Shown here: positions 1 to 64,000 of the stretch, piece after piece
Position numbering within the stretch: position 1 is the first letter of the stretch
Layout: the number at the start of each line of letters is the position of its first letter
NCBI RefSeq assembly: GCF_014203605.1
Contig: NZ_JACHJJ010000023.1
Span: 62,001-126,000 of the forward strand
Direction: 5' to 3'
DNA length: 64,000 nt
Source: Thiemannella venezuelensis
Lineage (GTDB): Bacteria > Actinomycetota > Actinomycetes > Streptosporangiales > Streptosporangiaceae
Notes under the pieces: generated by a model
The model's database searches: none
Seen by the model: only the letters and a program-made list of their open reading frames with translations
Told to the model about the DNA's origin: nothing
Made by a program: the position numbers and the translations under genes

Positions 1-2
1 CC

Positions 3-317
3 GCCGCCGGCGTCCCCCGCGAGTCGATCCTCATCGACCCGGCGCACGACTTCGGCAAGAACACCTACCACTCCCTGGAGGTCGGCCGCCGCCTGGACGA
101 GATGACCGCCACCGGGTGGCCGGTGCTGGTCGCGGTCTCCAACAAGGACTTCGTCGGCGAGACCCTCGGGGGACTGCCGGTCGACGAGCGCCACGCCGGT
201 ACCATGGCCACTCTCGCCGTCTCCGCGTGGCAGGGCGCCCGGGTGTTCCGCGTCCACGACGCGGCCTCCGCCCGTGCGGCCCTCGCCGCCGTCACCCGCC
301 TGAGGGGACTCCCCTAA
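3..317 (+). CDS. folP: Dihydropteroate synthase, C-terminal part (partial)
   Basis: The gene runs in from before the window; only about the last 104 residues are visible. DHPS joins p-aminobenzoate to the pterin pyrophosphate in cytosolic folate synthesis. The visible part has the late TIM-barrel motifs of the family: IDPAHDFGKN (usually DPGxGFGK), then PVLVAVSNKDFVGE (family PVLVGxSRKSF), where the lysine contacts substrate. The Arg of the usual SRK is Asn here. The C-terminus reads ARVFRVHD, the normal end of the fold. The TrkA-type gene follows after 13 bp on the same strand. Assignment is firm for the family; the start is not visible. Confidence 0.8.
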   Translation, partial: AAGVPRESILIDPAHDFGKNTYHSLEVGRRLDEMTATGWPVLVAVSNKDFVGETLGGLPVDERHAGTMATLAVSAWQGARVFRVHDAASARAALAAVTRLRGLP

Positions 318-330
318 GAGAGGACGACCG

Positions 331-993
331 TTGCCTGACGCCAGGAACGACCCCGTCGTGGTGATCGGGCTGGGCCGGTTCGGCAGCTCGCTCGCGGCGG
401 AGCTGGTCCGCCGGGGCACCGAGGTGCTCGCCATCGACCACCGGCCCAAGGTGGTCCAGAGCATGGCGGGCAGGCTCACCCACGTGGTCGCCGCCGACTC
501 CACCGACCTGGAGGCGCTGCGCCAGCTCGGCGTGCCGGACTTCTACCGGGCGGTGGTGGCGATCGGCACGGACCTGGAGTCCAGCATCCTGACCACCTCC
601 CTCCTCGTCGAGCTGGAGATCGAGGACGTCTGGGCCAAGGCCATCAGCCGCGACCACGGCCGGATCCTGGAGCGGGTCGGCGCCCACCACGTGATCCTCC
701 CCGAGCACGACATGGGCGAGCGGGTGGCGCACCTGCTCAACGGGCGGATGCTCGACTACATGGAGGTCGACGAGAACTACGCGCTGGTCAAGACCCGCCC
801 GCCGCGGGACTACATCGGCGTCCCGCTGGGGGAGACCAACCTGCGCCGCAAGTACGGCGTGACGGTGGTCTGCGTCAAGGGGCAGGGCGAGGAGTTCACC
901 TACGCCGGGGCGGACACCGTCCTCGGCTACGGCGACGTGATCATCATCGCGGGGAAGATCGAGCAGGTCGAGCGCTTCGCCGAACTGCCCTGA
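331..993 (+). CDS. TrkA/KtrA-type potassium channel regulatory subunit
   Basis: Cytosolic regulatory subunit of a K+ uptake system (RCK/KTN fold, 220 residues, normal for KtrA). A Rossmann motif GLGRFGSS lies near residue 12, an acidic strand end (AIDH) near residue 38 binds the nucleotide ribose, and a C-terminal RCK_C (TrkA_C) domain covers about residues 140-220. The start is TTG at 331, with a GAGAGGA ribosome site 6-10 bases upstream; no ATG fits. It lies 13 bp behind folP, so co-transcription is likely. No membrane TrkH/KtrB partner is in view, so the partner channel is unknown. Confidence 0.8.
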   Translation: MPDARNDPVVVIGLGRFGSSLAAELVRRGTEVLAIDHRPKVVQSMAGRLTHVVAADSTDLEALRQLGVPDFYRAVVAIGTDLESSILTTSLLVELEIEDVWAKAISRDHGRILERVGAHHVILPEHDMGERVAHLLNGRMLDYMEVDENYALVKTRPPRDYIGVPLGETNLRRKYGVTVVCVKGQGEEFTYAGADTVLGYGDVIIIAGKIEQVERFAELP

Positions 994-1334
994 CGGGCGG
1001 GCGGAGGCGTCGCGGGCCCGTCGGGAACGGCGGCACGACGGCCGCATGCCGTGGGGCCCGGGGAGCCGTGGGGCCCGCATGCCGTGAGGACCGAGGAAAG
1101 GGACCGGGCCACCCGTGGGGGGAACGGGTGGTCCGGTCGAGGCGGGGGTGGACGCCTCGTTCTCCAGGAGGTCCTGCCGTCTCCGGGAGGTCCCGCGCGG
1201 CGGCGGCCCGGGTGTCGCACGCCCGGCGCCCCAGCCGGGAGGCCCCGGTCCCGGTGACTGATCCCATGGTGGGCCGCCGGAGTGTTCACTTCAATATCCT
1301 GACTGAAGTAAATCCATTTGTTACACGGTCGGCC
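994..1334. other. Intergenic region, convergent 3' ends
   Basis: No credible gene is seen between the TrkA-type gene and the decarboxylase gene that converges on it. There is a short GC-rich direct repeat (CCGTGGGGCCCG twice, near 1048-1079). An inverted repeat ACTTCA/TGAAGT with a 10-base loop (1288-1309) in a locally AT-rich stretch could act as a weak terminator for either gene. Confidence 0.4.
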
Positions 1335-2753
1335 TCAGGCGTAGATGGCGGACAGGAAGCGGATCAGCACCGCCTCCCGGCGGTCGGCCGGGAGCGCGTC
1401 GAGCACCGCGTTGACGACGGCCATCTCCGGCTGCCCCGAGCCGCCCGGGTCCACCCCGACCGAGGCCGCCAGCCCACCGAAGGCCGCGTCGTCCAGCGCC
1501 TCCAGATCCAGCCCCGCCACCAGCTCCACCAGCCCCTCGGGAAGCTTCACCGGCCCCCGTTCCCGGGCCGCCGCGGCCGACTCGGCGATCACCTCCAGCA
1601 TCGCCTCCACGCCGCCCAGCGTCACTCCGGTCACCGTGATGTGGATGTTGGCCGGAATGCCCGCGTAGGACAGCTGGGGCTGCAGGAACCAGCCGCGCCT
1701 GCGGGCCTCGTCCGAGAGCACGAACACGTCGATCCCGTCGGAGGCGAAGGCGACCAGCGACGACTCGGGCTCGCCGAGGGCCCGCAGGCCGCCGATGGCG
1801 GCGATGCCCTCGCGCAGCCGCCGGGCCGCCGCCAGGGTGGTACGGCCCAGCTCCAGGTATCCCTCGCGGCCCAGCGCCTGCAGGGTGGCCCACGCGCCGC
1901 CCAGCGGCCCGGCGGACTTCGAGCTCTGCACGGTCGCGTTGATCACCGTGTAGCCGGGCCACGACGCCGAGGCGAAGTAGGCCGCGCGGCGCAGCGCCGG
2001 ATCGGCGAAGAGCACGACCGAGGCGCCCTTGGGGGAGTAGCCGAACTTGTGCAGGTCGCAGGAGATCGAGGTGACCCCCGGCACCGACAGGTCGAACGGC
2101 GGGATCTCGGCCCCGGCCTCGCGCAGCCAGGGCAGCAGCCACCCGCCCACGCAGGCGTCCACGTGGCAGAGCACGCCGCGCGCGGCGGCGGCCCGCGCGA
2201 TCGGCCCGACCGGGTCCATCACGCCCTGCGGGTAGGAGGGGGCCGAGGCGACGACGAGCACCGTGTCATCGGTGATCGCGGCCTCCACCGCCGCGGCGTC
2301 CGCCCGGAACGTCACCGGGTCCACCGGCACCGCGTCCACCGCCAGCCCGAGGTAGTGCGCGGCCTTGTGGAAGGCCGGGTGCGCGGTGACCGGCAGGACC
2401 ATCCGGGGCCGGCCCGCGACCGGGCGGGAGTCGCGGGCCGCCTTCACCGCCAGCATGATCGACTCGGTGCCGCCGCTGGTGAAGATCCCGGTCCCGCCGC
2501 CGAGCAGGTCGGCGACCGCGCCGACCACCTGCCGCTCCATCTCCACCACGCTGGGGAACGCCGTCGGGTCGAGCGTGTTGACCTCCAGCATCTCGAAGTA
2601 GGCCCGCGCCGCCGCCTCGTGCACCTCCGGGCGGCCGGTGTCGTAGACGTAGGCGGTCACCTTGCCGCCCCGCACCGGCAGGTCGGCCTCCTTCAGCCGG
2701 GCGATCTCCGCCAGCAGCTCGCCGGTTTCGCGGCCCTTGTCGGGCAGGTTCAT
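1335..2753 (-). CDS. PLP-dependent decarboxylase/lyase, sphingosine-1-phosphate lyase-like
   Basis: Group II PLP-dependent decarboxylase fold, 472 residues. The Schiff-base lysine lies in HKFGYSPKG, and the context CDLHKFGYSPKGASVVLF is much closer to sphingosine-1-phosphate lyase than to glutamate or aromatic amino acid decarboxylases. GIFTSGGTESI provides the phosphate-binding loop. There is no membrane anchor, unlike eukaryotic S1P lyases, so the protein is cytosolic. The substrate is unknown: a phospho-sphingoid base or another amino-alcohol phosphate or amino acid are all possible. A TetR gene lies upstream on the same strand beyond a tandem repeat. GGAAGGAGT sits just before the ATG. 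Confidence 0.75.
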   Translation of the reverse strand: MNLPDKGRETGELLAEIARLKEADLPVRGGKVTAYVYDTGRPEVHEAAARAYFEMLEVNTLDPTAFPSVVEMERQVVGAVADLLGGGTGIFTSGGTESIMLAVKAARDSRPVAGRPRMVLPVTAHPAFHKAAHYLGLAVDAVPVDPVTFRADAAAVEAAITDDTVLVVASAPSYPQGVMDPVGPIARAAAARGVLCHVDACVGGWLLPWLREAGAEIPPFDLSVPGVTSISCDLHKFGYSPKGASVVLFADPALRRAAYFASASWPGYTVINATVQSSKSAGPLGGAWATLQALGREGYLELGRTTLAAARRLREGIAAIGGLRALGEPESSLVAFASDGIDVFVLSDEARRRGWFLQPQLSYAGIPANIHITVTGVTLGGVEAMLEVIAESAAAARERGPVKLPEGLVELVAGLDLEALDDAAFGGLAASVGVDPGGSGQPEMAVVNAVLDALPADRREAVLIRFLSAIYA

Positions 2754-2840
2754 GGGACTCCTTCCGCCGGGCGGCTCCGCGAGCCGGTGCGGTGGGCGGG
2801 TACGGGGGAACGCCCGCCGCCGTGGGCACGGCCGGGGGCG

Positions 2841-2920
2841 CGGTGGGGTCGGGTGGCGGTGGGGTCGGGTGGCGGTGGGGTCGGGTGGCGGTGGGGTCGG
2901 GTGGCGGTGGGGTCGGGTGG
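2841..2920. repeat. Five perfect 16-bp G-rich tandem repeats
   Basis: The unit CGGTGGGGTCGGGTGG occurs five times head to tail without change. It lies in the 217-bp gap between the decarboxylase start and the TetR stop. Runs of G on the + strand (C on the transcribed strand for the neighbours) could form a G-quadruplex. Perfect copies suggest recent slippage, so copy number probably varies between strains. Confidence 0.9.
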
Positions 2921-2970
2921 AGGGGCGCGGCCGCCCGGAGAGGGCGGCTCCGGTCCGTACGCGGACGGGG

Positions 2971-3597
2971 TCAGGGAGGGTCGCCGGGAAGGCCGAGGGA
3001 GCGGTGGACGAGCTGGTGGAGGTGGGCGCGGAAGCGGCGCAGGGCCCGGGGGTCGCCGGGGCCGCGGCGGTCTCCGGCCTCGTCGAGCACGCCGCCCCTG
3101 GTGAAGCCGTGGGTGCACCAGATCACCGACCAGATCAGGTACTCCACGTCGGCTCCGCCCGGCCGGGCCAGGGACCCGGCCGCGGTGGAGACGAGGCCGA
3201 CCAGCGGCTGGACGTACCGCCGCTCCAGCTCGGTGACGTCGGCGGCGTCGGAGAGCCAGCGGTACATCCAGAGCGCGGGGATCTCCGGGTTCTCGGCGCA
3301 GAAGTCGACGTAGACGTCGACCAGCCGGTGCACGGCGGCGGCCGCGTCCCGCTCCGGTGCGGCCGCCAGCTCCTTGACCGCCGCCTCCACCGCGCCCAGC
3401 TCGGCCCGGTGGGCGCGCTCCATGACCGCGAGGTAGAGATCGCGTTTGCCGCCGACGTGGTAGTTGACGGTGGCGATGTTCAGCCCCGCGGCCTCCGCGA
3501 TCTGACGGGTGGAGGTGCCGTCGTAGCCGAGGGCGGCGAACAGCCTGGTCGCGACCCGCAGGATCATCTCCGGCCGGTCGCCTTCGGTGGAGGCCAT
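2971..3597 (-). CDS. TetR/AcrR family transcriptional regulator
   Basis: 208 residues with an N-terminal helix-turn-helix (about residues 10-58: ATRLFAALGYDGTSTRQIAE, then NIATVNYHVGGKRDLY) and a larger ligand-binding part. The start is the ATG at 3597; the upstream frame stays open but has no better start. It lies upstream of the S1P-lyase-like gene on the same strand and is the natural candidate regulator for it. Two palindromes just upstream (3630-3659) are likely binding sites. The inducer is unknown. Confidence 0.85.
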   Translation of the reverse strand: MASTEGDRPEMILRVATRLFAALGYDGTSTRQIAEAAGLNIATVNYHVGGKRDLYLAVMERAHRAELGAVEAAVKELAAAPERDAAAAVHRLVDVYVDFCAENPEIPALWMYRWLSDAADVTELERRYVQPLVGLVSTAAGSLARPGGADVEYLIWSVIWCTHGFTRGGVLDEAGDRRGPGDPRALRRFRAHLHQLVHRSLGLPGDPP

Positions 3598-3629
3598 ACC
3601 TGAGACGGTATGCCCGCCCCCTTTATCCG

Positions 3630-3659
3630 TCAATCGATTGATTGAGAAAGACGATCGTC
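3630..3659. promoter_or_regulatory. Two palindromes upstream of the TetR gene (candidate operator)
   Basis: TCAATCGATTGA (3630-3641) is a perfect 12-bp palindrome and GACGATCGTC (3650-3659) a perfect 10-bp palindrome, with centres 19 bp apart. They lie 33-62 bp upstream of the TetR start in a short AT-richer patch, as expected for an autoregulatory operator. Binding is inferred, not shown. Confidence 0.5.
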
Positions 3660-3725
3660 GTGGAGGTCGCGGGAGACCGGGCGGACGGTGCGGGAGCCGG
3701 CGCCGGACCCGGCCGGCGGGGCGGG

Positions 3726-5264
3726 TCAGGACAGCGGGAGCCGTACCACCGCGCGCAGGCCGGGGGAGGCGTCCTCCAGGTGGACCGCGCCGCCGTGGGC
3801 GTGGACCGTCTCGCGGACGATCGCCAGCCCCAGCCCGGCCCCGCCCTCGTCCCGGCTGCGCGCGCTGTCCAGCCGGGTGAACCGGTCGAAGACCCGCTCC
3901 CGGTCGGCCTCCGGGATGCCCGGCCCGTCGTCGGTGACGGTCAGCACCGCGTCCGCTCCCTGCGCCCGCAGCTCGACCGCCACCGGGGAGACGGTGTGCC
4001 GCAGCGCGTTGTCGACCAGGTTGACCAGTACCCGCCCCAGGTCCAGCGCGTCCCCGGCCACCACGACCGCACCGCCCGGGCCGCCGGGGTCCGCCCGCGT
4101 TCCGTTCCCGGCGGCGCCTCCCGTCCGGTCCCCGGACCGGGCCGGGGGATCGTCGCCGGTCCGGAAGACGACGGCCCGGCCGTACCGTTCGAGGGTCTGG
4201 GGGACCAGGTCGTCCAGCCGGACCGGTTCCCTGCGCGCGAGCGCGCCGCCGCGCTCGTCCAGGCGGGCCAGGGCGAGCAGGTCCTCGGCCAGCCGGGTCA
4301 GGCGGGTGGTGTCCTCCAGCACGCCCTCTGCGGTCTCCCGCCAGTCGTCCTGCCCGCCGGGGTGGCCCAGCGCCACCTCCAGCTGGAGCCTGATGCTGGC
4401 CAGGGGACTGCGCAGCTCGTGCGCGGCGTCGGAGACCAGGGCGCGCTGGCGGGCGTCGGCCCGCTCCAGCCGGTCCAGCATGGCGTTGAGCGTGGTGGCC
4501 AGGCTGTGCACCTCGTCGCGGGACTCGGGGACCGGCAGCCGGCGGGAGCGGGCGGTGCCGGTGATCTCCTCGGCGCCCCGGCGCAGCGCGGCGATGGGCC
4601 GGAGCGTCCTGCCGATGATCACCCAGCTGGCCCCGGCGAGCAGCACGAGCAGCAGCGGGGTGCCGACGAACAGGACCTTTCCCACGGTGCTGAGACTGGT
4701 CTCGACCTCGTCGAAGGGACGGGCCGCGATCACCGTCCGCCCCCCGTCGGCGCTGAGCACCCGCACGCGCAGCATGTGCGGGATCCCGTACGGCGCGCCG
4801 CGCAGGAAGCGCGCCCGCCGCTCCTGGAGAGCCGCCGCCCGGTCCGCCGCGTCCAGCAGCGGGACCAGCCGGTCGGTCCCGGTGGTGGCGTGGGTGATGC
4901 GCCCGGCGGGGTCGAGCACCTGGATCAGCACGCCGTCGGGGGAGGTCAGCTCGTCCGGCAGCTGCCCGGCGTCGGCCAGCGAGACGATCTCCCTGGCCCG
5001 CTGGTAGACCGACTCGTCGGTCGTGGCGACCAGCGCCCGGCCGAGCACCCCGATCATCACGTAGGCCGAGACCGCCAGCGCCACCGCCAGCACGGCCGAG
5101 GCGACCGCGGTCAGCCGGAAGCGCAGGCTCCTGCGCCGCCACCACCCGGCCGTACGGCGGGCGCCCGCCTCCCTGCGCCACCGCGGCCCGGCCGTACGGC
5201 GGGCGGTCCCGGACTCCGGTCCGGCCGCGCGGTGATCGGTCCCGGAGCCCGGTTCAGCCGCCAT
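3726..5264 (-). CDS. Two-component sensor histidine kinase (HAMP)
   Basis: Membrane sensor kinase of 512 residues. Two membrane segments (about 50-76 and 195-219) flank an extracytoplasmic sensor domain. Then come a HAMP domain (about 220-270), the H-box SDAAHELRSPLASIR with the phospho-accepting His near residue 282, the N-box NLVDNALRHT, and the G boxes DDGPGIPE and GAGLGLAIV of the ATPase domain. It overlaps the end of the response regulator gene by 11 bp, so translation is probably coupled. The long Arg/Gly-rich N-terminus before the first membrane segment may be partly untranslated. The signal is unknown; the divergent lipoprotein/ABC genes are likely targets. Confidence 0.9.
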   Translation of the reverse strand: MAAEPGSGTDHRAAGPESGTARRTAGPRWRREAGARRTAGWWRRRSLRFRLTAVASAVLAVALAVSAYVMIGVLGRALVATTDESVYQRAREIVSLADAGQLPDELTSPDGVLIQVLDPAGRITHATTGTDRLVPLLDAADRAAALQERRARFLRGAPYGIPHMLRVRVLSADGGRTVIAARPFDEVETSLSTVGKVLFVGTPLLLVLLAGASWVIIGRTLRPIAALRRGAEEITGTARSRRLPVPESRDEVHSLATTLNAMLDRLERADARQRALVSDAAHELRSPLASIRLQLEVALGHPGGQDDWRETAEGVLEDTTRLTRLAEDLLALARLDERGGALARREPVRLDDLVPQTLERYGRAVVFRTGDDPPARSGDRTGGAAGNGTRADPGGPGGAVVVAGDALDLGRVLVNLVDNALRHTVSPVAVELRAQGADAVLTVTDDGPGIPEADRERVFDRFTRLDSARSRDEGGAGLGLAIVRETVHAHGGAVHLEDASPGLRAVVRLPLS

Positions 5265-5928
5265 CGCCGGCCAGCCGGTACCCGGCGCCCCGCACGGTCT
5301 GCAGCGCGTTGCGCGAGAACGGCGCGTCGATCTTGCGGCGCAGGTAGCCGACGTAGACCTCGACCACGTTGGGATCGGTGTCGAAGGCGTCCCAGACGTG
5401 CTCCAGGATCTCGCTCTTGGAGACCACCTCGTCGTGACGGCGCATCAGGTACTCCAGGAGGGCGAACTCCCGGGGAGTCAGCTCCACCGGCGTCTCGCCC
5501 CTGGCCACCTTGCGCCGGGCGGGGTCCAGGGAGAGGTCGCCGGCCCGCAGCACGGCGGGCCGCCTGCTCCCGCCGCGCCGCAGCAGCGCCCGGAGCCTGG
5601 CCACCAGAACCACGTAGGAGAACGGCTTGGTGAGGTAGTCGTCGGCGCCCAGGTCGAGCCCGTCGGCCATGTCGTACTCGCCGTCCTTGGCCGAGAGCAT
5701 CAGGATCGGCACCCAGTTCTCCTCGGCGCGCAGCTGCTTGCAGACGTTGTAGCCCGACAGCCTCGGCAGCATGATGTCCAGCACGACCACGTCGTACTCG
5801 CCCTGCCTGGCCAGGTGCAGGCCGTCCTCGCCGTCGTGCGCGAGGTCGACCGCGAAGCCCTCGGCCTGCAGCCCGCGCTGGAGCGCCGCGGCCATCCGCC
5901 GCTCGTCCTCCACGACGAGAACCCGCAT
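5254..5928 (-). CDS. OmpR/PhoB-type response regulator
   Basis: 224 residues. The receiver domain has VVEDERR (acidic pocket), the phosphorylated Asp in VVVLDIMLP, and Lys in YLTKPF. The C-terminal winged helix is of OmpR type (ELTPREFALLEYL, then VVEVYVGYLRRKI and the usual end TVRGAGYRL). The ATG at 5928 is chosen because GGAGG lies 7 bases upstream; an in-frame ATG ten codons earlier lacks a site. It is first in an operon with the kinase and faces the lipoprotein/ABC genes across a region with repeated CTGAGA boxes. Confidence 0.92.
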   Translation of the reverse strand: MRVLVVEDERRMAAALQRGLQAEGFAVDLAHDGEDGLHLARQGEYDVVVLDIMLPRLSGYNVCKQLRAEENWVPILMLSAKDGEYDMADGLDLGADDYLTKPFSYVVLVARLRALLRRGGSRRPAVLRAGDLSLDPARRKVARGETPVELTPREFALLEYLMRRHDEVVSKSEILEHVWDAFDTDPNVVEVYVGYLRRKIDAPFSRNALQTVRGAGYRLAGDGG

Positions 5929-5973
5929 TCCCTGCCTCCTTCCATCTGACCGCCCCATTTTCCGGCAGCGCGC

Positions 5974-6019
5974 CTGAGACCCGGCTGAGAAGCCTGTGAG
6001 CCCTCTCAGTCTGTCTCAG
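5974..6019. promoter_or_regulatory. CTGAGA box cluster, likely response-regulator binding sites
   Basis: CTGAGA occurs at 5974 and 5985 (11 bp apart, the spacing of OmpR/PhoB half-sites), a variant CTGTGA at 5994, and the reverse complement TCTCAG at 6004 and 6014. The cluster sits in the 160-bp divergent region between the response regulator gene and the lipoprotein gene. It could serve both promoters. Binding by the neighbouring regulator is inferred. Confidence 0.55.
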
Positions 6020-6088
6020 CTTCGGCACAGGAACGTTCACGCAGGCTGCGAGTGAGAAGGCATTGACGGCATACCGTTGAGGAGTGAC

Positions 6089-7303
6089 ATGCCAGAGCGA
6101 ACACAGCAGCAGCGGCGGGCCCGGCGAGGCCGCGCCGTGAGGTGGGGCGTGCCGATCGCCGCGGTGGCGGTGGTCGCCGGGGCCGTCGGCGCCGGGCCCG
6201 TCATCGCCGCGGTCCAGGGCGACCCCGTGCTGCCCGAGCGCACGGCCGAGCAGTTGCTCGCCGACGCCCTCAAGGCCGCCGAGTCCGGGCCGGCGCCCAT
6301 GTCGGGCACCGTCCTGCAGACCGCGTCCTTCGGCGTCCCGGGGCTGCCGGAGGTCTCGGGCATGGGCGGCACCTCCCCCGCCGCCCTGCTCACCGGCTCC
6401 CACGAGCTCAAGGTCTGGTACGGCGGCGGCGAGAAGGTCCGCCTCGCGCTGCCCGGCCGGATGAGCGAGACCGACCTGATCGTCAACGGCGACCAGGTCT
6501 GGCTCTGGGAGAGCGACTCCAGCACGGCCACCCGGATCAAGAGCACCGGCAAGGCGTTCGAGGAGCGGCCCGAGCACCCCGAGGCGCTGCCCACGGCGAC
6601 CACGCCGCAGCAGCTCGCCAAGGAGGTCCTCCAGCGGGCCGGCGCCGGCACCGCCGTCGGCGTGAGCTCCAGCGAGAAGGTCGCCGGGCGTGACGCCTAC
6701 CAGCTCACCCTCGCGCCCAAGGACGCCTCGTCCCTGGTCAAGGAGGTCAAGCTGGCGCTCGACGGGGAGACCTTCGTCCCGCTCAGGGTCCAGGTCTACG
6801 CCAAGAGCGCGGCGGAGCCCGCCTTCGAGATCGGGTTCACCTCGGTCAGCTTCACCCCGCCCGCTCCGGAGAACTTCGCCTTCACCCCGCCGGCCGGCGC
6901 GAAGGTGGAGGAGCAGTCGCTGGAGGAGCTCGCGCAGGCCATGGGGGCCGACCCGCAGGACCGGCAGGAGAAGGGCGAGCAGCTCGCCGGAGGCCTGCGG
7001 ACCGTCGGCGAGGGCTGGACCGCGGTCGCGGTGCTCCCCTTCTCCGAGCGCGACCTCGGGGCCGGGGCCCCGCGGGGCCGGGAGGGCGAGCAGGCCGGTG
7101 GGAGCGGGGCAGAGGAGGCGGGGTCCCCCGAGACCGCCGCTCTGGCCGACGCCCTGCTGAAGGCCGCCACCCCGGTCAGCGGGCCGTGGGGCAGCGGCAA
7201 GGTCGTCCGGACCAAGCTGGTCTCCGCCCTGCTGACCGACGACGGGCGCCTGCTCGTCGGCGCGGTCACCCCGGAGAAGCTGACCGAGGTGGCCGGGAGG
7301 TGA
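6089..7303 (+). CDS. LolA-like exported lipoprotein-carrier-fold protein
   Basis: 404 residues. A positively charged N-terminus and one hydrophobic segment (about residues 15-37) indicate export or membrane anchoring. The body is a predicted half-barrel of the LolA/RseB/DUF2092 type (repeated KVWYGGGEKVRLALP, DLIVNGDQVWLWESDS, FVPLRVQVYAKS strands). The ATG at 6089 is preferred over a TTG four codons earlier because GAGGAG lies 5-10 bases upstream. Its stop overlaps the ABC ATPase start (GTGA), so it is part of that operon. Gram-positive homologues often accompany ABC exporters and two-component systems; the cargo is unknown. Confidence 0.75.
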   Translation: MPERTQQQRRARRGRAVRWGVPIAAVAVVAGAVGAGPVIAAVQGDPVLPERTAEQLLADALKAAESGPAPMSGTVLQTASFGVPGLPEVSGMGGTSPAALLTGSHELKVWYGGGEKVRLALPGRMSETDLIVNGDQVWLWESDSSTATRIKSTGKAFEERPEHPEALPTATTPQQLAKEVLQRAGAGTAVGVSSSEKVAGRDAYQLTLAPKDASSLVKEVKLALDGETFVPLRVQVYAKSAAEPAFEIGFTSVSFTPPAPENFAFTPPAGAKVEEQSLEELAQAMGADPQDRQEKGEQLAGGLRTVGEGWTAVAVLPFSERDLGAGAPRGREGEQAGGSGAEEAGSPETAALADALLKAATPVSGPWGSGKVVRTKLVSALLTDDGRLLVGAVTPEKLTEVAGR

Positions 7304-8247
7304 CGACGGGAGCCGGAGACCACTCGATCGTCACCCGCGGGCTGACCAAGCGGTTCCGCGGCGGCCAGCTGGCCGTGGACGATCTCCACCTGTCCGTGCC
7401 GCGCGGGTCGGTCTTCGGCTTCCTCGGCCCCAACGGCTCGGGGAAGACCACGACCATCCGCATGCTGCTCGGCCTCGTCGCGCCGACGCAGGGAGGCTGG
7501 GACCTCCTCGGCACGCCGATGCCGGGCGGGGTCGCCGCGGTGCTGCCCCGCGTGGGGGCGCTGGTCGAGGGACCGGCGTTCTACCCCTACCTGTCGGGAG
7601 AGGCCAACCTGCGCCGCTACGACGCCGCCGACCCGAAGGCCGACCCGCGCACCGCCTCCCGGCGGATCGGGCTCGCCCTGGACCGGGTCGGCCTGGCCGC
7701 GGCGGCGGGCAAACGCTACCGCGCCTACTCGCTGGGCATGCGCCAGCGGCTGGCCATCGCCGCCGCGCTGCTCGGTCCCAGGGAACTGCTGGTCCTGGAC
7801 GAGCCGACCAACGGGCTGGACCCGCAGGGCACCCGTGAGGTGCGGGCGCTGGTGAGGGAGATCGCCGCCGACGGGACGACCGTGTTCGTCTCCTCCCACC
7901 TGCTCGCCGAGGTGGAGCAGATGTGCACCCACGTCGGCGTCATGCGGACCGGCCGGCTGGTCGCCCAGGGACCCATCGCCGGGCTGCTCGGCGGGGAGGC
8001 GGTCACGGTCCGGGTGGAGACCCCGGACACCGCCGAGGCGGCGGCCGTGCTGGCCGGACTCGGCCTGGAGGGGGTCCGGACCGGGGACGGGCAGGCCGTC
8101 GCCGAGCTGGGCGGTCATGCGCCGGAACGGGTCACCGCCGCGCTGGTGGCGGCGGGGGTCGCGGTACGCGGGCTGGCCGTGCAGCGGCCGAGCCTGGAGG
8201 ACGTGTTCGTGGGACTGACCGGGGAGGGTTTCGATGTCGACGGCTGA
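7300..8247 (+). CDS. ABC-2 type exporter ATP-binding protein
   Basis: 315 residues, cytosolic. Walker A GPNGSGKTT, Q-loop replaced by a short LVEGPAFYPYL segment, signature YSLGMRQRL, Walker B LLVLDEPTNGLDPQG and the H-loop SSHLLAEVEQ match the DrrA/CcmA-like ABC-2 family. The GTG at 7300 overlaps the preceding TGA by 4 bp, and GAGGTGG lies about 8 bases upstream. A longer frame to 7186 has no ribosome site. The C-terminal regulatory domain (about 230-315) is normal for the family. It pairs with the permease that overlaps its 3' end. Confidence 0.9.
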   Translation: MTTGAGDHSIVTRGLTKRFRGGQLAVDDLHLSVPRGSVFGFLGPNGSGKTTTIRMLLGLVAPTQGGWDLLGTPMPGGVAAVLPRVGALVEGPAFYPYLSGEANLRRYDAADPKADPRTASRRIGLALDRVGLAAAAGKRYRAYSLGMRQRLAIAAALLGPRELLVLDEPTNGLDPQGTREVRALVREIAADGTTVFVSSHLLAEVEQMCTHVGVMRTGRLVAQGPIAGLLGGEAVTVRVETPDTAEAAAVLAGLGLEGVRTGDGQAVAELGGHAPERVTAALVAAGVAVRGLAVQRPSLEDVFVGLTGEGFDVDG

Positions 8248-9307
8248 CGGCACGGGAGTCGCGACCGCGACGGCGGGCTCGGGACCGGGCACGCTGGACG
8301 GGCCCGGCGCCCCGGATGTACAGAACATGCCGGATGCACAGGGCGTGCCGGACGCGAGGGGCGTGCCGGACGCGTCGGGCACTCCGGCCGGAGGAGGGGC
8401 GGGAAGCGGTCCCGTGCCGGACGGGGGGCCCGCCGGGCGGGCTCCCGCCTCCCGGGCTCCGGGGGCCGTGCGCGCCTGGCTGCGGCTGCTCGGCTCGGAG
8501 GCCGGGCTGACCTTCCGGCGCCCGCGCAACCTCGCCATGCTCGCCGTGCTCGGGGTCATCCCGGTGCTGGTGGGCGTCGCGATGCGGCTGTTCGCCGAGC
8601 CGATCGCGGCCGAGGCGGGGGACGGGCCGGGGAACGGCGGGGCGATCTTCGCCCAGATCACCGGGAACGGGCTCTTCCTCACCTTCGCCGCGCTCTCCGT
8701 GCTGGTGCAGCTCATGCTCCCGGTCGCGGTCGCGGTGGTGGCCGGTGACGCGGTCGCAGGGGAGGCGGGCGGCGGCACGCTGCGCTACCTGCTCACCGCC
8801 CCGGCGGGCCGGACCCGCCTGCTGGCCGCCAAGTACGGCAACGCGGTCCTGTTCTGCCTGGCGGCCGTCAGCGTGATCGCCCTGTCGGCGCTGGTGACCG
8901 GCCTGGCGCTGTTCCCGGCCGGGCCGATCACCCTGCTGTCCGGCACGACGATCCCCTTCGCCGAGGGGCTGCTCAGGATCGGCCTGGTCGTCCTCTACGT
9001 CACGGCGGGGATGGCCGCCCTGGCCGCGGTCGCGCTGGCCCTGTCCACGCTGACCGAGGTGGCGATCGGCGCCATCGCGGCGACGGTGGTGACGGTCGTC
9101 GTGGTCCAGGTCCTCGGTGTGATCCCGCAGCTCGCCTGGCTCCAGCCGTACCTGCTGACGCAGTGGTGGAACGGGTTCGACGGTGTCCTGCGCGATCCGG
9201 TCGCCGTCGCCGAGATGGGCCAGGGCCTGCTGGTCTTCGCCGCCTACACCGCCGTCTTCGGTTCGATCGCCTGGGCCCGCTTCACCGGCAAGGACATCAC
9301 CGCCTGA
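8234..9307 (+). CDS. ABC-2 type exporter permease with repeat-rich N-terminal extension
   Basis: 357 residues; six membrane segments between about residues 95 and 350 (LAMLAVLGVIPVLVGVAM, LSVLVQLMLPVAVAVV, AVLFCLAAVSVIALSAL and so on) fit an ABC-2 permease. It starts 14 bp inside the ATPase gene. The first ~75 residues are Gly/Pro/Asp-rich and contain four degenerate six-residue repeats (consensus VPDARG) encoded by an 18-bp tandem repeat; this extension is unusual. Together with the ATPase and the LolA-like protein it probably forms one export or membrane-remodelling system controlled by the divergent two-component pair. Substrate unknown. Confidence 0.82.
   Translation: MSTADGTGVATATAGSGPGTLDGPGAPDVQNMPDAQGVPDARGVPDASGTPAGGGAGSGPVPDGGPAGRAPASRAPGAVRAWLRLLGSEAGLTFRRPRNLAMLAVLGVIPVLVGVAMRLFAEPIAAEAGDGPGNGGAIFAQITGNGLFLTFAALSVLVQLMLPVAVAVVAGDAVAGEAGGGTLRYLLTAPAGRTRLLAAKYGNAVLFCLAAVSVIALSALVTGLALFPAGPITLLSGTTIPFAEGLLRIGLVVLYVTAGMAALAAVALALSTLTEVAIGAIAATVVTVVVVQVLGVIPQLAWLQPYLLTQWWNGFDGVLRDPVAVAEMGQGLLVFAAYTAVFGSIAWARFTGKDITA
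8311..8382. repeat. Degenerate 18-bp tandem repeat inside the permease gene
   Basis: Four in-frame 18-bp units (8311, 8329, 8347, 8365), the last two nearly identical (GCCGGACGCGAGGGGCGT type). They encode the PDxxxx repeats of the permease N-terminus. Length is a multiple of three, so copy changes would keep the frame. Confidence 0.75.
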
Positions 9308-9434
9308 GGATCCCGGGCGGGACCCCGCCGACCGGCCGGGGCCGGCGGGGCTGCGCAGGAAGCCGCAGAGGTGCCGCAGAGGTGCCGCAGACGCGGCACA
9401 GCCCGAATCCCCGGCCTTCGGGCCGGGGAGCGCG

Positions 9435-10223
9435 TCAGGCGGGCCGGGACCGCTCCGGGTCCGGGGCGGAGGCCGTACGGCTCCCGCGGCGCAGGCCGAG
9501 CACGCCGATCACGGTGCCGGCGAGCCCGGCGAGCAGCCCGCCCGCGCCCAGCAGCCGGGCGGTGCCGTCGCCGGAGGACGCGGTGGCGGCCGCGACCGGG
9601 GCCACCGACGGAGCGGATCCGGCCCCGGCCGACGGGGTGGCCGAGTGCCCGGCGTCGTGCCCGGCGCCGTGGCCGTCGCCGCCGGAGGCGGGCGTGAGCT
9701 TCAGGACCGGGGCCGGGCGGTCGGGCTCGGAGCCGTCGGCCTTGGGCTCGTCGGCCCACTTCACGACCTCGCCGCCGGTGTAGGTCTGCGTGGCGGGGAA
9801 GACCAGGTGATCGGTGTCCTTGGGCAGCATGCCCATCGAGACCTCGAACTCCTGGAACTGGCCGGGTGCGATCGTCCCGCCGGACCAGGTGATCTTCGTG
9901 ACCGCCTCGGTGATCTCTCCGTACTCCGTGGTGACGGGCTTGTCGAGCTTCTCCTCGGTCACCTCGACGTCCCAGCCGGGCACCGGCCGCACCGAGACGA
10001 ACGGCAGCGGGTGGTCGGCGGGGAAGGCGACCTCGACCTTGCTCGTCGAGGCGTCGTCGCGCTCGTTCGGCACCCGGAAGGCGACCTTGGTGAAAGCGCC
10101 CTGCTCGGCGCTGCCGGGGTTGATCGTGACGTGTGCGAGAGCGGGCGCGGCGAGGGCGAGGGCGAGGGCGGCGCCGCCCGCGGTGACGGTCGCGGCGCGG
10201 CGGCATGCTGCGGCAAGGGACAT
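9435..10223 (-). CDS. YcnI family copper-binding protein (DUF1775)
   Basis: 262 residues, exported and anchored. After the signal peptide (cleavage expected after ALA near residue 30) the mature protein starts HVTINPGSAEQG. In the YcnI family this N-terminal His takes part in copper binding. The DUF1775 domain covers about residues 31-180. A His-rich linker (GGDGHGAGHDAGHS), a low-complexity Ala/Ser stretch and a C-terminal membrane helix (LLGAGGLLAGLAGTVIGVLGL) followed by Arg residues anchor it. It lies 67 bp downstream of a small membrane protein gene that has a paralogue beside the second copper locus. Role: extracytoplasmic copper handling, inferred from the family. Confidence 0.88.
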   Translation of the reverse strand: MSLAAACRRAATVTAGGAALALALAAPALAHVTINPGSAEQGAFTKVAFRVPNERDDASTSKVEVAFPADHPLPFVSVRPVPGWDVEVTEEKLDKPVTTEYGEITEAVTKITWSGGTIAPGQFQEFEVSMGMLPKDTDHLVFPATQTYTGGEVVKWADEPKADGSEPDRPAPVLKLTPASGGDGHGAGHDAGHSATPSAGAGSAPSVAPVAAATASSGDGTARLLGAGGLLAGLAGTVIGVLGLRRGSRTASAPDPERSRPA

Positions 10224-10290
10224 GGGTGTTCTCCACTTCGGGGACTCGGGCTCGTCGGAGCCCCTCCGGGGTTCCGGGAAAGGGGGCGGG

Positions 10291-10878
10291 TCAGGCGGCG
10301 GGAAGCGGAGGACCGCGCCGGCTGACGATGTGACGGAGGAGGGGCCGGACGGGAACGGGGACGGCGCCGGGCGCGGCGGCGGGCGGCGCGGCCGGCGGGC
10401 CCGAGGGGGCCTGCAGGAGCAGGAACGCCGCGCCGGCGCGGTGCCCGGCGGCGGCGAGGTGGTGCCCGGCCGAGCGGAGCACCGCCCACAGCGCGGTCTC
10501 GCCGCGGGCCAGCCACCAGCCGGTGACCAGCGTCGCGGTGAGGTGGGCCAGCAGCATGCCCAGGCTCTCGCCCAGCCCCTGGCCGTGCGGGTGGGCCGTC
10601 AGCGAGATCCCGGAGGGGCCGCCGAGGGCGAACAGTTCGTGCAGGACCAGTTGCGCGCCGGTGAGGGCGACGTTGACGGTCCTGGCGGACCGCTCGCGCC
10701 CGGCGAGCGAGAGCGCCGTGATGACGGCGGCCGCGGTCCCCGCCGCCACCGCCCACGCCTGCGGCCCCGAGCCGCCCGCGGCCACGTGGCCGAGGACGGC
10801 GAGCGCCACGCAGACGGCCGCGAAGGCGGCCGAGCGCACGAGACGGAGCGGGAGGCGGGCACGCATGACGCCGGACAT
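10291..10878 (-). CDS. Small integral membrane protein, copper-locus associated
   Basis: 195 residues with about four hydrophobic helices (AAFAAVCVALAVLGHVAAGG, WAVAAGTAAAVITALSLAG, VNVALTGAQLVLHELFALGG, LGMLLAHLTATLVTGWWLARG), a His-containing loop (LTAHPHGQGLGE) and a C-terminal tail ending in LLRHIVSRRGPP. No named domain is recognised. It is clearly paralogous to the protein at 22387-22944: same length, helices, LARGE(T/A)ALW motif and RRGPP tail. Both sit next to predicted copper proteins (YcnI here, PCuAC there), so a role in copper transport or metalation is a reasonable guess. Two ATGs (10878, 10866) are possible; the first is chosen. Confidence 0.72.
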   Translation of the reverse strand: MSGVMRARLPLRLVRSAAFAAVCVALAVLGHVAAGGSGPQAWAVAAGTAAAVITALSLAGRERSARTVNVALTGAQLVLHELFALGGPSGISLTAHPHGQGLGESLGMLLAHLTATLVTGWWLARGETALWAVLRSAGHHLAAAGHRAGAAFLLLQAPSGPPAAPPAAAPGAVPVPVRPLLRHIVSRRGPPLPAA

Positions 10879-11037
10879 GGTCTCACGCCCGGCCGCCGGG
10901 TACCGAACGGAACGGGCTGGTCGGAAGGGCCGGGACGCCGGGCGGGATAACCAATAGTGTGTGATGCCTGCCGTTTTGCGGCTTTTGTGGCTAGGGTTGC
11001 CGCGACCGTGAAAGCACGTGGATCCGGGGTGGTGGCG

Positions 11038-11532
11038 ATGCGGCACTTCGTCGGGCTGCTCATCGGGCTGGTGACGACGGCGGTCCTGCTCCTCGGTGGA
11101 GGATGGGCGGCCGCGACGACCCTCGGGCGGCCGCTGCCCGGTGCGGCGGGTCTGTCCCCGCAGCCCGGCGGGGCGCAGACCTGGATCGCCCTGGGCGTCA
11201 TGGCCGGGCTCGGCCTGCTGCTCGGCCTGGTGATCGCCGGCAGGGTCTCCCCGCTGGCCGGGTTCGTCCCGTCGATGGTCCTGCTCGCGTGGACCGTGAT
11301 CTACGTTCTCGACGCCGGCCGGGCGATGGGCCTGCTGACCGAGGTCCCCACCTTCCACCGGGAGCTCGACGTGGCGCCGGTGGGCATGGGCGTGCTGCTG
11401 AACAGCGGGATCTACGCCATGCTCGGCGTCGCCCTCTTCCTGCCCGTCCTGATGCCCTCCCGCTGGGCCGGGCGGAGCCGCGAGGAGGACGACGAGTACG
11501 AGGAAGAGCCCGGAGAGCCGTCCTACTACTGA
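11038..11532 (+). CDS. Conserved-looking membrane protein, function unknown
   Basis: About 164 residues with four membrane helices (FVGLLIGLVTTAVLLLGGGW, TWIALGVMAGLGLLLGLVIAG, FVPSMVLLAWTVIYVL, LLNSGIYAMLGVALFLPVL) and an acidic tail EEDDEYEEEPGE. No family is recognised. The start is uncertain: ATG 11038 is used because the protein then begins with the first helix. A GTG at 11008, 11 bases after a TAGGGT -10-like box (10992-10997), could start a leaderless message and add ten residues. It diverges from the copper-associated gene and converges on the flavin-enzyme gene. Confidence 0.65.
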   Translation: MRHFVGLLIGLVTTAVLLLGGGWAAATTLGRPLPGAAGLSPQPGGAQTWIALGVMAGLGLLLGLVIAGRVSPLAGFVPSMVLLAWTVIYVLDAGRAMGLLTEVPTFHRELDVAPVGMGVLLNSGIYAMLGVALFLPVLMPSRWAGRSREEDDEYEEEPGEPSYY

Positions 11533-11556
11533 ACCCGGGGCCACCGGGCCGGCCCG

Positions 11557-13848
11557 TCACCGGGTGCCTTCTCTGAAGGCGTTGTGCCGGAAGACGTTGT
11601 GCCGGAAGACGTTGTGCGGGTCGTAGACGGCCTTGACCCGCCGCAGCCGCCGCAGCGTGGCCGGTGGGAACGCCTTGGCCGGCAGGTCCTCGCCTCCGTG
11701 GGACTCGAAGTTGGGGTAGACCGCGTTCACGCCGAGGCGCTCCCACGCCCGGTCGGCCCGTGCCCGCCGCGACTCGTCGACCACCGCGGACAGGGAGAAG
11801 TTCTGGGTGCGGTGGGCGTAGGCGGTGGCGTCCGGGGCGGTGTCGTTGACCGCCCCGCCGACCGACCGCACCTGGAACATGGCGACGTCGCCGGCCGAGA
11901 ACATGCCGGCCACCGCGGCCGAGGCGGCGGCGTCGAGGTGCTCGACCAGCGCGGAGCGGCTGCGCATGCGGGCCTGGCCGGAGTGGCGGTTGCGGTGCGG
12001 CGCGACGATCGCGGCGTAGGGGGTCAGCTGGGCCTGCTGCTGCAGGACGGGGGCGAGCTCCAGGAACGGCTCGATGGCCGCGACGGCGGCGTCGGCGTCG
12101 TCCCCGGCCCACACGATGATGGTCTGCGCGAGGATCTGCCCGCCCGCCCGGCCGGGGAAGGCCGACAGGAAGGCCGTCAGCCGCCGGGGGCTGCTCTCGA
12201 CCAGCCGTCCCCAGCCCTGCAGGAACGCGGCCAGGTCCGAGGCGTCGTGCACGAGGACGGCGAAGACGACGTCGCCCACCTCCGCGGCCTCGATGTCGAA
12301 GGAGGTGACCACGCCCATGTCGCCGCCCGCGCCGCGCAGGGCCCAGAACAGGTCGGGATGGTGCCCGGCGTCCGCGCGGACGATCCGCCCGTCGGCCAGG
12401 ACGACCTCGGCGCCCACGACGTGGTCGATGGTCAGCCCGTAGGAGCGTCCCAGGAAGCCCTGCCCACCGGAGGTCGCCAGGCCGCCGACGCCCACGTCGC
12501 CGTAGTCGCCGGAGCTGATGGCCAGCCCGTACGGCGCCAGCGCCTGGGCCACCTCGCCCCAGCGGGCGCCCGCCCCGACGCGCACCAGCCGCCGCTCGCG
12601 GTCGATCACCTCGACGCCGTTCATCGCGCCCACGTCGATGACGATGCCGCCGTCGTTGGTGGACCGCCCGCTGATGCCGTGCCCGCCGCTGCGCACCGCC
12701 AGCGGCACGTCCTGCTCCCTGGCGAACGCCAGCGCCTCGGCCACCTGGCCCGGCGTGGACGGGCGCAGGACCAGGCCGGGCGAGCCGGGCCACACGTAGG
12801 TGGAGCGCACGTCCTCGTAACCGCGGTCGCCGGGTTCGACCGCGGTCGCGGCCAGGGAGGCGGGCACCGCGTCGTAGCCGATGCCCGCGCGCCGCAGCGC
12901 GAGAGCGCGGGCCGGGCGCGCGCGGCCGGCGCCCGTGCCCGCGGCGGCGCCTGAGGAGGCCCGCTCGGCGGCCACGGCCTCGCGCAGGGCCGGGGCCACC
13001 TCCTGGGCGAAGGTCTGGATGGTCCGCGGATCGTCGGAGCCGAGGATGAACGTGCTGACGCCGTCCTCCAGCGCCAGGGGGAGCAACCGCTCGACCCACC
13101 GGGCGGGCGGCCCCTGCAGCGGCCCGCGGCCGGAGTCCTCGAAGCCCCCGCCCGCGAGGTTGAGCAGGCGGCGGATCTCGCGCGGGTCGCGCCCCGCCTC
13201 CGCGGCCGCCTCGTCGATGATCTTGTTTCCCGCGGGGACGTCCTCCGGCTGGAGGTAGCCGAGGCTGGGCAGCCAGCCGTCGGCCTTGGCGCCGATCAGG
13301 CGCAGCATCCGCGGCTTGTACGCGCCCAGCCAGATCGGCACGTCGTGCGCGGGCGCGGGGCCCCGCTTGGCCCCGTCGACCGCGTAGTGGGCGCCGTCCA
13401 CGCGCAGCAGGCGGCGCTCGCCGGCGTCCCAGACGCCGCGGATGACGTCGATGGCCTCGCTCAGCGCCTCGATGCTCTGCCCGGGGGTGAGCCGGCGGCC
13501 GCCCATGGCCTCGATCGCGTCCCAGAAGGCCCCCGCTCCCAGGCCGAGCTCGATCCGCCCGCCCGAGAGCAGATCGAGGCTGGCCACCGAGCGCGCCAGC
13601 ACGGCCGGGTTCCGCAGCGGCAGGTTGAGGACGTTGCCGGCCAGGTGGACGCGCTCGGTCCGGGCGGCCACCCAGCTCAGCAGCGTCCACGTGTCCAGGA
13701 AACCGGGCTGGTAGGGGTGGTCCTGGAAGGTGACCAGGTCCAGGCCGGCCCGCTCGCTCAGGAGGGCCAGCTCGGTCACCGCGTCAGGCCGCCGGTTCTG
13801 CGGCGTGATGAACGATCCGAATCGCAGGTCGTGGCCGTAGTCGGGCAT
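11557..13848 (-). CDS. Fusion of luciferase-like monooxygenase and FAD-linked (BBE) oxidase
   Basis: 763 residues, two enzymes in one chain. Residues ~1-290 are a luciferase-like flavin/F420-dependent oxidoreductase (HDLRFGSFITPQ, GRIELGLGAG, KADGWLPSLGYL). After an Ala-rich linker, ~335-510 form a PCMH FAD domain with RSGGHGISG, whose His is the covalent FAD site in berberine-bridge-type oxidases. The cysteine used for a second link in bicovalent relatives is absent (SSGDYGDVGVGG). The C-terminus has the BBE element YDPHNVF. The ATG at 13848 has GGAGGAG 4-10 bases upstream. It faces a MarR gene. Substrate unknown; oxidation or detoxification of a small aromatic is plausible. Confidence 0.85.
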   Translation of the reverse strand: MPDYGHDLRFGSFITPQNRRPDAVTELALLSERAGLDLVTFQDHPYQPGFLDTWTLLSWVAARTERVHLAGNVLNLPLRNPAVLARSVASLDLLSGGRIELGLGAGAFWDAIEAMGGRRLTPGQSIEALSEAIDVIRGVWDAGERRLLRVDGAHYAVDGAKRGPAPAHDVPIWLGAYKPRMLRLIGAKADGWLPSLGYLQPEDVPAGNKIIDEAAAEAGRDPREIRRLLNLAGGGFEDSGRGPLQGPPARWVERLLPLALEDGVSTFILGSDDPRTIQTFAQEVAPALREAVAAERASSGAAAGTGAGRARPARALALRRAGIGYDAVPASLAATAVEPGDRGYEDVRSTYVWPGSPGLVLRPSTPGQVAEALAFAREQDVPLAVRSGGHGISGRSTNDGGIVIDVGAMNGVEVIDRERRLVRVGAGARWGEVAQALAPYGLAISSGDYGDVGVGGLATSGGQGFLGRSYGLTIDHVVGAEVVLADGRIVRADAGHHPDLFWALRGAGGDMGVVTSFDIEAAEVGDVVFAVLVHDASDLAAFLQGWGRLVESSPRRLTAFLSAFPGRAGGQILAQTIIVWAGDDADAAVAAIEPFLELAPVLQQQAQLTPYAAIVAPHRNRHSGQARMRSRSALVEHLDAAASAAVAGMFSAGDVAMFQVRSVGGAVNDTAPDATAYAHRTQNFSLSAVVDESRRARADRAWERLGVNAVYPNFESHGGEDLPAKAFPPATLRRLRRVKAVYDPHNVFRHNVFRHNAFREGTR
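11581..11619. repeat. 15-bp tandem repeat at the 3' end of the fusion gene
   Basis: GTTGTGCCGGAAGAC occurs at 11581 and 11596, followed by a partial third copy. On the coding strand this repeats the residues NVFRH (NVFRHNVFRHNAFRE), iterating the conserved BBE C-terminal element. It stays in frame. Confidence 0.85.
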
Positions 13849-13864
13849 GGGCTCCTCCGCCAAA

Positions 13865-13912
13865 AATAGTAGACGTATCAACCATACCTCTTTTGGTGAC
13901 GTGTCAACTATT
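13865..13912. promoter_or_regulatory. Divergent promoter with MarR-type operator candidates
   Basis: The 83-bp gap between the fusion gene and the MarR gene is AT-richer than its surroundings. It holds direct repeats GACGTATCAAC (13872) and GACGTGTCAAC (13898), 26 bp apart, and an outer inverted pair AATAGT (13865)/ACTATT (13907). This layout suits a MarR repressor controlling both genes. Inferred. Confidence 0.55.
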
Positions 13913-13931
13913 CGTCCCGTAGAGTGGAGCC

Positions 13932-14480
13932 ATGACCGCGCGCCCGCCCTCGACCGGCCCGGCGGCGACCGGTGCGCCGGCCGGCCCCGCGGCGATGGAC
14001 GCGTGGCGGAGCCACACGGTCGTCCACGCCCGGCTGGCCGCCCACCTGGCGCGCGAACTCGCCCGCGCCACCGGCCTGTCCGAGGCCGACCACCAGATCC
14101 TCGACGCGCTCCTGGACGCCCCGCAGGGGCGCATGCGGGCGCTGGAGCTGCGCTGGACGCTGCAGTGGGAGAAGAGCCGGCTGTCCCACCAGGCCGCCCG
14201 CATGAGCGCCCGCGGCCTGCTGCGGCGGCAGGCGTGCGCCGAGGACGCGCGGGGCTGGGACATCGTCCTCACCGCCGCCGGGCGCGAGGCGGCCGAGCGC
14301 GCCCGGCGCGTCCGGGAGGAGTCCGTGCGGGCCCTCGTGCTGGAGACCCTCGGCGCCGAGCGCCTGGCGCACCTCGCCGAGGCCGCCGCCCTGCTGTCCG
14401 AGAGGCTCGAGCGGGCCGCCGAGGCCGATCCCGACTGCGGGGCCGTCCGCGCGGCCCTCGAAGCGGACGGGATCCGCTGA
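13932..14480 (+). CDS. MarR family transcriptional regulator
   Basis: 182 residues with a winged helix-turn-helix (LSEADHQILDALLDAPQGRM, then LRWTLQWEKSRLSHQAARM and the wing RGLLRR...DIVLTAAG) typical of MarR. The Ala/Pro-rich N-terminus of about 20 residues is extra; an internal ATG (codon 22, AMDAWRSH) could be an alternative start. It is divergent from the flavin-enzyme fusion, so it most likely represses that gene and responds to its substrate or a phenolic compound. Confidence 0.85.
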   Translation: MTARPPSTGPAATGAPAGPAAMDAWRSHTVVHARLAAHLARELARATGLSEADHQILDALLDAPQGRMRALELRWTLQWEKSRLSHQAARMSARGLLRRQACAEDARGWDIVLTAAGREAAERARRVREESVRALVLETLGAERLAHLAEAAALLSERLERAAEADPDCGAVRAALEADGIR

Positions 14481-14522
14481 CGCGGTGACCGCGCATGCCC
14501 GCCGGGCCCGGCCTGCGACCGC

Positions 14523-15287
14523 TCACCGGTCGGCGGGCGAGGCCGTGTAGAGGCGGGTGACGACGTCCTCGAGGGAGTCCTCGCCGGGGGTGGTGGCGCG
14601 CAGGTCCTCCAGGGTGCCGTCGAAGCCGAGGCGGCCGTGGTGGATGAGCATGACCCTCCGGCAGAGCTTCTCGATGTCGCCGAGGTCGTGGGTGGTGAGC
14701 AGCACCGTGGTGCCGCGCTCGGCGTTGAGCCGGCCGAGGAACTCGCGCATGGCGGCCTTGCTCACCACGTCGAGGCCGATGGTGGGCTCGTCGAGGACCA
14801 GGACGGCGGGATCGTGCAGAAGGGCGGCGGTGACGTCGCCGCGCATGCGCTGGCCCAGGCTGAGCTGGCGGACCGGGGTCCGCATGAACGCGGCGAGGTC
14901 CAGGAGCTCGGTCAGCTCGTCCAGCCTCCGGCGGAAGTCATTTCGATCTACTTTGTAAAGGAGTCGGACCAGTTCGAAACTGTCCTTCAGCGGCAGATCC
15001 CACCACAGGGTCGTGCGCTGGCCGAAGACCACCCCGATCCGGCGGGCGAGAGCCGTACGGCGGCGCGTCGGATCGAGTCCGGCCACCCGCAGGCGGCCCG
15101 AGGTCGGCGCGAGGATGCCGGTGAGCATCTTGATGGTGGTGGACTTGCCCGCGCCGTTGGGGCCGAGGTAGCCGACGAACTCCCCGGCCGCCACGGTGAA
15201 CGACAGCTCCCGCACGGCGTGCACGGTCCTGCGGGCCCGGCCCCGCCCGACGGTGAAGGAACGGCCGGCGCCGTCGACTTCGATCAT
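14523..15287 (-). CDS. ABC-2 exporter ATP-binding protein (COG4586 type)
   Basis: 254 residues. Walker A GPNGAGKST, the family-typical VVFGQRTTLWWDLP after the Q-loop, signature LSLGQRMRGDV, Walker B VLVLDEPTIGLD, and H-loop TTHDLGDIE. The GQR(T/S)xLWWDLP stretch marks the group that works with two DUF990-type permeases, which lie directly upstream in the same operon; its start is 5 bp from the stop of the first permease. Substrate unknown. Confidence 0.88.
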   Translation of the reverse strand: MIEVDGAGRSFTVGRGRARRTVHAVRELSFTVAAGEFVGYLGPNGAGKSTTIKMLTGILAPTSGRLRVAGLDPTRRRTALARRIGVVFGQRTTLWWDLPLKDSFELVRLLYKVDRNDFRRRLDELTELLDLAAFMRTPVRQLSLGQRMRGDVTAALLHDPAVLVLDEPTIGLDVVSKAAMREFLGRLNAERGTTVLLTTHDLGDIEKLCRRVMLIHHGRLGFDGTLEDLRATTPGEDSLEDVVTRLYTASPADR

Positions 15288-15291
15288 GCGG

Positions 15292-16113
15292 TCAACTCCC
15301 CGTGGAACGGTAGCGGCGGATGCCCGCCCGCCACGCGAGGGCGGCGGCGAGGGCGAGGACGAGGGCCGCGGCGGGCGCGGCGAAGCGCAGTCCGTACGGC
15401 AGGCCGAAGGGGTCGTCCCGGTCCAGCACGTACAGGGCGGGCTGCCAGTTGACGAACGCCAGCGGGACGATGAAGGTGACGGCCCTGACCAGGTCGCCGC
15501 CGTAGACGGTCAGCGGGTACTGGGTCAGGGTGCTGCCGCCGTAGGTGAAGGCGTTGCTCACCTCGGGCGCGTCGGTCAGCAGGAACTGCATCGCGCCGCC
15601 GATGGTGAAGATCGAGGCGAAGATGACGACCCCGCACACGATCATCACCGGGACCATCCAGATCCGGCTCCAGGGCGGGTCGAGCCGGGGCAGGGCGACG
15701 GCGAGCACCACCGCGGCCTGGGCGAGCCGGCCGAACCGCTGCACGCTGAACCGGTCGGTGGCCACCTGCACGAACGCGCTCGCCGGGCGGATGAGCATGG
15801 CGTCGAAGGTGCCGGCCCTGATGTGCTGGCTGAGCCGGTCGACGTTGCCGAAGAGCAGGTCGGCGAGGCCGAACGACACGCCCGCGGTGCCGTACAGGAA
15901 CATGACCTCGGCGAGCGCGAAGCCGCCCAGCGACCGGGTGTGCCCGAAGACGATCCAGATCGCGGCGACGTCCATCCCGGTCAGCACGAACGAGCCCAGG
16001 ACCATCATGACCAGCGGGACCGGGTACTGCGCCGAGGCGCGCAGCCACGTCCAGGCGAGCAGGAGGTAGGTTCTAGCCACGGGCCGCCTCCCGCGGGCGG
16101 CCCGCGCGCTCAT
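15292..16113 (-). CDS. ABC-2 family permease (DUF990/COG3694 type)
   Basis: 273 residues, six membrane segments (PVPLVMMVLGSFVLTGMDV, EVMFLYGTAGVSFGLADLLF, AQAAVVLAVALP, VPVMIVCGVVIFASIFTIGG, AVTFIVPLAFVNWQPALYVL, AAPAAALVLALAAALAW). LRASAQYPVPLVMM and FGNVDRLSQHIRAGTFDAMLIRP are characteristic of this permease group. Its ATG overlaps the stop of the upstream permease by 4 bp (ATGA). It forms a heteromeric exporter with that permease and the ATPase. Confidence 0.85.
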   Translation of the reverse strand: MSARAARGRRPVARTYLLLAWTWLRASAQYPVPLVMMVLGSFVLTGMDVAAIWIVFGHTRSLGGFALAEVMFLYGTAGVSFGLADLLFGNVDRLSQHIRAGTFDAMLIRPASAFVQVATDRFSVQRFGRLAQAAVVLAVALPRLDPPWSRIWMVPVMIVCGVVIFASIFTIGGAMQFLLTDAPEVSNAFTYGGSTLTQYPLTVYGGDLVRAVTFIVPLAFVNWQPALYVLDRDDPFGLPYGLRFAAPAAALVLALAAALAWRAGIRRYRSTGS

Positions 16114-16961
16114 CCACCCTGGACCACCACCTTGCGGCGGGCGGCGCGGGTGGCGAGGGCGCCCAGGGCCAGCAGTGCCGCCGCCCAGAGGGCCTGGAAG
16201 CCGAGCGCCTCCAGCGCGTCGCGTTTGCCGAGGTAGACGTCGGCGGGGACCTGCACCATCGCCGCCCAGGGGAGGGACTGCGCCAGGGTGCCGAACCAGC
16301 CGGGGAAGAGGTTCAGCGGAAGGACCATGCCGCTGAAGAACATCGCCATCACCATGGACAGCGCCTGCGTGCCCCGGTCGTCGACGATCCAGAACGACGA
16401 CAGGGCGACCAGGTAGCGCCAGCCGAAGCTGACGACCACGCCGAGTACGAAGCTGGCGGTGAAGAAGGCCCAGGTGGCGAGGTGCGCGGGGGTGACGATG
16501 CCGAACAGCGCGGCCCCGGCGAGCGTCGGCGGCACGCTGCGCAGCAGGAACAGGTAGCCGGCGCGGCCCAGGTCGTCGGCGAGGTTCCAGGCCTGCAGCG
16601 AGGCGGGGCGCAGGAGGTCGACGGCCACGTCGCCGCTGCGCACGCGCTCGGCGAGCTGGACCCCGCCGCCGAGCAGCTGCATCGGGCCGATGAACGCCTG
16701 GCCGAGGAAGCAGAAGGTGACGGCGTCGGCGACGTCGTATCCGGCCAGGCCGGGACGGGCCTCCCACAGGGCGATCAGGACGTGGGCGCGCAGGATCCCG
16801 AAGACGGTGTTGGTGAAGGCTCCGGCGAGGGCGGCGGCCCGGTAGGCGGAGTGGCGGCGGAAGCCGTACCCGGCGAGGCGCGCGTAGAGGGACAGGCGCG
16901 GGTGGGGCCGGAGGCGGGTTCGGGGCGGGAAGACGGCCTCCTCGGGGTGTCGTGAGGGCAA
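16110..16961 (-). CDS. ABC-2 family permease (COG4587 type), first gene of the operon
   Basis: About 283 residues with six membrane segments. The RSGDVAVDLLRPASLQAW motif matches the partner permease. The frame has no ATG near the first conserved residues; a TTG at 16961 is used, with GGAGGG immediately before it and GAGG 13 bases upstream, so the start is uncertain by up to 30 residues. The frame is open further up to 17219, but that part is proline-rich and unlike the family. The third component of the exporter encoded at 14523-16961. Confidence 0.78.
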   Translation of the reverse strand: MPSRHPEEAVFPPRTRLRPHPRLSLYARLAGYGFRRHSAYRAAALAGAFTNTVFGILRAHVLIALWEARPGLAGYDVADAVTFCFLGQAFIGPMQLLGGGVQLAERVRSGDVAVDLLRPASLQAWNLADDLGRAGYLFLLRSVPPTLAGAALFGIVTPAHLATWAFFTASFVLGVVVSFGWRYLVALSSFWIVDDRGTQALSMVMAMFFSGMVLPLNLFPGWFGTLAQSLPWAAMVQVPADVYLGKRDALEALGFQALWAAALLALGALATRAARRKVVVQGG

Positions 16962-17266
16962 CCCTCCGATTTTCCTCGCAGGTCGGGGCGGGGGCAACGG
17001 GTTATCCGGGACGGGGCGTCCTGCGGTGGCGGGCCTCCGGGGGAGGGGGAGGGGCGCCTGCGGCGGACCGGCCGGCGGAGGCCGGGCATCCGGTGGGAGA
17101 GGCGGGCCGTCCGTCCGGGAGCGCTCGTCCGGAGCGGCGCAGGGGTTCCGGCTGCGCCGGCCGACCGGAATGGGATGGTAGGCGATATAGGCGTAACCTT
17201 CACGACATACCAGGCACATGGTAGAACGAAGTTCTGGCGGGAATCCTCCTCCCAGGAGGTTCCCGC
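16962..17266. other. Intergenic region with hydrolase promoter
   Basis: Divergent region between the exporter operon and the hydrolase gene. The first 200 bp are GC-rich and show nothing clear. Near the hydrolase, two inverted repeats follow each other: ACCA-6-TGGT (17209-17222) and AGAAC-3-GTTCT (17223-17235). They lie after an AT-richer GATATAG patch (17184-17190) that may be the -10 region. They may be an operator. Confidence 0.4.
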
Positions 17267-18268
17267 ATGCGCGATGAGATCGACGTGGACGTCTGTCCCG
17301 GTTACCCCGTCAGCTGGCAGGCCTCGGCGCTCAACGCGATCATGCGTGGCACGGTCAAACCGCTGTCCGGTCTTCTCCTCCGCTCCGACCTCAGCGTGCT
17401 GGCGGCCTCGCGGTTCGTCGCGCTCGCGGGCCGGGTGCCGCTGCGGCTGCCCCCGCACGTGAGCCTCGTGCAGGACCGGGCCGGGGCGTGCCCGGGGGAG
17501 TGGGTCCGCGCCGGGCACGGGCTCGACGAGGGCAAGGTGCTGCTCTACCTGCACGGCGGCGGCTACTTCGTCTGCTCCCCGGCCACCCATCGGCCGATCA
17601 CCTGGCGGCTGTCGGTCGCCGCCCGCCGCCCGGTGCTGGCCGTCGACTACCGCCAGGGGCCGGTCCACACGCTGGCCGAGTCGCTCGAGGACGCCGTGGG
17701 GGCCTATCGGTGCCTGCTGGAGCGGGGGTACGAGCCCGCCGACATCCTCATCGCCGGTGACTCCGCCGGAGGCCACCTGACCCTGGCCGCCCTGCTGGCG
17801 CTGCGCGACCGGGGGGCGCCGCTGCCCGCCGCCGCGGTGTGCCTTTCCCCGTGGGCGGACCTCAGTGACACCCCGCGGCGGGTCAACCGGCTGCTCGACC
17901 CGGTGATCCCGGCCGGCCGGGTCGAGTGGCTGGCCCGCCGGTGGACCGCCGGTCTCGACGCCCGCGATCCCCTGGTCTCCCCGGTCTTCGGCGACTACAC
18001 CGGGCTGCCGCCGCTGATGGTCGTCACGGGCTCGACCGAGGTCCTGCGCGACGAGGGCCGCCGGGTCGCCGAGCGCGCCCGCGCCGCGGGGGTCCCGGTT
18101 ACCTACGAGGAGTGGAGGCGGATGCCGCACGTCTTCCCCATCCTCGCCGACGTGGTCCCCGAGGCGCGCAGGGTGTTCCGGCACATCGCCCGCTTCCTGG
18201 CGGCGGCGCAGCGGCTCGCCGCCCGGGACGTGCCGGGGGAGGCGGGAGACCGTACGGCCGCCGCCTGA
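17267..18268 (+). CDS. Alpha/beta hydrolase, hormone-sensitive lipase family
   Basis: 333 residues. The oxyanion motif HGGGYFVCSP, the nucleophile elbow GDSAGGHL (Ser near residue 165), the acid in LMVVTGSTEVLRDEG and the His in MPHVFPIL make up a complete HSL-family esterase triad. The ATG has CCAGGAGG 7 bases upstream. There is no signal peptide, so a cytosolic carboxyl or lipid esterase is expected. It stands alone between the exporter and the kinase gene. Natural substrate unknown. Confidence 0.88.
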   Translation: MRDEIDVDVCPGYPVSWQASALNAIMRGTVKPLSGLLLRSDLSVLAASRFVALAGRVPLRLPPHVSLVQDRAGACPGEWVRAGHGLDEGKVLLYLHGGGYFVCSPATHRPITWRLSVAARRPVLAVDYRQGPVHTLAESLEDAVGAYRCLLERGYEPADILIAGDSAGGHLTLAALLALRDRGAPLPAAAVCLSPWADLSDTPRRVNRLLDPVIPAGRVEWLARRWTAGLDARDPLVSPVFGDYTGLPPLMVVTGSTEVLRDEGRRVAERARAAGVPVTYEEWRRMPHVFPILADVVPEARRVFRHIARFLAAAQRLAARDVPGEAGDRTAAA

Positions 18269-18334
18269 CGGTCCCGGGGCCGTCGGGCGGCGGCCCCGCA
18301 CCCGTGCCGCCCGCGATCCCGCAGGTCACATCGG

Positions 18335-18415
18335 TATGACTAGTCCCATTGATATCAATGGTTACTTACCTTGAGGGATGATTGGCCTTACCCGCTATAT
18401 CCCTTATGACTAGTC
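18335..18415. promoter_or_regulatory. AT-rich regulatory region with palindrome flanked by direct repeats
   Basis: TATGACTAGTC occurs twice in direct orientation (18335-18345 and 18405-18415, 70 bp apart); its core GACTAGTC is itself palindromic. Next to the first copy is a perfect 14-bp palindrome CATTGATATCAATG (18347-18360). Base composition is far more AT-rich than the neighbours. It lies 68 bp upstream of the kinase gene and probably holds its promoter and regulator sites. Confidence 0.6.
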
Positions 18416-18482
18416 AGGAGCGAACTCCTCTCCCATCCCGTCACAGTGTGCTTGCCGTAGCCGTACAGGAAGGCTCGATCGG

Positions 18483-20144
18483 ATGGCGCGTGGCGGAACT
18501 GGCCCCAGCAGCGGCATGCCTCCCGGCGTGCGGCCCCTGACCGTCGGGGACCCGGTCATCATCGGCCGCTATCTCCTGCTCGGCCGCCTCGGCACCGGCG
18601 GCATGGGCGTCGTCTACCTGGCCGAACACCCCCAGGGCGGGGTCGTGGCGCTCAAGACGCCGCATCCGGTGCACCTCGACGATCCCACGCTCCGGGCCCG
18701 TTTCGCCGAGGAAGTGGAGTTCTCCCGCCGGGTGACGCCGTTCTGCACCGCCGCGGTGGTGGAGGACGGCACCGACCGGGAGCGACCCTACCTGGTCTCG
18801 GAGTACATCCCCGGCCCGGCCCTCTCCCAGGTGGTCGCCGCGCGCGGCCCGCTCACCCCGGACCTGGCCTACGGCGTCGCCCTCGGCACGGCCGGCGCGC
18901 TGACGGCGGTGCACGAGGCCGGGCTGGTCCACCGCGACCTGAAGCCCGGCAACGTGCTGCTGTCGGACACCGGCCCCCGGTTGATCGACTTCGGGATCGC
19001 CAGGGACGTGGACACCCTCGCCGCGCACACCCAGGCCGGTCAGGTCATGGGCAGCCCGGGATGGGTCGCCCCGGAACGGCTCACCGGCGGTCCCGCCCTG
19101 CCCGCCTCGGACGTCTTCTCCTGGGGCTGCCTCATCGCCTACGCGGCCACCGGCCACCACCCGTTCGGCGCCGGCGAGCCCGACGTGCTGACCCGGCGGA
19201 TCCTGGTCGAGCCGCCGCGCCTGTCCTCGGTTCCCGACCTGCTGCGTCCCGCGGTGGAGGCGGCACTGGCCAAGGAGCCCGCGCGCAGGCCCGCGGCGGC
19301 GGACCTGCTCGGCGCGCTGCTCGCCGCGGGCGGCATCGGCGACCCGTGGGACGCGCGCGAGGCGGTCGCCGAGGTGCTGGCGGAGATCTGGACGCCCGTG
19401 CCGTACCCGCCCGGGGGCGGCCTGCTCCGGCTGGCCTCCGGCGGTGGGGCGGGCCGGGGAGGCCCGGTGGACCGTTCGGGCCCGGACCGGCCGGTGGGGG
19501 ACCTGCCCTCGCTCCCGGCCCGGCGCTCCCGCCGGGCCGGACCGGGGCGGGGCGCCCACCTGCCGCAGGCGAGCTTCGCGGCGCTGGCGACCGTCTCGAT
19601 GGTGGCGTTCGCCATGGTCGCCGCGGGCAACGGCGGTCCCGCGGCGGGCGGCGGAACGCCCGAGCACGTGCCGATGGTGATCCCCGTCGACGGGACGACC
19701 ATCGGCGCGACCTCCCGGGGGAGCCGGCCGCAGGACGGCCCGGCGGGGGGCCCGCCCCAGGCCGGCCCCTCGACCATCATGGTCACCACGACCAGGACCG
19801 TTCCGGTCCCCGGGGCGACCGGCCACCTCCAGGAGCCCTCACCGGACGGTCCGCAGGACTCACCGGACGACCCCGGCGGCCCCCGCGGTTCCGGCGGCCC
19901 GGACGATCCCGGCGAGCCGCAGACCTGCGCGGACGTGAACGCGGCGGGGAAGGGCGGCGGGAAGGGGCGGGGCAGGGGCGGGGCGGGGGACTGCCCGACG
20001 CGGACGGCCGGTCCCAAGCCCTCCTTCACCCAGATCCCGCAGACCGGCGACGGCGAGAGCCCGACGCCGACGCCGAGCGCGTCCGGGACGCCGTCCGCCA
20101 CGGTCTCCCCCTCGCCCAGCCCATCGGTCCAGATCGGCGGCTGA
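18483..20144 (+). CDS. Membrane-anchored Ser/Thr protein kinase (PknB type)
   Basis: 553 residues. The kinase domain (about 20-280) has the glycine loop LGTGGMGVVYLAE, Lys in VVALKTP, Glu helix, catalytic loop HRDLKPGNVLL, DFG (LIDFGIAR) and APE-like VAPERL. All catalytic residues are present. A short juxtamembrane stretch and one membrane helix (AALATVSMVAFAMVAAG, ~360-378) lead to an extracellular Pro/Ser/Thr- and Gly-rich tail without PASTA repeats, ending in a Ser/Thr/Pro run. AGGAAGG lies about 9 bases before the ATG. The signal and targets are unknown. Confidence 0.9.
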   Translation: MARGGTGPSSGMPPGVRPLTVGDPVIIGRYLLLGRLGTGGMGVVYLAEHPQGGVVALKTPHPVHLDDPTLRARFAEEVEFSRRVTPFCTAAVVEDGTDRERPYLVSEYIPGPALSQVVAARGPLTPDLAYGVALGTAGALTAVHEAGLVHRDLKPGNVLLSDTGPRLIDFGIARDVDTLAAHTQAGQVMGSPGWVAPERLTGGPALPASDVFSWGCLIAYAATGHHPFGAGEPDVLTRRILVEPPRLSSVPDLLRPAVEAALAKEPARRPAAADLLGALLAAGGIGDPWDAREAVAEVLAEIWTPVPYPPGGGLLRLASGGGAGRGGPVDRSGPDRPVGDLPSLPARRSRRAGPGRGAHLPQASFAALATVSMVAFAMVAAGNGGPAAGGGTPEHVPMVIPVDGTTIGATSRGSRPQDGPAGGPPQAGPSTIMVTTTRTVPVPGATGHLQEPSPDGPQDSPDDPGGPRGSGGPDDPGEPQTCADVNAAGKGGGKGRGRGGAGDCPTRTAGPKPSFTQIPQTGDGESPTPTPSASGTPSATVSPSPSPSVQIGG

Positions 20145-20197
20145 GGCCGCCGGGAAAACGGGGTGAGCACAAGGGATCTCGCTGCTAGTTTGTCCGC

Positions 20198-20932
20198 ATG
20201 GCGACCAAGTTGAACCAGATCCTCGCCGTGGAGAAGGGCGTCAAGTCCGACGTCCAGCGCAAGGTGACCGACGCGTACCACACGATCCAGAAGAACGCCC
20301 TCCTGCTGGGGCTGTCGCGGACCTACCAGCCGATCGACGACGAGGGGGAGCACCTCCCCCCGGAGTCGACGCGGGTGCAGGTCCAGGCGGAGGATCTGCT
20401 CAGGCAGGTGGGCGCCGCGCTGACCCGGCTGTTCGACGTGACCGCGACCAAGGACTGGGCCAACTGCGCCGCGCATGCCGACGTGAAGGTCGACGGCGCC
20501 GTCCTGCTGGAGCGGGTGCCGGTCACCTACCTGCTCTTCCTGGAGAAGCAGCTGGTCGACCTGCACACCTTCGTCTCCAAGCTGCCGGTGCTGGACGCGG
20601 CCGAGACCTGGACGCTGGACCCCTCCACCGACTGCTGGCGGACCGAGCCGGTCAAGACGACCCGGACCAAGAAGGTGCCGCGCAACCACGTCAAGGCCGA
20701 GGCCACCGACAAGCACCCGGCCCAGGTCGAGGTCTACCACGAGGATGTCGTCGTCGGCTTCTGGACCAGGGTCGCCTTCTCCGGCGCCATGCCCCGCAAG
20801 CGGGTCAACGAGCTGCTGGAGCGGGTCACCAAGCTCCAGGACGCCGTGAAGTTCGCCCGCGAGGAGGCCAACGGCGCCGAGGTCGCCGACCAGCGGATCG
20901 GGGACAGGATCTTCGACTACCTCCTGAGGTAG
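20198..20932 (+). CDS. Hypothetical protein, mostly helical
   Basis: 244 residues, no signal peptide or membrane segment. The sequence looks like a real protein (balanced composition, good GC3). It is rich in charged helical stretches (KVTDAYHTIQKNALLLGLSRTYQP, then KRVNELLERVTKLQDAVKFAREEAN at the C-terminus, a likely coiled coil) with a central KTTRTKKVPRNHVKAEATDKH segment. I do not recognise a named domain. It lies 53 bp after the kinase and just before the RNA-like tract. Confidence 0.75.
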   Translation: MATKLNQILAVEKGVKSDVQRKVTDAYHTIQKNALLLGLSRTYQPIDDEGEHLPPESTRVQVQAEDLLRQVGAALTRLFDVTATKDWANCAAHADVKVDGAVLLERVPVTYLLFLEKQLVDLHTFVSKLPVLDAAETWTLDPSTDCWRTEPVKTTRTKKVPRNHVKAEATDKHPAQVEVYHEDVVVGFWTRVAFSGAMPRKRVNELLERVTKLQDAVKFAREEANGAEVADQRIGDRIFDYLLR

Positions 20933-20944
20933 TCTTCACAGACT

Positions 20945-20977
20945 CCCCGTGGGAGCGCGGGGACGCGCGAAAGCGCG
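20945..20977 (+). ncRNA. Two RNA hairpins, one with a GAAA tetraloop
   Basis: CCCCG (20945)/CGGGG (20958-20962) forms a 5-bp hairpin. Directly after it CGCGC-GAAA-GCGCG (20964-20977) forms a 5-bp stem closed by a GNRA tetraloop. They follow the hypothetical gene by 12 bp and come just before the permuted tRNA candidate. They may be its terminator or part of a structured precursor RNA. Confidence 0.5.
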
Positions 20978-21000
20978 AAAGCTGAAACTGAACGTCAGAC

Positions 21001-21082
21001 TGACACGCGGTGCATGTGGGGGTTCGAGTCCCTCTCCCGGCACTTTCACGCCGGGATGGCCCAACAGGTAGAGGCGGCCGCT
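21001..21082 (+). tRNA. Candidate circularly permuted tRNA, Val(GAC)-like
   Basis: The 3' half comes first: 21001-21042 holds anticodon-loop end TGACAC, stem GCGGT, a 6-nt variable loop, T-stem and T-loop GTTCGAGTC, acceptor strand TCCCGGC and A73. After a 7-nt spacer (CTTTCAC) the 5' half follows: 21050-21082 holds acceptor GCCGGGA, T8, a 3-bp D stem with AACAGGTAGA loop, and anticodon strand GCCGC plus T32. Joined, they form a 75-nt cloverleaf with all conserved bases (T8, A14, A15-T48, G18, G19, A21, T33, T54, T55, C56, A58, C61) and loop TTGACAC, anticodon GAC. No CCA is encoded. GCTGAA...CTG (20981-20990) and its near-complement (21102-21111) pair around the unit. Expression not shown. 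Confidence 0.6.
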
Positions 21083-21150
21083 CACGCTCAGACTCTCGCT
21101 CCAGGTTCAGCATTCGCCGCCGTGCGCCGGATCGACCGAGGGCAGGCAGA

Positions 21151-21222
21151 GATCGTCGGGTGCGGGTTCGAGTCCCGCTGGGCGCTCCACGTGCGTCCGT
21201 AGCTTAAAGGCAGAGCACGACA
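21151..21222 (+). tRNA. Second candidate permuted tRNA, glycine-like acceptor end
   Basis: Again 3' half first: T-stem/loop GCGGGTTCGAGTCCCGC (21162-21178), acceptor strand TGGGCGC, T73 and an encoded CCA (21187-21189). After 3 nt the 5' half follows: acceptor GCGTCCG (21193-21199), T8, 4-bp D stem GCTT/GAGC with loop AAAGGCA, then CGAC, which pairs with GTCG at 21155-21158. G1-C72, C2-G71, G3-C70 and U73 are glycine-type identity features. The anticodon loop cannot be assembled cleanly (an A-C mismatch or a 3-nt variable loop results), so the unit may be degenerate or use other ends. GCGCCGG (21124) and CCGGCGC (21253) could bracket it. Confidence 0.45.
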
Positions 21223-21279
21223 TCGTCAGGATGACCGGTCCTCTTAAACGTGCCGGCGCCGTCACATGGCGGCACACCA

Positions 21280-21312
21280 GGCCCCCGGGGAATGGATACT
21301 TCCCCGGGGGCC
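21280..21312 (-). terminator. Strong hairpin terminator downstream of hup
   Basis: GGCCCCCGGGGAA (21280-21292) pairs perfectly with its complement (21300-21312) around a 7-base loop: 13 bp, no U-run. It lies 51 bp past the HU stop. The usual actinobacterial hairpin terminator; it could also stop transcription from the tRNA-like tract. Confidence 0.75.
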
Positions 21313-21363
21313 GCCGCTCTCGCACGGCCCGGCGCCGTCGCCGCGCACGGCAGGGCAGGCGGG

Positions 21364-21651
21364 TCAGTCCTTCTTGCGCTGGCGGATCAGCCCCATGAAG
21401 CCCGGGCTCGGCTTGAACTTCGCGGTCCAGGTCTCGGCGATCTCCAGGGGCTCGCCGGTCTGCGGGTTGCGCCCGGCGCGGGCGGGCTTGTGCACGATCT
21501 CGAAGGAGCCGAAACCGGGGATGGCGACCTTGTCCTCGCTCGCGACGGCGTGCTGGATGGCGTCCAGGATCGCGTCCAGCGCCGCGGCGGTCTGCCGCCG
21601 GGTGAGGCCCGCCTCCGCTGCGGCCTTCTCGATCAGCTCGCGCTTGTTCAT
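21364..21651 (-). CDS. hup: HU family DNA-binding protein
   Basis: 95 residues, a normal-length HU. MNKRELIEKAAAEAGLTRRQTAAALDAILDAI forms the dimerising helices and the beta-arm region carries GFGSFEIVHKPARAGRNPQTGEPLEI with the conserved RNPQTG signature. The short basic tail RQRKKD is not the long Lys/Ala tail of mycobacterial/Streptomyces HupS. A nucleoid protein that bends DNA as a dimer. It is transcribed toward the tRNA-like tract with a strong terminator between. Confidence 0.93.
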   Translation of the reverse strand: MNKRELIEKAAAEAGLTRRQTAAALDAILDAIQHAVASEDKVAIPGFGSFEIVHKPARAGRNPQTGEPLEIAETWTAKFKPSPGFMGLIRQRKKD

Positions 21652-21761
21652 GCTCTCGATCCTCGCGTGTGCCCGGGAGGGCCAACACTACGGGGATCGC
21701 CCCGGCCGGTAGAACCCGCGCCCGCCGCCTTCTTTCCGGGCGGCGGGCGCGGGCGGGTCGT

Positions 21762-21872
21762 TCAGAGGCGGCCGGACTGTGCGGCCAGCCGTTCCGCCTC
21801 CAGGTAAAGGGCCTCGACGAGGACGAGCTCCAGGCGGAGGTCTTCGTCGGCGAGGCCGTCCAGGACTTCCAT
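21762..21872 (-). CDS. Small acidic ORF, 36 residues
   Basis: A short ORF encoding MEVLDGLADEDLRLELVLVE then ALYLEAERLAAQSGRL. The supporting points are a good ribosome site (GGGAGG, 5 bases before the ATG), strong amphipathic and acidic character, and a position in an otherwise empty gap. It is predicted to be a single helix. It might be a partner or regulator peptide. Function unknown. Confidence 0.5.
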   Translation of the reverse strand: MEVLDGLADEDLRLELVLVEALYLEAERLAAQSGRL

Positions 21873-21961
21873 CGGGCCTCCCTGCCTACACCGACGCCTC
21901 ACCGGTCACAAAGGTTCACGTTCTTTTCCGGGGCGGGGTTTCCGGGGCGGGGTCTCCCGGG

Positions 21962-22174
21962 TCAGGCCGGCGTACGGCCGGAGGCCGCTCTCCGGCCGGT
22001 CTCCATCGGGACCAGCTTCGCCAGATCCACGTACCGGCCCACCTCGTGCACGCCGGCGCAGTATGCGACCAGCACCCGCTCCCCGCCCACCAGGCGGGTG
22101 ACGCGCAGGCACGGCTGGTCGTCGCGGACGATCGCCTCGACCCGGGTGCCGTCCGGTCCCTGCCAAATCCCCAT
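21962..22174 (-). CDS. Small conserved-type hypothetical protein
   Basis: 70 residues with a compact beta-rich pattern: MGIWQGPDGTRVEAIVRDDQ, then PCLRVTRLVGGERVLVAYC and HEVGRYVDLAKLVP. The composition and ordered hydrophobic pattern suggest a real cytosolic protein of a small actinobacterial family. I do not know a function. No strong ribosome site is seen before the ATG. Confidence 0.55.
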   Translation of the reverse strand: MGIWQGPDGTRVEAIVRDDQPCLRVTRLVGGERVLVAYCAGVHEVGRYVDLAKLVPMETGRRAASGRTPA

Positions 22175-22386
22175 GAAACCGAGATTATGGAGCGGACAGT
22201 AAGCATAGGGTAACTAACCGGGCATATCGGGATGTATTAGAGGTGTCCGGAGCGATCACCGGGAGCTCGCGGCGGCCCGCCCGGGCTTCCCCCGCCCCGG
22301 AACCGGATGCGCGCCCGCACTCTCCCCTGAGCGGTGATCCACCCGGACCGGCGGGCGGCGGCCCCCCATGGAATGATGTTCACGTC

Positions 22387-22944
22387 ATGCCCGCCTCCCT
22401 GCCCTTCCGCCTGGCCCGCGCCGCGGTGTTCACCGCGCTCTGCCTCGGGCTGAGCATCGCCGCGCACCTGTTCGCCGGAGGCCCCGTCTCCGCGCCGAGC
22501 GCGGCGGGCGGGGCGGTGCTGGCGTTCGCCGCGGCACTGGCGGCGGCGGGGCGCGAGCGCCCGGCGGCGGTGATCCTGCCGCTCCTGGGCGGGCTGCAGG
22601 TCGTGCTGCACATGCTGTTCTCCCTGTGCCACGCGGCGCCCGCGGCCGAGGCCGCCGGGCACGCCCACTCGGGGCTCGTGCCCGGCCTGGGCATGCTGGT
22701 CATGCACGGCTGGGCGGTCGGGCTGACCGCCCTGTGGCTGGCACGGGGCGAGGCGGCACTGTGGACGCTGCTGCGCAGGCTCCCGCTGCGGCTGCTCCGC
22801 CTGCTCGTGGTCCACGCGCTCCCGGAACGGGCGCCGTTCTCCGCGCCCTCCGCGGCCGAGCCCCGCGCATGGCGCTCGGTCCTGCTCCGCCACGCCGTAC
22901 ACCGGCGCGGACCTCCCCGGCGGGTCACCGCCGCCTCCGGCTGA
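22387..22944 (+). CDS. Small integral membrane protein, copper-locus associated (paralogue)
   Basis: 185 residues with four predicted helices (AAVFTALCLGLSIAAHLFAGG, GGAVLAFAAALAAAG, VILPLLGGLQVVLHMLFSL, LGMLVMHGWAVGLTALWLARG). A loop CHAAPAAEAAGHAHSG has one Cys and three His, possible metal ligands. The tail LLRHAVHRRGPP matches the protein at 10291-10878. The ATG at 22387 is chosen because the first helix starts right after it. A PCuAC copper chaperone and a DyP peroxidase gene follow on the same strand, so a role in copper supply is plausible. Confidence 0.72.
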   Translation: MPASLPFRLARAAVFTALCLGLSIAAHLFAGGPVSAPSAAGGAVLAFAAALAAAGRERPAAVILPLLGGLQVVLHMLFSLCHAAPAAEAAGHAHSGLVPGLGMLVMHGWAVGLTALWLARGEAALWTLLRRLPLRLLRLLVVHALPERAPFSAPSAAEPRAWRSVLLRHAVHRRGPPRRVTAASG

Positions 22945-23107
22945 CCGTCCGCGTCGCCGGAGGCCGTTCTCGCACCGTTCGGGCCCGCGCGTGCGCGGCC
23001 CCGCCGAGGCCGCACTCCCGCGGCCCGGCGAATCCGACCTGCGTGACCTCTTCTCCGGCATGGTCCTCGCCCATGGCGGCCTGCCGCATGCCAGAAAGGC
23101 ATTCATC

Positions 23108-23710
23108 GTGCTCTCTCGCCGTACTCTTCCCGCCACCCCCGCCGCGATCCTGCTCGCCGCCGCGGTGGCGCTCAGCGGATGCGCCTCCCAGGCCACCACC
23201 TCGGCCGCGCCCGCGGCCGGTCCGTCCGCCGCCCCGTCCTCCTCGCCCGTGCTGACGATCACCGACCCCTGGGTGAAGACCACGAAGGAGGGCATGACCG
23301 CCGCCTTCGGGACCCTGGTCAACAACGGCGGCACCGACGTGACCGTCGTCTCCGGGGCCTCCCCGCTCTCGCCGGAGATCGAGCTGCACGAGGTCGTCGA
23401 CTCCGGCGGCAAGACGGTCATGCGCCCCAAGGAGGGCGGCTTCACCGTCCCGGCGCACGGCACGCACCCCCTGAGGCCCGGCGGCGACCACATCATGCTG
23501 ATGGGCGTCACCGAAGAGGTGAAGCCCGGCGCGCAGATCACCTTCACCCTCACCCTCGAGGACGGCTCGACCCTGGGGTTCACCGCCGTCGGCAAGGACT
23601 TCGCCGGCGGCGAGGAGGACTACCAGCCCGGCGCGCACACCGGCGGGGACATGGGCGGGGACATGGGCGGCGGGGACAAGGACGCGCACTCCGGCAAGGA
23701 CGACCAGTGA
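23108..23710 (+). CDS. PCuAC family extracytoplasmic copper chaperone (lipoprotein)
   Basis: 200 residues. A GTG start at 23108 follows AGAAAGG and gives a lipoprotein signal (ILLAAAVALSGC, lipobox LSGC). The beta-barrel domain has the family's copper site spaced H-x10-M-x22-H-x-M (ELHEVV, TVMRP, DHIML), close to the classic H-x10-M-x21-H-x-M. A His/Met/Asp-rich tail (DMGGDMGGGDKDAH) may be a second Cu site. The stop overlaps the DyP start (GTGA). In Streptomyces a homologous chaperone and Sco protein deliver copper near a DyP-type enzyme; here the Sco gene is missing from the cluster. Confidence 0.88.
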   Translation: MLSRRTLPATPAAILLAAAVALSGCASQATTSAAPAAGPSAAPSSSPVLTITDPWVKTTKEGMTAAFGTLVNNGGTDVTVVSGASPLSPEIELHEVVDSGGKTVMRPKEGGFTVPAHGTHPLRPGGDHIMLMGVTEEVKPGAQITFTLTLEDGSTLGFTAVGKDFAGGEEDYQPGAHTGGDMGGDMGGGDKDAHSGKDDQ

Positions 23711-24945
23711 GCGCCGGCCCCCGCCTCACCCGCAGGGGACTGCTGACGGGCGGCGCGGTGGCGGCGGCCGGAGCCGTGGCGGCGTGCTCGCCCGCCGCGG
23801 CCACCGGATCCGGGACGCCCGGCGGGCCCGGGACGGCCGCGCGCGGACAGGGCGTCCCCGAGACTCCGGACGGCACCGCCGCCGAGTCCTTCCACGGCGT
23901 CCACCAGGCCGGGATCGCCACGCCGCCGCAGGCCCACGCCGTCTTCGTCGGCCTGGACCTGCTGCCCGGCACCGGCAGGGAGGCGATCGCCCGGATGATG
24001 CGCCTGCTCACCGATGACGCGCGCCGCCTGACCGCGGGCAGGCCCGCGCTGGCCGACACCGAGCCGGAACTGGCGGCGCTTCCCGCCCGGCTGACCGTCA
24101 CCTTCGGGTTCGGCCCCGGCCTGTTCGCCGCGGCCGAGGTCGACCACCTGCGCCCGGAGTCGGTCGCTCCCCTGCCCGCCTTCCCGGTCGACAAGCTGGA
24201 GAAGCGGTGGAACGGCGGTGACCTGCTGCTGCAGATCTGCGCCGACGACCCCCTCACCGTGACCCACGCCCTGCGCATGACCGCCAAGGACGTCCGGTCC
24301 TTCGCCCGGGTCCGGTGGACCCAGCGCGGCTTCCGGCGCGCCGCCCACGTGCAGGGCGCCGGGACGACCCAGCGCAACGTCATGGGACAGCTCGACGGGA
24401 CCGTCAACCCGGAGCCGGGCACGGCCGACTTCGACCGGGCCGTGTGGACCTCCGGAGGCCCGGAGTGGATGCGCGGCGGCACCACGCTGGTGCTGCGGCG
24501 CATCCGGGCCGAACTGGAGACCTGGGACGCCGTCGACCCGGTGGGCAAGGAGTTCGCGGTGGGCCGCCGTCTGGACAGCGGCGCCCCGCTCACCGGGACA
24601 CGCGAGCACGACGAGCCCGACTTCGCCAGGCTCACCCCGGCCGGGTTCCCGGTCATCGCCGAGCAGGCCCACATCCGGCGGGCCCGCGTCACCGATCCGG
24701 GCCTGCGGATCTTCCGCCGGGTCTACAACTACGACGAGGGCCTGTCCGCCGACGGGCGCGCCGACTCGGGGCTGCTGTTCGCCTCCTACCAGGCCGACAT
24801 CGCCCGGCAGTTCCTCCCGGTCCAAAAGCGCCTGGCCGAGGCCGACCTGCTCAACGAGTGGACGACGCCGATCGGCTCGGCCGTGTTCGCCGTCCCGCCG
24901 GGCTGCCCGGACGGCGGATGGATCGGCGAGACCCTGCTGTCCTGA
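23707..24945 (+). CDS. Tat-exported dye-decolorising haem peroxidase (DyP, DtpA/EfeB-like)
   Basis: 412 residues. The GTG start overlaps the chaperone stop by 4 bp. The N-terminus LTRRGLLTGGAVAAAGAVAAC is a twin-arginine signal, with ACS possibly a lipobox. The DyP motif GQLDGT (catalytic Asp) lies near residue 235 and the haem-ligating His in EQAHIRRA near 322; RADSGLLFASYQ is the conserved C-terminal haem-pocket stretch. It uses H2O2 to oxidise dyes or other substrates outside the cell. The tight link with a copper chaperone matches the Streptomyces DtpA arrangement. Confidence 0.9.
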   Translation: MSAGPRLTRRGLLTGGAVAAAGAVAACSPAAATGSGTPGGPGTAARGQGVPETPDGTAAESFHGVHQAGIATPPQAHAVFVGLDLLPGTGREAIARMMRLLTDDARRLTAGRPALADTEPELAALPARLTVTFGFGPGLFAAAEVDHLRPESVAPLPAFPVDKLEKRWNGGDLLLQICADDPLTVTHALRMTAKDVRSFARVRWTQRGFRRAAHVQGAGTTQRNVMGQLDGTVNPEPGTADFDRAVWTSGGPEWMRGGTTLVLRRIRAELETWDAVDPVGKEFAVGRRLDSGAPLTGTREHDEPDFARLTPAGFPVIAEQAHIRRARVTDPGLRIFRRVYNYDEGLSADGRADSGLLFASYQADIARQFLPVQKRLAEADLLNEWTTPIGSAVFAVPPGCPDGGWIGETLLS

Positions 24946-24951
24946 TCTCCG

Positions 24952-24992
24952 TCCCCGCGTCCGGCCACGCGTCCGGTGGCCGGACGCGGGGA
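24952..24992 (+). terminator. Hairpin terminator after the DyP gene
   Basis: A 17-bp perfect stem (24952-24968 with 24976-24992) around a 7-base loop, starting 7 bases after the DyP stop codon. GC-rich with no U-tract. Confidence 0.8.
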
Positions 24993-25080
24993 GGCCGTGC
25001 GGACGGAGTGCGCCGGTCCTGCCCCCGACGCCGTCCCCTCCCGGGAACGCCGCAGGGCGTGGGACCGCGCGGACACGCGC

Positions 25081-25128
25081 GAGGCCCCGCCGTACGGACC
25101 CGGGGGGAAGTCCGTACGGCGGGGCCTC
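25081..25128. terminator. Long hairpin between convergent genes
   Basis: An 18-bp perfect inverted repeat (25081-25098 and 25111-25128) with a 12-base loop, containing the CCGTACGG core often seen in intergenic hairpins of these genomes. It could act as a second, bidirectional terminator. Confidence 0.65.
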
Positions 25129-25144
25129 ATCCGACGACCTGGTC

Positions 25145-25200
25145 ATCGAGCCCGCCCGGGGAACCGTCCCATGCCCTGGAAGCGTCCGGGCGGGCTCGAT
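25145..25200 (-). terminator. Hairpin terminator after aceA
   Basis: A 15-bp perfect stem (25145-25159 with 25186-25200) around a 26-base loop, ending 19 bases beyond the aceA stop. The likely terminator for the isocitrate lyase transcript. Confidence 0.65.
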
Positions 25201-25219
25201 GCGAAGAAGCGTCCGAGTG

Positions 25220-26509
<1,290 letters not shown>

Positions 26510-26580
26510 TTTTTCACTCCTTGTCGTCCCCTGGGTGCCTTGCCATGAGTCTGTGCCCAGACGAAACGGGCAAACAAGGC

Positions 26581-26637
26581 CGATTTTGCGGAAAGAATCG
26601 AGTTTTTTCTCTAAACACGAATACTCGCGGGTATTCG
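26581..26637. promoter_or_regulatory. aceA-ramB divergent control region
   Basis: The 323-bp gap holds an AT-rich stretch with ATTTTGCGGAAA (26583-26594), similar to RamB-type boxes (A/T-rich around TTTGC), and an inverted repeat CGAATAC-6-GTATTCG (26618-26637). Both lie 70-130 bp upstream of aceA. They are candidate sites for RamB and a second acetate/carbon regulator. The rest of the gap shows nothing clear. Confidence 0.5.
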
Positions 26638-26832
26638 GAAGAGAAGAAGTTCAGAGTTTTCGTTATGGACTAGACCAATCGGGCCTGTGGTCCAGACCAC
26701 TCCGCGCGCGGGCCGTACAAGATCGTCGAAAGGGGGCGGCCGGGCTCCTCCGGGCCCGCCTGGTGGCCGGCCGGCGAGGGCGGGGCCTTCCGAGGTGGAA
26801 AATACGGGGAAATTTCGCTTAGGATCGAGGTC

Positions 26833-28302
26833 ATGGGATCCTTGGTGGGTGAAGAACCGCTGTCTTTGACGCAGGAGCTCGATCTCATCGCCTTCGGGCA
26901 GCGCCTGCGCCACCTGCGCAAGCAGCGCGGCCTCACCCTCTCCGACCTCGGCGAACGCGTCGGCCGCGCACCGAGCCAGCTCTCCCTGCTGGAGAACGGC
27001 AAGCGCGAGCCGAAGCTCTCGCTGCTCAAGGCGCTCGCCTCCGCGCTGGGCGTACCGGTGGAGGAGCTGCTGCGCCGCCAGGCGCCCAACCGGCGGGCGC
27101 AACTGGAGATGGCGCTGGAGGAGGCCCAGCGCGACCCGCTCTACGCCGGGCTCGGCCTGGCCAGGCTGAAGGTCTCCGCACGCGTCCCCAACGACGTGCT
27201 CGAACACATCCTCGGCCTGTACGGCGAGCTGCGCTCACGCGAGACCAAGGGCACCGCGACCCCCGAGGAGGCCCGGGCCGCCAACGCCGAGCTCCGCCGC
27301 AAGCAGCGCGAGCAGGGCAACTACTTCGCGGAGATCGAGAAGGCCGCCGCCGAGGCGCTGGCCGCGGTCGGCTACCGGTCCGGGGCGCTGTCCCAGAGCA
27401 CCGTCCAGGCGCTGGTCACCCACTTCGGCTACACCGTGCAGACCGTGCAGGACCTGCCCAGGACGGTCCGCTCCATCACCGACCTGCGCAACCGGCGCAT
27501 CTACGTCAAGCACGAGCAGCTCGGCATGCACACCCCCCGCACGATCCTGCTGCAGACCATCGGCCACCTGGCCCTCGGCCACCACAAGCCCCGCGACTTC
27601 GCCGACTTCCTGCGCCAGCGCACCGAGGCCAACTACTTCGCCGCCGCCGTGCTCGTGCCCGAGGCCGCCGCGGTGCCGTACCTGAGGGAGGCCAAGCAGG
27701 ACCGCGCGCTCAGCGTGGAGGACCTGCGCGACGTGTTCGCCGTCTCCTACGAGATGGCCGCGCACCGCTTCACCAACCTGGCCACGCACTTCCTCGACCT
27801 GGTCTGCCACTTCGTCCGCAACGACGCCGGCGGGATCATCTACAAGGCCTACGAGAACGACGGCATCGTCTTCCCCGCCGACGAGCAGGGCGCGATCGAG
27901 GGCCAGCGGATGTGCCTGCAGTGGTCGGGGCGCCAGGTCTTCGCCTCGCCCGACCGCTTCTCCGTCTTCTACCAGTACTCCGACTCGCCGACCGGCACCT
28001 ACTTCTGCGTCGCCCACGTGGACCCGAGCCGCGAGCGGGACTTCGCCATCACCCTCGGCGTGCCGTACCGCGAGTCACGCTGGTTCCGCGGCCGGGAGAC
28101 CACCCACCGGACCAGGTCCGACTGCCCCTCCGGCGACTGCTGCCGGCGTCCGCCCGCCGAGCTGACCCAGCGCTGGGAGGGCTACGCCTGGCCCTCGGCC
28201 CGCGCCAACTCCCACGTGCTGGCCGCGCTCCCGCCCGGCTCCTTCCCCGGCGTGGACGAGGCCGACGTCTACACCTTCCTGGAGCGTCACGCCGTCGACT
28301 GA
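26833..28302 (+). CDS. ramB: RamB-type acetate metabolism regulator
   Basis: 489 residues. An XRE helix-turn-helix at about 20-78 (FGQRLRHLRKQRGLTLSDLGERVGRAPSQLSLLENGKRE) is followed by an IrrE/ImmA-like domain (about 200-290) with a degenerate metal site (IGHLALGHH), and a C-terminal DUF2083-type region with a Cys pair cluster (SDCPSGDCCRRPP). This layout and length are those of RamB, the regulator of glyoxylate-shunt and acetate genes. It is divergent from aceA. Its 3' end overlaps the convergent CHAT gene by 16 bp. The ATG at 26833 has only a weak GAGG before it. Confidence 0.87.
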   Translation: MGSLVGEEPLSLTQELDLIAFGQRLRHLRKQRGLTLSDLGERVGRAPSQLSLLENGKREPKLSLLKALASALGVPVEELLRRQAPNRRAQLEMALEEAQRDPLYAGLGLARLKVSARVPNDVLEHILGLYGELRSRETKGTATPEEARAANAELRRKQREQGNYFAEIEKAAAEALAAVGYRSGALSQSTVQALVTHFGYTVQTVQDLPRTVRSITDLRNRRIYVKHEQLGMHTPRTILLQTIGHLALGHHKPRDFADFLRQRTEANYFAAAVLVPEAAAVPYLREAKQDRALSVEDLRDVFAVSYEMAAHRFTNLATHFLDLVCHFVRNDAGGIIYKAYENDGIVFPADEQGAIEGQRMCLQWSGRQVFASPDRFSVFYQYSDSPTGTYFCVAHVDPSRERDFAITLGVPYRESRWFRGRETTHRTRSDCPSGDCCRRPPAELTQRWEGYAWPSARANSHVLAALPPGSFPGVDEADVYTFLERHAVD

Positions 28303-29816
28303 GGCGGGGCGAGCACGGCCGACGGATGGCCGGAGAACCGGTAGGCCAGCGCCGCCGCCGAGCCCGCGCAGCGCAGGGAGCGCAGGGCCTCCGCGGGGGG
28401 TTCACCGGCCAGGCAGCGCCGGTGGAGCTCCAGCGCCAGCTCCCGCGCGGCCTCGCCGCCGACCGGCCAGAGCGGGGCGGCCGCACCGCCCGCCCCCGCC
28501 ACCAGGAACGCCGGGGCCAGGTCGGGGTCGGCGCCTCCGGCGAGGAAGACGAAGGGCGCGCCCTCCAGGCGGTGCCCGGCGACCAGGCGGGGCACCGGGT
28601 CCGAGCCGTCGACCCGGAGCAGGCCGCCGGTCCCGCCGGGCACGGTCAGGCCGATCAGCTCCGCCGGCTCGCCGAACGCCGCCAGGGTGCCGTGGAGCGC
28701 CGCCAGGCCGTCGCGGAGCGCGGAGGCCTCGCCCCGGACGACCGGCGGCGCGGGCAGCCCCGGACGCCGCCCGCCGAGGGACCACCGGCCGACCACCGCC
28801 TGGCAGTCGAGGAAGGCGGGGAGCGACGGGTCGAGCGGCCGCTCCAGCGCCGCCAGCTCCCAGGGGACGTACGGGTCCTCGGAGAGCAGGAGGATCCGCG
28901 GCGGGCGCGGCGCGATCCGCGCGGCCACCGCCTCCAGCAGCTCCAGGAACCCGGCGGGGACCTCCCGCGCCAGCCGCTCTCCGGCGGCGGCGCGCAGACG
29001 GGAGGGGGCGTCCGCGCGGTCCGCCCGCCCGAGCAGGTCGCGGCCGAGCGCCGAGGCCCGCGTGCCCAGGTCGCAGAGTTCGGCCCGGTCGGGGGTGACG
29101 AAGTGCGGGGACAGGTAGGACCACCACAGCCGCCCGGGCCGGTCGCCGTGGGCGATGACGGCGGTGACGTCCGCGAACCCGCCGGGCCGGGGCTGCCGGA
29201 TCCGGGTGCCCGCGACCGGGTCCGGGGCAGGGGCCGGAGCGGGGTCGCGGCCGAGCAGACCGGGGGAGCCGAGGACCGCGACGGCCCGCGTCCCGAAGCC
29301 GGTCACCTGGCCCTGGACCGAGTAGACCGCCCGGATCCGCCGGACCGCCGCCGCCGCGGCCTCCGCGTCCGGAGGGAGGCGCGGGTCCCGGACGGCCTGC
29401 GGGGCTCCGGCGCCCTGCGGACCGGGGGAGCGCTGAGGGCCCCGCGGACCGGGACGGTCCGGCGGGAGTGCCACCAGGGGCAGGACCGCGGCGGGGTACG
29501 GCGACGCCTCGTCCACCCGCAGCCGTACCCGCCACCCGCCCGGCGCCTCGAACCCCTCGGCGATGACCTGGACGTCCAGCTCGAACGGCGCGCGGAGGGC
29601 CGGAGCCCCGGCGTCCGCCCCGGTCGCCGCCGGGTCCGCCGCGAGCCCCGCGCGGATCTCCAGGCCCCAGCCCGCCACGACCTCTCCGGCCGCCTCGATC
29701 AGCGGGAACGCCTCCCACTCCGCCGGGTCCGCCCGCTTGCCGGGCCTGCGGAAGGCTCCGGTCAGCCGGTGGAGCACCGAGGGCCCCTTCCGCCGGGCCG
29801 GGACTGCCGGATCCAT
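28287..29816 (-). CDS. CHAT-fold protein lacking the catalytic dyad
   Basis: 509 residues. The C-terminal half resembles a CHAT (caspase-like) domain: RILLLSEDPYVPWELAAL corresponds to the family's lPWELl strand and AYRFSGHPSAVL to the end of the fold. The places where the catalytic His and Cys normally sit read VVRGEASALRD and FVFLAGGADPD, with no His-Gly or Asn-Ala-Cys motif, so protease activity is unlikely. The N-terminal half is not recognised. GGGAGGAG lies 6-13 bases before the ATG at 29816. It is convergent with ramB and divergent from gpgS. Possibly a scaffold or ligand sensor; this is inference. Confidence 0.6.
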   Translation of the reverse strand: MDPAVPARRKGPSVLHRLTGAFRRPGKRADPAEWEAFPLIEAAGEVVAGWGLEIRAGLAADPAATGADAGAPALRAPFELDVQVIAEGFEAPGGWRVRLRVDEASPYPAAVLPLVALPPDRPGPRGPQRSPGPQGAGAPQAVRDPRLPPDAEAAAAAVRRIRAVYSVQGQVTGFGTRAVAVLGSPGLLGRDPAPAPAPDPVAGTRIRQPRPGGFADVTAVIAHGDRPGRLWWSYLSPHFVTPDRAELCDLGTRASALGRDLLGRADRADAPSRLRAAAGERLAREVPAGFLELLEAVAARIAPRPPRILLLSEDPYVPWELAALERPLDPSLPAFLDCQAVVGRWSLGGRRPGLPAPPVVRGEASALRDGLAALHGTLAAFGEPAELIGLTVPGGTGGLLRVDGSDPVPRLVAGHRLEGAPFVFLAGGADPDLAPAFLVAGAGGAAAPLWPVGGEAARELALELHRRCLAGEPPAEALRSLRCAGSAAALAYRFSGHPSAVLAPPQSTA

Positions 29817-29947
29817 GCCGTCTCCTCCCGCTCGGGCCTGAGCCGATCTTCCCACCTGGCGGCCGCGGGCGGGAGCCGGTACTCGAGGTGAATCAGTGCA
29901 CCATAGGGTGATACCTGTGGATTCCGAGATGGTGGGAAGGGTGGGTT

Positions 29948-30904
29948 GTGCTGCCTGAGGTCGAGGCATGGCTGCGCAGCCGTACATCATCATCGGATGG
30001 CTGGCCCCTGCCATGGCTGCTGGAGGCGAAGGGCGGCACCACGGTCAGCGTCGTGCTCCCCGCCCGGGACGAGGCCGGGACGGTCGGGGAGATCGTCACC
30101 GCGATCCGGCGGGAGCTGATGGAGGCGGCGCCGCTCGTCGACGAGCTGGTGGTCATCGACTCCCGCTCGACCGACGACACCGCCGCCCGCGCCGCCGCGG
30201 CGGGGGCCAGGGTGGTCGCGCAGGACGAGATCCTGCCGGACCTCAAGCCGCTGGACGGCAAGGGGGAGGCGCTGTGGAAGTCCCTGGCCGCGACCTCCGG
30301 CGACCTGCTGGTCTTCGTCGACGCGGACCTGCGGGAGTTCCGCACGTCCTTCGTGACCGGGCTGCTCGGCCCGCTGCTCGGCGACCCCGGCGTCGTCTAC
30401 GTCAAGGGCTGCTACGACCGGCCGCTGGGCGACCTCGGCAACGGCGGCGGGCGGGTCACCGAGCTGGTCGCCCGTCCCCTGCTGAACCTGCACTGGCCGC
30501 TGCTGGCCGGGTTCGTCCAGCCCCTCGCGGGGGAGTACGCCGGGCGGCGCTCGGTGCTGGAACGGGTCCCGTTCGTCACCGGCTACGGGGTGGAGCTCGG
30601 GCTCCTGGTCGACCTGCTGGATCTGGCCGGGCTCGACGCCCTCGCCCAGGTCGACCTGGGCCGCCGGGTCCACTCCCACCAGTCCACCGAGGCTCTGGGC
30701 GGCATGGCCGCGCAGATCCTGCAGACCGCCTGGTCCCGGCTGGACCGCCAGGACAAGATGATCCCGCTGCACGAGCCGTCCCCGCGGCTGGCCCAGTTCC
30801 GCCGGGGGCCCGGAGGCCACCACGCGACGGTCCGGGACGTGGCCGTGGCCGAGCGGCCTCCCATGGTCGGCGTCCCCGGGTACGGCGCGCGCGCCGCGGG
30901 CTGA
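29948..30904 (+). CDS. gpgS: Glucosyl-3-phosphoglycerate synthase
   Basis: 318 residues, GT81 fold (GT-A). It transfers glucose from a nucleotide sugar to 3-phosphoglycerate, the first step to glucosylglycerate and methylglucose lipopolysaccharides. Seen motifs: SVVLPARDEAGTVGEIV, DSRSTDDTAARA, the DxD-like VFVDADLREF, GKGEALWKS and the C-terminal HSHQSTEALGGMA. The GTG at 29948 has GGAAGGG 7 bases upstream, and a TAGGGT box lies at 29905-29910. No phosphatase or methyltransferase partner is adjacent. Confidence 0.9.
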   Translation: MLPEVEAWLRSRTSSSDGWPLPWLLEAKGGTTVSVVLPARDEAGTVGEIVTAIRRELMEAAPLVDELVVIDSRSTDDTAARAAAAGARVVAQDEILPDLKPLDGKGEALWKSLAATSGDLLVFVDADLREFRTSFVTGLLGPLLGDPGVVYVKGCYDRPLGDLGNGGGRVTELVARPLLNLHWPLLAGFVQPLAGEYAGRRSVLERVPFVTGYGVELGLLVDLLDLAGLDALAQVDLGRRVHSHQSTEALGGMAAQILQTAWSRLDRQDKMIPLHEPSPRLAQFRRGPGGHHATVRDVAVAERPPMVGVPGYGARAAG

Positions 30905-31082
30905 CCGGCGCGCGAGACCGCGGGCTCCTTCCCGCCGGGCCGCGCCCGTCCTGCCCGGCGGGCCCGCCCTCCCGCCGCGCCGCGACCGCCGCCGGAATCC
31001 TCACCTCGTCCCGGGGCAGATAGGCACGGAGGATCGGTGTCCCCGCTTCTCGGGAGGCCGTACCGGCCGGTAAAGTAGGGGT

Positions 31083-31097
31083 GTTACCGTTGGTAAC
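31083..31097. promoter_or_regulatory. Inverted repeat before the acyl-CoA dehydrogenase gene
   Basis: GTTACC-GTT-GGTAAC is a perfect 15-bp inverted repeat 21 bp upstream of the gene, overlapping the likely promoter and 5' leader. It suits a TetR/FadR-type repressor of fatty acid genes; the regulator is unknown. Confidence 0.55.
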
Positions 31098-31118
31098 GCA
31101 TCCCGGAGGAGTGGACGA

Positions 31119-32339
31119 ATGAGCGAGACCGGCTTCTGCCCGGAGTTGGGCGACGACGTGCGCGAGGTGCGCGACTGGGTGCACGAGTTCGCCCGCACGG
31201 TCGTCCGCCCGGCCGGCGCCGAATGGGACGAGCGCGAGGAGACGCCCTGGCCGGTCATCCAGGAGGCCGCCAAGATCGGCCTCTACTCGCTCGACTTCTT
31301 CGCCCAGCAGTGGTTCGAGCCCAGCGGCCTCGGCCTGATCGTCGCGTTCGAGGAGCTCTTCTGGGGCGACGCCGGGATCGGCCTGTCCATCGTCGGCACC
31401 GGCCTGGCCGCCGCCGCCCTGTCCGCGAGCGGCACCCCCGAGCAGATCGGGCAGTGGCTCCCGCAGATGTTCGGCACCCCCGACGACGTCAAGCTCGGCG
31501 CGTTCTGCGCCTCCGAACCGGACGCCGGCTCCGACGTGGGCGCCATCCGCACCAGGGCCGTCCACGACGAGGCCTCCGGCGACTGGATCCTCAACGGGGT
31601 CAAGACCTGGGCCACCAACGGCGGCATCGCCGACGTGCACGTCATCGTCGCCTCCGTCGACCCCTCCCTGGGCACCCGGGGCCAGGCCTCCTTCGTCGTC
31701 CCCCCGGGGACGCCCGGCCTGTCGATGGGCCAGAAGTTCAAGAAGCACGGCATCCGCGCCTCCCACACCGCCGAGGTCGTCCTCGACAACGTCCGCCTGC
31801 CCGGCTCATGCCTGCTCGGCGGGAAGGAGAAGCTCGACGCGCGGCTGGCGCGCGTCCGCGAGGGCGGGCGGGCCGGAGAGCAGGCGGCCATGCGCACCTT
31901 CGAGACGACCAGGCCCTCGGTGGCGGCCATGGCGGTCGGCATCGCCCGCGCCGGCTTCGAGTACGCCCGCGACTACGCCCGCGAGCGCGAGCAGTTCGGC
32001 CGCAAGATCGGTGAGAACCAGGCCATCGCCTTCCTGCTGGCCGACATGGCCACCCGGGTCGACGTCGCCCGCCTGATGACGTGGCGGGCGGCCTGGATGG
32101 CCCGCAACGGCAAGACCTTCGAGCAGGCCGAGGGGTCGATGTGCAAGCTGGTGGCGGGGGAGACCGCGGTGTGGGTGACCGAGCAGGCGATCCAGATCCT
32201 GGGCGGGGCGGGCTACACGCGTGAGCACCCGGTCGAGCGCTTCCACCGCGACGCCAAGATCTACACCATCTTCGAGGGCACGTCCGAGATCCAGCGTTTG
32301 ATCATCGGCCGCGCGGTCACCGGCCTGCCCGTTCGCTGA
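31119..32339 (+). CDS. Acyl-CoA dehydrogenase
   Basis: 406 residues, a full-length FAD flavoenzyme that makes the 2,3-double bond in acyl-CoA. It has the FAD/substrate motifs AFCASEPDAGSDV and VKTWATNGG, and the catalytic Glu in the C-terminal IFEGTSEIQ. AREREQFGRKIGENQAI is the typical dimer/FAD segment. CGGAGGAG lies 7-14 bases before the ATG. It stands alone, the last ordinary chromosomal gene before the IS-rich region. Chain-length preference cannot be told. Confidence 0.92.
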   Translation: MSETGFCPELGDDVREVRDWVHEFARTVVRPAGAEWDEREETPWPVIQEAAKIGLYSLDFFAQQWFEPSGLGLIVAFEELFWGDAGIGLSIVGTGLAAAALSASGTPEQIGQWLPQMFGTPDDVKLGAFCASEPDAGSDVGAIRTRAVHDEASGDWILNGVKTWATNGGIADVHVIVASVDPSLGTRGQASFVVPPGTPGLSMGQKFKKHGIRASHTAEVVLDNVRLPGSCLLGGKEKLDARLARVREGGRAGEQAAMRTFETTRPSVAAMAVGIARAGFEYARDYAREREQFGRKIGENQAIAFLLADMATRVDVARLMTWRAAWMARNGKTFEQAEGSMCKLVAGETAVWVTEQAIQILGGAGYTREHPVERFHRDAKIYTIFEGTSEIQRLIIGRAVTGLPVR

Positions 32340-32434
32340 AGATGTCCGATTTTCTGATCATGGTGTGAGGTCCCGGTTTCGGCCCCTGTTCCGTCGCTGT
32401 TCCGTCAGAGCGTCCGGCTGCGCATCGTGGAAGA

Positions 32435-32716
32435 TCATCTCTGGCGGAGGCGGTCCGCGATGTCGAGCCCTTGCTGCGGACTGGGGGTGAAACAGGCGGG
32501 ATCGAAGCCGATCCGGACCTCGCCGCCGGGGACCAGCGCGTAGGTGATGCCGTCGCGGTGGAACAGGGCCCGGCGCAGGCGGCGCCCGGCGTAGTCGGCG
32601 TCTTCCAGACAGAGCAGGTCGGCTGAGAACTGCTCGGCCAGACGTTCGGCGTGGGCGAGGGCCTGGTGGTCGTCGAGACCCGCCCAGCGGGCGGCGGTCA
32701 GGTCTGCCAGGGACAT
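32435..32716 (-). CDS. Hypothetical protein (possibly a fragment)
   Basis: 93 residues from the ATG at 32716; the frame is open further to 32899 but that part looks non-coding. ADLTAARWAGLDDHQALAHAERLA is helical and is followed by a beta stretch HRDGITYALVPGGEVRIGFDP, reminiscent of the N-terminal strand of larger hypothetical proteins. No ribosome site is evident. It may be a remnant of a longer gene at the edge of the accessory region. Confidence 0.4.
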   Translation of the reverse strand: MSLADLTAARWAGLDDHQALAHAERLAEQFSADLLCLEDADYAGRRLRRALFHRDGITYALVPGGEVRIGFDPACFTPSPQQGLDIADRLRQR

Positions 32717-33117
32717 GCCGGGCAGTCTGCCGCATGTTCTGCCGGTGCATCCAGCCGGACTCCGCCGGATGGGAGCACGGCGGTACGGCGGACCGGCCGG
32801 ACTGAACCCGAAGCGCTCCAGGAAGGCGGTGCGATAGTTCTCAGCCGGATACAGGCTGTTCCTCTCGCAGCCGTACGGCGACGGCACGGGCCTTGGCACT
32901 GCTTACGGAAAGCTCCCGCCGGAGGGTGTCGGTCGATATCGGCCGTCCGTGAACGGCTTGGTGCGCAAGATCGGCTTGACGTGCCTGTTCGAGAAGCTGC
33001 TCATCGTCCACGACCTGGCGAGGGTGCTGAGAGCGTGAGGCGCGCGATGCCGGAGGTTGATCGAGATGCGGGTGTCGTGTGTGGGTCTCCAGGGCTACAG
33101 AGACTGAAAGCCAGGGG
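32717..33117. other. Intergenic stretch with no clear gene
   Basis: Open frames here are short, overlap one another and match nothing I recognise. The region marks the transition from ordered chromosome to insertion-sequence debris. Confidence 0.4.
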
Positions 33118-33280
33118 TTACATCGAGTCGGGTGTGAGACCTGTCGCGGCGATGAACCCGTTGAGCAGGTCGGAACGGTACTGCATGGGCTTGAGCCGGC
33201 TCCTGATCAGACGAGCGAGCTGGTCGATGTCGCCGACGGTGAAGTTGAACAGCTTGGTGCGCAGAGCCGACCAGATGCTC
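33118..33280 (-). pseudogene. IS630-family transposase, C-terminal remnant
   Basis: The minus-strand frame encodes TSIWSALRTKLFNFTVGDIDQ then LARLIRSRLKPMQYRSDLLNGFIAATGLT, the conserved C-terminus of IS630-type transposases (IWSxLKR...RLKxMQYxP.LLxGFLAxTGL). Everything upstream is missing: the IS3 element starts here, so its insertion or a later deletion removed the rest. Confidence 0.75.
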
Positions 33281-33347
33281 GTGAGGTGCCCCGGATCTTC
33301 CGGACAGGCCCCCAACTACCGTTGAGGGCGTACCGGGAGGGAAGAGG

Positions 33348-33642
33348 ATGGCGGGACGTAGCCGACGATTCAGCCAGGAGTTCAAGGACGAAGCAGTCCG
33401 CATGGTGCTGGAGGGCCCGCGGCCGGTGGCGCATGTGGCCAAGGAACTCGGTATCCATGACACCACGCTCGGGAATTGGGTGAACACCTACCGGCGAACC
33501 CGGGGCAATGACGTGGCGCCGGCACAGGATACGGGCGAGAAGAAAAGCGATCGGGAGCTTGCGCTGGAGCGAGAGAATCGCAAGCTCCGCGAAGAGAACG
33601 AGTTCCTGAAAAAGCCGCGGCCTTCTTCGCCCGGGAACAGCG
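33348..33642 (+). pseudogene. IS3-family transposase OrfA (frameshifted end)
   Basis: An N-terminal helix-turn-helix (FSQEFKDEAVRMVLEGPRPV, then HVAKELGIHDTTLGNWV) and leucine-zipper-like LERENRKLREENEFLKK are typical of OrfA. The usual end AAAFFAREQR is present but one base out of frame after CTGAAAAAG (near 33612). A GTG for orfB overlaps the TGA of that original frame. Confidence 0.75.
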
Positions 33643-34087
33643 GTGACCGCCAAGTACGAGCTCATCGATGCGGAGAAGGCCTCTTACGCTGTTGTGGACA
33701 TGTGCGCGTGGCTGGGCGTGTCCCGCTCCGGTTATTACGAATGGCGCGGGCGGCCGGTCTCGGCGACCGCTGAGCGCCGGGAACGGCTGAAGGAAAAAAT
33801 TGAGGCGCTCTTCGCCGACAGCCATCAGACCTATGGCTACCGGCGGATCCACGCGGCTTTGCTCCGCTCGGGAGAACAGGTCAGCGACGAGCTCGTCCGG
33901 CATCTGATGCGCGAGCTGGGCCTGCGGCCGGGGCGGAGTCGGCCGTGGCGGCCGGTCACCACCCTGGCCGATGGCTCTTATAGCGGGATTCCCGACCTGG
34001 TACGGCGGGAATTCACCGCGAGGCGGCCGGGTAGCAAGCTGGTCGGGGACATTACCTACATCCCCACCTGGGAGGGGTTCGTTTATC
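33643..34087 (+). pseudogene. IS3-family transposase OrfB, N-terminal half
   Basis: 148 codons: YAVVDMCAWLGVSRSGYYEW, HQTYGYRRIHAALLRSGEQV, then GDITYIPTWEGFVY, the first part of the rve integrase core with its first catalytic Asp. Broken by the ISL3-type insertion after TTCGTTTATC; it continues in the same frame at 37187. Confidence 0.85.
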
Positions 34088-34093
34088 GGCTCT

Positions 34094-35371
34094 TCACAAT
34101 CCAGGGTGTAGTCGTGGCCTGAAGCTGCCGGTTTCCAGCAGGGATCTGGCGATGTAGTTGGTGAGGTTGCGGAATCCGAGGGCGGAGCCGCGGAGGTGTT
34201 CGAGCCGTCCGTTGATGGCCTCGGTCGGTCCGTTGGACGTGCCCGGGCGTTCGAAGTAGGCCAGCACGTCGGTGGCTCGCTTCTTCAGTGTCCGGCCGAG
34301 CGTGATGATCTCGCTCAACGCGCTCGGGACGCTCTGGCTGACCGACTCGATCAACTTCACCATCAGCTCTCGGCCCTTGCTCCGATCGGGTTCCCGGTAG
34401 GCGGCGATCATCCGCTGGTAGACCCCCCACGTGGCTTCGACCTCAACGTGAGCGTCGCTGGCAAACAGCGCGGCCAGTCGGTCCTTCTGCTTGTCGGTGA
34501 GTAGGTCAGTGCCGGCGTGGAGGGTTCGCCGCGCGGTATAGAGCGGGTCGCTCTTGCGTCCGCGATGCCCGTGGATGGCCAGTTGGACACGTCGGCGGCA
34601 TCGGTCGAGTGCATCGCCGACCAGACGCACGACATGGAATGGGTCCATGACCGCGACCGCGTCAGGCAGTTCCTCGCTGGCAGCGGTCTTGAACCCTGTG
34701 AAACCGTCCATCGCGACGACCTCGACGCGGTTGCGCCAGGACTCTTCGCGTTCGGCGAGCCAGGTCTTGAGAACCTGCTTGGAACGGCCTTCGACCATGT
34801 CGAGCAGCCGGGCAGGCCCGGTGCCGTCGCGGTTGCTGGTCAGGTCAACGATCACGGTGACGTACTTGTCGCCACGCCTGGTGTGGCGCCACACATGCTC
34901 GTCGACGCCGATCGCGGTGACGCCGTCGAGCCGGCCGGTGTCATCGATGAGGACGCGCTTGCCCTCGGCCAGAACGGCATCGTTGGCGGTGTTCCAGGCG
35001 CCCCCGAGTCCTTCGGCGACACGAGCGATGGTGAGGTGCTGGCAGACGATGGCTTCAAGCGCCCACCGCAGCCCGCGGCGCGAGAGCTTCGCCCGCGGCT
35101 CAGCCGCCTTGGTGGTGTCTTGCCGCCACACGTGCCCACAGTCGATGCAGCGGTAGCGGCGGATCGTGACGTGAAGGATCGTGGGCCGCCAGCCGAGTGG
35201 CTCGTGCGCCAGCCGCCGGGTCACGGTGTCACGCGGTGCGCCTTCGCAACCACAGCGGCGGCACCACTGATCGGACTCGACGACCCGGCACGCGAGAACC
35301 GCATGATCCGGGGCAAGTCGCTGACCGGTGACTTCGAGCCCGAGCTCGTCAAGGCGGCAGAACGTAGTCAT
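34094..35371 (-). CDS. ISL3-family transposase
   Basis: 425 residues from the ATG at 35371 (an ATG 14 codons earlier is possible). An N-terminal zinc ribbon (CRRCGCEG...CIDCGHVW), helix-turn-helix, and DDE core (AIGVDEHVWR, VVAMDGFTGF, MDPFHVVRL and the late Glu in PTEAINGRLEHLRG) are complete. Its last codons lie within the terminal inverted repeat at 34094. It looks intact, so the transposon may still be active. Confidence 0.92.
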   Translation of the reverse strand: MTTFCRLDELGLEVTGQRLAPDHAVLACRVVESDQWCRRCGCEGAPRDTVTRRLAHEPLGWRPTILHVTIRRYRCIDCGHVWRQDTTKAAEPRAKLSRRGLRWALEAIVCQHLTIARVAEGLGGAWNTANDAVLAEGKRVLIDDTGRLDGVTAIGVDEHVWRHTRRGDKYVTVIVDLTSNRDGTGPARLLDMVEGRSKQVLKTWLAEREESWRNRVEVVAMDGFTGFKTAASEELPDAVAVMDPFHVVRLVGDALDRCRRRVQLAIHGHRGRKSDPLYTARRTLHAGTDLLTDKQKDRLAALFASDAHVEVEATWGVYQRMIAAYREPDRSKGRELMVKLIESVSQSVPSALSEIITLGRTLKKRATDVLAYFERPGTSNGPTEAINGRLEHLRGSALGFRNLTNYIARSLLETGSFRPRLHPGL

Positions 35372-35661
35372 GTCAGCGCGGGCGAAGCCCATCTCAGGGG
35401 TAGCGTCGCGCAACGTCGAGTCTTCCGGATGAATTTGGTGTAGGAACCCCCTTCCTCGGGAGACCTCGACGCCTACCCAGCCACCGACGCGGGGTTAGCT
35501 GCCACCGCCGGTGGACACAAGTTCCTGACGGTCGATGATCTGAAGTCAACCAGGTGAGGGCGAATCGTCCTGCTCCGGTCCCGGTCGCGCGAAGGCGACC
35601 GGAACCGAAACATGAACGGTGGCTTCGGTCGTGGCTTGTAGGCCGTTCGGCCACGAGGCAT

Positions 35662-36534
35662 TCAGCGGCCGATGTCGTCCAGCTCGGTCACGTCCTCATG
35701 CGAGAGGGAGAGTCCCGCGCCGTCGATGTTCTCGCGCAGGTGCGCTGTCGATGACGTGCCGGGGATGAGCAGGATGTTCGGCGATCGCTGCAGCAGCCAG
35801 GCAAGCGCGACGGACATCGGTGTCGCCTTCAACCGAGCGGCGACCGCCGAGAGCGCCGAGGACTGAAGCGGGGTGAAGCCCCCGAGGGGGAAGAAGGGCA
35901 CGTATGCGACACCTTCGGTGGCAAGCCGGTCGATGAGCTTGTCGTCGTGGCGGTGAGCGAGGTTGTACATGTTCTGCACGCACACGATCGGCGCGATGCT
36001 CTGTGCCTCGGTGACCTGCTCCTCGGTGGCGTTGCTGACCCCGAGGTGGCGGACCAGGCCCTGCTGCTGGAGTTCGACGAGCGTCTCGAACGCCTCGGCG
36101 AGCGAGCCGGGCTGGGGGCCTTCGGCGTTGCCGAGTCGGAGGTTGACCAGGTCGAGTACGTCGAGCCGGAGGGACTTGAGGTTGTCGTGGACCTGGCGGC
36201 GCAGGTCTTCGGGTCGCCGGGCCGTGGGCCAGCCACCCTGTTCGTCGCGGGTCGCGCCCACCTTGGTCACGATGTGCAGCGACTCGCGGTAGGGGTGCAG
36301 TGCCTCGCGGATCAACTCGTTGGTGACGCGCGGCCCGTAGGCGTCGCTGGTGTCGATGTGGGTGATACCGAGGTCGACCGCTTCACGCAGAACGGCCAGG
36401 GCACCCTCGCGATCAGCGGGCGGCCCCATGACCCACGGGCCGGCCAGTTGCATGGCGCCGTAACCGAACCGGGTGACGGTCAGGTCACCCAGATTCCAGG
36501 TGCCGCCGGGAAGAGAGAGGGAGGGTGTGCTCAT
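35662..36534 (-). CDS. Aldo/keto reductase (transposon passenger)
   Basis: 290 residues, an NADPH-dependent (beta/alpha)8 oxidoreductase. It has the family motifs GYGAMQLAGP, THIDTSDAYGPRVTNELI (catalytic Asp and Tyr), IVTKVG (Lys), the barrel strand LVRHLGVSNATEEQV and the NADP-binding end IPGTSSTAHLRENI. The catalytic His is replaced in LDLVNLRLGN, where LRLG stands for the usual HxG. GAAAGG lies 7 bases before the ATG. It is divergent from an HxlR gene; both ride in the ISL3-type element. Likely role: reduction of an aldehyde or electrophile. Confidence 0.9.
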   Translation of the reverse strand: MSTPSLSLPGGTWNLGDLTVTRFGYGAMQLAGPWVMGPPADREGALAVLREAVDLGITHIDTSDAYGPRVTNELIREALHPYRESLHIVTKVGATRDEQGGWPTARRPEDLRRQVHDNLKSLRLDVLDLVNLRLGNAEGPQPGSLAEAFETLVELQQQGLVRHLGVSNATEEQVTEAQSIAPIVCVQNMYNLAHRHDDKLIDRLATEGVAYVPFFPLGGFTPLQSSALSAVAARLKATPMSVALAWLLQRSPNILLIPGTSSTAHLRENIDGAGLSLSHEDVTELDDIGR

Positions 36535-36601
36535 CTTGTTGCCTTTCGTCGTGCACTTGGGGGTGGCGCCTGCTGCCTCCCTGCATCAGCATTGGAGAGA
36601 A

Positions 36602-36633
36602 ACTTCCTATCGGGAAGTAGGCACTTGGAAGTG
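36602..36633. promoter_or_regulatory. HxlR-type operator pair
   Basis: ACTTCC-5-GGAAGT (36602-36618) and CACTT-2-AAGTG (36622-36633) are two adjacent inverted repeats in the 132-bp gap between the divergent aldo/keto reductase and HxlR genes. HxlR regulators bind such ACTT/AAGT dyads. Binding is inferred. Confidence 0.6.
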
Positions 36634-36666
36634 CGTAACCCACCCATCGGTGAGAGGTGCGAATCA

Positions 36667-37113
36667 GTGACGACGATGAAGGCGGCCCAGAAGAGGGCTC
36701 AGGCCAAGGTGGAGTACAACGCGTTCCTGGCAGGCTGCCCCAGCCGGCAGCTGCTCGACCGAATCTCGGACAAGTGGGTCGTCCTGATCCTGTGCGCGCT
36801 GGGCGGCGACAACAGCCGTGGCCAGACCGGTGCAGCACACGCAGACACTCCGAAGGCGATGCGTTACTCCGAGATCTCTCGTCTTCTCGCCGGAGTCAGC
36901 CAGAAGATGCTGACCCAGACGCTACGGTCGCTGGAGCACGACGGTCTGCTCACCCGTACCGTGACGCCAACCGTCCCTGTCACCGTCTCCTACGAGCTGA
37001 CCGACCTCGGCCTCTCGCTCCACCACATGACGCGCGGGCTCAGAAACTGGGCGCAGACACACATGGCCGAGGTCCTCGCAAACCGCGAAAACTACGACGC
37101 TCGCACTTCCTGA
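36667..37113 (+). CDS. HxlR family transcriptional regulator (transposon passenger)
   Basis: 148 residues. The winged helix carries the hallmark LAGCPSRQLLDRISDKWVVLIL (redox-sensitive Cys position), YSEISRLLAGVSQKMLTQTLRSLEHDGLLTR and the wing VSYELTDLG. An insert of about 15 residues (GGDNSRGQTGAAHADT) follows the first helices. The GTG at 36667 is favoured by GAGAGG 12 bases upstream; an ATG three codons on is possible. Such regulators often sense aldehydes or quinones and control a divergent reductase, which fits here. Confidence 0.87.
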   Translation: MTTMKAAQKRAQAKVEYNAFLAGCPSRQLLDRISDKWVVLILCALGGDNSRGQTGAAHADTPKAMRYSEISRLLAGVSQKMLTQTLRSLEHDGLLTRTVTPTVPVTVSYELTDLGLSLHHMTRGLRNWAQTHMAEVLANRENYDARTS

Positions 37114-37186
37114 CGACTCACATCCAACCGTCCAACAGCTCTATGTTCTCGGCGCTACACCCTCAACTGCGAAGAGCCCGTTTATC

Positions 37187-37663
37187 TGGCGACGGTGATT
37201 GAATGCCATTCCAAGATGGTGGCGGGCTGGGCGATGGCCGATCACTACAAGACCTCGCTCATCTGCGATGCCATTGATGCGGCCGCCGGCAGGATCGAGC
37301 TGCAGCAGGGATGTGTCTTCTATTCCGACCGCGGTTCGAACTATACGAGCGAGGAATTTGGGCGGCATCTGACTCGGTACGGCATGCGCCGGTCCGTTGG
37401 ACGGACGGGCGTGTGCTGGGACAACGCCCTGGCGGAATCGTTCTTTGGTGCGTTGAAGAACGAGTGGCTCAACGGAATGGTCTTCACCACCCGGGCCAAA
37501 GCACGGCGCGAGGTTGTCCGGTATATCGAGGGGTTCTATAATCGACGCAGGCTCCATTCCGCGAACGGGTACCGAACTCCGCTTGAGGTCCACAACGAGT
37601 ACCTGAGCCGACGGCTCGCAGCATGGAGTGATCATCAGGAAGCTGTCCGGAGAACGCGGGGCT
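37187..37663 (+). pseudogene. IS3-family transposase OrfB, C-terminal half
   Basis: Continues the rve core: VIECHSKMVAGWAMADHY, FYSDRGSNYTSEEF (second Asp), VGRTGVCWDNALAESFFGALKNEW (catalytic Glu), FYNRRRLHSANGYRTPLEVH. Separated from its first half by the ISL3-type insertion. The reading frame runs past the IS end, so the normal stop has been lost. Confidence 0.85.
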
Positions 37664-37689
37664 CCTCACACCTCGGAGTCCCGCGCCCC

Positions 37690-38894
37690 CAGGGCCGGAG
37701 CGTTCTCACGTTGTGAGACCGAGTAGCTGAAGCCCGTCCGCGGGGTGACTGCGGTAGTGGTCGGTCGCGGCGGCGATGTTGGTCCAGCCGACCAGGCGGG
37801 CCAGGCCGATGGCCAGATTCCGCAGGCTCGCCATGATGCGGGGAGCGGCACCGGTCCGGACGCGGGAGGCGTCCTCGCGGTAGGTGACGTCGCGGATGTG
37901 GTGCAGCGCCTCGATGCTCCAGTGGCCGCGAATCAGCGCGGCGAGGCGGGCGTGGGGGAGGCGGCCCACAGGGAGGCTGGTGATCGCGTAGACCGTGACG
38001 ATGGTGGTCTTACCGGTCTTGTGGTCGGTGCGGCGGCGTTTGACCTGGATGGCCTGGGCGGCGTGGGGGAAGGGCAGACCGGGCCGGACGGTGCAGATCT
38101 TCATGCGGCGGATCTCGCGGCGGCCGTGTCCGCGCTCGTCGGTGCGATCGCTGAGGAAGGCATCACGCCAGGGCAGGGTCTTGAGCCGGCGATGCAGGGT
38201 GGGCTGGTTGCCCTTGACGATGAGCAGGTAGTGGCCGCCCGCGGCGATGATCTGCCGGGCGTGCTCGGCCTGGGTGTGCAGGGCGTCGGCGGTGACCACT
38301 GCGTTCGATAGGTCCAGGCCGGTCAGCAGCGGCGTGAACGCGCTGATCTCATTGCTTTTGGCCGTGACCTGGCGCTGGGCGACGACGGTCTGGGTGTCGT
38401 GGCGGGCGGCGGCCAGCAGATGCACCGTTCCTGCGCCGGTGCGGCTGCCGCGCAGGGTCTTACCGTCGATGGCCAGGCCGATCAGCGGGGCTCGGCTGGT
38501 GGGCGGGCCGTCGGCGGCCACAGTGGCCAGGTAGGTACCGATCGCGGCATCGAGGGCGTTGCCGTCCAGGCGGGCGAGCAGCCTGCGCAGGGTGCTGGTG
38601 GCCAGGCGGGCGGTGCCGGTCAGCCCGGCACCGGACAGGACGGCCGGGTCGTATCCGCTGATGGACCGGTTGATCGCCGCGATCGAGGTGGCTCCGCCGA
38701 GTACGGCGAGCAGAGTCAGGGCCAGCAGCGGGCCGAGCCGGTAGCGGCGTCCGTGGCGGCTGCGCGGGTCGGGCACGGTGTCCAGAACCTCGGCCAGGAC
38801 GGGCAGATCGGTCCATGGATCGGAGAGTGCGACATGCTCGGAGTGGCGGGTGAGCATGTCGATCGGGGATGATGGCACGCGAACGCGGCCCCTG
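37690..38894 (-). mobile_element. ISAs1-family insertion sequence
   Basis: Ends proposed from similar termini CAGGGCCGGAGCGTTC (from 37690) and, inverted, CAGGGGCCGCGTTC (complement of 38881-38894). The length of 1.2 kb fits ISAs1. No target duplication was found. It abuts the IS3 element. The exact right end is uncertain because a second similar motif (CAGGGGTCGCGTTT) lies at 38928. Confidence 0.6.
37706..38857 (-). CDS. ISAs1-family transposase
   Basis: 383 residues from the ATG at 38857, which keeps the gene inside the proposed element; an ATG 20 codons upstream would cross its end. [26 protein letters not shown] is the N-terminal DDE_Tnp_1-associated region, followed by [28 protein letters not shown] (Asp), [11 protein letters not shown], and [23 protein letters not shown] (catalytic Glu). 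All motifs are intact, so it may be functional. Confidence 0.9.
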
Positions 38895-39039
38895 TTCTTG
38901 ATCGACTGGCTAGACACCGACGATCATCAGGGGTCGCGTTTGTCATCTACGCATCGGGGTGCCCTCCACCGCCGGCCTGGCCCAGGGCTGCGACCGTCTC
39001 ACCAGCCGAGAACGCCTCCGCCTTGCCCGCGCCCCCCGC

Positions 39040-39444
39040 TCAGTTGCCCGTCTCATCCATCAAGTGCTCCCCGAGTAGGGCGAAGCCCGGAATCCCCTCG
39101 TGCGGGCGGACGCCCACAGTGAACACTTCCGGATCCTCGAAGACCGGTTCGCCGCTGGGACGGCGGGCGTAGGCGACCCGGCCGTAGTCCACACCGTCGT
39201 CGCGATCACAGCTCATCCAGGTGATCGCCTCCTGCTCGCCCTCGCGTAGCGGATGGTTCGACACCGCCGCCACAAGTCTGCTTTCATCGCGTCCGACATT
39301 CCCGGCCGACCCATCCGAGCCACGATCCACCCATCCATCAGCAGTGTTGCGTTGATCGTCTGAATCTAAGGATCCACGAGTATGCGCAGGTCGCATAGAG
39401 TGGCCGAGTTTCTGGCACCCATGGGTTCCTCGTTGATGAGTCAT
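39040..39444 (-). CDS. Hypothetical protein (possibly truncated)
   Basis: 134 residues. The last ~65 residues look like a real folded domain (EAITWMSCDRDDGVDYGRVA then YARRPSGEPVFEDPEVFTVGVRP, HEGIPGFALLGEHL), while the N-terminal half is low quality, so the true gene may be shorter or a remnant. No family is recognised. It is divergent from the TetR gene. Confidence 0.4.
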   Translation of the reverse strand: MTHQRGTHGCQKLGHSMRPAHTRGSLDSDDQRNTADGWVDRGSDGSAGNVGRDESRLVAAVSNHPLREGEQEAITWMSCDRDDGVDYGRVAYARRPSGEPVFEDPEVFTVGVRPHEGIPGFALLGEHLMDETGN

Positions 39445-39447
39445 CCA

Positions 39448-39487
39448 TGTCTCATTTGAGGCAGCAGTGTCTCTTATGGGTTATTAT
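39448..39487 (+). promoter_or_regulatory. Promoter/operator of the TetR-MFS operon
   Basis: TGTCTC occurs at 39448 and 39468, exactly 20 bp apart, the first inside CTCATTTGAG (4-bp arms). A TATTAT -10-like box (39482-39487) lies 6 bases before the ATG at 39494, which suggests a leaderless message. The repeats would place a TetR dimer over the promoter. Confidence 0.5.
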
Positions 39488-39493
39488 TGGCTC

Positions 39494-40045
39494 ATGAGCT
39501 TTGATCGTGATCATGTGCTGCATGTTGCCGCGGATCTCCTGACGCGGAAGGCGACGGCGACCATGGAAGAGGTCGCCCGTGCCGCGGGGATCAGCAGGGC
39601 GACGCTGAATCGTCACTTCACCGGGCGCGATGCTCTTGTACGCGCCTTGGAGGAGCTGGGCATCGCCAAGTGTGAGGCGGCCTTGGAGGCGGCGCGCCTT
39701 GAGGAGGGGGCGGCCGCGGGCGCGGTGCGCCGTCTGGTGCGCGAGATCCAGCCCTGTACGGGCCTGCTCACCTTCCTCTACTCCGAAAACCAGCTCTTCG
39801 AGGGCGAAAAGCAGAACGCGGGCTGGTTCCGTATCGATGAGCGGCTCACCGGCCTGTTCCGCCGAGGTCAGGAAACCGGTGAATTCCGCATCGACTTGAG
39901 CGCGACGTGGCTCACCGAGGCTCTCTACGGCCTGCTGGCCGCCGGTAGCTGGGCCGTCGCCGAGGGCCGGGTGGCCCGCAATGACTTCACTCACATGATC
40001 GCCGAGTTGTTGCTCGGTGGTGCGATGCGAAGGGACGAATCATGA
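39494..40045 (+). CDS. TetR family regulator of the adjacent efflux pump
   Basis: 183 residues. An N-terminal helix-turn-helix (ADLLTRKATATMEEVARAAG, ISRATLNRHFTGRDAL) and a TetR C-terminal domain. The ATG at 39494 is preferred; no ribosome site precedes it but a -10 box does, so translation may be leaderless. The stop overlaps the MFS start (ATGA), so the regulator and pump are one operon, the usual autoregulated drug-efflux layout. Confidence 0.85.
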   Translation: MSFDRDHVLHVAADLLTRKATATMEEVARAAGISRATLNRHFTGRDALVRALEELGIAKCEAALEAARLEEGAAAGAVRRLVREIQPCTGLLTFLYSENQLFEGEKQNAGWFRIDERLTGLFRRGQETGEFRIDLSATWLTEALYGLLAAGSWAVAEGRVARNDFTHMIAELLLGGAMRRDES

Positions 40046-41574
40046 CCAGTGTTCTGCGTTCGGGGGAGCAGGACAGCACGCAGCGGCGTCCCGGCCGCTG
40101 GCTCGCCTTGGGCGTCCTGGTGCTTGCCGTGCTGCTCGTGGCGGTGGATGCCACCGTCTTGGGTCTGGCCACGCCCTACCTCAGTGAGGATCTGCAGCCT
40201 TCCGGCACTCAGCTGCTGTGGATCGGCGACGCCTACTCGTTCGTGATCGCCGGCCTGCTCATCTCCATGGGCAGCCTGGGCGACCGCATCGGCCGCAAGC
40301 GCCTGCTGCTGATCGGAGCCACCGCCTTCGGGCTGGTCTCGGTACTCAACGCCTACGCGCAGACTCCCGAGATGATGATCGCCGCCCGGGCGTTGCTCGG
40401 TGTCGCCGGCGCCACGCTGATGCCCTCCACCCTCGCGCTGATCCGCAACCTCTTCCAGGACCCCCGGGAGCGCACTCTCGCCATCGGTATCTGGAGCGCC
40501 GCCGCTTCGGCGGGTATGGCGGTCGGCCCAATCGTCGGCGGTCTGCTGCTGGAGCACTTCTGGTGGGGCTCGGTGTTCCTGATCAACCTGCCGGTGATGG
40601 CGTTGCTGGTCGTCGTCGGGATCAAGATGCTGCCGGAATCGCGCAACCCCTCCCCGGGGCCGTGGGACCTGCCGAGTGTCTTGCTGTCGCTGGTCGGCAT
40701 GGTCGGCGTCGTGTACGCGATCAAGGAGGCCGCCGCTGACGGGTTCACCTGGCCCACCCTGGCGGCAGGCCTGCTCGGTGGGGCCGCTCTCTACGGGTTC
40801 GTCCGGCGTCAGCGCCGTCTTCCCGTCCCGCTGGTGGACGTCCGGCTGTTTCGCAACGGTGGCTTCAGCGGGGCCGTCCTGGCGAACCTGCTGACCATCC
40901 TCGGGCTGTCCGGGCTGCTGTTCTTCCTCTCCCAGTACCTGCAGCTCGTCCAGGACCGGCGTCCCATCGAAGCGGGCATCGCCGAGCTGCCGGCCGCCGT
41001 CGGCGCGGTCGTGGCCGGCTTGGTCGCCGGCGCCGCGGCGCGACGCTTCTCGGTGCGCGCGGTCGTCTCCAGCGGCCTGGCCGTCATCGGCCTGGCCCTG
41101 GCCGCGCTCACCACGATCAGCCAGTCCACCGGCTACCCCCTGCTGGGCGCCACGTTGCTGATCGTCGGATTCGGCGCCGGACTGTCGTTCACGGTTACTT
41201 CGGACATCATCCTCACCGCCGTCCCCAAGGAGCAGGCCGGTGCCGCTTCGGCGGTCTCGGAGACGGCCTACGAACTGGGTACCGCTCTCGGCATCGCCCT
41301 GCTGGGGTCGGTCGTCACCAACATCTACCAGGACTTCACCGGGCCGGCCGGAACCCCGCAGGCGGCACACGAGTCGCTGGCCGGAGCCGTGGTGGCCGCC
41401 GCGCGCATGCCCGCCGATGCGGCCGCCGCGCTGCTGCGCGCGGCACGCGAGTCCTTCGTCGGCGGAGTGGCTCTGGCCGCCGGCGTCGGCGCCGCCTTGC
41501 TGCTTGTCGCCGCTGTCGTCGCGTGGTTTCTGCTTCGCGGCCAGAAGTTGAGCAGCGAGCCCGTCCAGCACTGA
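40042..41574 (+). CDS. MFS drug efflux transporter, DHA2 (QacA-type, 14 helices)
   Basis: 510 residues. LAVDATVLGLATPYLSEDLQ (motif D1), GSLGDRIGRKRLLLIG (motif A) and the helix-5 antiporter motif GIWSAAASAGMAVGPIVGG (motif C) identify a proton-coupled drug exporter. About 14 membrane helices are predicted. It is overlapped by the TetR gene. The substrate is unknown; biocides, dyes or an antibiotic are typical. Confidence 0.92.
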   Translation: MTSVLRSGEQDSTQRRPGRWLALGVLVLAVLLVAVDATVLGLATPYLSEDLQPSGTQLLWIGDAYSFVIAGLLISMGSLGDRIGRKRLLLIGATAFGLVSVLNAYAQTPEMMIAARALLGVAGATLMPSTLALIRNLFQDPRERTLAIGIWSAAASAGMAVGPIVGGLLLEHFWWGSVFLINLPVMALLVVVGIKMLPESRNPSPGPWDLPSVLLSLVGMVGVVYAIKEAAADGFTWPTLAAGLLGGAALYGFVRRQRRLPVPLVDVRLFRNGGFSGAVLANLLTILGLSGLLFFLSQYLQLVQDRRPIEAGIAELPAAVGAVVAGLVAGAAARRFSVRAVVSSGLAVIGLALAALTTISQSTGYPLLGATLLIVGFGAGLSFTVTSDIILTAVPKEQAGAASAVSETAYELGTALGIALLGSVVTNIYQDFTGPAGTPQAAHESLAGAVVAAARMPADAAAALLRAARESFVGGVALAAGVGAALLLVAAVVAWFLLRGQKLSSEPVQH

Positions 41575-41589
41575 GGAACGAGGAAGATC

Positions 41590-41724
41590 GTGCAAGCAGC
41601 ACCTGCTGCCGCGGGAAAGGACCACATCGGCAGCCGGGGCCTGGTGGTCGATGCCGGTATCACCGGCAGCTCTACGGCGGTTTCACCCGTGGCTGCTCGT
41701 TTCGGCCACTCGCCGGGCGGCTGA
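41590..41724 (+). CDS. Small ORF after the MFS gene
   Basis: 44 residues from a GTG at 41590, preceded by GAGGAAG with good spacing, 15 bp after the MFS stop: MQAAPAAAGKDHIGSRGLV then VDAGITGSSTAVSPVA. It could also be the start of a broken gene: the GLVVDAGITGSS run resembles the beginning of an NAD(P)/FAD-binding strand. Low confidence. Confidence 0.3.
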   Translation: MQAAPAAAGKDHIGSRGLVVDAGITGSSTAVSPVAARFGHSPGG

Positions 41725-42104
41725 GGGGACCGCCGGGGCCTACCCGTGTCCCCTGCTGCGCAGAGCGCGTCCGGGTCGGGAGCGCGCGGACCATCCAGGT
41801 CCTGTGGGAGACCGGCCCGGGCGGCGTGAGTGCTGTACGTGGCCTGCGGAACGCCGCCCGGGACAGGACGGATGGCTGACAGTCGTCACGGGCGACGCCG
41901 AGCCCCTGACTGCAGCCGGGTCCACGCCGCGCCCGACACCAGGCGCCCGGGCACAGCTCGGGCTATCGATCGCCTGAGACCGGGCCTGGGTGCCACGAAA
42001 GGGTGCTTGCTCTCCTCCGAACGGCGAACTCATGCCTGCGAACAGTGTTAATCGACTTTCGTCTGTATCGCCGCTCCACAAGCACGAGCAGAATCTGCCT
42101 CATA
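41725..42104. other. Intergenic region, no recognisable gene
   Basis: About 380 bp of mixed composition. Short overlapping frames show no known motif; the last 100 bp become AT-richer toward the P450-like gene and probably hold its promoter. Confidence 0.35.
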
Positions 42105-42122
42105 TGAGACGTGGCCGTCTCA
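42105..42122. promoter_or_regulatory. Inverted repeat upstream of the P450-like gene
   Basis: TGAGACG-TGGC-CGTCTCA is a perfect 7+4+7 inverted repeat 45 bp before the start codon. The half-site resembles the TGTCTC repeats at the TetR promoter (39448, 39468), so the same regulator may act on both. Inferred. Confidence 0.5.
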
Positions 42123-42167
42123 GCGGCATCCGGTGACTGCCGCAGACGACCCGATCAGGGAGAGACG

Positions 42168-43550
42168 ATGAGCTATCACCCCACCGGCACCGCGCGGTTC
42201 CAGGCCGGTGCTTCCCCCAACCGGTTGTGGCTGTGGCTGCTGGCCCGCACCGGTGATCCTTTGGCCAGGCTTCTCGAACCAGGGTTCTGCGGTGACGCCT
42301 ACGGGCTGTATGAGCAGATGCGCGCTCAGGAGCCGGTCTATCGCAGCCGTACCGGGATGCTCGCCGTCTTGTCGTATGACCGCTGCAGCCGGGTTCTGCA
42401 CGACCCCCGCTTCTTGGCATGGGGGTCATTTGCCCGCCCTGCTGGGAGGCGTGCACCCACGCCTGGGGAGACACCCGCCGCTGCCAGCCCGTTCGAGGCA
42501 CGGATGCAGGAAAACGATCACGCGTGTACCATCGCCGCCTCACTGGTGAAGCCGGCGCTGCAGCCCTCCGTTTCCCGCGTCGAGGTCACCGCACATAACC
42601 TGCTCAGCCGGGCTGCAGATGGCGACGCGTTCGATCTGATCGACGACTTCGCCCTTCCCCTGGTCACTGCGTGCCTCAGTGAAGTACTGGGCATTCCCCA
42701 TGGCGACTCAGCACGTTTTGCCGACCTGTGCGCCGTCATGGGCCGCTCGGTCGGCGGGAGGCCCTCAGCAAGACAGGCCGAAGAACTGCACGACGCGAAC
42801 GAGGATCTGGAGGCATTGCTGATCCGGCTTCAACGTGAGCGACGTAAGCATCCCGGCGGTGACCTGATCAGCCGGCTCACCGCTGCGCGCCGCGGCCGCA
42901 CGCCAGAACACGACCCGGACAGGCTGCTCGGTCACGTCCGTCAGTGGGAACGCCGGGAGAACCCGGACGCCGGCACGACTGGCTGGCCCAGCACCGCCCC
43001 CGCCAGATTGAACCTGGAGGAGATCATCGAAGCATGCAAGGAGCTGATCGTTTCCGGCCTCGACATCGCAGTCAATCTGATCGGCAATGCGGTGGCCGCG
43101 CTGGCGGCCTACCCTGACCAGTGGCAGATGCTCAAGGCGGCACCGCAACTGGCGGACAAAGCAGCCGAAGAGACCCTGCGGTTCGATCCTCCTCGCCAGT
43201 TCATCTTGCGTATTGCGTCTGAGCGCATCGAGCTGGCAGGACACACAGTGCCCTCCGGTAGCAGAGTTCTTGTGATGCTCGCTGCGGCCCACCGGGACCC
43301 CGACCAGTTTCCCGACCCTGCGCGCTTCGACATCACCCGTACTTCCGGCCCCAGGCATCTCGCCGTCAGCGGTGCCATGGGACTGGAGTCTTCGTTGGCC
43401 CGGCTGACAGGAGAGATCGCTCTGCGGACGCTCGCGAGCCGATTGCCGGAACTGCGCATGGCAGGGCAGGCAGTCCGCAGGCCCGGGGGAGCCGTCCGCG
43501 GCTTCATCCAGCTGCCGCTCCGCGCCTGGGCCGCTCCGATGGGATGCTGA
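42168..43550 (+). CDS. Cytochrome P450 homologue without the haem-ligating cysteine
   Basis: 460 residues with a P450 fold. The K-helix ExxR is present (EETLRFDPP, ~334-342), as is the following meander (HRDPDQFPDPARFDITR). The haem loop, normally FGxGxHxCxG before LAR, reads HLAVSGAMGLESSLAR (~397-412), two residues short with Gly where Cys should be. The I-helix reads IVSGLDIAVNLIG, without the usual AGxxT. It probably binds no haem in the normal way. Known Cys-less P450 homologues (EryCII/DesVIII type) act as partners of glycosyltransferases. AGGGAGAG lies 3-10 bases before the ATG. It stands alone; partner unknown. Confidence 0.8.
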   Translation: MSYHPTGTARFQAGASPNRLWLWLLARTGDPLARLLEPGFCGDAYGLYEQMRAQEPVYRSRTGMLAVLSYDRCSRVLHDPRFLAWGSFARPAGRRAPTPGETPAAASPFEARMQENDHACTIAASLVKPALQPSVSRVEVTAHNLLSRAADGDAFDLIDDFALPLVTACLSEVLGIPHGDSARFADLCAVMGRSVGGRPSARQAEELHDANEDLEALLIRLQRERRKHPGGDLISRLTAARRGRTPEHDPDRLLGHVRQWERRENPDAGTTGWPSTAPARLNLEEIIEACKELIVSGLDIAVNLIGNAVAALAAYPDQWQMLKAAPQLADKAAEETLRFDPPRQFILRIASERIELAGHTVPSGSRVLVMLAAAHRDPDQFPDPARFDITRTSGPRHLAVSGAMGLESSLARLTGEIALRTLASRLPELRMAGQAVRRPGGAVRGFIQLPLRAWAAPMGC

Positions 43551-43639
43551 TCGTTGACGATCCCAGCGCGATCTACAAGGGCACTGGTCGGCCGGTATGG
43601 CCGACCAGTACTGCGGGGCACCTCAGGTTGACGGGCTCC

Positions 43640-43910
43640 GCACTTCCCCCAGCTGATCGATGCGGCCGGGATACGCTGGAAGGCCAGGGAGGACGACGAG
43701 CACGGCGAGGACCTGCTCGGCCTGACCTCCTACAGGCGCGCAAGTGGACGCCCTGGCATCGGTACGTCACCATCGCCATGCTCGTGCTGGCGTTTCTAGC
43801 CGTCCCGCACGCCACGCTGCCTCCCAGCGCCGCTGAAACCGCCGACCAGGGAAGGCCGCCTGCTTCGCAGATTGCCTCGACAGCACGAGAAACAGCCAAG
43901 TCGGAATACT
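43640..43910 (+). pseudogene. IS701-type transposase, C-terminal remnant
   Basis: In two frames joined by a frameshift near 43735: WKAREDDEHGEDLLGLTSYR, then KWTPWHRYVTIAMLVLAFLAV. The second stretch matches the C-terminal end of IS701-type transposases (WxxWYRHITLAMLAxAFLAV). No inverted repeats were found; a decayed fragment. The rest of the 43551-44126 gap shows nothing. Confidence 0.6.
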
Positions 43911-44126
43911 CGGCAGTCAACGGAGATCCAGTTCGTGGACGACTGGTTATAGAAGATCGCCGTTCTCCTGGATCTCCGCCCTCAACAGGCCTGCCTTGCG
44001 GGGAGACTCCCCGGGCCGGTGCAGGATGTCACTCACGGGCTTGTGCGGATGGCCGGTCTAGGCAGGCGCGGGGCTTATTGGTTTGCCACGCTGGCGCCCC
44101 TCGTGTGATGCGGAACCGTCCGTACG

Positions 44127-44993
44127 TCAGGCTTCGGCGGACGGTATGACTGCGCCCAGGTTGGTCCGAGAGAGGACGGAGTGGCCGGCGTCCACGAAGA
44201 AGTGCTGGCCGGTCACATAGGCGGCCAGGTCCGAGTTCAGGAAGAGCGCCACCTTGGCGGTCGACTCCGGCTGCATCATGGGCATCGGCAGCGCGTTGAA
44301 GAAGTAACCGGCCTGGTGCATGTGCTCGATGGTTCCACCCTCATGGCCGGCGTACCGGTCCAGCATGCCCTGCCATGAGGTCATCTCGCTGGCGATGAAG
44401 CCAGGCTTGATCGCGTTGCAGCGGATGCCGAAGGGCGCGACCTCCACCGCCACGTTCTTCATCAGGCCGATGACGCCGGCCTTTGCCGCCGTGTAGTGCG
44501 CGATGCCGGGGTCGGGGTCGTCCGAGTTGGACGAGGCGGTGATGACGATGGATCCGCTCTTGCGTTCGATCATGTGGGGCAGGACCGCCTTGACCGAGCG
44601 CCATACTCCCGTGAGGTTGACGTCGATCATGTCCTGCCAGGTCTCGTCGTCCAGCTCCCAGACTTTCCCCTCGGTGAGGATGCCCGCGTTGGCGATGAGG
44701 CAGTCGATCTTGCCGAACGCGGCGATGCCCTGGCTGACGGCGTCATCCAGCGCCTGCTGGGAGCGGACATCCGCGACGACCGACAGAGCGCGTCGGCCCA
44801 GAGTTTCGACGAGGCGAACCGTCTCCGCGAGGTCTTCCTTTCCCGCCAGGTCGTAGGGGACTGTCTTGATGGGAGCGTCGATGTCGGTGAGGATGACGTC
44901 TGCGCCCTCTTGCGCCGACGCGAGAGCGTGAGCGCGGCCCTGTCCGCGGCCTCCACCGGTGATGAACACCACCTTGCCGTCCAGCAGTCCCAT
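44127..44993 (-). CDS. Mycofactocin-type short-chain dehydrogenase
   Basis: 288 residues. TGGGRGQG cofactor motif, then the insert LTDIDAPIKTVPYDLAGKEDLAETVRLVE that marks the mycofactocin-coupled SDR subfamily (family pattern D..API.TVPYPLA..EDL), which holds NAD(H) tightly and depends on mycofactocin for turnover. IANAG, the catalytic Tyr/Lys in HYTAAKAGV and the C-terminal insert YAGHEGGTIEHMHQAGYFFNALPMP also fit. The ATG at 44993 has AAGGAG 8 bases upstream; longer starts lack support. It is separate from, but 5 kb from, the mft genes. Substrate probably an alcohol. Confidence 0.88.
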   Translation of the reverse strand: MGLLDGKVVFITGGGRGQGRAHALASAQEGADVILTDIDAPIKTVPYDLAGKEDLAETVRLVETLGRRALSVVADVRSQQALDDAVSQGIAAFGKIDCLIANAGILTEGKVWELDDETWQDMIDVNLTGVWRSVKAVLPHMIERKSGSIVITASSNSDDPDPGIAHYTAAKAGVIGLMKNVAVEVAPFGIRCNAIKPGFIASEMTSWQGMLDRYAGHEGGTIEHMHQAGYFFNALPMPMMQPESTAKVALFLNSDLAAYVTGQHFFVDAGHSVLSRTNLGAVIPSAEA

Positions 44994-45378
44994 GGGCTTC
45001 TCCTTCATTCGTGAACTTGGCCGAGGGTTGTGCGTGGTGCAGCCGACGCTCCGCGCACGCGGAAGTACCGACGTCATGGTGTTCAGCGAGCAGGTCGAGG
45101 AGGGCCAGCCGGTCGCCTGACCCCATCCATGTCGGCTGCCGCATGTCTACTTTCCTGTGCCGTCAGGGCGCCCTCATAGAAAATCCGCGCCACGCCATCA
45201 CCGCCCGATGTCACCGATGCAAGATCAGCTGGACATTGAGCTTTTCCTGGCTCTGCTGTGCGCTTGCGGGACTATCAGGCCGCCCGCAGCGATCCGACCG
45301 TCCCGTTCTGGAGCCCTTCGGAGACCGGGCGGACCACGGCACCTGCGGACCGGCGCGGGTGGAGTCGTCGTTGTCGGC
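44994..45378. other. Intergenic region, no clear gene
   Basis: 385 bp between the SDR and the GGDEF gene, both on the minus strand. A plus-strand frame is open but unlike any protein (Cys/Ser/Arg-rich, no ribosome site). It presumably includes the SDR promoter. Confidence 0.35.
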
Positions 45379-47037
45379 TTACCGGGCGATCGGGGTGTCG
45401 GCATGACCGGATACGGCGGGCGCGAACATCACGTAGCGGCCTTTTCCTGCCTTCTTGGCCTGGTAGAGAGCCAGGTCGGCGTCCCGTAGCAACTCGTCGG
45501 CACTGCCCGGTGGGCCGGTGGCGATTCCGATGCTGGTGCCGACGCGCACCTCGTATGCCCGATCATCTCCCAGGATGAACGGCTCTTGTACAGCCTGGAT
45601 GATCCGGGTCGCGACTGTCTCCGGCCGGCCGTCTCGTGCATCCCGTAGCAGGACCACGAACTCGTCTCCGCCGAGCCGGCCCACGGTGCTCTCATCGCGC
45701 AGCACGCCGGTCACCCGTTGGGCGACCGCGCGGAGCAGCCGGTCACCGGCGGCGTGCCCAAAAGTGTCGTTGACGTTCTTGAAGCCGTCCAGATCGAGGA
45801 ACATGACCGCGATGGCCGTATCCGGCTGCTGGCAGTCGTCCAGCGCCTGTCCCACCTGCTCCAGGATCAGCGCGCGGTTGGGCAGCCCGGTGAGAGCGTC
45901 GTGGGTGGCCTGGTAGCGCAGTTGCTCGGTCTTGCGGGCCACCAGGTCGAGGGCGTACCGGCGGCTGCGTGCCAGCACGTGCATGAACGCCGCCAGGAGC
46001 GCCGACAGCAACAGGCCGCTGCCCAGCGTGGCCCAGAACGCCATATCGGCATGGCGGTCTGCCTCAGCGGAACCGCTGGTGACGCGGACGCTCCAGGTGC
46101 TGTCGGCGCCGATGGGAAGCTCCCGCGTCACCGCAGATTGCGGTGTGGAGCCGCCGGCGGCCAAGACGATGGGTGCCGCGCTGTTCAGGGGTGTCTTCGC
46201 GCCGGGGCGGGGCCGGTACAGCAGTTCCACCCGCAGGTCGTGGTGACTGCTCAGGCCGGCGGCGATGATGGCCCTGGCGTCGAAAGCACTGATCACGAAC
46301 CCGCGCGGTGGAGCATGACGCTCCTCGATGGCCGCCGGCGTGGCGGCGGGGGCGGAGACGAAACGGAGCAGCGCGAACAGTCCCGTGCGCGCGTCCAAGG
46401 TCGCCATCACTGCGTCGGTCTCGTCATCCGGTCCGTCGGGGGTCGCATGGCCCGACCCGCGCTGGAGGGCGCAGTAGTCGAAACCCGGTGGATATGCGGC
46501 GTAAGGAGAGGAGGCCGGGGCGGCGCTCAGGCGGGCCAGGCAGTACGCCGAGCGGGAGCCGGCGGGGACCACGGACAGATTCCCGGCGGGAGCCCCGGCC
46601 GGAAGGCGGGGAGGATCGGTGCGGATCGCCTGCTGGAAATCGTCCAGTTGTGCGGCCGGCACGAGCTGGATGTAGCCGTAACCGGCTCCGCCGGGGTAGC
46701 GGTCGAAGACCTCCGACTCGGTGATCCACTCGGCGAACTGCCGGTTGGTCATGTCCGGCCGGGTCACCACGGTGGCGTGCAGGGTCGCGATGAAGTCGGT
46801 GTGACGCAACACCGTGGCCGAGATCGCCGCGACCACATCGGCCATGGTCTTGTCACGCCGTTCCTGCTCGCTGGCCTGTATCTCCGCGCGCTGCTGCGCC
46901 GCGGTGGCGAAGGAGGCGACCAGGCACAACAGCACAAGCAGGTACGCGCCAGCCGTCGGCCACCGGCTTGAGCTCTGCCATGTGGCAGAGCTTTGAGCGC
47001 TGCGTCCGCCGGTAAGACGACCCGGGAACAGCGGCAT
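45379..47037 (-). CDS. CHASE-domain diguanylate cyclase (GGDEF)
   Basis: 552 residues. A first membrane helix (TAGAYLLVLLCLVASFATAA, ~30-50), an extracytoplasmic CHASE sensor domain (~75-270), a second helix (FWATLGSGLLLSALLAAFMHVLA, ~345-367) and a GGDEF domain (~385-545). The active site RLGGDEF is intact, with metal-binding Asp in FLDLDGFKNVND, so c-di-GMP synthesis is expected. There is no RxxD inhibitory site 5 residues before (RDESTVG instead) and no EAL domain. The ATG at 47037 has GGAAGG 7 bases upstream. The CHASE ligand is unknown. Confidence 0.9.
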   Translation of the reverse strand: MPLFPGRLTGGRSAQSSATWQSSSRWPTAGAYLLVLLCLVASFATAAQQRAEIQASEQERRDKTMADVVAAISATVLRHTDFIATLHATVVTRPDMTNRQFAEWITESEVFDRYPGGAGYGYIQLVPAAQLDDFQQAIRTDPPRLPAGAPAGNLSVVPAGSRSAYCLARLSAAPASSPYAAYPPGFDYCALQRGSGHATPDGPDDETDAVMATLDARTGLFALLRFVSAPAATPAAIEERHAPPRGFVISAFDARAIIAAGLSSHHDLRVELLYRPRPGAKTPLNSAAPIVLAAGGSTPQSAVTRELPIGADSTWSVRVTSGSAEADRHADMAFWATLGSGLLLSALLAAFMHVLARSRRYALDLVARKTEQLRYQATHDALTGLPNRALILEQVGQALDDCQQPDTAIAVMFLDLDGFKNVNDTFGHAAGDRLLRAVAQRVTGVLRDESTVGRLGGDEFVVLLRDARDGRPETVATRIIQAVQEPFILGDDRAYEVRVGTSIGIATGPPGSADELLRDADLALYQAKKAGKGRYVMFAPAVSGHADTPIAR

Positions 47038-47552
47038 GACCACACCTTCCGTAGCCCCGAAGATTCGCTGGTTATCTTGTGTATTGGGCTGCTCATGTCC
47101 ATCGGCCGGTGAACCGGCTTTCCTGAGAGCAATTGTCAAATTGTGTGGATCGTGGGTGATTGACAAGGCTCGAAGCCAGAGGAATCGGTCCTCATGTTCG
47201 TGGTGGCCGGTTGGCTCCGGCCCGCGCACAACGGGCAGCCGCGGCGGTATCGAAGTGGAGATCTCGGCATTGGTCTGCTGTTCCCAGATGAGCGCCCGGA
47301 TAAGGTCGCAGGACAGTGCTGCCGGCCGACTTCCCGCCTCAGCGGTGAGCCGCGCTCAGCGCGCCTCCTGCGCCCGCTGGCCCGAAGTCAGGCTAGACAG
47401 GACGGGGATCAGGAGGAGAGCGGCGTCCTGGCCCGCTTGAGCGTCCTTCGGCGATCGCGGCCGGCGAGGGATCTCACTTCGCAGCTGACGCCGAGACCTG
47501 AGGACATCCCGGCGTCTGACGCCGGGGAGCCGGAGACCTGCGGTTGCCTGCG
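47038..47552. other. Intergenic region, no clear gene
   Basis: 515 bp between the GGDEF and TetR genes (both minus). The part next to the GGDEF gene is AT-richer and likely contains its promoter. No frame shows a recognisable protein. Confidence 0.35.
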
Positions 47553-48170
47553 TCACACGACCGAGAGGGGCAAGTGCCCCTCGGCCAAAGCCACCGTGGC
47601 CGCCACGATCTGCTCGAGCGAGCGCTCGTCGGCCATGTCGTCGGGGCGGGCGAGCCGATGCAGGATCAGTCCGTCGAGCCCGGCGAAGAAGAAACGGGCC
47701 ACCTCCTCGACCGGACGGGCCAATGTCGTGCCCGTGTATGCTGCCGCCTCCCGTAACGCGTTCTCGAAGACGATGTCGAGCTGCCGCTGATAGTCGGTGA
47801 CGGTGGGGCGCAGGGACGGGGAACGAAGGCCCATCACGAAGAGCTCGGTGATCAGCTGGTGGATGTGGGGCTGCTCGACGACGGTACGCCATAGCTGCCG
47901 GGCGTACGCGCCGATGGTGGCTTGGAAGTCCGGTTCCGTCGGTATGTCAATGCCCCGGACCTGCTCGGCGATGTCCGTGGTCAGTTGCTCGATTACCGCT
48001 CGGTACAACTCGTCCTTGGCGCCGTAGACGTAGTGCACCGTCGCCTGTGCGATGCCGAGTTCGGCGGCGATCGCACGCGTGCTGGCGGCGGCTACGCCGT
48101 CCCGGCTCATCACGGTGATGGCGGCGCGGATCAGCTGCGGTCGGCGCTCAGCGGCGCTCACGTGTGCCAC
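47553..48170 (-). CDS. TetR family transcriptional regulator
   Basis: 205 residues. HTH (RRPQLIRAAITVMSRDGVAA, TRAIAAELGIAQATVHYVYGAKDELY) and a C-terminal ligand domain. It is divergent from an AraC gene across 232 bp that contain a long, nearly perfect palindrome (48212-48240). It may regulate itself and the AraC gene. A role as mycofactocin regulator is conceivable from position only. Confidence 0.85.
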   Translation of the reverse strand: MAHVSAAERRPQLIRAAITVMSRDGVAAASTRAIAAELGIAQATVHYVYGAKDELYRAVIEQLTTDIAEQVRGIDIPTEPDFQATIGAYARQLWRTVVEQPHIHQLITELFVMGLRSPSLRPTVTDYQRQLDIVFENALREAAAYTGTTLARPVEEVARFFFAGLDGLILHRLARPDDMADERSLEQIVAATVALAEGHLPLSVV

Positions 48171-48211
48171 GGTCTGATCGTATGAGACCTCAGGGCCTCG
48201 ATGGCAAGGAG

Positions 48212-48240
48212 TTGTTCAACTGACATTGTCAGGTGAACAA
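48212..48240. promoter_or_regulatory. 29-bp palindromic operator between TetR and AraC genes
   Basis: Two 13-bp arms, TTGTTCAACTGAC and GTCAGGTGAACAA, around ATT; 12 of 13 positions are complementary. It lies 42 bp before the TetR start. The centre CTGAC-N3-GTCAG resembles the CTGAC-N2-GTCAG cores at 58815 and 61224. A strong TetR operator candidate. Confidence 0.7.
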
Positions 48241-48402
48241 ATCGCGTCTACGGTGGGAGCACGATGACCGGTCAGCCCGTGGCTCGCTGACCCGTGACGA
48301 CCCGGAGCAACGCGTGAAGAGCATTCGATCCGATGCCCGTCCCGCTCGGCTCGCGCCGTACCGTGCGGGCTTGTGGCCTGCCACACCGGAGGTCTTGTGG
48401 TG

Positions 48403-49368
48403 ATGGTGGAGACTGGGGAGCGCCTGCACATGGACGGGCCGATCACCCCCGAGTGTGTCCGGGCGTGGAACAACGCCTACGTGTCGAGTCGCATGGCCGA
48501 TTCGGTGTGGTTCCCGAAGCAGCTCACGTCGTTTCGCGGACGGTTTCGGCGGCGCACGCTGCAAGACCTCGTTCTGGTCGATGTCGAAGCCGATCCCTTC
48601 GGCGTCCGCTTCACGGGTGACTCGCCGGTGACCCAGTACATCGGAGTGTCGGTGAACACGCGCACGTTCAGCGAGCGAGTCGTGTTCGGTGACCACCGGG
48701 AGTACGTGGTGTCGGCACCGGTCGAGGTCTGGGACGCCACGACGTTGGTGGAGTCCGAGATCCTCGGCCCGATGTCGCAGACCGTGGTACTCGTTCCGAA
48801 GCCGGCACTGCACATGTCGAGAAGCAACTCCCTGATCCTGGACGAGGCGGTGATCGAGGGGGACCAGGCCACACTGCGTCTCCTGCGCGGGGTGCTCCTT
48901 ACCATCGCGGCCGAGGCCGACCGGCTCAGCCCCACCGCCATCAGTGCAGCGCGCAACGTCGTCGTCGAACTCCTGCTCAGCGCGGTGCAGGAGTATCGCC
49001 AGCCGTCAAAAGCGGCAGTCAGCGAGAGCATGCGCCTGTCGGTGAGCCGGTGGATCGACGACCACCTCCATCTCGGTCATGTCCTGCCGGCCCGGGCCGC
49101 CGAGCAGCACGGAATCTCCGTACGCTCGCTGCATCGCCTGTTCGCCGACTCGGACGAGAGCTTCGGCTCCCTGGTGCGCCGGCGCCGGTTGGAGCGTGCC
49201 TACCGCGACCTGCTGCATACCGGCGACATGGTCCAGACCATCGCCATGCGCTGGGGCTACGCCGATGCGAGCCACTTCATCAATGACTTCAAACGGGTGT
49301 ACGGCAGCACCCCGGCCTCCTACCGGAAGGTGTGGCAGAAGGTACCTGACCGCGACGCCGGGGCGTGA
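48403..49368 (+). CDS. AraC family transcriptional regulator
   Basis: 321 residues. An N-terminal AraC-binding-like domain (about 20-200: FRGRFRRRTLQDLVLVDVEA, VVLVPKPALHMSR) and a C-terminal double HTH (ARAAEQHGISVRSLHRLFAD, IAMRWGYADASHFINDFKRVYGSTPASYRK). The ATG at 48403 is chosen with GGAGG 9 bases upstream. It is divergent from the TetR gene. Targets unknown. Confidence 0.88.
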   Translation: MVETGERLHMDGPITPECVRAWNNAYVSSRMADSVWFPKQLTSFRGRFRRRTLQDLVLVDVEADPFGVRFTGDSPVTQYIGVSVNTRTFSERVVFGDHREYVVSAPVEVWDATTLVESEILGPMSQTVVLVPKPALHMSRSNSLILDEAVIEGDQATLRLLRGVLLTIAAEADRLSPTAISAARNVVVELLLSAVQEYRQPSKAAVSESMRLSVSRWIDDHLHLGHVLPARAAEQHGISVRSLHRLFADSDESFGSLVRRRRLERAYRDLLHTGDMVQTIAMRWGYADASHFINDFKRVYGSTPASYRKVWQKVPDRDAGA

Positions 49369-49689
49369 CACGGGCAGTCGATGGAGTCACGGTGAAGCAG
49401 TTCGACGGCATTGTGTGAGCGCGCGTGGCGCGCCAAGGCATTGATGATGATGTGACCTTCAACGTGTGCGGCAGGCTGCATCCGCGCAGTTGTCTTCAGC
49501 TGGAGCGGGGAATCATGCCCGGCGGCGGGAAGGTGGGCTTAGGTCCCCACCGCAGAGCGTTTCCTGAACGCCCTCGGGCAGGCCGAATGTCTGCTAGGGA
49601 TGAACACCGGCACCGAATCCCCATCCTCGCCGTCGGGATCCTCAGGCGTAGAAACGACGACAGACCTCGGATGCGGCCACACTTCGATA
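49369..49689. other. Intergenic region, no clear gene
   Basis: 320 bp between the AraC gene and a response-regulator remnant. Frames are short and carry no known motif. Confidence 0.35.
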
Positions 49690-49843
49690 CGAACGCTGCA
49701 TTCTCATAGATGGCGAACGTCATCAGGATCAGCACGGTGCAGACCGTGGTCACGTCATTGGTGGCGGAGATTCCATCAAGCCGCGGCATCCGCACGTCCA
49801 TCAACACGACGTCGGGTCGCAGATGCCGGGCCATGGTCGGCAC
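49690..49843 (-). pseudogene. Response regulator (NarL type), receiver fragment
   Basis: The minus-strand frame reads MARHLRPDVVLMDVRMPRLD then GISATNDV, a receiver core with its phosphorylation Asp in VVLMDVRMP, then a shortened VLILMTFAIYENAAF. The N-terminal third and the LuxR output domain are missing. It begins just after the mftF stop; a relic left by rearrangement at the edge of the mft locus. Confidence 0.7.
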
Positions 49844-51310
49844 CTACCTGATCTCCGCTCGCCGGACGTCGGTTGACCGCTCGTGGTGACTGTGAGTTCC
49901 CTTCCAGCGGATGTCGGGCAGGAGTGCTCGCAGTGAGCGGCCCTTGAACGCGCCGTACCAGACACCGCACCCGTAGGCGACGTCGTCCAGACGGCGGGCG
50001 ATGGCGAAACGGAACGGGTCGAGGTGGGCCTTGGTACGGCGAAAGTCGACGACCGTATCGAAAAGGGCGGCGGCGGCCACGGCCCGGCGCATGCGACGGG
50101 ACAACAGGCAGCCGATCGCGGCCAGCGGCCACCAGTGGCGCAGGAGCAGAGCCTTGAGCTGCCAGGTCGCCGCGAGGGCGCGGTCGAAGGTGAGGACGGC
50201 GCCGAGCCGGACAGGGCGCTCGGTGTTGCGGACCTTGCTCGACAGGCGCAAGGTGGCCGCGGCGAAGATGAGCGCGGCGGCCGGCAGGGACCATCGGCGT
50301 TGCAGGAGAAGAGCCGCGGCGAAGGCGGCACTCCACGGGGTGACGATGGCGGGGGCGACATCACGGCCGTGCCGCTGGGCGAGCAGGTCGGCTCCGGTGC
50401 CGTAGAAGGCCTTGCGCCTGAGCCAGTCGGGGATGGCGGTGCGGTGTTCGTGATGGACGATCGCGGCCGGTTCGTAGCGGACCCGGTGGCCTTCACCGGC
50501 CAGTCGCCAGGCGAGGTCGACGTCCTCGCCGACGCGCATGCCGGCGCTGAAGCCGGATCCGAGAGCGTCGACTCTGGCGAGCAGGCAGGCACTGGGCACC
50601 CAGGAGACGGGCGCACGGGGGCGGACGATGCCAGGATGCACGCCGAGGTCGAGGGAGGAGCGGGCGTCCTCGTAGCGTCCGACCCACCGGTCCCGGCCGG
50701 GCAGGCGCAGTCCCAGCACGCGCGGGGCGACCATGGCCACGCGCGGGTCATGGAAGTGCCGCAGCAGGAGTGGCAGAGCGTCGGGCTCGAGGACCACGTC
50801 GTCATCGGCGAAGGCGACATAAGGAGTGGTGACCCGTTTCAATCCCTCGTTACGGGCGGTGGCGGGACCCATGTTCCGTTTCAGGGCGACGAGTTCGGCG
50901 CGGTGGCGGGCCACGACGTCGGCGATGGCGGCAGGAGCGAGTGATGCGTCATCCACGACGATCACGTGGTGCCGGTCACCGATGCAGGTGAGCAGTCTGT
51001 CCAGGGCGGCGGGCCGGTCGCGGACGGGAATCACGACCGTCACCTGTGCCGGGTCGAGGTCGGGCAGGTCGGCCACGATGGGATCGGCCAGACCGCCTTC
51101 GATCAACCGGTCGGCGAGCAGGGCGGAGGAGCGGTCACGGACGCGGATGGTGCGCTCGTGGAGGTAATCGCCGGCGGCCGGGGACAGGCGGATCATGCGG
51201 GTCGGAGCCCCGCCGACCAGTGTGCGTCCCTGGTCGCGGACGCGCACGTGCCGGTTCAGCCGGACGGTGAAGCCGGTCGGCAGCAGGCCGGCGTCGCGGA
51301 TGCTGGTCAT
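49844..51310 (-). CDS. mftF: Mycofactocin glycosyltransferase MftF
   Basis: 488 residues. GT2-type GT-A domain (~95-330): VTVVIPVRDRPAALDRLL, the nucleotide-binding VIVVDDAS, NMGPATARNEGL, DxD-like FADDDVV, and GEDVDLAWRL. Hydrophobic segments toward the C-terminus suggest membrane association. The N-terminal LPTGFTVRLNRHVRVRDQGRTLVGG is typical of MftF, which adds a beta-1,4-glucan chain to premycofactocin. The ATG at 51310 has GGAGGAG 8-14 bases upstream. Last gene of the mft operon. Confidence 0.9.
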   Translation of the reverse strand: MTSIRDAGLLPTGFTVRLNRHVRVRDQGRTLVGGAPTRMIRLSPAAGDYLHERTIRVRDRSSALLADRLIEGGLADPIVADLPDLDPAQVTVVIPVRDRPAALDRLLTCIGDRHHVIVVDDASLAPAAIADVVARHRAELVALKRNMGPATARNEGLKRVTTPYVAFADDDVVLEPDALPLLLRHFHDPRVAMVAPRVLGLRLPGRDRWVGRYEDARSSLDLGVHPGIVRPRAPVSWVPSACLLARVDALGSGFSAGMRVGEDVDLAWRLAGEGHRVRYEPAAIVHHEHRTAIPDWLRRKAFYGTGADLLAQRHGRDVAPAIVTPWSAAFAAALLLQRRWSLPAAALIFAAATLRLSSKVRNTERPVRLGAVLTFDRALAATWQLKALLLRHWWPLAAIGCLLSRRMRRAVAAAALFDTVVDFRRTKAHLDPFRFAIARRLDDVAYGCGVWYGAFKGRSLRALLPDIRWKGTHSHHERSTDVRRAEIR

Positions 51311-51400
51311 GGGAGGACTCCTCCATCGGCCGAGTGGTAGCCCTGCAGGCACAGGGCGCGGATGGCTGCGATGCCGGTCATGGGGCGGTCCTGGTCGTGC

Positions 51401-52117
51401 TCACGTCTGACATGGCACCGCGCGGAGGTGCATCAGGCAGCCGTTTTGATCTACGTGACCGTCGCTGATCCTGGCTGCCACGTCCTCGGCCATTCGATCG
51501 AACAGGCGCTGCCCTTCCTGCGCCGAGGCGGCGGTGGGATCCCCGAGCACTCCCGAGGGCGACACGCCGGCGATGCCCCGGGCGATGATGTCCGGCATGA
51601 GGCGGGGGAGGGGAGTGAGGTTGCCGGGCTTCGCGCATGTCAGGTCCACAAGGTGGGGGGCCAGGTGCAGCATGAGCGAGGTCTCGCTGCGTCCCGCGTG
51701 TGCGTCGGCGCCGTCGGCGGCGCACGGAACCCACGCCACATGATGACGTTCGGACCGTAGCTGTGTGACGGCGGCGACCAGGCCGCGCACGTTTCCGCCG
51801 TGCCCATTGACGATCACGATGCGTCCGGCCCACAGTGATATGGACCGGACGAGCTCGATCGACAGGAACCGCAGAGCCTCCGTACCGAGCGACATGGTGC
51901 CAGGGAAGCCCTGGTGCTCGCCGCTGGCGCCGTAGGCGAGAGCGGGGGCGATCATCACCGGAGCGGCCAGGCGAGCCGCGCAGGCCTGTGCGACCGCGGC
52001 AGCGATCGTGGTGTCGGTGTGGAGCGGCAGATGCGGGCCGTGCTGCTCGGTCGACCCGAGGGGGACCAGGACGGTGGGCGATGACGGCAGCGCGGGCCAG
52101 GGCAGGTCTGCTGACAC
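51401..52117 (-). CDS. mftE: Mycofactocin peptidase MftE (creatininase family)
   Basis: 238 residues. The creatininase metal site is visible: PLGSTEQHGPHLPLHTDT (Glu, His, Asp), then VNGHGGN and the C-terminal Glu in GRSETSLML. In the pathway MftE releases the modified C-terminal Val-Tyr unit from the precursor. The start is a GTG 2 bp after the mftD stop, so it is translationally coupled. All catalytic residues are present. The next gene, mftF, starts 90 bp further on. Confidence 0.92.
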   Translation of the reverse strand: MSADLPWPALPSSPTVLVPLGSTEQHGPHLPLHTDTTIAAAVAQACAARLAAPVMIAPALAYGASGEHQGFPGTMSLGTEALRFLSIELVRSISLWAGRIVIVNGHGGNVRGLVAAVTQLRSERHHVAWVPCAADGADAHAGRSETSLMLHLAPHLVDLTCAKPGNLTPLPRLMPDIIARGIAGVSPSGVLGDPTAASAQEGQRLFDRMAEDVAARISDGHVDQNGCLMHLRAVPCQT

Positions 52118-52119
52118 CT

Positions 52120-53289
52120 TTAGCTGCCGATCTCCCGGGTGAAGCCGGGCGGGATCACCACGTCGGACGGCCGCAGGTCGCGGACGGATGCGTGGCCGAG
52201 GCCCAGCAGCGCCGAGTCGATCCCGTTGCGCAGGACGTCGAGCACGTTCTCCACCCCGGCCTGGCCGTTGGCTGCCAGCCCCCACAGGTAGGCCCGCCCG
52301 ATCATGACCGCCCGCGCACCGAGCGCCAATGCCTTGACCACATCGCTACCACGCCGGACGCCTCCGTCCAGCAGCACCTCGACCTGTGAGCCGACCGCCT
52401 CGGCGATGGCCGGCAGCAGCCGGATGCTGGCCGGGATGCCATCCAGGTTGTTGCCCCCGTGATTGGACACCGAGATCGCGGTGGCTCCGGCATCCACGGC
52501 CCGGCGGGCGTCATCCAGGCGGCCGATGCCTTTGATCATGAACGGGCCGTCCCACCGTTCCCGCATCCATTCGACGTCTTCCCAGGTGGGGGGCGGTGTC
52601 TGCATCCATGTTCCATAGGCGCCGAAGAACGTCGGGGGCGTTTGCCCGGCCGGGACCACGTTGGGCACCGCCAGGTCGGGCAGGCGGCCGGATCTGACGA
52701 AGTCAAGGAGCCAACCTGGCCGGGCCAGCGCCTGAGGTGCCAGCTTGACCATCGCCTTGAGGTCCAGCCGGTCGGGAATCCACGGGCTGCCCCAGTCGCG
52801 GCCGTGGGAGAACGTCCAGTCCAGTGTCACGATCAGGCCTTTGACGCCGGCGGCCCGGGCACGCTCCATCTCCGCCGTCATGGACTCCTTGGTGCCCATC
52901 CAGTACATCTGGAAGAAGGTCTGGGGGTTGGCCGTGACGACCTCCTCGACCGGCTTGCTGGCGAAGTTGCTCAGCCCCATGATCGTCCCGCGGGCGGCGG
53001 CCGCGCGCGCGACCGCCACCTCGGCGTCCGGATGCACGGCCTGCACGCCGGTGGGCGAGATGAGCACCGGCAGCGACACGGGCTGGCCCATCACGGTGGT
53101 GGACAGGTCACGCTTGGCGGGCAGGTCCGCGACATGGGGCACGAAACCGAGCTCGGCGAAGGCGCCCACGTTGTCGCGATAGGTCACGCCTTTCTCCGAG
53201 CCGGCCAGCAGCGCCGAGTACACCGACCTGGGCAGGCGGCGCCGGGCCCTGCTCTGCGCGGCGGCCACCGTTTCGAACCAAGCAGCCAT
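52120..53289 (-). CDS. mftD: Mycofactocin FMN-dependent dehydrogenase MftD
   Basis: 389 residues, of the lactate dehydrogenase/glycolate oxidase flavoprotein family (FMN, TIM barrel). ISPTGVQAVHPDAEVAVARAA, FQMYWMGTKE, GLIVTLDW, the catalytic His in SVSNHGGNNLDG, and the FMN-phosphate loop LLDGGVRRGSDVVKALALGA are complete. MftD oxidatively deaminates the cyclised Val-Tyr intermediate to give premycofactocin. Its ATG overlaps the mftC stop by one base (TGATG). Confidence 0.93.
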   Translation of the reverse strand: MAAWFETVAAAQSRARRRLPRSVYSALLAGSEKGVTYRDNVGAFAELGFVPHVADLPAKRDLSTTVMGQPVSLPVLISPTGVQAVHPDAEVAVARAAAARGTIMGLSNFASKPVEEVVTANPQTFFQMYWMGTKESMTAEMERARAAGVKGLIVTLDWTFSHGRDWGSPWIPDRLDLKAMVKLAPQALARPGWLLDFVRSGRLPDLAVPNVVPAGQTPPTFFGAYGTWMQTPPPTWEDVEWMRERWDGPFMIKGIGRLDDARRAVDAGATAISVSNHGGNNLDGIPASIRLLPAIAEAVGSQVEVLLDGGVRRGSDVVKALALGARAVMIGRAYLWGLAANGQAGVENVLDVLRNGIDSALLGLGHASVRDLRPSDVVIPPGFTREIGS

Positions 53290-54812
53290 CACAAACCTCG
53301 TTCCGAAGAGACGACCAACCCGGCCAGAGGGCTCTCCGCGCAGGCGCGCACCGGCGGAGCGGCGGGGCGTGGGCCGATCTGTACCGGGACACGGCGGGAG
53401 TGGTCCTGGCTGGGACGGGGCACCGTCCGCCCGGCCGCGGCCAGCGCGTCGGCCGCGTGCCCCTGCACGCATTCGGGATCGGGCCCGTCCAGCGGCAGGC
53501 CGGTGAAGAACTTCGCCGCCATGCACCCGCCCCGGCAGGAGTCGAAGAAGGCGCATCCCGTACAGGCACCGGAGGTCTGCGGCGAACGCAGCTCCGTGAA
53601 CAGCTCTGACTCGCGCCACACCTGGGCGAACCCTCCCGCCGACAGCAGATTGCCCGCGTGGAAGCGGTCGTGAATCGCGAACGGGCACGCGTACACGTCT
53701 CCGATCGGATCGATCAGGCACACCACCCGGCCCGCGCCGCACAGGTTCAGCCCGGGCAGCGACTCGCCATAGCCGGCCAGATGGAAGAACGAGTCACCGG
53801 TCAGCACGTCCTCACCCGACCTCAGCAGCCATTCGTACAGATCACGCTGCTGTTCAGCCGTCGGGTGCAGATCGTCCCACACATCCGCGCCGCGCCCCGA
53901 GGGGCGCAACCGGGTGAGCCGGAGCGTCGCTCCACGCTCATCCGCGATCGCCTTGAAGTCATCGAGCTGGCCTGCGTTCTCACGGGTGACGACCACCGAC
54001 AGCTTCGCGTTCTCGAAGCCGGCGGCGGCCAGGTTGTCCAGTGCCCGCATCGCCGTCGCGTACGAACCAGGGCCCCGCACCCGGTCGTTCACCTCGGCCG
54101 TGGCGCCATCCAGGGACACCTGCACGTCGACATAGTCGGTGGCCGCCAGGTGCCGGGCCCGCTCGGGCGTGAGGCGCACTCCGTTGGTCGAGAACTTCAC
54201 CCCGACCCGGCGGCTCACCGCGTAGTCCAGCAGGTGCCAGAAGTCCGGCCGGATCGTCGGTTCCCCGCCGCCGATGTTGACGTAGAAAACCTGCATGGCC
54301 TGCAGCTCGTCGATCACCGCCTCGCACTGTCGTGTGCTCAGCTCGCGGGGGTCTCGCCGTCCCGACGAGGAAAGACAGTGCACGCACGACAGATTGCAGG
54401 CGTAGGTGAGTTCCCAGGTCAGGCAGATCGGGGCGGCAAGGCCGTATTCGAACCGCTTGACGAGCCCTCCGCTGGCCGTACCGGTCCTGCCTGCTGCCGG
54501 CTGCGCGTCCGGGCTCGTGTTCGACTGTGTGCGTGGGGTGCCGGACGTACGGCGTCTGATCATGTCGGCGGCGGCCAGGCCGCGCAGCGCGGAGGAATAA
54601 GCGGGCCACTGCTCCGGGGATACCCCCGCCAGGACCAGTGCGGCACGAGCGTCGGGCTGATCGGCGAGCGCAGTGACGACGGATACCAGCTCCGGGCGTT
54701 TGATGAAGGACAAACGCCGGTTGCCGAAGTGGTAAGCCAGTGCTCCGAACGGCTCCGGCCGCAATGCCACACTGGGAGACAGCTCCCAGGCGTCATTCAA
54801 CAAATTTGTCAT
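53289..54812 (-). CDS. mftC: Fused MftB-MftC: peptide chaperone plus radical SAM maturase
   Basis: 507 residues. Residues ~1-90 are an MftB (PqqD-like RRE) domain: ELSPSVALRPEPFGALAYHF, then RRLSFIKRPELVSVV. After a Ser/Thr/Pro/Ala linker (~90-118) comes the MftC radical SAM domain with CNLSCVHC (Cys 139/143/146, [4Fe-4S]), GGGEPT, and a C-terminal SPASM-like region with further Cys (LNLCGAG, YACPF, CTGCAFFDSCRGGC). MftC decarboxylates and crosslinks the C-terminal Val-Tyr of MftA while MftB presents the leader. In mycobacteria these are separate proteins. It starts 18 bp after mftA with no strong ribosome site, so coupling to mftA is likely. Confidence 0.92.
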   Translation of the reverse strand: MTNLLNDAWELSPSVALRPEPFGALAYHFGNRRLSFIKRPELVSVVTALADQPDARAALVLAGVSPEQWPAYSSALRGLAAADMIRRRTSGTPRTQSNTSPDAQPAAGRTGTASGGLVKRFEYGLAAPICLTWELTYACNLSCVHCLSSSGRRDPRELSTRQCEAVIDELQAMQVFYVNIGGGEPTIRPDFWHLLDYAVSRRVGVKFSTNGVRLTPERARHLAATDYVDVQVSLDGATAEVNDRVRGPGSYATAMRALDNLAAAGFENAKLSVVVTRENAGQLDDFKAIADERGATLRLTRLRPSGRGADVWDDLHPTAEQQRDLYEWLLRSGEDVLTGDSFFHLAGYGESLPGLNLCGAGRVVCLIDPIGDVYACPFAIHDRFHAGNLLSAGGFAQVWRESELFTELRSPQTSGACTGCAFFDSCRGGCMAAKFFTGLPLDGPDPECVQGHAADALAAAGRTVPRPSQDHSRRVPVQIGPRPAAPPVRACAESPLAGLVVSSERGL

Positions 54813-54830
54813 CGCGTAGTCCGATCCTGG

Positions 54831-54950
54831 CTAGTAAACGCCGCACATGCCATCGATCGACACATCTTCGAGCAGCATGTCCTCTGTGAGCACTTCAGAC
54901 TCCTGAGTGGTCTGCTCGGGGTGGTCGTTTGCGCTGATCGAGTCGTTCAT
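54831..54950 (-). CDS. mftA: Mycofactocin precursor peptide MftA
   Basis: 39 residues, ending in the invariant core IDGMCGVY. The C-terminal Val-Tyr becomes mycofactocin, a redox cofactor. The leader begins MNDSISANDHPEQTTQESEV and continues LTEDMLLEDVS, acidic as usual. GAGGAGGAG lies 3-11 bases before the ATG. It is followed by the MftB-MftC gene. Its promoter, ribosome site and first two thirds are duplicated at 56311-56620. Confidence 0.96.
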   Translation of the reverse strand: MNDSISANDHPEQTTQESEVLTEDMLLEDVSIDGMCGVY

Positions 54951-55176
54951 GACTCCTCCTCGGTGAATGGCGTTGCGGCGCCGTGGCATTTCGGCCTTGC
55001 CGGGTGGTCGTTTCAGGTGATGGGGCAGGGTGGGGGCGAGAGGGCTGTCTTCGGGAGGGATTATCGGCGCGGGGCCTCCTGAGGAGGGTCACGACAGAGC
55101 GTCAGGAATCGACCCTGCCAGTTCGGCCGCCCGAGGCATTGAGTCCGAGCGCCACCCGCTTGAAACGAACTGCCAG
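54867..55176. repeat. Duplicated mftA promoter/leader block, copy 1
   Basis: 310 bp matching 56311-56620 in direct orientation at 1,444 bp distance. By eye it differs at six positions, all in the first ~40 bases (inside the coding part); the rest, including start codon and promoter, is identical. Homology resumes for about 8 bp (CCCCGTTG at 55487) beyond an IS3 remnant, so this copy was interrupted by that insertion. Confidence 0.93.
55060..55087 (-). promoter_or_regulatory. Likely mftA promoter and palindromic operator
   Basis: On the minus strand GATAAT (55065-55060) is a good -10 box; no clear -35 is seen. The palindrome CCTCCT-G-AGGAGG (55075-55087) overlaps the spacer/-35 region and could bind the mycofactocin repressor. 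About 110 nt of leader precede mftA. The same elements recur at 56504-56531 before the SDR fusion. Confidence 0.5.
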
Positions 55177-55486
55177 CTTGGGCTTGATCCGGTTTGACGG
55201 ACATCCGAGATCAGGGGCTCGTCCCGCAAAGGATGTCCATGATGGAGCACATGGCAGGGGAGGGAAGAAAACCGCGTCCTCGCCGCTCGGCTGCCCGTGA
55301 GTTCACAGCCGAGATCGTCAAGCTGCACCGGCGCGGTGCACAAGGTGGAAGCGGCTGAGCAGATCGCTGGTACAACGTGCAGCGCCCGCACAGCAGCCTG
55401 GGCTGCCGTAGCCCGGCCGGCTATGAGACCGCCTGCGCGATCTGACCACCACAACGGTGGTGTCCGTCGAAGCGGAACAAGCTCAG
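55177..55486 (+). mobile_element. Internally deleted IS3-family remnant
   Basis: It starts with an inverted-repeat-like end GCTTGATCCGGTTTGACGGA (55182-55201); the complement, TTCCGCTTCGACGGACACC, ends near 55480. Inside, a short OrfA start (RRSAAREFTAEIVKLHRRG) is joined to an OrfB end (WYNVQRPHSSLGCRSPAGYE), with the transposase core lost. CAG on both sides (55174-55176 and 55484-55486) may be the 3-bp target duplication. It splits copy 1 of the mft block near its distal end. Confidence 0.75.
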
Positions 55487-55557
55487 CCCCGTTGAGATAT
55501 GGCGTGAATGCACTGATCACCAGACAGTGCGGACACGCGTGATGGTGTGCTCGCCTT

Positions 55558-56394
55558 TCATCCGGCGAGGAGTCCGCCATCGACGGGGAACACCCCGCCG
55601 GTGGAATAGGCGGAAAGATCGGAGACGAGGAACACCACGAGCTTCGACACCTCTTCCGGCTCGGCGACGCGGCTGATCGGCTGGGACCACAGCCATGTGT
55701 CGAAGTCGAAGTACTCGTTCGTGGCGAAGTGCTCCATTTCGTGCTTCAGCATCTCTGTGTTCACCGCTGACGGGGCGATGGCGTTGACCCGGATATTCTC
55801 CTTCGCGTAGGTGATGGCCATCGATCGTGTCAGCGCCACAACAGCGGCCTTGCTCGCCTGGTAGGCGGCATACCCCCACGTTCCCTTGACCGCCTGCACC
55901 GAGGCGGTGTTGACGATCACACCACCGCCCGTCGCCTTCATCGCGGGAATCGCTGAGCGGCAACCTCGCAGGACGCCCCCCGCATTGGTCTCCATGACCA
56001 ATGCCCACTCGGCGTCGGAGCACTCCTCCACCGCCGACACCTCGCAGACGCCGGCGTTGTTGACCAGGATGTCGAGCGAACCCTTGGTTTTGACGAGCTC
56101 CGCGACGACCTCATTCCACTGTGAGCTGTCCCGCACGTCCAATCGTGCGTAACCGGCCTGGTGACCCTGGTCCCGCAGCTCTTGCGCAACCGTCTTTCCC
56201 AGGTCGTCCAGGATGTCGGTGAGGAGCACGTATGCTCCCTCTTGTGCGAGGTGTTTCGCGTGGGAGGCGCCCTGTCCACGAGCGGCTCCTGTGACGATGG
56301 CGACCTTACCTTCGAGCAGCCTGTCCTTTGAGGGCACTTCGGACTCCTGGGTGGTCTGCTCGGGGTGGTCGTTTGCGCTGATCGAGTCGTTCAT
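55558..56394 (-). CDS. Short-chain dehydrogenase with MftA leader as N-terminus
   Basis: 278 residues. Residues 1-20 are exactly MNDSISANDHPEQTTQESEV, the N-terminus of MftA; PSKDRLLEGKVAIVTGAARG then leads into a complete classical SDR: TGAARGQG (NAD(P)), LLTDILDD, NNAGVCEV, catalytic Tyr/Lys in AAYQASKAAV, and a normal C-terminal end FPVDGGLLAG. The start, GAGGAGGAG ribosome site and promoter are those of mftA, supplied by the 310-bp duplication. It lacks the insert of mycofactocin-coupled SDRs. The extension is long for this family. Co-expression with mftA is expected; binding of the leader to the MftB domain is an inference. Confidence 0.88.
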   Translation of the reverse strand: MNDSISANDHPEQTTQESEVPSKDRLLEGKVAIVTGAARGQGASHAKHLAQEGAYVLLTDILDDLGKTVAQELRDQGHQAGYARLDVRDSSQWNEVVAELVKTKGSLDILVNNAGVCEVSAVEECSDAEWALVMETNAGGVLRGCRSAIPAMKATGGGVIVNTASVQAVKGTWGYAAYQASKAAVVALTRSMAITYAKENIRVNAIAPSAVNTEMLKHEMEHFATNEYFDFDTWLWSQPISRVAEPEEVSKLVVFLVSDLSAYSTGGVFPVDGGLLAG

Positions 56395-56620
56395 GACTCC
56401 TCCTCGGTGAATGGCGTTGCGGCGCCGTGGCATTTCGGCCTTGCCGGGTGGTCGTTTCAGGTGATGGGGCAGGGTGGGGGCGAGAGGGCTGTCTTCGGGA
56501 GGGATTATCGGCGCGGGGCCTCCTGAGGAGGGTCACGACAGAGCGTCAGGAATCGACCCTGCCAGTTCGGCCGCCCGAGGCATTGAGTCCGAGCGCCACC
56601 CGCTTGAAACGAACTGCCAG
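56311..56620. repeat. Duplicated mftA promoter/leader block, copy 2
   Basis: Direct copy of 54867-55176 (304 of 310 identical by eye). It supplies the promoter palindrome (56519-56531), -10 box (56504-56509), ribosome site and first codons of the SDR at 55558-56394. The junction with the SDR lies in the LLE codons (TTCGAGCAGC on the + strand), a short match between mftA and the SDR gene. Confidence 0.93.
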
Positions 56621-56629
56621 CCCCGTTGT

Positions 56630-56653
56630 GGCGATCTTGCCTTCGAGTAGCAT
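56630..56653 (-). pseudogene. Orphan start of an SDR gene
   Basis: On the minus strand an ATG at 56653, with AGAAGG 8 bases upstream, begins MLLEGKIA and then runs into the mft block at 56628. This is the typical N-terminus of an SDR and 19 of 23 bases match the LLEGKVA codons of the fused SDR further on. It is most simply read as the original SDR start, cut off when the mft block was inserted. Confidence 0.55.
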
Positions 56654-56699
56654 CCACTGACCTTCTGGATCGGCCCGGTTGAGAACCGAATACGGTGAT

Positions 56700-57041
56700 T
56701 TACGTGATGCGGAAGACGACGACTTTGCGCACCGTCTCCAGCGTCGTCCAACGACAGGTGTCTCCAGGCGCCAGCACACCGACGTCTCCGGGGCCGAATT
56801 CGAGCACCCGTCCGTCCGGGAAATCCACCCGCGACCGGCCGCTGAGGATGACGAACGACTCGTTGCCTTGGGTCTCGTCGAGGACTCCGGGTGTCATCTC
56901 CCACACCGCGCCGACCTCGCTTTTGTCCTCTCGCACCCAGAGCACAGCAACCGTGATCTGGGTTCCAGGCGTCAATCGCCCAGGGGCGACCGGATAGGTG
57001 CCCATAGGTACCTCGGTCGGCTTGAAACGTGCACTCACCAT
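56700..57041 (-). CDS. Small cupin-domain protein
   Basis: 113 residues. A single cupin barrel: GNESFVILSGRSRVDFPDGR (motif 1 variant) and GDVGVLAPGDTCRWTTLE (motif 2). The metal-binding His residues of classical cupins are largely replaced, so the enzyme class is unclear; the pattern resembles EutQ-like/amine-associated cupins. The ATG at 57041 gives a clean domain; upstream frame extension looks non-coding. It lies between an amine oxidase and the SDR genes on the same strand, so a role in amine catabolism is possible. Confidence 0.75.
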   Translation of the reverse strand: MVSARFKPTEVPMGTYPVAPGRLTPGTQITVAVLWVREDKSEVGAVWEMTPGVLDETQGNESFVILSGRSRVDFPDGRVLEFGPGDVGVLAPGDTCRWTTLETVRKVVVFRIT

Positions 57042-57381
57042 GGCGGCATTCCGATCCTGAGAAGCGCGAAGACTGGCTGGATGACTTGGTGTATGTCTGC
57101 CCACTATGGAGCCGCCCCGGATCGGCGGATTGATCTGAAACGCCACTCGATAGGCGGAGGGTGTCGCCGCGGCTGCGCATCGCCGCACACTGGCCCTGCG
57201 TGATGCAGATCATCACGCCGTCACCCGCCTGCAGGCCTTACCTGTGCCGACCTGACCAGCGAAAACCCCTGTCCACGACCAGCAGAATGAATCCAACGGG
57301 TCAGTGGAACCCTGTCCGCCCGGCGCGACAGCAAGGCGGACGCGCTGGCCAGGCCGCGAAAACACACCGTAGCCGAACGAC
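57042..57381. other. Intergenic region, no clear gene
   Basis: 340 bp between the cupin and amine oxidase genes (both minus). No recognisable protein or repeat; the part nearest the cupin probably contains its promoter. Confidence 0.35.
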
Positions 57382-58758
57382 TCAGCCGACCACAGAAAGA
57401 TCATGAGAGGTCGAGGCGAGACGGGCGGCCACCTCGGTTGCCGCTCGCTGGCCCGACAGGATCGCGCCGTTCATGGTGCCGGACGTCTCATCGGCTGTCT
57501 CGGTGCCGGCCCAGTGCACGAGTCCGACCGGCTCACGCAGGAACGGTCCGAATGTGGTCCATGCCTTCGTCCCGACTGCCGGATTCGGCCCGCCGGGCGC
57601 GAACACGTCGTTGCCCCAGGAGAAGTCGGTGTAGTCGATGATGTGGCGCGCGGGTTCACCGTACAGGTGGACGAGGTGCCTCACGACGCGGCGGCGGCGC
57701 TCGTCCTTGTCGTAGGCGTCGAACCCGCGTCCGTCGCAGAAGACCATGAGGATGCCGGGGCCGTCGGCGGCGGGGCTGACGTCGAAGGTGAGGAAGACGG
57801 TCTCGTCGTCGGACACTCCCTCTCCCGACAGGCCTTCGTCCCGCCAGAAGGGGCGGTCGTAGGCGACGAAGGCCTTGCTGAGCGCTCCCAGCCGCCAGCT
57901 GCGGGAGAGCCCGTAGTGGCGCTCCGGGAGGGCGGGTGTGAACTCGATGGTCGAGCGGTGTGCCGGCGACGCCGTCACAATGACGTACTGGGCTTCGATC
58001 GTGTGCTTGCCGGTCTCGACCGTGACACGTTCACCGACTGTGGTGATGCGCTCTACCGGGGAGTCGACGAGCACACGGGACCCCAGCGTGTCGGCGAGCC
58101 TGCTGACCAGCGTGTAAGTCGTTCCCAGCACTCGGTCCTGCTGGTCGCCGCCCTCGACGGCGAGCATGTGCTCGATGCCGCCCAGGTTCTTGATGTAGCG
58201 CATCACGTTGAACAGTGACACCTCGCCGACGGGCGCACCCCAGTGCACCAGGCTGAAGACGTTCAAGAACTTCCGGGTGTCCTTCAGGGCGTGCTCTGCG
58301 GTCAGCCACTCGCCGAGCGACATCGAATCATGCCGCGCGGCATGGGGGTGCTCCCAAGGCGATGAGACGGGAAGGCCGTCGACCATCTTCTGCAGCCCGC
58401 TCATGATGCGCCAGAGGTCGAGCATCACCCAGGGCGCCAGGGCGGTGATGCCGTCGGTCTTGCGCCTGCCCCCGAAGGAGATGACCCCTTTGCCCGGACG
58501 GAACTGGGGCACGAACTCGCAGCCGAGCCGGCTCGCGAGATCGCGTACCGCTGTGTGACCCGGCGCCACCCAGGTCGCTCCAGCATCGACGGAGACACCC
58601 GCGATCTCGGCCTTGCGGATGCGTCCACCGACGCGATCGCGGCCCTCGACGACGACGACGTCATACCCCGCCCGGGTGAGCTGATCCGCTGCCGTGAGTC
58701 CTGCGAGCCCGGCACCGACGACGACGACGTCGGCGGATCGGGTGCTGGCACTGTTCAT
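57382..58758 (-). CDS. Flavin-dependent amine oxidase (monoamine oxidase family)
   Basis: 458 residues. An N-terminal FAD Rossmann motif VVVVGAGLAGLTAADQL, VVEGRDRVGGRIR, ATWVAPGH, and the C-terminal FAD motif HWAGTETADETSGTMNGAILSGQRAA define the family. The cysteine used for covalent FAD in mitochondrial MAO is not present near the C-terminus. The ATG at 58758 has GGAGTG 4-9 bases upstream; a longer frame lacks a site. A perfect palindrome (58809-58832) 51 bp upstream is probably its operator. It oxidises a primary or secondary amine to the imine/aldehyde with H2O2. Confidence 0.9.
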   Translation of the reverse strand: MNSASTRSADVVVVGAGLAGLTAADQLTRAGYDVVVVEGRDRVGGRIRKAEIAGVSVDAGATWVAPGHTAVRDLASRLGCEFVPQFRPGKGVISFGGRRKTDGITALAPWVMLDLWRIMSGLQKMVDGLPVSSPWEHPHAARHDSMSLGEWLTAEHALKDTRKFLNVFSLVHWGAPVGEVSLFNVMRYIKNLGGIEHMLAVEGGDQQDRVLGTTYTLVSRLADTLGSRVLVDSPVERITTVGERVTVETGKHTIEAQYVIVTASPAHRSTIEFTPALPERHYGLSRSWRLGALSKAFVAYDRPFWRDEGLSGEGVSDDETVFLTFDVSPAADGPGILMVFCDGRGFDAYDKDERRRRVVRHLVHLYGEPARHIIDYTDFSWGNDVFAPGGPNPAVGTKAWTTFGPFLREPVGLVHWAGTETADETSGTMNGAILSGQRAATEVAARLASTSHDLSVVG

Positions 58759-58808
58759 GATCACTCCGTTCGTGTGTGGCCTGCCGGCCTCTACCTCATC
58801 TGCTAATA

Positions 58809-58832
58809 ACTGTACTGACGTGTCAGTACAGT
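58809..58832. promoter_or_regulatory. Perfect palindromic operator before the amine oxidase gene
   Basis: Arms ACTGTACTGAC and GTCAGTACAGT, 11 bp each, perfectly complementary around GT. It follows a TAATAA stretch and lies 51 bp before the start codon. It shares CTGAC-N2-GTCAGTA with the site at 61218-61241 before the FAD monooxygenase. The TetR encoded between these genes is the likely binder. Confidence 0.75.
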
Positions 58833-58934
58833 TCCAAATCGGTGAGGTCATTCATCGGTACGGATGTTGCGGACAACCCATGACGAAGAGCGGCCCGGTC
58901 ACCAGCCCCTCCACAGCGCAGACATGTCGCCCAG

Positions 58935-59240
58935 CCGACGGCGGGTGCCGTCGCCGTGTTGAGCGTGAGCCTGCTCACGCTCACGATGGGCATGCCGATC
59001 CTGGACAACGCGCTGCCGGACGTGGCGGTCGAGCCGCACTCGACATCGGACCAGCGGCTGCGGATCGTGGACGTGTGTTCCCTCGTCCTGGCCGGGTCGC
59101 CTGTGTCCTTGGCCGCGATGCCGACCGCTGGGGCGCGAAGGGATGATGCTGGTTGCACCGTCTTCGGCGCGGCGTCATCGACGGTGGTGTTCACCGAGAC
59201 CGCCGAGGCCGTCGACTGCACGGCGCGGACGGCCTGGCAC
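58935..59240 (+). pseudogene. MFS transporter (DHA2) N-terminal remnant
   Basis: The plus-strand frame keeps VLSVSLLTLTMGMPILDNALPD, TSDQRLRIVDVCSLVLAG and CTVFGAASS, matching the first helices of QacA-type transporters (LDxTxLNVALPD, QWIVDAYSLVLAG, AVFGAAS), but motif A (GxLADRxGRR) has decayed and the frame breaks soon after. No start or remaining body. A dead relative of the intact pump at 40042. Confidence 0.65.
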
Positions 59241-59383
59241 GGCGCCCGAACACCGGCTCTTGTGCGCCGGCATCGCCCGGTCAAGGCCCGCCGCGCACGG
59301 GATCGTCGCTCGACGAGCGAACAGGCCGGTCCTCGGATACCGGGCGACGCCGAACTGAGATCGTCGATGCGCCCGAGGCGGTG

Positions 59384-59938
59384 CTAAGAGCCGGCAGCGG
59401 TGAGGCTCTCCAGCTCGATGCGCAGGGCGACGAGCTCGGCACGGTCGGGCTTGAGCCCCCATCCGGTCATCAGGCCGGCGCCGTCGACGGCGTTGAGGAT
59501 GACGGTGCGTGCTCCCACGGAGAGTCCGTCTTCGGCCATCTCCGCCTTCCAGCGGGCCCCGTCCTCGGCGACGATCTCGGGGACCCCAGGGGTGGCGGCG
59601 AGGGCGGCCAGGAGGAACAGCCGCTCGCCGACAGCGTCGATCCCGTCGCCCTCCAGTGACGCGCGGATGAAGGCGCGCGCCAGGCGGCCAGGCGCCCGGC
59701 CGTCCTCGATGCGCTCCTGCACCGCCTGGTGGAACCGGGCAAGCACGTCGCGGGCCAGCGCGATCCACAGCGCGTTCTTCGAGCTGTAGTGGTAGATCAC
59801 GGCCCCGCGGGTCAGGCCGGCCGCGACCGCCACGTCCTCAAGGGTCGCCCGGGCCCCCTGCGACACGACGACGCCCCTCGCGGCGTCCAGGATCAACCGC
59901 TTGGTGTCCTGGGGCCCTCGTCCTGCTGTGCGTCCCAT
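59384..59938 (-). CDS. TetR family transcriptional regulator
   Basis: 184 residues. HTH (TKRLILDAARGVVVSQGARAT, EDVAVAAGLTRGAVIYHYSSKNALW) plus a TetR C-terminal domain. GAGAGAG precedes the ATG at 59938. It lies between the amine oxidase and FAD monooxygenase genes, all on the minus strand, and both flavoenzyme genes have CTGAC-N2-GTCAGTA palindromes. It most likely represses both. No such site is seen before its own start. Confidence 0.87.
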   Translation of the reverse strand: MGRTAGRGPQDTKRLILDAARGVVVSQGARATLEDVAVAAGLTRGAVIYHYSSKNALWIALARDVLARFHQAVQERIEDGRAPGRLARAFIRASLEGDGIDAVGERLFLLAALAATPGVPEIVAEDGARWKAEMAEDGLSVGARTVILNAVDGAGLMTGWGLKPDRAELVALRIELESLTAAGS

Positions 59939-60033
59939 CAGTCTCTCTCACGTGCCGTAGCGATATCTCTCGGCGATCAGTGTGCCCGACCACCAGGCGA
60001 CCTCATGACAGTCGGTGACCCGCAGGCAGGGGC

Positions 60034-61206
60034 TCATGCCCGGCGAACGGCCCGCCTGCGGCTGTTGAACCTCGTCAGTGCCGCCGGGATGGTGGCCAAC
60101 AGGTCGCCGGCCCCTCCGGCGAGGGTGGCCACCCGGCTGCGTCCCTGCACCCCGGTGCTGAACTCCACGGCCCGCGCCGTGATGCTCTGCGCCGTCTTGG
60201 CGAAGGGGCGGATCTCGGCTTCGAGCCGCGCGAAGGCGGCCGTGACGTCATCCGTGTCCCGCAGGGACTCGGCCAGCGTCTTGGCGCCCTGCAACGACGC
60301 GTGCGCCCCCATCCCGGACACCGGGTCGATGCAGTGCGCGGAGTCGCCCAGGAGCACGACCCGGCGGGTGTACCAGCGTGGCAGCCGCACCTGCGAGAAC
60401 CGGGTCAGCTTGGTGTCTCGAGACTTCCGTGCCGCCACCGCGACCGCGCGCATGTCCGGGCCCAGGCGCTCGACCATGTCACAGACCCGCTCGACCAGCA
60501 TCGACTCGTCCGGCGTGGTCGCGCTCGGCACGGGAACAACCGCCATGACCGACGTCTGGTCGGTGTCCAGGAACGGGTAGATCAGCGACAGCATCCCTTC
60601 ACGAGACGCGATCACCGCACGCCCGTCGGGCAGGGGCACATCGGCGTTGATCCACACGTGGGACAGGCCATTGAGGTACACGCTGTGCGCTTGGGAGGCC
60701 AACGTCAGCCGGCGCACCGTCGAGTGCAGCCCGTCCGCCCCGACCACCATGTCGAATGACTCGGTCGAACCGTCGCTGAACCGGGCCAGGACGTCGTGGC
60801 TACGGTGCTCCAGCGCCTCGAGCCCGACGCCCAGCCGCGTTTGTACCGTGGCGGGCAGGTGCGCAAACAGTCTCGACAGCAGCACCGAACGGCGAGCAAG
60901 GCGCCACTCGCCGTCACCGTCGATCGTGAGCTCGCGGACCCTGCGGGTGCCCCACCGCACCGACATCGCCGGCGCCGCGAAGGTCACCCGGTCGATGATC
61001 TCCTGGCCGCCCATGAGTCGCAGGACCCGCACCGCTTGAGCGTCCAACTGCAGGAGGTAGCTGCTCGGGTACGGCTCGACCTCCTTGTCTACGAGCACGA
61101 CCTCCCATCCCTCGTGTTCCAACCACCACGCCGCGGCGCACCCGGCCATCCCGCAGCCCACCACCAGAGCCCGTCGGCGAACGGGCCCCACCGTCTCGGA
61201 TGCCAT
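60034..61206 (-). CDS. FAD-dependent monooxygenase (UbiH/PHBH family)
   Basis: 390 residues. The GxGxxG motif VVGCGMAGCAAAWWL, the DG motif VVGADGLHSTVRR and the GD motif RVVLLGDSAHCIDPVSGMGAHASLQGA are all present, so it is a group A flavoprotein hydroxylase using NAD(P)H and O2. An aromatic or polyketide substrate is typical; tetracycline-inactivating and antibiotic-tailoring enzymes are also in the family. GGAG lies 6-9 bases before the ATG, and a TetR-type half-palindrome overlaps its promoter. Confidence 0.88.
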   Translation of the reverse strand: MASETVGPVRRRALVVGCGMAGCAAAWWLEHEGWEVVLVDKEVEPYPSSYLLQLDAQAVRVLRLMGGQEIIDRVTFAAPAMSVRWGTRRVRELTIDGDGEWRLARRSVLLSRLFAHLPATVQTRLGVGLEALEHRSHDVLARFSDGSTESFDMVVGADGLHSTVRRLTLASQAHSVYLNGLSHVWINADVPLPDGRAVIASREGMLSLIYPFLDTDQTSVMAVVPVPSATTPDESMLVERVCDMVERLGPDMRAVAVAARKSRDTKLTRFSQVRLPRWYTRRVVLLGDSAHCIDPVSGMGAHASLQGAKTLAESLRDTDDVTAAFARLEAEIRPFAKTAQSITARAVEFSTGVQGRSRVATLAGGAGDLLATIPAALTRFNSRRRAVRRA

Positions 61207-61217
61207 CTACACTCCAA

Positions 61218-61241
61218 ATTAGTCTGACTCGTCAGTATAGT
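61218..61241. promoter_or_regulatory. Operator before the FAD monooxygenase gene
   Basis: CTGAC-TC-GTCAG with right arm GTCAGTATAGT (61231-61241), 10 of 11 equal to the right arm of the site at 58809-58832. The left arm matches less well (7 of 11). It lies 12 bp upstream of the start codon. Confidence 0.65.
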
Positions 61242-61614
61242 TAGGAAGGGGAGGCTGTCCAGGTGGTGGTGTGTTCTTACACTCCCGTAACCGAACGGCC
61301 AGTGACGTTAAGGAGCCTGGCGAGGGCGGCCGAGATACCTCGGAAAGCGGTCGCAGCGATCTTGATTGGCGGTGGCCTGGAGCTTCAGGCGGCGGTCCGG
61401 CCGCTCAGGGCTGATCCTCTCGGAGTGCCGAGTCGGCACGCGGAAACCGTTGGCGCCGAGAATGACCATGGCATGATCCCAGGATCGGATAATCGTTCGC
61501 CGACGGGGTGGCGGGTACGGCACAGTGCTTCATGACAGATAAGGGCCTGGATGCTGGCGGGTTCATCGCACGGAAGTGCCCCTTGAGCCCGCGTGCAGAA
61601 GGAGTTCGCGGCCG
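61242..61614. other. Intergenic region, no clear gene
   Basis: About 370 bp with only short open frames and no recognised motif. A short palindromic stretch GTGCCGAGTCGGCAC (61427-61441) is present. Confidence 0.35.
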
Positions 61615-61800
61615 TGGTCGATGCCGCCCGCTGCCGTTCTTGCTCCCCTCCGGCCAGGCCGTCGACAGTTCCCGCTTCACCGCGGTCCTGGCCGGCATCA
61701 AGGTCCACGTTCCGGTCGGCCGTCCCCGTATCCGGTCCGGCGCGGTCGCCGCCGACACGGTGTACTCCTCCCGCACCAACCGCGCCAACCGGGGCTCACG
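61615..61800 (+). pseudogene. IS5-family transposase, central fragment
   Basis: SGQAVDSSRFTAVLAGIKVHV then RPRIRSGAVAADTVYSSRTNRAN resembles the GRPRxRPDxVLADKAYSSRAxR segment (second catalytic Asp region) of IS5-type DDE transposases. Both ends are missing. A fragment of the same family in opposite orientation lies beyond the chemoreceptor at 63667. Confidence 0.65.
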
Positions 61801-62033
61801 CGGCGGTCACCCGGTCCGCCACGATGCGGCGCTGTGCACCGAGCGCGTTCCTGTCAAGAGAGTCGGTGGACCTCTCTTCTTCCAGGCGGCGGGGCTTCGG
61901 GTTAGTACCGGGTCCGTCGTCTGAGGATCGGGTGGATACGGCAAAGATCTTTCGGGGCTTCTCAGTACAGGCGGGCGAGGACCGATGGGAGGAGGAACCC
62001 GGAAGAGTGCCGGGCTCTCGCTGAGGAGACGTC

Positions 62034-63659
62034 ATGAAGGCTGCAACCATGCGCACGGACGCGGGCAGGCGTCGGCGGTGGGCCGATATGCCGATCGGCA
62101 TGAAGATCGCTTTCGCGATGCTGATCACGCTGCTCGTTTCATCGGCCGCCACGCTCGCCACACTGGTGCAGGCCAGTACCGTGCGCTCGGCGGGCCAGTC
62201 CATCTACACCGGCAATGTCCAGCCGATGGTGGTGATCTCCGACCTGCGTGACGCGGTCCGGGTACTGCGCCTGGACCAGAACGAGGTCCCCCTGCGCAAG
62301 GCGGGCACCGAGGCCATGCAGGAGACGCTCGACGAGGTCGACGGCGACATCCACAACATCACCGAGCTGCTGGAGGAGTACCGACCGGTCGCCGCCGCCC
62401 CGGACAAGGTCGAGGAGTTCGTCGACAGCTTCGACGCCTACAGCGTGATCGCCGAGCAGCAGATGCTGCCCGCCGCGCTCAAGGGTGATGTGGCGGCTTA
62501 TGTGTCGATCAAGGACACCGGCCAGGCCGATGAGCTCTGGGAGGCGTGCAAGGCTCTGCTCAAGGAGATGGTGGAGGCCGAGAAGAGCGAGGCCGCCGCC
62601 ACCGCTGCCGACCTGGACGCCGAGTACGACCGCGCCGTGGTCTTGTCGGTCGCCTTCCTGTCGGGGGCCGTGCTGCTCGGCCTGGCGCTGGCCGTGTGGG
62701 TCTCGCGAGGGATCAGCCGTCCGCTGCGCGGCGTCGCCGACGCCCTCAGCGCGGTCGCCGACGGCGACCTGGCCGTCGAAGTGCCCGACCCCGGTACCCG
62801 TGACGAGGTCGGGGTGATGGCCGGGGCGTTGCGCCGTTCGCTGGAGGCCATGCGTGCCAGTGTGCAGCAGGTGCTCACCCAGGCCCGACAGCTGTCGGCC
62901 GCCTCCGGTGAGCTGACCGGCCTGGCGGCGCGCATCGAGTCGGGTGCCACCGTCACCGCGGCGCAGTCGCACAGCGCCGCGGCGGCCGCCGACCAGGTCT
63001 CGGCCAGCGTCACCACCGTGGCCGGGGCCAGCGAGGAGATGAACGCCGCCATCGCCGACATCTCGCGCAGCGCCGCCAGCGCGGTCCAGGTCGCCCAGCA
63101 GGCGATGAACGTCGCCGCCCAGACCAACGCCTCCGTCGCCACGCTGGGTGCGGCCAGTGCCGAGGTGGGCGACGTGGTCAAGGTCATCAGCAGCATCGCC
63201 GAGCAGACCAACCTGCTGGCCCTGAACGCCACCATCGAGGCGGCGCGCGCCGGGGAGGCTGGCAAGGGATTCGCGGTCGTGGCGACCGAGGTCAAGGACC
63301 TGGCTCAGGAGACCGCCAAGGCGACCGAGGAGATCAGCCGCAAGATCGCCGCGATCCAGGCCAGCAGCACCGAGGCCGCGCGGGCGCTGTCGGAGATCAC
63401 CGGGATCGTCGAGCAGATCAACGAGCACCAGACCACGGTGGCCTCGGCGGTGGAGGAGCAGACGGCGACCACGCAGGAGATCAGCCGCAGCGTCGGCCAG
63501 GCGGCCACCGGCATGGACCAGATCGCGCGCAGCGTCACCGACGTCTCGCACGCGGCGGAGGAGTCCAACGCCGGCGCGGTGCAGGCGGCCGGGGCAGCGC
63601 AGCAGCTGGCCGATCTGGCGCGTGACCTCGACCGGTCGATCGCTCACTTCCGCGTCTGA
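62034..63659 (+). CDS. Methyl-accepting chemotaxis protein
   Basis: 541 residues. A first membrane helix (~25-45: [21 protein letters not shown]), an extracytoplasmic four-helix-bundle sensor (~46-200), a second helix ([22 protein letters not shown], ~202-223), a HAMP domain (~224-275) and a long coiled-coil signalling domain with the hairpin tip [43 protein letters not shown] split over about 383-425, which binds CheA/CheW. GAGGAG lies 6-11 bases before the ATG. No other che or flagellar genes are in the window; IS5 fragments lie on both sides. Confidence 0.93.
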
Positions 63660-63666
63660 ATCAGCG

Positions 63667-64000
63667 CTACGGGTGGGGTGGCCTCCCGGGGGTCACCCCA
63701 CCCGCCTTTGTCTCGATCTTCTCGGCGCAGTCGGTTAGGGCCTGTATAGAGTGCGGGGCTTCAGGCGGGCCAGAGCCGTGAATCCACAGGATCGCGCCGC
63801 GTAGGTGGAGCCCGGCCAGGTGGCTCGCTGGGGTCTTGTCGAAGCGAAAGGCGAGCCCGCGCCACTCCTTGATCCGATTGATGCGCTGCTCGGTGGTGTT
63901 GCGCTGCCTGTAGATCCGGGTCATGGCTGACCGGGCGGCCACCGCGACAGCCGCGTTCCTGCTCGGCGGCCCCCTGCAGCGCCGTGGCCACCTCGCCGTC
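63667..64000 (-). pseudogene. IS5-family transposase, C-terminal part (runs off the window)
   Basis: IYRQRNTTEQRINRIKEWRG then LAFRFDKTPASHLAGLHLRGAILWIHG is the conserved C-terminus of IS5-type transposases (catalytic Glu in VERxINRLKxWR). Upstream residues (CRGGRPVSHDPD) are in another frame, so a frameshift separates them. The gene continues past the window end. Confidence 0.75.

What the first reader, a model, noticed from the sequence alone, without database searches (positions are those of the whole stretch)
20981..21259. Two tandem tRNA candidates with circularly permuted gene order
Seen: twice in a row a T-arm plus 3' acceptor strand comes before, not after, the complementary 5' acceptor strand plus D-arm. 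In unit 1 the pairing TCCCGGC (21035)/GCCGGGA (21050) is 7 of 7, the anticodon strands GCGGT/GCCGC pair across the permutation, and joining the outer ends gives the loop TTGACAC, which differs only at the last base from E. coli tRNA-Val(GAC). All conserved tertiary bases are present, including A15-T48. Unit 2 has TGGGCGC-T-CCA before GCGTCCG and glycine-type acceptor identity, but its anticodon loop is unclear. Known: permuted tRNA genes exist in some red and green algae and an archaeon, and permuted two-piece tmRNA exists in bacteria; I know of no established bacterial permuted tRNA class. Inference: the transcript would need circularisation, or the halves work as a two-piece tRNA.
Basis: partly seen in the sequence, partly recalled or inferred. 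Interest (0 to 1): 0.92.

Follow-up and report, generated by a model that had tools for sequence, protein, structure and literature searches.

The report
Paired tRNA-mimic RNAs beside DUF7873 gene
The two 'scrambled tRNA genes' are most likely not tRNA genes but a pair of small RNAs that imitate tRNA (bacterial Y RNAs); in related soil bacteria and in a range of phages they sit behind one protein gene of unknown function, which suggests a Y-RNA machine that does not depend on the usual partner protein Ro60.

Summary
At 20981-21258 lie two tandem RNAs in which T-arm and 3' acceptor strand precede 5' acceptor strand and D-arm, with the acceptor stem closed by a loop: the YrlA (Y RNA-like) architecture. 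Best Rfam hit RF02553, 30.6 and 16.2 bits, below its cut-off of 69. Covariation in 42 sequences supports unit 2 as one contiguous RNA with a long basal rod where an anticodon loop would be (24 of 36 pairs compensated). CCA is not conserved; ordinary tRNA-Val(GAC) and tRNA-Gly genes exist. New part: the pair lies behind a DUF7873 gene. The best 80 of 452 named relatives all carry one or both RNAs there; unit-2 RNA and DUF7873 mark the same 42 of 150 genomes; 13 of 14 phage loci and 25 of 36 viral loci keep the link. No convincing TROVE/Ro60 gene was found in 13 of those phages and 12 of the 42 genomes, and the RNAs lack the motif of Ro60-linked Y RNAs. Probably a Ro60-independent Y RNP; DUF7873 binding is inferred.

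The parts
20198..20932 (+). DUF7873 protein gene (244 aa), the conserved partner of the RNA pair
   Evidence: PF25283 E 4e-118, 393.8 bits against a cut-off of 27; RNAs behind it in 80 of 80 named loci
20981..21111 (+). Y RNA unit 1 (YrlA-like tRNA mimic), predicted basal stem included
   Evidence: RF02553 16.2 bits, E 1.5, at 20996-21098; single-sequence fold with basal stem; RNAalifold on 42 sequences, 10 of 25 pairs compensated, all in T-arm and acceptor; basal strands nearly invariant
21018..21034 (+). unit 1 T-arm
21035..21056 (+). unit 1 acceptor-like stem, 7 bp, closed by an 8-nt loop (21042-21049)
   Evidence: 7/7 pairs; covaries; cap length 4-36 nt in 61 bacterial relatives
21057..21081 (+). 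unit 1 D-arm and start of the 3' basal strand
21125..21258 (+). Y RNA unit 2 (YrlA-like tRNA mimic), basal stem included
   Evidence: RF02553 30.6 bits, E 9.8e-5, at 21137-21247; covariation in 24 of 36 pairs; model R1 110.6 bits (this sequence is in the model's training set)
21125..21158 (+). unit 2 basal stem, 5' strand (21125-21130, 21138-21146, 21154-21158)
   Evidence: partners 21253-21258, 21235-21243, 21218-21222; 3, 7 and 3 pairs compensated in relatives
21162..21178 (+). unit 2 T-arm
21179..21199 (+). unit 2 acceptor-like stem, 7 bp, closed by a 7-nt loop (21186-21192)
   Evidence: 6 of 7 pairs compensated in relatives
21200..21216 (+). unit 2 D-arm
   Evidence: helix 6
21218..21258 (+). 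unit 2 basal stem, 3' strand, with the conserved CTTAAACG motif
   Evidence: motif within 900 nt downstream in 79 of 80 bacterial loci, 2 of 80 on the reverse strand
21277..21314 (.). strong inverted repeat between unit 2 and convergent hup, possible shared terminator without a T-run
   Evidence: read and the alignment; the consensus scan found no terminator-like site

Best explanation
The region encodes two distinct YrlA-like Y RNAs in tandem behind the gene of DUF7873. Each RNA folds as a tRNA mimic: T-arm, acceptor-like stem capped by a short loop, D-arm, and, in place of the anticodon arm, a long basal stem formed by its own 5' and 3' ends. The arrangement DUF7873-Y1-Y2 is kept together in many Actinomycetota and in tailed phages. 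Most likely DUF7873, or a complex it helps to build, binds conserved internal-loop motifs in the basal stems and displays the tRNA-like heads to tRNA-handling machinery, as Ro60 does for other Y RNAs but without needing Ro60. Shown here: sequence, unit-2 covariation, linkage, absence of the Ro60-linked motif, no TROVE found in many carriers. Inferred: transcription, DUF7873 binding, and the target of the tRNA-like heads.
For: YrlA is the only Rfam family that covers unit 1 and the top one for unit 2 at E up to 10 (unit 1 alone is not significant), and it hits 17 of 18 further DUF7873 loci tested, best E per locus 1.5e-5 to 1.7, all below gathering. Unit-2 covariation: 97.7% of 1494 cells paired, 248 compensated cells against 75.6 in shuffles, 0 of 500 shuffles as high; partner-slid versions 37.5-48.4% paired. 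Linkage: 80 of 80 named bacterial loci have at least one unit within 700 nt downstream, 61 have both; all 42 genomes counted with a DUF7873 gene have a unit-2 RNA of 56 bits or more on the same contig behind it, the best of the other 108 is 40.5 bits, beside its TROVE gene; 13 of 14 phage loci, with 18 seven-pair units behind the gene and none elsewhere on either strand in 87 kb; 25 of 36 viral loci. Motif separation: GGTGC..AGG..TACTTC in 29 of 36 TROVE-linked units, 0 of 141 DUF7873-linked units by the same expression. TROVE: clear in one of 14 phages; in 12 of 42 genomes none found even with the sensitive profile.
Against: No RNA or binding data. Both units score below the RF02553 gathering score. 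In the own order DUF7873 and TROVE co-occur more than chance (28 of 42 against 38 of 108 by Pfam; odds ratio 3.7, p 0.0009), so Ro60 may still take part where present. The unit-1 basal stem is nearly invariant and gives no covariation support. 11 of 36 viral loci and 1 of 14 phage loci show no unit by the descriptor; the loose pass also gave 8 six-pair hits in the phage loci, all outside the 700 nt behind the gene. In 5 of the 13 phages a small hypothetical CDS is annotated over the unit. The shared basal motifs are seen in only 23 and 19 of 49 viral loci, against 6 and 5 on the reverse strand. The DUF7873 model (pLDDT 90.3, pTM 0.62) has no convincing fold match that would show RNA binding.
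Confidence: 0.78

Rival explanations
1. Circularly permuted tRNA genes: the transcript is circularised or its halves are rejoined, the cap loop is cut out, and tRNA-Val(GAC)- and tRNA-Gly-like tRNAs result.
For: T-arm/acceptor/D-arm order and 7/7 acceptor pairs. A CCA follows the acceptor strand in 20 of 47 distinct viral units, 17 of 32 first units. The genome has two RtcB ligase genes.
Against: In unit 2 helices of 9 and 6 covarying pairs extend beyond the anticodon-stem position, leaving no anticodon loop. CCA in only 23 of 122 bacterial units. For unit 1 a 5-bp anticodon-like stem was found in 6 of the 9 loci printed, and the bases beside it differ among them. Ordinary tRNA-Val(GAC) and tRNA-Gly(GCC, TCC, CCC) genes are present.
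Confidence: 0.03
2. Ro60-dependent Y RNAs: the pair is bound by the host's own Ro60 (TROVE protein on another contig), and DUF7873 is an accessory or maturation factor of that RNP.
For: The genome encodes TROVE (P0002) with YrlA-like RNAs upstream. DUF7873 and TROVE co-occur 28 of 42 against 38 of 108.
Against: DUF7873-linked units lack the motif of TROVE-linked Y RNAs (0 of 141, against 29 of 36). No TROVE gene was found in 12 of 42 carrier genomes; the 14 carrier phages gave one clear TROVE gene and one weak 41-residue hit.
Confidence: 0.15
3. tRNA debris or a mobile-element attachment site made of tRNA fragments.
For: T-arm and D-arm sequences look tRNA-derived; ARAGORN calls no tRNA.
Against: Compensatory changes throughout unit 2, conservation in 80 of 80 loci, two distinct conserved units in fixed order.
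Confidence: 0.01
4. The RNAs are tRNA decoys of a phage-derived counter-defence or defence module (titrating tRNA nucleases or modifying enzymes); DUF7873 stabilises them.
For: In several phages the cassette lies among tRNA genes; DUF7873 occurs in 73 phage records named for nine genera.
Against: No anticodon loop for anticodon nucleases to cut; no PADLOC hit for DUF7873; carried by 42 of 150 bacterial genomes of the order, whose phage context was not examined.
Confidence: 0.2

Closest known systems
YrlA bacterial Y RNA (Rfam RF02553; Salmonella YrlA, PDB 6CU1)
   Same: Large stem from 5' and 3' ends plus a tRNA-like domain with D, T and acceptor arms, 90-150 nt, permuted relative to tRNA (PMC8394870 and PMC11472068, passages)
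   Different: Scores below the Rfam cut-off; linked to DUF7873 instead of the rsr-rtcBA operon described for Salmonella (PMC7790460, passages); lacks the motif of TROVE-linked Y RNAs of the same order; two distinct units in fixed order
TROVE-linked YrlA-like RNAs of the same genome (L001, L032)
   Same: Same capped-acceptor tRNA-mimic head; tandem copies beside a protein gene
   Different: They carry GGTGCG..AGG..TACTTC in the basal strand and lie upstream of TROVE
Phage Y RNA proposals (Listeria phage CKA15, PMC12282133; phage YrlA and a Ro60-like protein, PMC7765460; TROVE in some jumbo phages, PMC7824862; passages)
   Same: Phage-encoded Y RNA or tRNA-like partner of an RNP
   Different: There the protein partner is an Rsr/TROVE homologue; here it is DUF7873, and one of 14 phages tested has a clear TROVE gene
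Permuted tRNA genes of algae and an archaeon (PMC3978253, PMC3218864; search listing only)
   Same: T-arm and 3' acceptor precede 5' acceptor and D-arm (recalled)
   Different: No anticodon loop at the joined ends, CCA not conserved, ends form a basal stem
Two-piece (permuted) tmRNA
   Same: Permuted tRNA-like domain in bacteria (recalled)
   Different: No tmRNA model matches the locus at E up to 10; a tag reading frame was not sought

Membership tests
YrlA (Rfam RF02553) | score at or above the Rfam gathering score (69 bits) | tested here: not met
   unit 2 30.6 bits, unit 1 16.2 bits; 18 relatives at most 40.8, 11 phage loci at most 37.9
YrlA-type architecture (works like) | tRNA-like domain in the order T-arm, acceptor closed by a loop, D-arm | tested here: met
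YrlA-type architecture (works like) | large basal stem formed by the RNA's own 5' and 3' ends | tested here: met
   unit 2: helices of 6, 9 and 5 pairs covary. Unit 1: complementary in the fold but nearly invariant, so not shown by covariation
Ro60/Rsr-bound Y RNA | basal-strand motif shared by TROVE-linked Y RNAs of the order | tested here: not met
   0 of 141 DUF7873-linked units, 29 of 36 TROVE-linked units
Ro60/Rsr-bound Y RNA | physical binding to Ro60 | not testable with these tools
   needs co-purification or a gel shift
Permuted tRNA gene | 3' half precedes 5' half with intact T, acceptor and D arms | tested here: met
Permuted tRNA gene | outer ends join to an anticodon arm with a loop | tested here: not met
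   unit 2: the anticodon-stem position is followed by 9 + 6 further covarying pairs; unit 1: no common join among the loci printed
Permuted tRNA gene | CCA end encoded or added after processing | tested here: inconclusive
   NCCA in 15 of 61 and 8 of 61 bacterial units, 20 of 47 viral units; CCA could be added after processing
Permuted tRNA gene | bulge-helix-bulge splice motif | not tested
   not examined
tmRNA, one- or two-piece | match to a tmRNA model | tested here: not met
   no tmRNA or permuted tmRNA row over 20900-21400 at E up to 10
DUF7873 (PF25283) | score over the Pfam cut-off | tested here: met
   393.8 bits against 27
TROVE/Ro60 (for the DUF7873 protein) | TROVE sequence profile | tested here: not met
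   DUF7873 is the only Pfam hit at E 0.001
TROVE/Ro60 (for the DUF7873 protein) | TROVE fold | tested here: inconclusive
   no Foldseek match at E 0.001 or better; VIA best Z 8.1 to 3kdq, 148 aligned, rmsd 8.5, unknown function

The most novel reading that the evidence does not exclude
DUF7873 is a dedicated Y-RNA-binding protein that defines a second, Ro60-independent class of bacterial Y RNPs, built on a pair of different tRNA-mimic RNAs and spread across Actinomycetota and tailed phages of actinobacterial, cyanobacterial, rhizobial, Vibrio and Klebsiella hosts, where it acts on the tRNA economy of the infected cell.
Probability: 0.5. Interest if true: 0.82.

Novelty: new variant of a known kind. 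Interest (0 to 1): 0.66.

Why it matters
In the papers I could read, bacterial Y RNAs come with one dedicated protein, Ro60/Rsr. A protein family of unknown function that is locked to a pair of tRNA mimics, also in genomes and phages where no Ro60 gene was found, would give DUF7873 its first testable function, point phage annotators to RNAs that are now left blank or overwritten by small hypothetical genes, and make the open question of what Y RNA tRNA-mimicry is for testable in a small phage or Streptomyces system. It also shows why a standard tRNA finder misses, or miscalls, such genes.

Tried and rejected
Permuted tRNA genes, two-piece tmRNA and tRNA debris were considered and rejected (see rivals). 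The hup neighbour was tested and is not conserved (1 of 80). RtcB was looked for only in the own genome: two genes on other contigs. No promoter-like or terminator-like site was found in 20900-21400 by the consensus scan. Single-sequence folding gave no unusual stability. At E 0.001 DUF7873 has no NCBIfam, PHROG or PADLOC match; a profile found no relative among solved-structure sequences (best E 0.28); fold searches gave no clear match. L001 was first translated on the wrong strand (P0001), then corrected (P0002). The thought that DUF7873 replaces TROVE one for one was dropped: the two co-occur more than chance.

Rows dropped before counts: of 46 genomes with a DUF7873 match four partial or weak ones (G019, G052, G056, G067) were set aside, leaving 42, one of which (G059) has the gene in two pieces; none of the four has a unit-2 RNA of 56 bits or more. 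That the 42 RNA hits lie on the same contig behind the gene was read by eye. Of 73 phage records 14 were fetched, chosen to span genera. Of 36 viral loci two (L170, L197) are the same contig and one (L167) has only 134 nt downstream; all are counted in 25 of 36, L167 is left out of the 49. A1 and A2 hold 42 of the 62 two-unit loci (window plus 61 relatives), A6 33. The sensitive TROVE search was given the 14 carrier genomes that Pfam had scored negative (two proved positive, G128 and G145), not the 108 others. A 41-residue hit in Arthrobacter phage Mimi (E 0.0026) was not counted as TROVE. One search counted hits with all 7 acceptor pairs, or 6 with the stricter D-arm pattern and a shorter loop.

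Full report
What was checked. The finding places two tRNA-like units with the 3' half before the 5' half at 20981-21259. Reading the sequence confirms both at the stated coordinates. ARAGORN calls no tRNA or tmRNA and no Rfam family reaches its gathering score in the window. With permissive thresholds over 20900-21400 the top hit is RF02553 YrlA, 'Y RNA-like', for unit 2 (21137-21247, 30.6 bits, E 9.8e-5), and the same family covers unit 1 (20996-21098, 16.2 bits, E 1.5, not significant alone); the cut-off is 69 bits. A simple descriptor of the arrangement finds just these two units in 64 kb, both strands.

What the architecture is. Passages of two held papers describe YrlA as an RNA with a large stem made by its 5' and 3' ends and a tRNA-like domain with D, T and acceptor arms (PMC8394870), which superposes on tRNA with a circular permutation (PMC11472068, PDB 6CU1). 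That is the order seen here. The primary YrlA papers (Chen 2013 and 2014, Wang 2018) and the reviews of 2018 and 2020 were not read: all but Chen 2013 were asked for and are not held. What I say of them comes from the passages above or is recalled.

Relatives. A pattern scan of the species-genome collection with the neighbouring 244-aa protein gave 452 relatives; the best 80, Streptosporangiaceae and Streptomyces by their titles, were kept. All 80 have at least one permuted unit within 700 nt downstream of the protein gene and 61 have two; 3 other hits occur in 0.97 Mb, one of them at +708. Of the 19 with one hit, a looser pass found a second unit with all 7 acceptor pairs in two, L072 and L105; the other 17 have one unit by these descriptors. 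The cap loop ranges from 4 to 36 nt in unit 1 and 6 to 13 nt in unit 2 of the 61 two-unit loci.

Covariation. On 42 unit-2 sequences (A2) RNAalifold proposes 31 pairs in five helices, 21 with a change on both sides (counted). With the five pairs at the anticodon-stem position added by me, 97.7% of 1494 cells pair, 24 of 36 pairs show a change on both sides, and 248 compensated cells compare with 75.6 in shuffles (0 of 500 as high); sliding partners by 1-3 columns drops pairing to 37.5-48.4%. The structure was partly derived from this alignment, which favours it over the slid versions, and shuffles ignore relatedness; the double changes in all six helices are still hard to explain otherwise. 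The helices beyond the anticodon-stem position (9 and 6 pairs, 7 and 3 compensated) run on as a basal rod, so the outer ends do not form an anticodon loop. For unit 1 (A1) T-arm and acceptor covary (10 of 25 pairs), while the basal strands are almost invariant and neither support nor contradict a stem.

Not a tRNA gene. NCCA follows the acceptor strand in 15 of 61 first and 8 of 61 second bacterial units. For unit 1 a 5-bp anticodon-like stem was found in 6 of 9 loci printed, with different bases beside it. Rfam finds 66 tRNA matches in the genome; ARAGORN on loci covering them reports tRNA-Val(GAC) at three places and tRNA-Gly with GCC, TCC and CCC anticodons.

The protein partner. The gene at 20198-20932 is DUF7873 (PF25283, E 4e-118). 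hup was found in only 1 of 80 loci. In 150 genomes of the order DUF7873 has a match in 46; 42 are full-length or, in G059, full in two pieces. A covariance model of unit 2 (R1) gives hits of 56 bits or more in exactly those 42 genomes, each on the same contig within a few hundred bases behind the gene (read), and in none of the other 108, whose best is 40.5 bits beside a TROVE gene (sets compared). R1 was trained on relatives from the same families, so the scores are not independent, but the match of the two sets is telling. In a sample of the phylum DUF7873 is rare: 7 of 396 genomes, the own one included, and 4 of 72,556 plasmid records.

Ro60 context. The genome has one TROVE protein (P0002, 530 aa, TROVE E 3e-15) on another contig, with YrlA-like RNAs upstream (43.3 bits; sequence). 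Of 30 TROVE loci of the order 27 have a permuted unit in the locus. The strand before the T-arm matches GGTGC..AGG..TACTTC in 29 of 36 such units and, by the same expression, in 0 of 141 DUF7873-linked units. By Pfam, DUF7873 and TROVE co-occur in 28 of 42 genomes against 38 of 108 (p 0.0009). Of the 14 apparently TROVE-less carriers, a profile of the order's own TROVE proteins found TROVE in two, leaving 12 of 42 without; the 108 others were not searched with that profile. So the cassette tends to share genomes with Ro60 but does not need it there.

Phages. tblastn finds DUF7873 in 73 of 50,697 phage records, named for Vibrio, Gordonia, Rhizobium, Klebsiella, Serratia, Arthrobacter, Pseudanabaena, Rhodococcus and Microcoleus, at 31-56% identity in the 60 listed. 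In the 14 fetched the gene is annotated hypothetical. 13 of 14 have one or two units with all seven acceptor pairs within 700 nt behind it, all but the Microcoleus phage L154: 18 such units there and none elsewhere on either strand in 87 kb, besides 8 six-pair hits on the gene's strand outside that place. In 8 of the 13 no CDS is annotated over the unit; in 5 (L152, L157, L158, L160, L161) a small hypothetical CDS is. In several the gene lies among tRNA genes. In IMG/VR, 25 of 36 loci have units within 900 nt downstream, 13 have two, against 2 hits elsewhere on the same strand and 2 on the other. A clear TROVE gene is found in one of the 14 phages, RHph_TM21B; Arthrobacter phage Mimi has a weak 41-residue hit.

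Shared motifs and CCA. The unit-1 motif is found in 77 of 80 bacterial loci (reverse strand 0 of 80) and 23 of 49 viral loci (reverse 6); the unit-2 motif in 79 of 80 (reverse 2) and 19 of 49 (reverse 5).

DUF7873 itself. The alignment of 45 proteins keeps N89, W138, H173, P174, Q176 and R221 among its invariant columns. AlphaFold2 gives a confident local model (pLDDT 90.3) with modest pTM 0.62: long helices and a long beta hairpin whose tip carries the HPAQ stretch. No sequence or fold relative of known function was found. A missing match does not show a new fold.

How it most likely works. By analogy with Ro60-Y RNPs, the basal stem is the protein-binding end and the tRNA-like head the effector. 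The two basal stems have different conserved motifs, so the pair may dock on one DUF7873 assembly or on DUF7873 and a further protein. The heads could be handled by tRNA enzymes: YrlA is reported to be a substrate of DusA and TruB (PMC8394870, passage). The place among phage tRNA genes suggests an effect on tRNA supply or tRNA damage during infection. None of this is shown here.

Novelty. Phage Y RNAs and phage Ro60-like proteins are in print (PMC12282133, PMC7765460, PMC7824862, passages). No paper in the held library mentions DUF7873, and the listings for YrlA, Y RNA with Streptomyces, with phage and Rsr, with Actinobacteria and TROVE, and for permuted tRNA in bacteria or phages (titles and abstract starts seen) show nothing that describes this cassette; most subscription papers are not covered, among them the primary YrlA papers. 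I class it as a new variant of a known kind: YrlA-like RNAs with a new protein partner and no need of Ro60 in many carriers.

Noticed in passing
L149:1075-1603 (Gordonia phage Phendrix, MN096369.1): A tmRNA gene not in the record's feature table (RF00023, 89 bits, cut-off 47) lies among the phage tRNA genes upstream of DUF7873.
   Followed up: no
L156:3507-3590 (Klebsiella phage vB_KpM_Centimanus): A 'tRNA-Stop(tta)' annotated from ARAGORN overlaps the T-arm of the second YrlA-like unit (3564-3648) and is probably a misannotation of it.
   Followed up: partly
L032 / L001 (G000:C25, upstream of TROVE): The genome's TROVE gene is preceded by about five copies of a GGTGCGNAG..TACTTC motif (read by eye), two of them with a full permuted tRNA-like head.
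   Followed up: partly
window 21277-21314: A strong GC-rich inverted repeat between unit 2 and hup has no T-run; it gave a sub-threshold HIV_FS2 hit that I take as spurious.
   Followed up: no
G000:C1:4768-5638: A compact cluster of seven tRNA genes by ARAGORN (L240), two with low Rfam scores (42.2 and 38.2 bits), possibly of mobile-element origin.
   Followed up: no
L161:5263-5442 (Pseudanabaena phage PA-SR01): Sub-threshold permuted tmRNA match (RF04321, 31.9 bits, cut-off 47).
   Followed up: no
L155 (Rhizobium phage RHph_TM21B), record 113273-114586: This phage carries both DUF7873 with its RNA and a TROVE protein about 5 kb further on.
   Followed up: no
L071 at +708 behind DUF7873 (Spongiactinospora sp. 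TRM90649): A possible third permuted unit just beyond the 700-nt limit.
   Followed up: no
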